Below are positions 1 through 20,034 of a DNA stretch of 20,034 nucleotides, in pieces. The notes under the pieces were generated by a model. The model had not been told where the DNA came from, ran no database searches, and worked only from the letters and a program-made list of their open reading frames with translations. The first letter of the stretch is position 1. Each line of letters starts with the position of its first letter. Origin of the DNA: a virus; IMG/VR virus record IMGVR_UViG_3300032083_002704, positions 1 to 20,034 of that record. One strand, 5' to 3'. Made by a program: the position numbers and the translations under genes.

Positions 1-1
1 A

Positions 2-1039
2 TTTAACACGGTATATCCCAACAGATCTGAATTAAAGAGATTGAAAAATCCCGACAAAGAATCAAGGATATACTCATGTCAAAACTTTGTAGCAGATGCT
101 TTCGAAAGGTTTGTTGCAAAAATGAAACAAGCAGTGGTATTTGGTAATTGCCCAAAGGACCACCCCTACCTAACCGAGATAAAGGTCTATGGAGCCTATC
201 AAGACCCATATGGACTTTATAATGAATACATGGAAGACCTACTTGATTCATTTGTGGATCAAATTAACGAAAAAACAATATTAACTTTTGATGATTGGAC
301 AAACCAATTTCTATTCTTTTGCAAAAGAAATGGTGCAAAATTCCCAATTACCTTTTCAGGATTTCAAAGAACAGACAAATCAAACATATTTACCTCCGGT
401 TTGGCTATTTCAATATCAGATTTAAAAGCAGATGACGACACAAAAAAACAAGAATTCTTTCTAGATTACAAAGCAATAGATTTCTACATAAATACCGCCA
501 AACAATACGGATTTTATGTAGATTTAGATAGACCATGGGTTCTAGTTGCTGATTTAAATTCACCAGCAATGTTATTATACACTAAAAAATATGATTTGTC
601 AACAGTTAATCAAATATTTTCTGAAAATTATTCTTTATGTTATGAAGAAGATATAAGATTACTACGTTCAGCGCTTGAAACATCTTATAATGAATTTATT
701 TATGTTAATCCATACAATACAGATCTAGATACTTCCACATGTAAAACTAAAATTAATATTAATAATAAAATAATAATAAATAATAATATAAATAATAAAT
801 ATTATATAAATATATATATACAATTAAGAAACATAGAAGAATATAATATATTAGCAGATGCTGATATCCGAAGATTAAAAGAAAAAGCAATATTTTTTGA
901 GAAAAAACTTGACACATCCCGTTCAATAAGTTATATTAACAATCAATTCAACCAAATGGTACTTTCAAGACCGGGAGGAATGAACGATCTAATAAATAAA
1001 CAAAAAGAACGGAGGAACAGTGATATTTCAAATAATTGA
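2..1039 (+). CDS. Unknown phage protein, 5' end outside the window
   Basis: The reading frame is open from the first bases of the window (codons begin at position 2), so the TTG at 41 is probably not the real start and the gene begins upstream. About 345 residues are visible. No enzyme motif is recognised. The first 190 residues are mixed alpha/beta with many aromatic residues; the style recalls large virion proteins of marine myoviruses, but this is an impression and not a family assignment. Residues coded by 748-820 form a low-complexity N/I/K/Y tract from DNA made only of A and T. The last 70 residues are helical and charged. The 3' end overlaps the polymerase gene by 20 bases and contains a strong promoter-like sequence at 909-937. 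Confidence 0.7.
   Translation, partial: FNTVYPNRSELKRLKNPDKESRIYSCQNFVADAFERFVAKMKQAVVFGNCPKDHPYLTEIKVYGAYQDPYGLYNEYMEDLLDSFVDQINEKTILTFDDWTNQFLFFCKRNGAKFPITFSGFQRTDKSNIFTSGLAISISDLKADDDTKKQEFFLDYKAIDFYINTAKQYGFYVDLDRPWVLVADLNSPAMLLYTKKYDLSTVNQIFSENYSLCYEEDIRLLRSALETSYNEFIYVNPYNTDLDTSTCKTKININNKIIINNNINNKYYINIYIQLRNIEEYNILADADIRRLKEKAIFFEKKLDTSRSISYINNQFNQMVLSRPGGMNDLINKQKERRNSDISNN
748..820. repeat. 73-base run of only A and T inside a coding region
   Basis: No G or C occurs from 748 to 820. The run is built of ATA/AAT-like units and ends in a short TA dinucleotide repeat. It stays in frame and codes for a stretch of Asn, Ile, Lys and Tyr. The flanking coding sequence has ordinary composition, so this is probably a slippage-expanded spacer between an N-terminal domain and a short helical C-terminus. 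Confidence 0.85.
909..937 (+). promoter_or_regulatory. Sigma70-type promoter inside the upstream gene, reading into the DNA polymerase
   Basis: TTGACA at 909-914, a 17-base spacer and TATATT at 932-937. The sequence before it is A-rich and ends in ACTTGACA, as at the intergenic promoters of this window. It lies about 80 bases before the polymerase start. It is within coding sequence, so chance cannot be excluded, but the match to the local promoter family is close. Confidence 0.55.
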
Positions 1040-2195
1040 TGACAAGAAAGAATGCAGAGGATATTTTGCAGATGGAAGATTAAGGATCAGGGACTTACCT
1101 GAAACTTTAGAAGCAACGTGGGATTGGTCTCCGTTAATTGGAAACAAAGATGTTAAGCTTGCAAGATTGTTTGCTTATGGTCAGTCAATCCAAGACGCAT
1201 GTCCCGATCACCTAAAAGAAAGATTGGAAATAAGGGAAAGAAAAATCAAGGCTCACTTAAAGTCTTTCATAGCATCTAACGTAAACCTATCAGATGTTTG
1301 TTTCTATAATCTTGTTCCTGAGAGAGATATACAGCATTATTACAGTTTATTGAACGAAATAACAGAATGGGTTCTAAACAACAACCCAAGACCTCAAAAT
1401 TATCGTTTGATGCACAATATTAATATTATGTGTAAGGAAATTTCCCAACAAGAAATTAGATTCAATAGAGGCAAGTGGAGAAATCATGCTAAAACAGATC
1501 AGAAAGCAATGTATCTTGTTAAGTCTCATTGGGAAGGAAAATCATTTGTTGATTACAACCCTTGGGGAACCGTTACAGGACGCTTGGGACTCAACCAAGG
1601 GTCTTTTCCTATCCTAAACCTTAAAACCTCACTGAAGGACATTATAGAGCCCAAGTGGGATTGCTTTGTGGAGCTTGACTTTAATGGTGCCGAGTTAAGA
1701 ACCCTACTACACCTCTCCGGGCACCCACAACCCACGGGAGATATCCATGATTGGAATCAAAATAACATTTTTAATAATTCTATTGAACGAGCTGATGCTA
1801 AGAAGAAGATTTTTGCATGGCTTTATAACCCAACTTCAACAGCAATTGACACTGACTACTATGATAAGTCAAAGGTCTTGGAGAAGCACTATGAGGAGGG
1901 AGTTGTTTCTACTCCGTTTGGAAGAGCAATACCTTCAGATGATTTCCACTCGCTTAACTACCTTATCCAATCTACATCTTCAGACAATTTCCTTGACAGA
2001 GCCTGCACAATCCACAGATACTGTAAAGGACTCAAAACAAATGTAGCGTTCCTCGTACATGATTCAATTGTATTAGACGTTCCACTTGATGAAAAAAACA
2101 GAATAAAAGAAATTGTTGAGATCTTCGAGAACACCAAGTTAGGAAAGTTCAAAGTCAATATCAACGTTGGAAAAAACCTTGGAGAATTAAAATGA
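1020..2195 (+). CDS. Family A DNA polymerase, polymerase domain only
   Basis: Template-directed DNA synthesis in phage replication. The C-terminal 210 residues of this 391-aa protein carry the family A palm and fingers signatures: TGRL (186-189); motif A with D220 in VELDFNGAELR; motif B with R257, K261 and Y269 at the spacing of the Pol I O-helix; Q317 in YLIQS; and motif C VHDSI with D348. Two departures are visible: motif C reads HDS where Pol I and T7 have HDE, and the Gly after the motif B Tyr is Asn. At 391 aa it is far shorter than Pol I or T7 polymerase and shows no 3'-5' exonuclease motifs; residues 1-170 are not recognisable. A proofreading domain may be a separate gene outside the window; the 5' nuclease is a separate gene at 10286. 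The GTG start has GGAGG four bases upstream. Confidence 0.88.
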   Translation: MIFQIIDDKKECRGYFADGRLRIRDLPETLEATWDWSPLIGNKDVKLARLFAYGQSIQDACPDHLKERLEIRERKIKAHLKSFIASNVNLSDVCFYNLVPERDIQHYYSLLNEITEWVLNNNPRPQNYRLMHNINIMCKEISQQEIRFNRGKWRNHAKTDQKAMYLVKSHWEGKSFVDYNPWGTVTGRLGLNQGSFPILNLKTSLKDIIEPKWDCFVELDFNGAELRTLLHLSGHPQPTGDIHDWNQNNIFNNSIERADAKKKIFAWLYNPTSTAIDTDYYDKSKVLEKHYEEGVVSTPFGRAIPSDDFHSLNYLIQSTSSDNFLDRACTIHRYCKGLKTNVAFLVHDSIVLDVPLDEKNRIKEIVEIFENTKLGKFKVNINVGKNLGELK

Positions 2196-2998
2196 TAACA
2201 ATCGGACTTGGAAACGCTGGAATAAACATATGTCGCAAGCTCTCAAATTTGGCTAAGCACAAGACGATAGAGCTACACGGCGGTAAAGGCCTACCGGAAT
2301 GTCAAACACACGAAGAGTACGAATCTAGCGTCCCTAAATTAGGAAACAAACTACGACTTGGAAAAGACCAAGACATTTGGATGATTGTTTGTGGAGCAGC
2401 AAGAGTTTCTGGAGCAACCTTGGCAATTTTAGAACAGATCAAAGACCGCGAGGTCAAAGTGATGTATATTGTACCCGATTCTTTCTTTATGTCAGCAACA
2501 CAAAAACTACAACATAAAGTGACATTTGGTGTTCTACAAGAATATGCAAGATCTGGAATGATACATTCTTTAATGCTGGTTTCTAACAAAGAAGCAACAA
2601 CAATCGTAGGCGAAGGCTCTCTAGGCTCTTACTACGATAATGTAAATTCAGCAATTGCTAATTTCCTTGCGAACTATAATTGGTTTAAAAATACGCAACC
2701 AATTATGGGCAATTTACATGAACCAAAAGAAGTATCAAGAATTTGTACCGTGTCTATCGGAGACATAGAAAAAAATGAAGAAAAGTTATATTTTTTACTT
2801 GACAACATAACAGAATCATGTTATTACTATAGTATAAGTTCTGAAACAAAAGAAAATGATAAAAAACTTCTCTCAAGAATCAGATCTTATTTAGAAACAA
2901 AAGAACAAACAACTTTTGGAATTTGGGAAAACGCATCTAACCGTTCGTTTTTCTATTCTATAAAATTTACACATTATATACAATCGGAGGAAAAATGA
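2192..2998 (+). CDS. Divergent FtsZ/tubulin-like protein
   Basis: 268 aa, overlapping the polymerase stop by four bases. Residues 1-185 follow the order of the FtsZ/tubulin GTPase domain. GLGNAGINI (5-13) matches the T1 loop pattern G-x-G-x-x-G-x-N. A strand and glycine-containing loop at 62-76 (IVCGAARVSGAT) sit where FtsZ has GGGTGTG, then a helix, a strand (VMYIVP, 90-95) and a long helix. VSNKEATTIVGEGSL (130-144) resembles the FtsZ IPNDKLL segment, YDNVNSAI (148-155) the T6/H7 region, and GNLHEPKE (173-180) sits at the catalytic T7 loop (NxDxxD). Both the G-box and T7 are degenerate, so GTP hydrolysis may be altered or lost. The C-terminal part is short. Phage tubulins such as PhuZ organise replication compartments or position DNA; a similar role here is inference. 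The alternative is another Rossmann-like fold. Confidence 0.5.
   Translation: MITIGLGNAGINICRKLSNLAKHKTIELHGGKGLPECQTHEEYESSVPKLGNKLRLGKDQDIWMIVCGAARVSGATLAILEQIKDREVKVMYIVPDSFFMSATQKLQHKVTFGVLQEYARSGMIHSLMLVSNKEATTIVGEGSLGSYYDNVNSAIANFLANYNWFKNTQPIMGNLHEPKEVSRICTVSIGDIEKNEEKLYFLLDNITESCYYYSISSETKENDKKLLSRIRSYLETKEQTTFGIWENASNRSFFYSIKFTHYIQSEEK
2799..2827 (+). promoter_or_regulatory. Promoter-like sequence inside the tubulin-like gene, reading into the GIY-YIG gene
   Basis: TTGACA at 2799-2804, 17-base spacer, TATTAC at 2822-2827. It begins ACTTGACAA and ends ATGTTAT like the strong intergenic promoters, but the -10 is a poorer match. It would supply the GIY-YIG nuclease independently. Confidence 0.4.
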
Positions 2999-3612
2999 AA
3001 AATTACAACCAATGGGATTTGTTTTGGAATTCTTTAATCAAAGAAGATATTTTGTTGTTTGATAAAAGCGGCAACAAACCAACAATTTTAAAAACAAACA
3101 GTAAGTATAAGTCTAGATTCAAACACAGCGATAAGATTGAAAATCATATTAAATCAATTATACAAGAAGTTAAAGATGGTACAACAAAAGATAAAGGCGT
3201 TATTTATATGATGTATTATTTTGATAACAACAGAAGAATTCCTCTATACATTGGAAAATCAGAATTTAAAGGAAGAACAAGAAAATACAGCGCCAATGCT
3301 ACAAACTTAAACCCTGCTGGTCCTTTTTTACGATGGGGATCTAGGCCTGATTACCACTTGGGAGATCTTTATGAAGCTTATCGAGGAAATAAATCTACAT
3401 TAAAGTACAAAGATTGGAACAATTCTATTTTTGATTCTAATGGAGAATTCAAAAAAGAAATTTATCTTACAATGGTTTCATTAAATAAAATGAAAGTACC
3501 AATCATGGCTTTTCCGACTTCTGTCACACAAACAGAAAGTACACTTATTACTTGGGCTGGTCATCTTTTTCCAAATGATCTCCTAAACAGGGATGGAAAA
3601 GAAAGGTTTTAA
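2995..3612 (+). CDS. GIY-YIG nuclease
   Basis: 205 aa. GVIY (68-71) and LYIG (84-87) give the paired GIY...YIG strands; arginines at 94 and 96 follow at the place of the conserved Arg. E181 in QTESTLI and N198 in LLNRDG fit the catalytic Glu and the late Asn of the family. These enzymes cut DNA through a single metal site; in phages they act as homing endonucleases or as recombination and host-DNA nucleases. Residues 1-60 are basic and not recognised. ATG overlaps the preceding stop, with CGGAGGA five bases before it. No intron or inserted host gene is seen nearby, so a free-standing homing role is possible but unproven. Confidence 0.75.
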   Translation: MKNYNQWDLFWNSLIKEDILLFDKSGNKPTILKTNSKYKSRFKHSDKIENHIKSIIQEVKDGTTKDKGVIYMMYYFDNNRRIPLYIGKSEFKGRTRKYSANATNLNPAGPFLRWGSRPDYHLGDLYEAYRGNKSTLKYKDWNNSIFDSNGEFKKEIYLTMVSLNKMKVPIMAFPTSVTQTESTLITWAGHLFPNDLLNRDGKERF

Positions 3613-3636
3613 CTTTTTTTAAAAAAACACTTGACA
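3607..3636 (+). repeat. Repeated A/T upstream tract of the promoters, copy 1
   Basis: TTTTAAC, seven T, seven A, then CACTTGACA. Positions 5590-5619 carry nearly the same sequence (TTTTAAC, six T, seven A, TAACTTGACA). Both copies overlap the end of the upstream gene. Such tracts can act as UP elements for the RNA polymerase alpha subunit. Confidence 0.6.
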
Positions 3637-3659
3637 ACTCAAACAAAATGTGTTATATT
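3631..3659 (+). promoter_or_regulatory. Strong sigma70 promoter of the GHKL ATPase gene
   Basis: TTGACA (3631-3636), 17-base spacer, TATATT (3654-3659), with TG one base before the -10 (extended -10) and an A/T tract upstream. Predicted transcription start near 3666, giving a leader of about 93 bases. Confidence 0.85.
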
Positions 3660-3664
3660 AATAT

Positions 3665-3743
3665 TGTTGAGAAAACAACACTAAAAAATCATTTTTCTGG
3701 TTGGGAACCTAAACTGGTTTCTGAATTAAAAAGGCGAAAAGCC
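3665..3743 (+). promoter_or_regulatory. Foldable 5' leader of the GHKL ATPase mRNA
   Basis: TGTTG (3665-3669) can pair with CAACA (3676-3680) right at the predicted 5' end. AACC (3706-3709) can pair either with GGTT at 3699-3702 or with GGTT at 3716-3719, two exclusive small hairpins. GGC/GCC (3733-3735/3741-3743) closes a GAAAA loop just before the AGGAG ribosome site. No ATG occurs before the gene start. Stems are short and function is unproven. Confidence 0.4.
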
Positions 3744-3758
3744 AAAGGAGAATAAATC

Positions 3759-5312
3759 ATGAAAAATAACAATACAAGTACGTCCACTTCACAAGGGCAA
3801 CAATTTCAAGAAGATAGTATAGGCTATACTTTTATTGATTCCATCAGAAAAGGAAGATACGTTCTAACCGCTACAATTGGTGATTTAGTTGATAACTCAA
3901 TTGATGCAACAGCAGACAACGTCTGGGTCATTACTCAAGGCCCTTTCGCTTCTATTGAAAGGATTATCCTTATTGATGATGGATTTGGTATGGACGAAGA
4001 ATACCTAAAAGGTTCTTATAAACTTGGATTTACAAGAACAAACAGAACAAATAAACAAAATGGCAAGTTTGGTGTTGGTGGAACCATGGGCTGTTTAGGA
4101 ATAGCCGGTAACAAAATTACCATATCCAGAGATAAAAACGGTCAGGTTTTTGCAAGATCGTATGACATTGACCAGATTAAACTTGAAGATGCTTGGGGTC
4201 ACAATCCAATAATCCCACCTTCTGATTTGGTTGACTTGCTTGACGAATCAGTTGGAAAAGGAAATACTGGTACATTAATTTGTCTTAGCAACTTCGATCG
4301 CGACAATTTTGGAAGAAGAAGAGACAATATTCAAAATAGAATAAAAAAATATTGTGCTGAAACATATTGTGAATATATCACAAGAAATAAAGTCACAATT
4401 CATATTGATGGTAAAGTTGTAGAACCACGAGACCCTTTGTGTTGGTTTCACCCAGATACTATAAAAGCTTACGATGAACCAATAAATGGAACTAATGCAA
4501 GATTGCGTATTGTTAATCTTAAAAACGTACCAAAAGAAATACAAGGCAAAGCACAGTCTAGACAAGGTGGATATATTTATCGTTGTGATCGAATCATAGA
4601 GAGATCAATAACTGGTGAAAACCAAATTTGGAATAAAAAAATTCCAAATCGCCACCAAGGACACAGTTGGTCTCGATGGGGCGTTTACTACGATGCGTCT
4701 GACGACGAAACATTTAACACATCTTATGATAAAAGTTCGGTTAATCCAAGTCAAGATCTTTTAGATAGGATTGGAGAAATAGTAACCCGTGAAATGAATG
4801 TTATCTTTAAGGAGAAAAACCGCAAAGATAAAACACTAAAAACAAAAGAAGAAAGAATAAAGCAAGAAGAATTGACCAATGATATTGCTAATCAACTATC
4901 AAAAGAGCCAAAAAAGACCACAGTTTCAGTAAAAACTGATACTCAAGAGGTGGAGATTGAGATAGAAAGCAAGGTTGTACCTTTGAAATTACCTCAAAAC
5001 CCAATACCCAATATAAAAGTTAAAGTAGTGTCTCTTGGTGCATTAGGTGAGCCTGCGATGATTGTAGCAAATGAAGATCAAACAGAATCTAAATTTATAA
5101 TGCAAATCAATTCAGATAACCCTTACATATCTAAATATTATATGTCTAACGATAGTGATTCTCTTTTGAGATCTGCTGTTGAGGCTTGGTTGCTGTCTCT
5201 TTATCTTACTTTTCAAGGAATGCCGGATGATGAGGACTGTAGTATAATGGATTTTAGAGAGAGATTCTCCAAAAAACTAAGACAAGCAACGTTATCATTC
5301 GATCGTTCCTAA
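3759..5312 (+). CDS. GHKL-family ATPase (MORC/MutL/Hsp90 superfamily)
   Basis: 517 aa. The Bergerat ATP-binding fold is complete: N-box DLVDNSIDA (42-50, E replaced by D as in some members), G1 motif IDDGFGM (72-78), glycine-rich lid KFGVGGTMG (103-111) and a GTLI segment near 171. Around 250-330 lies a transducer-like region with basic residues; 350-390 is a charged helix rich in K and E; the last 130 residues are an unrecognised mixed domain. No gyrase B or topoisomerase VI Toprim domain and no histidine-kinase phosphoacceptor is seen, so it is neither topoisomerase nor sensor kinase. In this superfamily ATP drives dimer clamp closure, often on DNA. It has its own promoter, long leader and terminator, unlike its neighbours, suggesting early or separately timed expression. 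A role in host takeover or counter-defence is inference. Confidence 0.8.
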   Translation: MKNNNTSTSTSQGQQFQEDSIGYTFIDSIRKGRYVLTATIGDLVDNSIDATADNVWVITQGPFASIERIILIDDGFGMDEEYLKGSYKLGFTRTNRTNKQNGKFGVGGTMGCLGIAGNKITISRDKNGQVFARSYDIDQIKLEDAWGHNPIIPPSDLVDLLDESVGKGNTGTLICLSNFDRDNFGRRRDNIQNRIKKYCAETYCEYITRNKVTIHIDGKVVEPRDPLCWFHPDTIKAYDEPINGTNARLRIVNLKNVPKEIQGKAQSRQGGYIYRCDRIIERSITGENQIWNKKIPNRHQGHSWSRWGVYYDASDDETFNTSYDKSSVNPSQDLLDRIGEIVTREMNVIFKEKNRKDKTLKTKEERIKQEELTNDIANQLSKEPKKTTVSVKTDTQEVEIEIESKVVPLKLPQNPIPNIKVKVVSLGALGEPAMIVANEDQTESKFIMQINSDNPYISKYYMSNDSDSLLRSAVEAWLLSLYLTFQGMPDDEDCSIMDFRERFSKKLRQATLSFDRS

Positions 5313-5327
5313 AAAAAACACCACAGG

Positions 5328-5357
5328 GAGGCATGGGTTTTAGATGCCTCAAATTTT
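5328..5357 (+). terminator. Intrinsic terminator after the GHKL ATPase gene
   Basis: GAGGCAT (5328-5334) and ATGCCTC (5344-5350) form a perfect 7-bp stem with a 9-base loop, followed by AAATTTTT. The T run starts three bases after the stem, so efficiency may be moderate. A promoter follows 13 bases later. Confidence 0.7.
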
Positions 5358-5369
5358 TAAAAAAAATAC

Positions 5370-5397
5370 TTGACAAACTTTTAAAACGTGTTATATT
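5370..5397 (+). promoter_or_regulatory. Strong sigma70 promoter of the 61-aa gene
   Basis: TTGACA (5370-5375), 16-base spacer, TATATT (5392-5397) with an extended -10 TG and an A/T upstream tract. Together with the hairpin just before it, it forms a terminator-promoter cassette. Confidence 0.85.
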
Positions 5398-5426
5398 ACA
5401 AATACATTCAAACCAAGGAGGTAAAC

Positions 5427-5612
5427 ATGAGTGAAAAAGAACAATTAAGAAAAAATGAACGAGATCTTCGTTTAACTGCTTTTCATATGGCAAGAGAAAT
5501 CTTAACAGAACAAACTCACATGTTAATTCAAACAGGAGTTAAAACAACAGCTCCAACTACAGAGCAGATTCAAAGCGAAGCAGAAAAGATTTTAACTTTT
5601 TTAAAAAAATAA
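5427..5612 (+). CDS. Small unknown phage protein, 61 aa
   Basis: ATG at 5427 is chosen because AAGGAGG lies six bases upstream; the longer frame from 5388 would start between the promoter elements and is rejected. The protein is hydrophilic and predicted helical, with a basic N-terminal third and a KKILTFLKK-like basic end. No motif is recognised. It is the first and only gene after its promoter; its last codons lie in the A/T tract of the next promoter. Position behind an early-type promoter fits a small host-interaction protein, but that is inference only. Confidence 0.7.
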   Translation: MSEKEQLRKNERDLRLTAFHMAREILTEQTHMLIQTGVKTTAPTTEQIQSEAEKILTFLKK

Positions 5613-5613
5613 C

Positions 5614-5642
5614 TTGACAAACTTATCAAAGTATGTTATAAT
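5614..5642 (+). promoter_or_regulatory. Strong sigma70 promoter with no gene directly after it
   Basis: TTGACA (5614-5619), 17-base spacer, TATAAT (5637-5642, full consensus) with extended -10 TG. The -35 begins two bases after the stop codon of the 61-aa gene. The next start codon with a ribosome site is 219 bases away, beyond another promoter. Confidence 0.85.
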
Positions 5643-5648
5643 ATAAAT

Positions 5649-5746
5649 ACAATAAAACAAACAAACCTTTATTAAGGTAGCTCTTATCCTCTCATTTTTG
5701 TGAGAGGACCCTTACATCGCCGGAAGAAAAAAAATAAAAAAAATAC
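5649..5746 (+). ncRNA. Candidate small RNA or first segment of a tandem leader
   Basis: This stretch between two strong promoters has no ATG, so it is transcribed but holds no conventional ORF. CCTCTCA (5688-5694) and TGAGAGG (5701-5707) form a perfect 7-bp stem with a 6-base loop. AAGG at 5674-5677 can pair with the upstream CCTT (5666-5669, hairpin with TATT loop) or with the downstream CCTT (5710-5713, extending the long stem), so two folds exclude each other. No T run follows, so the 3' end is not evident; the RNA may simply continue into the WYL_2-like gene. Confidence 0.45.
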
Positions 5747-5775
5747 TTGACAAAATGTTGAGAACATGTTATACT
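5747..5775 (+). promoter_or_regulatory. Strong sigma70 promoter of the WYL_2-like gene
   Basis: TTGACA (5747-5752), 17-base spacer, TATACT (5770-5775) with extended -10 TG and a long A-rich upstream tract. Predicted start near 5782, about 79 bases before the gene. Confidence 0.85.
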
Positions 5776-5786
5776 AATAACACGAT

Positions 5787-5820
5787 GGTTGTTTCGAGAT
5801 TCAACCGAAATTCAAATCTC
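5787..5820 (+). promoter_or_regulatory. Candidate H-type pseudoknot in the leader of the WYL_2-like gene
   Basis: Stem 1: GGTTG (5787-5791) with CAACC (5802-5806). Stem 2: GAGATT (5796-5801), inside the loop of stem 1, with AATCTC (5815-5820). Loop 1 is four bases, no base separates the stems, and loop 3 is eight mostly A/T bases, the geometry of compact H-type pseudoknots. It begins about five bases after the predicted transcription start. A plain hairpin of GAGATT with AATCTC is the simpler alternative. Confidence 0.4.
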
Positions 5821-5860
5821 AAAAATTTAACTAATGACAATCAAAATCTATGGAGGATAT

Positions 5861-6124
5861 ATGTCTACAAATAAATTCACACTCAATGCTAACGTTTACA
5901 CCGGAAGCTTCACAAAGAAAGATGGAACTACAAGAACAATGCGTTTCTTGAAAGAAAATGCTGTTCCTAACTCTCTTCGAGGATCTGGAGTGAAACCACG
6001 TTATCTTGACTCTAAGCATGAAGTAGTGTTTGATCTTGACCAAAATGGTTGGAGAGTTTTTAATCACAATACTGTAATTGAAAAGCCTTCATTTTCAAGA
6101 CAAGAAGTAACTATCAACGGATAG
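5861..6124 (+). CDS. Small beta-rich protein, WYL_2/DUF2693-like
   Basis: 87 aa from the ATG at 5861, chosen because TGGAGG ends three bases before it; the in-frame ATG at 5834 has no ribosome site. The pattern FTKKDGTTRTMRFLKEN (17-33) followed by VVFDLDQNGWRVFNHNTV resembles the small SH3-like barrel proteins of T4-type phages grouped as WYL_2 (DUF2693), whose typical members read F-TK-x-GexR-x-M-x-x-TL...D...WRsF-x-x-x-xV. Molecular role in these phages is not known to me. It lies behind a strong promoter and a foldable leader. The assignment comes from pattern memory. Confidence 0.6.
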   Translation: MSTNKFTLNANVYTGSFTKKDGTTRTMRFLKENAVPNSLRGSGVKPRYLDSKHEVVFDLDQNGWRVFNHNTVIEKPSFSRQEVTING

Positions 6125-6164
6125 TCTCTCTTAAGCACTAATTTTAAATAAAAAAAATATACGT

Positions 6165-6304
6165 AAGTTTTAATAACTTCCTCCGTGTTGTTTGCCAAGA
6201 TCACCAACCTGAAAAAAAACTTGGCCCTCTTTATCTTCCTATTACAAGGACTGTAAATGGAAGCGATTTCGGTTGAGATACAAAGTATCTTTGCCTTAGA
6301 CAGT
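6165..6304 (+). promoter_or_regulatory. Structured leader upstream of the SSB gene
   Basis: The 212 bases from 6125 to 6336 contain no TTGACA-type promoter and several stems: AAGTT/AACTT (6165-6169/6175-6179), GCCAAG/CTTGGC (6194-6199/6220-6225, 20-base loop), AGATAC/GTATCT (6276-6281/6285-6290, AAA loop) and ACTGT/ACAGT (6250-6254/6300-6304). AAGG (6246-6249) can also pair with CCTT (6294-6297), crossing the last stem. The 30 bases before the SSB start are A/T-rich and unstructured. T4 gene 32 is controlled by gp32 binding to a pseudoknot plus unstructured mRNA leader; a similar autoregulatory site is plausible here. Confidence 0.45.
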
Positions 6305-6307
6305 TAA
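6257..6307 (+). CDS. Possible 16-aa leader peptide upstream of the SSB gene
   Basis: ATG at 6257 preceded by AAGGA (6246-6250) at ideal spacing; it codes MEAISVEIQSIFALDS and stops at 6305-6307, 30 bases before the SSB start. Its translation would melt the AGATAC/GTATCT and ACTGT/ACAGT stems. A short ORF with good initiation can arise by chance, so this is a candidate only. Confidence 0.35.
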   Translation: MEAISVEIQSIFALDS

Positions 6308-6336
6308 GTCAATAATAACAATAAAGGAGTAAAATT

Positions 6337-7089
6337 ATGGCACTAAATCTAGAAGCGATGCGAGAGAAATTAAATGCATCAAAGAACGGTAACAAAAAAT
6401 CAAATGATACCAAATGGAAACCTGAACAAGGTGACCAAACAATCAGAATCCTTCCTACCAAGGATGGTGATCCGTTTAAGGAATATCACTTTCATTATAA
6501 TGTTGGGAAAAATCCTGGCATTATGTGTCCAAAGCGTAACTTTAATGAGGAGTGTCCTATTTGTGACTTTGCCTCTTCGCTCTGGAAAGAAGGTGTTCAG
6601 AATAACGACGATACCGCTAAACGTGAAGCAAAGAAGCTATTTGTTCGCAAGCGTTATTATTCACCGATCTTGGTTCGTGGAAGAGAATCTGAAGGCGTTA
6701 AGATTTGGGCTTATGGAAAACAAGCTTATGAAACAATATTAGGCTACGTTTGTGATCCCGATTATGGAGACATAACCGATGTTGAGTCTGGAACTGATAT
6801 GGTATTAAATTACAATATCCCCGGAACTCCCGGATCATTCCCTAAGACCATTCTTAAGCCACGTCGTCGTCCGTCTGTTCTCTGCGATGATGATGTTGCG
6901 GACTGTGAAGCCCTGCTAGAATCGATACCTGATATCGGCGCACAGTTTGACCGCAAAACAACAGCAGATGTTCAAGCTTTATTGAACGAAGCCCTTGCCT
7001 CTGACACTGGTGGTGGTTCCTCCGAAACACATAAGTACGGTGGTGAGAAAGATGCTGTTGATGCTGCCTTCGATAAACTCGTAGGCTAA
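6337..7089 (+). CDS. T4 gp32-like single-stranded DNA-binding protein
   Basis: 250 aa. Coats ssDNA during replication, recombination and repair and recruits helicase and recombinase. The zinc ligands are visible: H51, C64, C73 and C76, with spacings of 13, 9 and 3, close to T4 gp32 (H64, C77, C87, C90). The N-terminal segment MALNLEAMREKLNASK (1-16) is a helical, basic arm like the cooperativity domain of gp32. Aromatic and basic residues at 101-126 fit the ssDNA groove. The C-terminal 35 residues contain a Gly/Ser linker and end in a mildly acidic helix, expected to be the protein-binding tail. AAAGGAG lies eight bases before the ATG. The gene is followed by a strong terminator and preceded by a foldable leader, so autoregulation is likely. 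Confidence 0.9.
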   Translation: MALNLEAMREKLNASKNGNKKSNDTKWKPEQGDQTIRILPTKDGDPFKEYHFHYNVGKNPGIMCPKRNFNEECPICDFASSLWKEGVQNNDDTAKREAKKLFVRKRYYSPILVRGRESEGVKIWAYGKQAYETILGYVCDPDYGDITDVESGTDMVLNYNIPGTPGSFPKTILKPRRRPSVLCDDDVADCEALLESIPDIGAQFDRKTTADVQALLNEALASDTGGGSSETHKYGGEKDAVDAAFDKLVG

Positions 7090-7099
7090 GAGAGTCGGT

Positions 7100-7129
7100 T
7101 GCCCTCTCCGTTATGAGGGCATTTTTTTT
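7100..7129 (+). terminator. Intrinsic terminator after the SSB gene
   Basis: TGCCCTC (7100-7106) and GAGGGCA (7115-7121) form a 7-bp GC-rich stem with an 8-base loop, followed directly by eight T. The SSB stop codon is 11 bases before it. Confidence 0.92.
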
Positions 7130-7149
7130 AATCAAATAAAGGAGACAAA

Positions 7150-7284
7150 ATGATTAATTTATTTTTAATAACTTTTCTCGCATGTGGCGACGATGAAGAA
7201 ACAGATACTTCAAAATTAGAAGTCGAGAACCCTCAAGAAGAGGTTGTAGAAGAATCCACAGAAGAAGTGGAAGGCGAAGAGTAA
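7150..7284 (+). CDS. Tiny acidic lipoprotein-like protein, 44 aa
   Basis: ATG at 7150 has AAAGGAG five bases upstream. The first 11 residues MINLFLITFLA are hydrophobic and end at C12 followed by GDDEE, like a short lipoprotein signal with lipobox FLAC. Everything after it is strongly acidic (many E, D) and disordered-looking. The n-region has no Lys or Arg, which weakens the signal-peptide reading. It sits between the SSB terminator and uvsX without a promoter of its own, so it is expressed by read-through or with uvsX. Small phage lipoproteins can alter the host envelope, for example in superinfection exclusion; here that is speculation. Confidence 0.6.
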   Translation: MINLFLITFLACGDDEETDTSKLEVENPQEEVVEESTEEVEGEE

Positions 7285-7302
7285 TAGATCTACCAAGGTT
7301 TT

Positions 7303-7332
7303 GGGGAGCTGGCCTACAATAAAAAGCTTCCC
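7303..7332 (+). promoter_or_regulatory. Hairpin between the small lipoprotein gene and uvsX
   Basis: GGGGAGCT (7303-7310) pairs with AGCTTCCC (7325-7332), eight pairs including one G-U, 14-base loop. No T run follows, so it is not a terminator; it ends 21 bases before the uvsX ATG and could be an RNA-processing or stability element. Confidence 0.4.
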
Positions 7333-7353
7333 ACTCTAACAACAAGGATAACT

Positions 7354-8475
7354 ATGGCAAAAGTAATACACATGGCTCAAGTAAAACCGGGCAAGATCTC
7401 AATCAAAGATCTCAAAAAATCAATGAACAAGGCAATGGGCATCGAAGCAGCGTATGATCTCACAGAAGAGAGTCCAACCGAAGTAAAAGAGTGGATACCA
7501 ACAGGGTCTCGATGGCTTGATGCAATTATTGCAAAAGGTAAGATGGGAGGAATTCCTGTTGGTAAAATAACAGAAATCGCTGGTCTCTCATCCGTAGGTA
7601 AGTCCTACCTAGCAGTTCAGATAGCGGCACAAGCACAGAAGCAAGGAAAGTTTGTTGTTTATTATGATGCAGAATCAGCAATCGACCCTGTATTCTTGAT
7701 GGATGCTGGAATTGATATGGATAACAATTTTCTTTATGTCCAAGCTGTCTCAGTAGAGAAAGTTCTCAAAGGAATTGAGGATACTATGAATGACTATCCA
7801 GGAATGCAATTCGTATTTATCTGGGATTCAATAGCGGCAACATCTGCCGAGAAAGACTTAGAAGGTGACTTTGATCCTCAATCTAGTATGGCTGTAAAAC
7901 CAAGAATCTTTTCTAAGGCTTTTCCTAAACTAACAGTTCCTTTGGCTAATGGACAACATACCTTGCTTCTAATAAACCAATTGAAAACAAACATAACAAG
8001 TAATATAGCAGAGAAATTGACAACACCTTTCAAGGCTCCCGGTGGTTTAGCATTAGAATACTTCAGTTCTCTTCGCATCTGGCTCACAGGTCGTAAATCA
8101 AAGCAATCATTTGTCTTTGACGAATCAGGTAGAAGAGTTGGTTCGGAAGTCAAAGCAAAGCTCAAGAAGTCTCGCTTTGGAACACAAGACAGAATGGCAG
8201 TATTTCAGATCCGTTGGGGTGATAATGTTGGAATTATGGACGAAGAGTCTTGGTTTGAAGTTATCAAGCAATCATCAGCTTATCGTGTAGGTGGCGGATG
8301 GTGTTACATCAAGACCCAAGATGGTAAAGAACATAAGTTTCGCTCAAAAGAATGGATGGAAAAACTAAAAGATAAGAAGTTCAAAAAGATGATAATTGAT
8401 ATCATGGATGAAGAACTAATAAAGAAATTTGAATCTTCTGGCTCAAACATAGTACCAGAAGGAATAGAAGATTAG
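7354..8475 (+). CDS. uvsX: UvsX/RecA-type recombinase
   Basis: 373 aa, close to T4 UvsX. ATP-dependent strand exchange on SSB-coated DNA, used in recombination-dependent replication and repair. Walker A GLSSVGKS (77-84), the catalytic Glu in YYDAESAID (E107), Walker B FVFIWDS (D158), and LINQLKTN (206-213) matching the RecA NQ motif; loop L2 follows with APGG near 229-232. About 50 N-terminal residues come before the core. The ribosome site is a weaker AAGGA, eight bases upstream. The gene closes its unit with a strong terminator and lies directly after the SSB it would cooperate with. UvsX-like is preferred over bacterial RecA because of length and the gp32-like partner. Confidence 0.9.
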   Translation: MAKVIHMAQVKPGKISIKDLKKSMNKAMGIEAAYDLTEESPTEVKEWIPTGSRWLDAIIAKGKMGGIPVGKITEIAGLSSVGKSYLAVQIAAQAQKQGKFVVYYDAESAIDPVFLMDAGIDMDNNFLYVQAVSVEKVLKGIEDTMNDYPGMQFVFIWDSIAATSAEKDLEGDFDPQSSMAVKPRIFSKAFPKLTVPLANGQHTLLLINQLKTNITSNIAEKLTTPFKAPGGLALEYFSSLRIWLTGRKSKQSFVFDESGRRVGSEVKAKLKKSRFGTQDRMAVFQIRWGDNVGIMDEESWFEVIKQSSAYRVGGGWCYIKTQDGKEHKFRSKEWMEKLKDKKFKKMIIDIMDEELIKKFESSGSNIVPEGIED

Positions 8476-8498
8476 ATCATAACAAGCTCCTGTTGTTG

Positions 8499-8526
8499 AC
8501 CCCTAGCATACGTTAGGGGTTTTTTT
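8499..8526 (+). terminator. Intrinsic terminator after uvsX
   Basis: ACCCCTA (8499-8505) and TAGGGGT (8514-8520) make a 7-bp stem with an 8-base loop followed by six T. The next promoter starts 10 bases later. Confidence 0.92.
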
Positions 8527-8536
8527 ATCTTTTTAC

Positions 8537-8564
8537 TTGACAAACTTTCTAAACGTGTTATGTT
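8537..8564 (+). promoter_or_regulatory. Sigma70 promoter of the UV endonuclease gene
   Basis: TTGACA (8537-8542), 16-base spacer, TATGTT (8559-8564) with extended -10 TG; a second TATATT at 8564-8569 is too far from the -35. Predicted start about 8571, so the Shine-Dalgarno (8578-8582) begins only about seven bases into the RNA. Confidence 0.75.
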
Positions 8565-8587
8565 ATATTTATATCTCGGAGGATATT

Positions 8588-9520
8588 ATGAACAACTATA
8601 ACTTAGGTTACGCTTGTATCAACAAGAACTTCTCAGAACGTTCTAAGAAACAACGCATAACAACAAATCGTGGTATGATAAGACGTACTTTTCTTGAGAA
8701 AGGTTTACCTTATGTATCAGAACTGGCTTTGGCTAATTGCCAAGACCTAAAGAAAATATTAGAATGGAATGCACAACAGGACATACACTTCTTTCGTATG
8801 TCATCTGGTTTGTTTCCATGGGGTTCGGAGTATGCATTCGAAGATCTACCAGACTACGAAGCAATTGCTGAAATCCTATTCGAATGTGGTCTATTTGCAG
8901 AGGAGAATGATATTCGTATCACAACTCATCCTGATCACTTCAACAAACTCACGTCTCCAAAAGAGTCTGTGATACTAAATACAATTAAAGACTTGGAATT
9001 ACACGGTCGTATGTTTGACCTTCTGTGTCTTCCAAGATCACCTTTCGCTAAAATCAACATACATGTAGGAGCAGCTTATGATGACAAACCTATGGCCCTT
9101 GATAACTTTTGCAAGAATTTTCAAAGATTATCCGAAGCAGTAAAAACTAGACTTACAGTGGAGAATGACGACAAGCCCTCACTATATACTACGGAGGAAC
9201 TGTACAATGATATCCATAAACGGATTAATATTCCTGTGGTGTTTGACTACCATCATCACGATCTTCACCCTGGAGAGCAGTCAGAACGTGAAGCCTTGGA
9301 TATGGCTTTGTCTACTTGGCCTGTGGGTATTCGCCCTGTGGTGCATTACTCTGAATCCCGATCTGATGAATATGGGGATCCTAAAATCAAGCCGCAAGCT
9401 CATTCTGATTCTTATGTTCGGCCCGTAAACACCTATGGCTTGGAGATGGACATTATGCTTGAGGCAAAACATAAAGAACAAGCATTGTTCAAAATGCGAC
9501 AATTGATGGAGGAACAATGA
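8588..9520 (+). CDS. uvsE: UV-damage endonuclease (UVDE family)
   Basis: 310 aa. Cuts DNA on the 5' side of UV photoproducts and some other lesions, starting excision repair. The TIM-barrel metal ligands are recognisable: H114 in THPD, H159 in INIHVG, E192 in VENDD, D220 and His residues in VFDYHHHD, H253 in VVHYSES, and a late Glu in the EMDIMLEAK segment. LGYACIN (6-12) is the usual family start. The ATG at 8588 follows CGGAGG at proper distance; the longer TTG frame begins inside the promoter -35 and is rejected. First gene of its transcript. T4 uses the unrelated DenV glycosylase, so this is a functional substitute. The symbol follows bacterial usage. Confidence 0.9.
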   Translation: MNNYNLGYACINKNFSERSKKQRITTNRGMIRRTFLEKGLPYVSELALANCQDLKKILEWNAQQDIHFFRMSSGLFPWGSEYAFEDLPDYEAIAEILFECGLFAEENDIRITTHPDHFNKLTSPKESVILNTIKDLELHGRMFDLLCLPRSPFAKINIHVGAAYDDKPMALDNFCKNFQRLSEAVKTRLTVENDDKPSLYTTEELYNDIHKRINIPVVFDYHHHDLHPGEQSEREALDMALSTWPVGIRPVVHYSESRSDEYGDPKIKPQAHSDSYVRPVNTYGLEMDIMLEAKHKEQALFKMRQLMEEQ

Positions 9521-9828
9521 TGAAAGTCGTAATAAAAAAGCTTTACAAATCTCAACGTCAAGCGGAATGGAAGATTAGAAAAATATCCAAATGTGGTAGA
9601 GGTCATGGTCATAAAAGTAAAAAAATAAGCAATAGCGAGAAAAAGTTTTATCCACTTATAGAAAAAGCTATAGAGGCAAGAAACAATCTTTGTCTTCAAC
9701 ATGGTAAAGACCTTTATTTATATCCTAGTATTATACAGGTTAGATATACGAACAAAAATGGTAAACTAAAGAACATTTCTGTATCAGGGTATTTTTTGAC
9801 TTCCTCACGAAAGAGAGACAGGTTATAA
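9517..9828 (+). CDS. Small basic protein of unknown function
   Basis: About 103 aa. Two adjacent ATGs (9517 and 9520) follow GGAGG at 9508-9512; the second has the better spacing. The gene overlaps the UV endonuclease stop, so the two are translationally coupled. Residues 1-45 are very rich in Lys and Arg, with a CGRGHGHKSKK stretch, then a helix and a short beta segment YPSIIQVRYTNKNGKLKNISVSGY. This suggests nucleic-acid binding; coupling to a repair enzyme is compatible with a helper role. No family is recognised. Confidence 0.65.
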   Translation: MMKVVIKKLYKSQRQAEWKIRKISKCGRGHGHKSKKISNSEKKFYPLIEKAIEARNNLCLQHGKDLYLYPSIIQVRYTNKNGKLKNISVSGYFLTSSRKRDRL

Positions 9829-9829
9829 T
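9796..9829 (+). promoter_or_regulatory. Weak promoter candidate before the membrane-protein gene
   Basis: Consensus TATAAT at 9824-9829 sits just before CGGAGG, as at the 8537 and 11238 promoters, but the nearest -35-like TTGACT (9796-9801) is 22 bases away, too far for normal sigma70 use. It lies in the end of the previous gene. Confidence 0.3.
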
Positions 9830-9848
9830 ATAAACATCGGAGGAATAG

Positions 9849-10187
9849 ATGAAGATTATTTATGGAGCATTCATTTTTATGATTGCACAGGTTCTCGCAT
9901 GGTTTCAGTCAAACTCTGGAATACTTGGAGAACCATTCAAATCAAATTACGTTTACATAGCGATACTGCTTGGGCCTATAGTGTCGCTATTGTTTGCACA
10001 CGCAACAATAATGTTGTATGAGCATATGGAATTATGGTCAATAAGGTTTCTTACCTTTGGAATAGGATATCTAATATTCATACCATTAACTTGGTATTTC
10101 TTGGGAGAAGAAATCTTAACATTTAAGAACATTATATCATTTTGCTTATGTGTTCTTCTAATATCACTACAATTCATTATCAAATAA
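9849..10187 (+). CDS. Four-helix membrane protein, DMT/SMR-transporter-like
   Basis: 112 aa with four hydrophobic segments (about 3-20, 32-55, 64-84 and 91-111), the size and topology of small multidrug resistance proteins and half-size DMT transporters. The end, WYFLGEEILTFKNIISFCLC, resembles the last helix pair of the DMT fold (GE-x-L-x-x-x-x-x-IG). The Glu in helix 1 that couples protons in EmrE is not present (Q14 is near that place), so drug export by that mechanism is unlikely. Inner-membrane location is expected. CGGAGG precedes the ATG by five bases. Its role in infection is unknown. Confidence 0.65.
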   Translation: MKIIYGAFIFMIAQVLAWFQSNSGILGEPFKSNYVYIAILLGPIVSLLFAHATIMLYEHMELWSIRFLTFGIGYLIFIPLTWYFLGEEILTFKNIISFCLCVLLISLQFIIK

Positions 10188-10197
10188 GGAGGATAAT

Positions 10198-10296
10198 ATG
10201 GATTTTACAAACTTATGGATAGCTTTCGCAGTTGTCTTTATTGGACTACCAACGATTGGGGCGTTGGCATTACATTGGAGGCCAAATGAAAGATAA
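10198..10296 (+). CDS. Membrane microprotein, 32 aa
   Basis: ATG at 10198 follows AAGGAGG at ideal distance, ten bases after the previous stop. The sequence is one transmembrane helix (about residues 6-25) with a short basic tail HWRPNER. Its last 11 bases overlap the start of the flap nuclease, whose GGAGG lies inside this gene. The strong ribosome site and tight packing make it real; it may partner the preceding membrane protein or serve for coupling. Confidence 0.6.
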   Translation: MDFTNLWIAFAVVFIGLPTIGALALHWRPNER

Positions 10297-11248
10297 AAAT
10301 TTACTAATAATAGATGGGCTAAACATGTTTCTAAGGAGTTATGTTGTCAATCCAACAATGACACCAAAGGGACACCCAATAGGCGGCTGTATTGGCTTCA
10401 TAAAGAGCTTGCAAAAGGTCTGTGGTATGTTTAGCCCTGATGAGATAATCGTAGCGTGGGACGGTCATTCTGGCTCCGCTAAACGAAAAGAAATGAACAA
10501 AGGATACAAGGATGGTCGAAAGCCTGTCCGCTTTAATAGAAGAATGATAGAGTTGAACCCGGAAGACGAAAAGATTAACAAAGCAGAACAATATATTAAA
10601 CTCGTGGAGTACTTAAATGAATCACCAATTATTCAAATCGTTGTTGACTATGTGGAAGCCGATGATATTATCGCTTTTGCTTGCCAACACGATAAATATA
10701 GAGATTATCATAAATACATTATCTCAAGCGATAGAGACTTTTTCCAACTCGTCGGATCAGATGTCTCACTCTATCGACCAATCCAAAAAAAGTTGGTTAA
10801 CTTTGAAAATCTCATGGATGAACACGGTATTCATCCCAATAATTTTGCCCTTGCTCGTGCCATTGCTGGAGATAAATCAGATAACTTGCCAGGGATACCT
10901 CGTGCTGGGCTTAAAACAATTAAAAAGTATTTTCCTTTTGTATCTGGTTCAGAGATTCAAACTACTGAAACGATTGCAGAACATTGCAGAAAAGTGGACA
11001 AGCCACTTAAAATTCATCAAAACATACTTGCTGGTTTGGATAGAATAGAAAACAACTACGATGTCATGCAATTATACAAACCAGTAATAGGAAGCACGTC
11101 CAAGAGAACTGTGGATTTCTCAATAAGAGAGTTCGAACCAGAATGGAAAAAAATAGAATTCCAAAAGTATCTGATGCGAGACGGGCAAATTACACTAAAA
11201 TTAGACACTTTGTATGCAAGTTACAATAAAATAATACTTGACAAATAA
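10286..11248 (+). CDS. 5'-3' flap exonuclease (T4 RNase H/T5 FEN type)
   Basis: 320 aa. Removes RNA primers and 5' flaps during lagging-strand replication. Acidic metal ligands are in order: D10 (LLIIDGLN), D59 (VAWDG), E124, D126 and D127 (VEADDII), D149 and D151 (SSDRDFFQL), D196 and D199 in GDKSDNLPGIP, the last also marking the helix-hairpin-helix DNA-binding turn. KRKEMNKGYKDGRKP (66-80) fits the arch with basic residues. ATG 10286 is chosen because GGAGG lies four bases upstream and conserved sequence begins at once; the frame upstream from 10232 lies in the microprotein gene. In Pol I this domain is fused to the polymerase; here it is separate from the short polymerase at 1020. Confidence 0.9.
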   Translation: MKDKNLLIIDGLNMFLRSYVVNPTMTPKGHPIGGCIGFIKSLQKVCGMFSPDEIIVAWDGHSGSAKRKEMNKGYKDGRKPVRFNRRMIELNPEDEKINKAEQYIKLVEYLNESPIIQIVVDYVEADDIIAFACQHDKYRDYHKYIISSDRDFFQLVGSDVSLYRPIQKKLVNFENLMDEHGIHPNNFALARAIAGDKSDNLPGIPRAGLKTIKKYFPFVSGSEIQTTETIAEHCRKVDKPLKIHQNILAGLDRIENNYDVMQLYKPVIGSTSKRTVDFSIREFEPEWKKIEFQKYLMRDGQITLKLDTLYASYNKIILDK

Positions 11249-11266
11249 ACAATAATAGGTTATACT
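11238..11266 (+). promoter_or_regulatory. Sigma70 promoter of the helicase gene
   Basis: TTGACA (11238-11243), 17-base spacer, TATACT (11261-11266). Predicted start about 11273, with CGGAGG at 11278-11283, so the 5'UTR is very short. The -35 overlaps the last codons of the nuclease gene. Confidence 0.82.
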
Positions 11267-11288
11267 TATAAAACATTCGGAGGATAAT

Positions 11289-12656
11289 ATGCATAAGGAT
11301 AAGGATACGTTTGTCGGTTACGGCAAGAGTTTTCAAGAGAGCGTTGCTCGGTTGATGATGGAGGATAGACCATTTTGTGATCAAATAGAAGAGGTTTTAG
11401 AATTAGAGTTTTTTGATTCTTCATATCTAAGAGCTTTTGTTGAGATCATTTTGGACTATAGAGAGAAATACGAACAACACCCACATTTTGTCACCCTACA
11501 TACAGAGATAAAAAAGGGTAGCAATAAATATGATGGAGCTGTAAGTAAACAATTGAGGGATTTTGTCGTAAGAATACAATCAAGTGATGTAAATGATAAG
11601 GACTATGTAAAAGATCAAGCGATTGATTTTTGCAAAAAACAATGTTTAAAGAAAGCAATACTTCAATCAGCTAATCTTGTAAAGAAGGGAGATTATGATT
11701 CAATTACAAAGATAATCAATGAAGCTTTGACAAAAGGTAACGATCAAAACTTTGGTCATGATTGGTTCATGGACATTGATGAACGTTATGTGAAACAATC
11801 TAGAAAAGCCATCACAACTGGTTGGAATCGGATGGATGAAATAACAAAGGGTGGCTTGGGAGCAAAGGAACTTGCTGTAGTTATCGCTCCAACAGGCGCT
11901 GGTAAATCCATGGTTCTGGTGCACCTTGGAGCCCAAGCATTGACACTAGGAAAGAAAGTGGTTCACTACACATTGGAACTAGCTGACACTGTTGTGGGTC
12001 TTCGTTATGATTCCTGCTTGTCTAAAGTAGCACTTCAAGATATTATGATTTCTAAAGAAATTGTAAAAGAAAAGATCGATCTAATTGGTGGTAAACTAAT
12101 TATCAAAGAATATCCGACCAAGTCTGCTTCAACCAAGTCGATTAAGAACCATTTGGAAAAGTTGAAAAAGCAAGGCATTTTACCTGATATGGTGATTGTT
12201 GACTACGCTGATTTGCTTCGCCCTGTTTCTGCGACAGCAGAGAAAAGACATGATTTGGAAAGCATTTATGAAGAACTTAGAGGAATGGCTACTGAATTCC
12301 AATGTGCCTTTGTAACTGCATCTCAAACAAACCGTGGAGGTCTTAATGCCGAAGTCATCACTATGGAGTCTATATCAGAGGCTTTCAACAAATGCTTTGT
12401 TGCTGACTTTATCTTTTCATTATCGAGAACTCCGTCGGATAAACAAGCTAATACGGGGCGGATATTTATTGCTAAAAACAGAAACGGACCAGATGGACTG
12501 GTATTTCGTGCAGGAGTTGATTGGTCAACTGTATCAATAGATATCACTGGAAGAGGAGGTGAAGAAGACACACCGCAACTGACCGCCAAGGATCAGCTCA
12601 AATTTATGAAAGAAAAATATAAAACTTTTAATACAAAACTATCAGGGTCTAAATAA
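11289..12656 (+). CDS. Replicative DNA helicase, DnaB/T4 gp41 type
   Basis: 455 aa hexameric 5'-3' helicase unwinding the fork. The C-terminal RecA-like domain shows Walker A APTGAGKS (200-207), a following Glu in VVHYTLE (E230, H1a), Walker B MVIVDYADLL with D305, and the H3 segment FVTASQTNRGG (341-351). N-terminal residues 1-150 are helical and match the DnaB N-domain only in general style, as is usual for gp41 relatives. A primase is not seen in this window. The start is fixed by CGGAGG six bases upstream, and ribonucleotide reductase follows after 16 bases in the same transcript. Confidence 0.9.
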   Translation: MHKDKDTFVGYGKSFQESVARLMMEDRPFCDQIEEVLELEFFDSSYLRAFVEIILDYREKYEQHPHFVTLHTEIKKGSNKYDGAVSKQLRDFVVRIQSSDVNDKDYVKDQAIDFCKKQCLKKAILQSANLVKKGDYDSITKIINEALTKGNDQNFGHDWFMDIDERYVKQSRKAITTGWNRMDEITKGGLGAKELAVVIAPTGAGKSMVLVHLGAQALTLGKKVVHYTLELADTVVGLRYDSCLSKVALQDIMISKEIVKEKIDLIGGKLIIKEYPTKSASTKSIKNHLEKLKKQGILPDMVIVDYADLLRPVSATAEKRHDLESIYEELRGMATEFQCAFVTASQTNRGGLNAEVITMESISEAFNKCFVADFIFSLSRTPSDKQANTGRIFIAKNRNGPDGLVFRAGVDWSTVSIDITGRGGEEDTPQLTAKDQLKFMKEKYKTFNTKLSGSK

Positions 12657-12672
12657 CAACAAGGAGAAAAAG

Positions 12673-14529
12673 ATGGCTATAGAAAACAACATATTATCGG
12701 ACATAACAGTCCACATGAAATACGCTCGGTATCTTCCAGAGCAGGAAAGAAGAGAGAATTGGGAAGAATTGGTTACAAGAAACAAAGAAATGCATTTGAA
12801 AAAGTTTCCACAATTAAAAGATACAATTGATTGGGCATATAAATATGTCTATAACAAAAAGGTCTTGCCTTCAATGCGTTCAATGCAGTTTGGAGGTAAA
12901 CCTATTGATGTATCACCAAACAGAATATTCAATTGCGCTTATGCTCCAATTGATCACATGAAAGTCTTTGGAGAGATTATGTTTCTTCTTCTCGGAGGAA
13001 CAGGTGTAGGCTATTCAGTCCAAAATCATCACGTAGAGAAACTCCCTGCGATCCATAAACCATCGGGAAAGAGAACAAGACGTTATCTAATTGGAGACTC
13101 TATTGAGGGGTGGTCTGATTCTGTCAATGCATTGATGAAGGTTTATTTCACAGGCGGCTCTAAACTACGATTTGACTTCTCAGACATCCGTCCAAAGGGT
13201 GCAAGACTAGTTACTAGTGGAGGAAAAGCTCCCGGACCACAACCTTTGAAAGAGTGCCTCCTTAAAGTACAAGGAATTTTAGATGGAAAAGAAAACGGTG
13301 ATCAACTTACCACAATTGAAGTCCACGATATTATCTGCTACATCGCAGACGCTGTATTGGCCGGCGGTATTCGTAGGGCTGCTCTCATTAGCTTATTTAG
13401 TGCTACTGATCAACATATGCTTGGCGCTAAATCAGGTAAATGGTATGAGACAAACCCACAACGTGGAAGAGCAAACAACTCAGTAGTTATAATGAGACAT
13501 AGGATAGACAAGGAAACATTCCTTGATCTCTGGGATCGTGTAAAAGCTTCCGGTGCTGGAGAGCCTGGGTTTTATTTTACAAACGACAAAGACTACGGCT
13601 GTAATCCATGTTGTGAGATCTCTCTTAGACCATTTCAATTTTGTAATTTGACAGAAATTAACGTTTCTGATGTTAAAGACCAAGATGAGCTAGATAACAG
13701 AGCACAAGCTGCTGCTATCATAGGAACACTACAAGCAGCTTACACAGACTTCCATTATCTGCGTCCTGTTTGGAAGAGAAACACTGAGAAAGACTATCTG
13801 ATTGGTGTATCAATGACAGGCATAGCATCAGGTAAAGTACTTGAATTAGATATGAAAAGAGCAGCAAAGTGTGTAAAGGAATTGAACGCACAAGTAGCCA
13901 AAGAGATTGGAATAGGTCCTGCTTCTCGTTGCACTACAGTGAAACCAGCAGGAACAACAAGTCTGACTCTTGGAACAAGTTCTGGAATTCATGCGTGGCA
14001 TAACGACTATTATCTACGCAGAATCCGCGTAGGAAAGAGTGAAAGCATTTATTCTTATCTACAAATAAATCACCCAGAATTGATCGAGGATGAATTTTTT
14101 AGACCTCATGACACTGCTGTCATCTCTGTGCCTCAAAAAGCTCCTGAAGGGGCAATTACGCGTCACGAATCGGCATTAGATTTGCTTGAGAGAGTAAAGA
14201 AAGTTCATCTCGAATGGGTAAAGATAGGACACAGGAAAGGACAAAATACTAACAATGTGTCTGCCACTATTACTATCAAACCTGACGAGTGGCAAGAAGT
14301 TGGAGACTGGATGTGGGATAACAAACACAACTATAACGGCTTATCAGTTTTGCCATTCTCTGAGCATAGTTACAAACAAGCTCCTTTTGAAGATTGCAGC
14401 AAGGAAGAATATGAATCCTTAATGCCTTCTCTAAAAGAAGTAAATTTGGACAATGTGATAGAGATAGATGATAACACAAACCTCACAGGAGAGCTTGCTT
14501 GTGCAGGTGGAGCTTGTGAGATCACATAA
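12673..14529 (+). CDS. nrdJ: Class II (adenosylcobalamin-dependent) ribonucleotide reductase
   Basis: 618 aa. Reduces ribonucleotides to deoxyribonucleotides using coenzyme B12 to form the thiyl radical. C88 (RIFNCAY) and C324 (FQFCNLTEIN) are the redox pair; N311, C313 and E315 in GCNPCCEISL form the active-site triad. The C-terminal tail has C610 and C615 (ACAGGACEIT) for re-reduction by thioredoxin or glutaredoxin. LLLGGTGVGYSVQ and KPAGTTSLTLGTSSGIH are typical family segments. No N-terminal ATP-cone and no companion small subunit gene are seen, which supports class II over class I. It depends on host or environmental B12. It lies behind the helicase in one transcript and is followed by a new promoter. 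Confidence 0.93.
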   Translation: MAIENNILSDITVHMKYARYLPEQERRENWEELVTRNKEMHLKKFPQLKDTIDWAYKYVYNKKVLPSMRSMQFGGKPIDVSPNRIFNCAYAPIDHMKVFGEIMFLLLGGTGVGYSVQNHHVEKLPAIHKPSGKRTRRYLIGDSIEGWSDSVNALMKVYFTGGSKLRFDFSDIRPKGARLVTSGGKAPGPQPLKECLLKVQGILDGKENGDQLTTIEVHDIICYIADAVLAGGIRRAALISLFSATDQHMLGAKSGKWYETNPQRGRANNSVVIMRHRIDKETFLDLWDRVKASGAGEPGFYFTNDKDYGCNPCCEISLRPFQFCNLTEINVSDVKDQDELDNRAQAAAIIGTLQAAYTDFHYLRPVWKRNTEKDYLIGVSMTGIASGKVLELDMKRAAKCVKELNAQVAKEIGIGPASRCTTVKPAGTTSLTLGTSSGIHAWHNDYYLRRIRVGKSESIYSYLQINHPELIEDEFFRPHDTAVISVPQKAPEGAITRHESALDLLERVKKVHLEWVKIGHRKGQNTNNVSATITIKPDEWQEVGDWMWDNKHNYNGLSVLPFSEHSYKQAPFEDCSKEEYESLMPSLKEVNLDNVIEIDDNTNLTGELACAGGACEIT

Positions 14530-14536
14530 AAAAAAC

Positions 14537-14565
14537 TTGACAGATGGTTTAGACCATGTTATAAT
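14537..14565 (+). promoter_or_regulatory. Strong sigma70 promoter of the Hc1-like gene
   Basis: TTGACA (14537-14542), 17-base spacer, TATAAT (14560-14565), extended -10 TG, preceded by eight A. Predicted start about 14572. No hairpin terminator separates it from the reductase gene. Confidence 0.87.
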
Positions 14566-14596
14566 ATAAATTCATAATAAACAAAAAGGAGAACTT

Positions 14597-14782
14597 ATGA
14601 AACAAAAACTACTAGAGACAATTGAGAGACTAAATGAGATTCTTTCTGATATCGAAAAGGTAGAAGACAAATCTTATGGCTATAAAGCAGCTGCTGTTCG
14701 TGCTAGAAAAGCTTTGCATGAAACAAAAGGTGTGTGCCAAGATCTCCGTAAGGAAATACAAGCTAAGAAAAACGAAGAATAG
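14597..14782 (+). CDS. Hc1 histone H1-like DNA-binding protein
   Basis: 61 aa, Lys/Arg-rich and helical. YKAAAVRARKALHETKG (28-44) followed by DLRKEIQAKK (48-57) matches the pattern of the Hc1 family (KGNKAAAxRxR...RKE), known from Chlamydia Hc1 and short homologues in many bacteria. The long Lys/Ala tail of chlamydial Hc1 is absent. Such proteins compact DNA or change transcription. AAAGGAG lies six bases before the ATG, and a dedicated strong promoter drives the gene alone, which suggests high, possibly early expression. Role on host or phage DNA is inference. Confidence 0.65.
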   Translation: MKQKLLETIERLNEILSDIEKVEDKSYGYKAAAVRARKALHETKGVCQDLRKEIQAKKNEE

Positions 14783-14795
14783 TTATATTTTTCAC

Positions 14796-14824
14796 TTGAC
14801 AAATGCTCCTAGAGGTGTTATAAT
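14796..14824 (+). promoter_or_regulatory. Strong sigma70 promoter of the GroES-like gene
   Basis: TTGACA (14796-14801), 17-base spacer, TATAAT (14819-14824), extended -10 TG. Predicted start about 14831, about 98 bases before the gene. Confidence 0.87.
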
Positions 14825-14830
14825 ATATAT

Positions 14831-14928
14831 AATGCTTTTAGGAGCATTTTGCTGTTTGACTTATGGTGTTGAATAGAACTTGTGGCAACTCTTCTTTGCG
14901 CGACAAGTTTTACTTTATTGGAGGTTAG
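14831..14928 (+). promoter_or_regulatory. Leader with a 5'-terminal hairpin before the GroES-like gene
   Basis: AATGCT (14831-14836) pairs with AGCATT (14843-14848), six bp with a 6-base loop, beginning exactly at the predicted first transcribed base. An ATG at 14832 opens a 14-codon frame (MLLGAFCCLTYGVE, stop 14874-14876) with no ribosome site, which could only be read as a leaderless ORF. The rest (14877-14920) shows no clear feature until TTGGAGG. Confidence 0.4.
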
Positions 14929-15216
14929 ATGTTTATAAATATATATAACAGACACGTTCTCATTGAACTCGTCGAGGAAAAAGAGGAAGAGCAAAAATCC
15001 CTTATTGCTTTGCCACAAGATTACAAGAAAACTGTGTCACCATACATGGTCGCAAAAGTACTTCAAATATCTGATGATTGCAAATTGTTCCTAGAACAAG
15101 GAGACCTTATTGTAATTGAACGTAGAATGTTAACAGAGATAGAAATTAAAGGCGAAAAGAACTATTTAGTGTTAGAAAACTATATCTATGGGAGAATAGA
15201 CGATGAAACTTACTAA
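14929..15216 (+). CDS. GroES/gp31-like co-chaperonin
   Basis: 95 aa, the GroES size. The order of segments fits: INIYNRHVLIELVEEKEE (N-terminal strand pair), a variable 10-residue mobile-loop region around KSLIALPQD, VSPYMVAKVLQI (like GxVxAVG), LFLEQGDLIVIE (like VKxGDxVxF), then LVLENYIYGRI (like IMxExDILAI). Phage co-chaperonins such as T4 gp31 replace GroES so that host GroEL folds phage proteins, chiefly the capsid protein. The usual GGI-hydrophobic loop is altered (LIAL), as in other phage versions. TTGGAGG is seven bases before the ATG. Its own promoter and leader set it apart; the 3' end overlaps the next gene. Confidence 0.72.
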   Translation: MFINIYNRHVLIELVEEKEEEQKSLIALPQDYKKTVSPYMVAKVLQISDDCKLFLEQGDLIVIERRMLTEIEIKGEKNYLVLENYIYGRIDDETY

Positions 15217-15979
15217 ACAATTGCTAAAAGAAATGATTCTTAACGAAATGAATGAGGGGATGATGAATCCTCAAAGCATAGAACAAGACGTTAAAAAAAT
15301 CATAAACTCATTCAAACAAGCCGAAGGTGCTTCGCAAGTTGCAATGATAACTGCTGAAGAACCACCTGGTGCTGGATCCAATTTTGAATGGAATAATGAT
15401 GAAATGCAGGGTTATCTAAAAATGGATTTGAATGGCAAAGGATATGATTATTATCCTATCGATGGTGACTATGGTGCACTAGAAAATTCTTTGTTCGTTG
15501 TTGTACAAGGTGAACCAAGGCCAAATTTTTATGACGATATGGTGAGATTGGGCAAGAAATATAACCAAGACGCTGTTATAGTTGGACGAAAGCAAGAATC
15601 GATGCAGACGGATCCAACACAACAAGGACCAGCATATCACATGGAGTTCGAAATGATCTCACTCCATCCAACAAAGACAGGACACCCAAACATGGACCCT
15701 AGACAACAAAGCGTAACTGATACAAGAGACCAAACACAAACAGGACCAAGCGTTCAAGGTAGACAGAGTTTCTTTTCTCGAGCTGGGTCATTCAAATTTG
15801 TTGTACCGTTCTTTTCACCAAGTCCGGCGGATCAAACAACTTTCCGAGGTAACGTGAGAGATGTTCGGGAACAAATATCTTCCTTGCAAGAACAAGTGAA
15901 GAATACGAACTCTACTTTGAAAAAAAGAGCTTTAAGATTTGAAATAGAAAGGTTGTACAAAATTCAAAGGAATCGATAA
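15203..15979 (+). CDS. DUF3293-like phage protein
   Basis: 258 aa. Residues 46-130 follow the DUF3293 pattern: AMITAEEP (47-54), WNND (63-66), YYPIDGDYGALENSLFVV (83-100) and LGKKYNQDAVIV (116-127). DUF3293 proteins are small and uncharacterised. The N-terminus MKLTKQLLKEMI is a short amphipathic segment also seen at the starts of other marine phage proteins. After 130 comes a polar Gln/Thr/Pro-rich linker (135-185), then a basic helical end with heptad-like spacing. It overlaps the co-chaperonin gene by 14 bases and shares an A with the thyX start. Confidence 0.6.
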   Translation: MKLTKQLLKEMILNEMNEGMMNPQSIEQDVKKIINSFKQAEGASQVAMITAEEPPGAGSNFEWNNDEMQGYLKMDLNGKGYDYYPIDGDYGALENSLFVVVQGEPRPNFYDDMVRLGKKYNQDAVIVGRKQESMQTDPTQQGPAYHMEFEMISLHPTKTGHPNMDPRQQSVTDTRDQTQTGPSVQGRQSFFSRAGSFKFVVPFFSPSPADQTTFRGNVRDVREQISSLQEQVKNTNSTLKKRALRFEIERLYKIQRNR

Positions 15980-16686
15980 TGCCTTATGCTAAAACGATAC
16001 CCTTATACCATGATGATATCGGTTGTGTCTCTTATGTGGAGCACATGGGGACTGATCTTACTGTTGTTAATTCAGCAAGAGTCTCCTTTGGTGTCGAGAA
16101 AGCTGAGCTTGATAGTAAAGACAAAAAGCTTATTAAATATCTCATTAAACACAGACATACTTCAACTCTGGAGCACAACACAATTACTTTTAGGTTTACT
16201 GTGCCTTTATTTGTTCGCTCACAACATCACAGACATCGTACTTGGTCTTATAATGAAATCTCAAGAAGATACACAGACAAAGACCTCAACTTCTATCTTC
16301 CGAACAATTTTCGAACACAGCACAAATCTAACAGACAAGCATCAAACGCCGAAGAGTTAATAAACCCAAGAGTTTATGGTGATTTGTCCCCTTTGACAGC
16401 GAAAGAGCTTTTAGAAAACAAAACTTATGAATGTTTAGACACTTTCAATAACTTGTTAGAAGCTGGTGTTTGTAGAGAACAAGCAAGAATGATTTTACCA
16501 CAAAATCTTTACACAGAGTATTACGGAACAGTCAATCTCAATAATTTACTTAAATTTATTGGTCTTCGAACTCACGAAGGAGCCCAATGGGAGATCCAAA
16601 AAGTAGCAGAAGCATGTTTAGAGATCGCTACGGATCTTTGGCCGGAAACGGTAACAGCTTACAGGAGCATTAGAAATGAGCAATAG
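15979..16686 (+). CDS. thyX: Flavin-dependent thymidylate synthase ThyX
   Basis: 235 aa. Makes dTMP from dUMP with methylene-tetrahydrofolate and FAD/NADPH. The signature R-H-R-x-x-S-x-N-E-x-S-x-R-Y is complete at 85-98 (RHRTWSYNEISRRY). HTSTLEH (60-66) is the usual upstream motif, and LRTHEGAQWEIQ near 196-207 the usual C-terminal substrate-binding segment. The start codon overlaps the previous stop. With the B12-dependent reductase it provides the dNTP supply. Confidence 0.95.
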   Translation: MPYAKTIPLYHDDIGCVSYVEHMGTDLTVVNSARVSFGVEKAELDSKDKKLIKYLIKHRHTSTLEHNTITFRFTVPLFVRSQHHRHRTWSYNEISRRYTDKDLNFYLPNNFRTQHKSNRQASNAEELINPRVYGDLSPLTAKELLENKTYECLDTFNNLLEAGVCREQARMILPQNLYTEYYGTVNLNNLLKFIGLRTHEGAQWEIQKVAEACLEIATDLWPETVTAYRSIRNEQ

Positions 16687-17638
16687 AGAAGTTGAAATAT
16701 TGTTTGAGAACCTTAGAAGATCTTACCAGGTTCAAAAGATTTACCACCCTGGTATTGAACTACTAGAAGAAGCTATTAATAGAAGAGATTTTTTAAAGGG
16801 ATTGGGAGCTCTGGGTGTTGTAGGTGGAACTACTTTAGCCTCACTAAAGAAAAACATGACACCAGAGGACGTAGAAACTGAAGATGCAAGAACTGAGTTG
16901 GAAAAATATCATGATAAAATTAAAGAAAAAGGCGAAGAGTATTGGAAAAGTGATAAAGTAGCTACCACCAATGCCCCAGCCAATGAAGATGGAATTGTGA
17001 AAGATGGGTTTATGAAAGGAACCTACAATGCTAAAATTCCAATGAAAAGAATGATAAAGAAATACAAAGATGATTGGTATCAACTTAATCCTAAGATGGT
17101 TTTCATACATCCCGGAGCACTAGATAAGGAAGAGGTGTTACCAACAACAGGATTAACTGTTTCTCAACAAACAGATTATTACTATAGTAAAGACATTCTA
17201 AACTTGCACAATGTCTTGTACAATGCTAACGCATGGCCTTACAATCCACCTTTTGATGAAATACCTTATCTGTATAACAAAGAAGGGCAAATATACTTAC
17301 CACTATCTTGGTCAGTTGCATATAACGTTTGGCAAATAAAAGTTTATGAATTTCTTGACGATATAGCAAAAAACGGTTATACTATACCTGAAGGCTCTAA
17401 CAAACCAGTTATGAAACCTGAAGAAGAGATTAAAAAAATAATAAAAAGGTACCACTTCGGTACTAAAAAAGAAAGAATTTATATATTAAAAGAATTTGAA
17501 TTATCCCAAGGGGATGATTTCAAGATTAGTGATTACTTGCAAGATAAAGCAAGTCAAATACACTCACCACAAAACGACACTGGACTACAAGAAGCAAAAA
17601 ATCGGAGGAAAATATGCATAAAGATATCCAATTCATAG
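16676..17638 (+). CDS. Unknown protein with an internal twin-arginine-like signal
   Basis: 320 aa, overlapping thyX by 11 bases. NRRDFLKG (35-42) followed by a hydrophobic Gly/Ala/Val/Leu stretch to about 55 and then a Lys-containing region reads like a Tat export signal (consensus S/T-RR-x-FLK). The n-region would be 35 residues, long but within the range seen; no better start codon is near. No clear AxA cleavage site follows, so a membrane-anchored form is possible. Residues 60-130 are charged; the rest contains many Tyr, Trp and Pro (for example YNANAWPYNPPFDEIPYLY) and recalls no known family. The end contains a promoter-like sequence and the ribosome site of the next small gene. Confidence 0.6.
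   Translation: MSNREVEILFENLRRSYQVQKIYHPGIELLEEAINRRDFLKGLGALGVVGGTTLASLKKNMTPEDVETEDARTELEKYHDKIKEKGEEYWKSDKVATTNAPANEDGIVKDGFMKGTYNAKIPMKRMIKKYKDDWYQLNPKMVFIHPGALDKEEVLPTTGLTVSQQTDYYYSKDILNLHNVLYNANAWPYNPPFDEIPYLYNKEGQIYLPLSWSVAYNVWQIKVYEFLDDIAKNGYTIPEGSNKPVMKPEEEIKKIIKRYHFGTKKERIYILKEFELSQGDDFKISDYLQDKASQIHSPQNDTGLQEAKNRRKICIKISNS
17355..17383 (+). promoter_or_regulatory. Promoter candidate inside the twin-arginine gene
   Basis: TTGACG (17355-17360), 17-base spacer, TATACT (17378-17383). One -35 mismatch; the spacer ends CGGT as at the helicase promoter (AGGT). It would feed the small lipoprotein gene and those after it. It lies in coding sequence, so chance is possible. Confidence 0.4.
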
Positions 17639-17757
17639 TTTACACCTGGATGACTCTAATTATTAGTAGCTGCCATGATGATAGTTGTTCAAAATTAAAA
17701 ATGCCACAAATCTATCATGACGGACATCCAACAAGGTGTATCAAGTGTGCAAAATAA
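17614..17757 (+). CDS. Tiny lipoprotein-like protein, 47 aa
   Basis: ATG at 17614 follows CGGAGG with five bases between. K3 near the N-terminus, a hydrophobic core FIVYTWMTLII and ISSC with C20 make a credible lipoprotein signal and lipobox. The mature part is about 28 residues with C24 and a C-terminal CIKC pair. It overlaps the gene before it by 25 bases and the one after it by 41 bases. The initiation region resembles that of the helicase gene (both CGGAGG, then MHKD). Function unknown. Confidence 0.6.
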   Translation: MHKDIQFIVYTWMTLIISSCHDDSCSKLKMPQIYHDGHPTRCIKCAK

Positions 17758-17995
17758 CAAACCAATAACAAAGCCTCTATTCTCTATCGGTGATCTGGTA
17801 AAGATTAGGGGTTTCGGTGTGGTGCTAACCCAGAGTGAGATAGGAATAGTCACCAAGGGTCCTTATTCATATAGGTCAATAGAATCATATCACGACCTAG
17901 TATATTTTGAATGGTGGTGTTATGACATTTTAGTGGGAAAAGAACTAATTAGAATGATGCCGGAAAACTTTTTATTGGAGGTAGAGATAAAGTGA
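17717..17995 (+). CDS. Small SH3-like barrel protein
   Basis: Up to 92 aa. FSIGDLVKIRGFGVVLT, then EIGIVTKGPY, DLVYFEWWCYDI and MMPENFLLEVEI follow the strand order of short phage proteins with an SH3-like barrel (GDLVki...iGiV...y.v.w...i.e.nL). Binding target unknown. The start is uncertain: ATG 17717 has no ribosome site and lies 41 bases inside the small lipoprotein gene; GTG 17747 is an alternative. Both suggest translational coupling. The stop overlaps the next GTG start. Confidence 0.6.
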   Translation: MTDIQQGVSSVQNNKPITKPLFSIGDLVKIRGFGVVLTQSEIGIVTKGPYSYRSIESYHDLVYFEWWCYDILVGKELIRMMPENFLLEVEIK

Positions 17996-19350
17996 AACTG
18001 AAAAATCTATTAGAATCTTGGGACAGGTTTGTCAAAGAAAAACAAGCAATGCAAATTGAAGGAACTGAACTAGAAGAGAATCGGATCTATATTGCCAAAC
18101 TAATAGATACAGTGTTGCAAAGACCAACCAACAATCAGGAGATAAACAAACAACTTCGAGCAAAAACCCCTGGGATCACAAAAAGAGATGCAAACCTACT
18201 TCTTTATTTATATAAAGGTGTTGACGAAAATGGTAATCTCATGAATGAAGAAAATGTGAAAGATGTTGAAGAAGAGTTAAATCAAAGAGCTGTTAAGTTT
18301 CACGATTCACTTGAAACTCAAGAGTTAATTGATATTTTTTATGCTGATGCTCCTCACTTAATACATTTTCACTTACCAATGATGAGAGAAAAGGCTCAAA
18401 AAGACAGCCACCAGTCTAAGTATATGCTATCAAAAGCACCCGGATCGTTTAGCGATTTTTATTTTGCTAGGCTGACAAACAGTGCGGTTTTTAAAGATAC
18501 AACAGCTGGTTCTGGAATGAAAGATTTTATGCATAAAGATTCAGACGAACTTAAGAACATAAACCCTAAGCATTTTCATTTATTTAAGCTTGAGTATTTA
18601 ATAGAAATAGTTTATGAGCTTATACAAGATAATGCATTCGACATCAGTAACAATTTGGGTTCTTTATGGACCATACCAGAATTAGATAATGATACATTTG
18701 TGAAGAACTATATAATGGGCATTTCTAAGAAGTCGTATGAAGCCAAGATGGAACTAAATAAACAAGAGCATCCAACATTTGGCCCAATGATAGAAAAACA
18801 AAGACATAGAATGAATCGTTTGTTTCGTTATTATTATTATGGCGAATACTTAAATAGCACAACAGAAGAACAGGTTAAACTAATTGATGATTACATGCCA
18901 AAAATACTTGACATTGACACTCATCAAGTAAAAAACAAATTGGTACCAAAATATTCTATCCTGTTGTCTTTGGTATGGAATAATTTCCCAAAAGAAAGTC
19001 AAAAAAAATATGAACTACCATTTTTAAAAATAGTATACACAGCAAAAAACTCAGATGATATAGAATATGATATAAATAAAATAATAAAAGAAAAAGGTGT
19101 ATTAGGGACAGATAAACCTGCTGGAGCAAATGTTCCCATGGGATTGGCAGGAGAGACAGAAGATTACCGATTAGGCGGAGCAAATGAAGATCTGGATAAA
19201 ATTATAGAGATGGCAACTACTGAAAACAACAAAGATATACAAAAAATGTGGTCAAAATTTCTTTTGGTATACAATAGATTAAATCAAACTTCTAGAGATA
19301 GCTTAAGTGATAAAATAAAAACCTTAAAGTCCCTATTGAGGAAAAAATGA
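17992..19350 (+). CDS. Unknown 452-aa phage protein
   Basis: GTG start with GGAGG 10 bases upstream, overlapping the previous stop by four bases. The protein is mostly helical and charged, without signal peptide or membrane segment. The N-terminus MKLKNLLESWDRFVKEKQ is an amphipathic segment like the starts of several neighbours. Tyr-rich RLFRYYYYGEYL occurs near 280. A Gly-rich loop TDKPAGANVPMGLAGETED near 370 is the least regular part. I recognise no family. It could be a structural or head-maturation protein given the move away from replication genes, but nothing in the sequence proves it. Confidence 0.65.
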   Translation: MKLKNLLESWDRFVKEKQAMQIEGTELEENRIYIAKLIDTVLQRPTNNQEINKQLRAKTPGITKRDANLLLYLYKGVDENGNLMNEENVKDVEEELNQRAVKFHDSLETQELIDIFYADAPHLIHFHLPMMREKAQKDSHQSKYMLSKAPGSFSDFYFARLTNSAVFKDTTAGSGMKDFMHKDSDELKNINPKHFHLFKLEYLIEIVYELIQDNAFDISNNLGSLWTIPELDNDTFVKNYIMGISKKSYEAKMELNKQEHPTFGPMIEKQRHRMNRLFRYYYYGEYLNSTTEEQVKLIDDYMPKILDIDTHQVKNKLVPKYSILLSLVWNNFPKESQKKYELPFLKIVYTAKNSDDIEYDINKIIKEKGVLGTDKPAGANVPMGLAGETEDYRLGGANEDLDKIIEMATTENNKDIQKMWSKFLLVYNRLNQTSRDSLSDKIKTLKSLLRKK

Positions 19351-20034
19351 ATGACTTTTACTTTGATGAACTAGTCCTTGGAGGTTCACTAACAGCTTTG
19401 TTATATGCTTATAAGAAGAACTTACCAATCATTATTGACATAGCTCATGTACCTTTTGTTCTCGAGGAAGTCCCGAGTCATTGGGATTTATCGTTCTTAG
19501 GGTTTAAAAAAGGAGGAGATACGAAGAAATCCCAAGTATGGGATAGGATATCTTTTCTATTATCAATGTCTGGTTTGGTTATTTTTCCCAACAACATACA
19601 ATCTTTTAGAATGGAAGATGGTAGAATACAAATTATTGGATTGGATAATAAAAAGATGCATGTGCATTATAACAGCCTAATAGAATTTGATCGTGACACA
19701 AGAGACCATCTTATGGTCTATGATTGGTTCGCTGTTCACTCTGGGTCGCGACACGAGTGGGAGGTTATTCCAAACCCCAATGAAGATTTCTGTCATATGC
19801 TTTTGTTCCACAGATCAACCAGACCCAGAACAAGAAAAGATGTAAAGGACGTTTGTGCAGTCTCTAGAGTGCCTAGAGAGCATTTGAATTCAACAGAATG
19901 GTCATCATCCTACATCAGAATAAAAACGCTCCAAATGATGAAGGAAGTGGGGATAAGAGGAAGAGCAAATGGTTACAACAAGAAGGGAACAACTCTCCAT
20001 TATGCAATTTCAATAGAACATATGTATCGTGAAG
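19347..20034 (+). CDS. Unknown protein with a possible Rossmann-like N-terminus, 3' end outside the window
   Basis: ATG at 19347 overlaps the preceding stop; the frame stays open for 229 codons to the window end. DELVLGGSLTALLYAY then PIIID (about 7-31) looks like the first strand, glycine turn and helix of FAD- or NAD-binding proteins (canonical GxGxxG reduced to GGSLTA). Later residues are basic and rich in His, with no recognised family motif. The ribosome site is a GAGGA seven bases upstream. If real it would be a flavoprotein or a nucleotide-binding fold that has lost its glycines. Confidence 0.6.
   Translation, partial: MNDFYFDELVLGGSLTALLYAYKKNLPIIIDIAHVPFVLEEVPSHWDLSFLGFKKGGDTKKSQVWDRISFLLSMSGLVIFPNNIQSFRMEDGRIQIIGLDNKKMHVHYNSLIEFDRDTRDHLMVYDWFAVHSGSRHEWEVIPNPNEDFCHMLLFHRSTRPRTRKDVKDVCAVSRVPREHLNSTEWSSSYIRIKTLQMMKEVGIRGRANGYNKKGTTLHYAISIEHMYRE

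Follow-up and report, generated by a model that had tools for sequence, protein, structure and literature searches.

A predicted tubulin/FtsZ-fold protein linked to a short family A DNA polymerase in T4-like phages

The known phage tubulins come from a small number of jumbo-phage lineages, in which they are accessory. The window analyzed here is a stretch of 20,034 nucleotides of viral DNA (IMG/VR record IMGVR_UViG_3300032083_002704, positions 1 to 20,034), in which a first-pass annotation made from the sequence alone had proposed a possible divergent tubulin/FtsZ-like protein within a replication operon. The locus raises the question of whether the 268-aa product truly belongs to the tubulin/FtsZ superfamily and, if so, what a tubulin fold might do beside a DNA polymerase. 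The gene begins inside the preceding one, since its ATG shares bases with the TGA of the PolA ORF in an ATGA overlap (2192-2195). The motifs on which the annotation was based are all present in the protein, i.e., GLGNAGINI at T1 (residues 5-13), the degenerate G-box CGAARVSGAT (67-76), the segment VSNKEATTIVGEGSL (130-144) and GNLHEPKE (173-180). The features of the gene, the protein and the surrounding operon are collected in Table 1.

Table 1. Features of the tubulin-fold gene, its product and the replication operon (nucleotide positions in the window unless residues are given).
Feature	Position	Strand	Details
Conserved upstream ORF	41..1039	+	In 76 of the loci compared; no family match
Family A DNA polymerase (PolA)	1020..2195	+	391 aa, polymerase domain only; PF00476 3.6e-12, phrog_17 6e-20
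GGAG, plausible ribosome-binding site	2181..2184	+	Sequence; 7 nt ahead of ATG
Tubulin/FtsZ-fold protein gene (predicted fold)	2192..2998	+	ATG to TGA, 268 aa, ends exact
T1 loop, GLGxAG	Residues 5-10		Of the 268-aa protein
Shortened T4 loop	Residues 67-75		
T6 Asn; H7 Tyr-xxx-Asn	Asn132; Tyr148, Asn152		Guanine-contact positions
Segment in place of T7	Residues 168-183		
C-terminal beta domain	Residues 184-260		
Small Sm-like/WYL_2 type protein	5834..6124	+	PF10902 1.3e-5, below its cut-off
T4 gp32-like single-strand DNA-binding protein (SSB)	6337..7089	+	PF08804 1.7e-15, phrog_1192 3.8e-26
UvsX/RecA-like recombinase	7354..8475	+	phrog_97 1.4e-57
5'-3' exonuclease	10232..11248	+	PF02739 7.4e-28
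DnaB/gp41-like replicative helicase	11289..12656	+	phrog_19 2.8e-78

Searches of Pfam, PHROG and NCBIfam returned no credible family for the window protein, and the single-sequence Pfam and PHROG matches (Peptidase_C8, 0.026; phrog_15532, 0.02) were set aside as noise. The Pfam tubulin profile PF00091 gave weak matches in 8 of 69 members, the best with an E-value of 0.0048 and none reaching the curated cut-off of 33 bits, while an hmmsearch against PDB sequences brought up FtsZ at E-values of 0.7-2.5, which are suggestive only. With tblastn, two family members found no match at E 1 among 50,697 phage records, PhuZ phages included.

The fold was considered at the level of predicted structure and of profiles. 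An AlphaFold2 model of the 268-aa protein, built on a 68-sequence alignment, had a mean pLDDT of 94.1 and a pTM of 0.92, and the predicted models contain the two domains of a tubulin, i.e., a Rossmann-like GTPase domain, the core helix H7 and a C-terminal beta domain. When the model was compared with the PDB by Foldseek, all of the 50 matches listed were FtsZ, CetZ, TubZ or tubulin (E ~1e-10 to 3e-9); PhuZ structures were absent among these 50, which is no evidence against kinship. VIA-align over residues 1-268 gave Z scores of 24.4 for CetZ (rmsd 2.7 Å over 249), 23.9 for FtsZ, 22.5 for TubZ and ~21 for tubulins. The model of a distant member (L027, ~36% identical), which is not a fully independent test since its own 60-row alignment consists largely of the same family, reached a pLDDT of 93.2, with Z scores of 24.6 to CetZ and 23.1 to TubZ. 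Profile-profile comparison by hhalign yielded an E-value of 2.1e-4 against 31 FtsZ sequences over 153 columns of the N-domain, from T1 to H7, and one of 2.9e-5 against seven PhuZ sequences over 91 columns of the N-domain only; the PhuZ match was the best of three hhalign profiles, and the positive control, PhuZ against FtsZ, gave 4.7e-7. The model, Foldseek, VIA-align and hhalign thus agree with the first-pass annotation: the protein is a divergent relative of tubulin and FtsZ, and in the model its N-terminal domain has the tubulin topology. Of the two outcomes that the annotation had named as refuting, a structure without this topology and a strong profile match to another Rossmann family, neither was observed. 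The profile comparison that the annotation proposed was confined to residues 1-185, but the whole 268 aa is predicted to form a two-domain tubulin fold. On this modelled fold, we consider the assignment of the protein as a divergent tubulin/FtsZ homologue well supported.

Relatives of the protein are numerous and come from a large set of uncultured T4-like phages. There were 35 close ones in IMG/VR and 14 in a second scan, and a profile search found relatives encoded on at least 557 IMG/VR stretches, with identities to the window copy ranging from 100% down to ~32%. G5, G7, L77, Q116, R120 and S121 are invariant in all 162 unique members, and because of these invariant residues and the size of the family the motif pattern lies far beyond chance. 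Across the family the G-box has the consensus [CGAS]G[SA]GK[IV]SGA; the window copy, GAARVSGA, is a little more degenerate than in its kin. At the end of H5 lies the most invariant stretch, LQEYARSG, which is private to this family and, judging from the topology of the model, would be expected on the side of the protein that faces away from the nucleotide. In BFVD the closest viral protein, with only 12% identity, is labelled 'FtsZ' (452 aa) and comes from an uncultured phage, so the family seems to be unrepresented in that collection. The sole match in a bacterial genome (L134; CP070664.1, a WOR-3 MAG chromosome) is a phage replication fragment scaffolded between N runs; the scaffold is likely a chimeric assembly, and the fragment, being a phage piece between N gaps, is uninformative on the host.

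The nucleotide site is partly kept and partly lost. In the hhalign alignment N132 falls on N165 of E. coli FtsZ (T6), Y148 on F182 and N152 on N186 (H7), the positions known in FtsZ and tubulin to bind the guanine base (N206, Y224 and N228 of tubulin). A T6 Asn and an H7 aromatic-xxx-Asn/Asp are retained in most of the 162 members: N132 occurs in 155, N152 in 153, with Asp in 3 more, and Tyr or Phe at position 148 in 144. The T1 motif is likewise retained. Where the T4 signature GGGTG[ST]G would be expected there is a shorter G[SA]GK[IV]SG, and the T3-bearing stretch of FtsZ is missing. Of the 162 members, 160 lack the T7 motif NxDxxD, and no more than two match it even loosely within residues 160-190; position 177, the most acidic column tallied in this region, is E or D in about half of the members. 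By our own assignment of the elements, the secondary structure predicted after H7 runs as loop, S7, hairpin, S8, H10, S9 and S10, with H8 and H9 appearing to be lost from the model, which stops 8 residues past its last strand. The altered nucleotide chemistry suggested by the first-pass annotation is in keeping with these data, the T6/H7 base-contact residues being kept and T7 lost. We predict that the protein binds a guanine nucleotide and that tubulin-type hydrolysis between subunits has been lost.

The genetic context of the gene is strongly conserved. The usual order is an ORF of ~850 aa and one of ~400 aa, both unknown, PolA (~395 aa) and the tubulin-fold gene, often followed by the small Sm-like protein (present in 59 loci, often between the tubulin-fold gene and SSB), SSB, UvsX, 5'-3' exonuclease and gp41-type helicase. 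The two strongly conserved ORFs upstream of PolA (~400 aa, in the window at 41-1039, and ~850 aa, in L004 at 1-2673) have no convincing Pfam or PHROG match. In loci retrieved by way of the tubulin-fold protein, PolA was found upstream in 80 of the 81 that are long enough, and the two genes overlap or are at most 1 nt apart in 36; a gp32-type SSB follows downstream in 95. In about half of these loci one or more genes separate PolA from the tubulin-fold gene, and one subgroup has an ORF of ~790 aa inserted there (L027 2025-4403, also L023, L024, L025, L028 and L032). When loci were selected by PolA alone, the tubulin-fold gene was downstream in 80 of 80, and in 56 of these within ~20 nt. Linkage of the tubulin-fold gene to PolA is thus well supported. 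The catalytic motif residues of PolA are invariant in 24 relatives. Six long contigs each carry exactly one copy of the tubulin-fold gene, and a PF00091 tubulin was found in none of the six. The T4 Gp23 capsid protein is encoded on all four of the largest tubulin-bearing contigs tested (E ~1e-62), and a family B polymerase on none of seven long ones (155-204 kb). A search for the gp45 clamp C-domain was empty and had no useful positive control.

Several other genes of the window are also of note. Directly after the tubulin-fold gene there is a 205-aa ORF (2995-3612) with a GIY-YIG-like start (VIYMMYYF...LYIGKSEFKGRTRKYS) and no library match; its relatives occur at other sites in other loci (L010 9080-9751), as those of a mobile nuclease would. 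A GHKL/HSP90-type ATPase (3759-5312; PF13589 4.3e-15, with a weak PADLOC match to MzaB, 4.2e-6) lies between the tubulin-fold gene and SSB in a slot of variable content, which holds this ATPase in only 4 of ~100 loci and other cargo in many others. Further along are a UV damage endonuclease UvdE (8537-9520; TIGR00629 1.8e-65), a B12-dependent RNR (12673-14529; TIGR02505 1e-82, below its cut-off) and a ThyX (15979-16686; TIGR02170 1e-49).

In a sister clade the PolA-like gene is altered. Among the matches listed, the nearest cultured UvsX is that of Microcystis phage Mel-JY01 (33%), whose locus has the same gene order without the tubulin-fold gene. Together with 80 further viral contigs (L285-L364), Mel-JY01 (L203 15712-16938) makes up a set of 81 loci, in every one of which the profile detects a homologous PolA-like gene (E 1.1e-9 or better). 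In all 81 the Glu of motif A is replaced by His, an Arg of motif A by Lys and the His of motif C by Tyr, with the catalytic aspartates still present; this gene is possibly a repurposed PolA. The tubulin-fold gene was found in none of the 81 loci, some of which are cut short downstream while many complete ones agree. The family profile (A3), which matches all six of the tubulin-bearing contigs, had no match in Rhodothermus phage RM378 or in Mel-JY01. A 428-aa ORF in the same slot of Mel-JY01 had been considered as a longer FtsZ and was rejected, as it matches S-adenosylmethionine lyase. A family B polymerase was detected in 6 of 8 long sister-clade contigs and in Mel-JY01. Given this distribution and the 0/81 result, the tubulin-fold gene goes with canonical PolA as the sole detected polymerase. 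The PolA/PolB contrast is one between two clades, and may reflect a single evolutionary event.

What, then, might the protein do? We lean, with slightly less than even confidence, towards a protein that binds a guanine nucleotide, is non-hydrolysing or hydrolysis-impaired, and serves as a partner of the PolA replication machinery. This reading is favoured because parts for longitudinal contact are missing, the residues for base binding are retained along with a private surface, and the gene strictly follows PolA. Its placement after PolA and before the gp32-type SSB is near-obligate, and the overlap is often of the translational-coupling kind. In such a mechanism a minimal two-domain tubulin/FtsZ-fold protein would bind GTP or GDP without hydrolysing it in the tubulin manner, and a conserved surface of its own (Q116, Y118, R120 and S121, at the end of H5) would act on PolA, SSB or the replication complex, giving it the role of a nucleotide-gated accessory or scaffold subunit. 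The linkage to PolA may, on the other hand, reflect co-expression and not contact, and the genes that intervene in about half of the loci retrieved by way of the tubulin-fold protein also weigh against this reading. A broader formulation, which we hold tentatively and well short of even confidence, is that the tubulin fold has here moved out of the cytoskeleton to become a guanine-nucleotide-gated core subunit of a DNA replication complex, forming an obligate pair with the short PolA of those T4-like phages that have no detected PolB.

The first-pass annotation had pointed to PhuZ-like centring or compartment formation, and a cytoskeletal filament with such a PhuZ-type role, positioning replicating phage DNA or enclosing it in compartments, is the main alternative, although an unlikely one in our estimate. 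The whole tubulin fold is present in the model, the best hhalign profile match is to PhuZ, and the gene sits in a replication operon; yet T7, H8 and H9 are missing and T3 and T4 shortened, which takes away much of the usual longitudinal contact and speaks against a dynamic filament of the PhuZ style, so that any filament would be static or atypical. PhuZ uses a long C-terminal extension, whereas the model ends soon after S10 without one. Loss of the catalytic Asp does not by itself exclude polymerisation, since the hydrolysis-deficient D198A mutant of PhuZ still forms filaments (PMC10299810). Against a PhuZ-like role stands also the distribution of the gene, as PhuZ, a protein of chimalliviruses, can be dispensed with and is encoded by 66% of its phages (PMC10299810), in contrast to a tubulin-fold gene that accompanies PolA without exception in the PolA-selected loci.

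Other readings appear less probable. As an FtsZ mimic, the protein would inhibit host division by capping or poisoning host FtsZ filaments during infection, and with its nucleotide-side pocket kept and no T7/H8 face it could in principle terminate a filament; phage proteins that target FtsZ exist, such as T7 Gp0.4 (PMC13423816). We consider this improbable in view of the strict tie to one type of PolA and of the most invariant residues (Q116, R120 and S121), which are not FtsZ-conserved positions, and docking on host FtsZ is doubtful because the T3/T4 loops are altered. We give similarly little credence to a passenger that is merely co-transcribed and does something other than replication, for instance in nucleotide sensing or late assembly. 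An operon of mixed content is conceivable, given upstream neighbours (clusters 3 and 6) with no known function and a capsid gene encoded ~20 kb away on the same strand, but a passenger would hardly be expected to occur in every PolA-selected locus and in no locus of the altered-PolA clade. A generic Rossmann NAD(P)-type protein, FtsZ-like at its GxGxxG start only, was considered as a rival, and weak Pfam TrkA_N matches do occur in 40 of 69 members (best 4.2e-5). The TrkA profile aligns, however, over 32 columns at this start only, while the guanine-contact positions are conserved and the full-length similarity to CetZ and FtsZ (Z 24) includes the C-terminal domain; a plain Rossmann identity was rejected and is nearly excluded.

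The protein would show that a tubulin fold can persist without the polymerisation and hydrolysis machinery. The family constitutes a separate, much smaller tubulin-fold family that Pfam, PHROG and NCBIfam assignment has missed, its gene seems to be no less constant in these phages than that of the DNA polymerase, and the protein gives a concrete starting point for asking what a tubulin fold does beside a polymerase.

Comparison with known systems places the family outside FtsZ, TubZ, PhuZ and CetZ, because the defining T4 and T7 features are not found in it. FtsZ and CetZ are its best full-length structural matches (Z 22-25), and the T1, T6 and H7 positions align; in contrast to them it lacks the T7 NxDxxD, has shortened T3/T4, has no H8/H9, has a core ~40 aa shorter, and stays below the PF00091 cut-off with a structural-alignment identity of 9-14%. 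TubZ, the partition tubulin of plasmids and phages, works with TubR/tubC partners; it has the same fold (Z 22.5-23.1) and is likewise encoded on mobile elements, but is longer (381-414 residues in solved chains), and the T7 motif is absent here. PhuZ of the nucleus-forming phages of the phiKZ/201phi2-1 type, the nearest family among phages, is also a phage-encoded tubulin/FtsZ homologue with profile similarity to our family; it measures 314-327 aa against 268 aa, and it has a catalytic Asp and forms dynamic filaments (PMC10299810), whereas the present protein has neither a T7-type catalytic Asp nor a C-terminal assembly extension, has lost T7/H8/H9, and is tied to PolA in phages with a T4-type capsid. 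A survey of jumbo phages discusses tubulin for jumbo phages only (PMC7824862), and tubulin and FtsZ go unmentioned in the main texts of the Far-T4 paper (PMC4360716) and of a virioplankton PolA survey (PMC6302109); these are open papers only, and an earlier description elsewhere is possible. With the T4-type and Far-T4 modules the operon has in common the gp32 SSB, UvsX and gp41-type helicase, and the four largest contigs tested also carry the Gp23 capsid; it differs from them in that PolA replaces PolB and the tubulin-fold gene stands between polymerase and SSB. The family also divides a T4-like assemblage in two, one branch having PolA plus tubulin and the other PolB together with an altered PolA.
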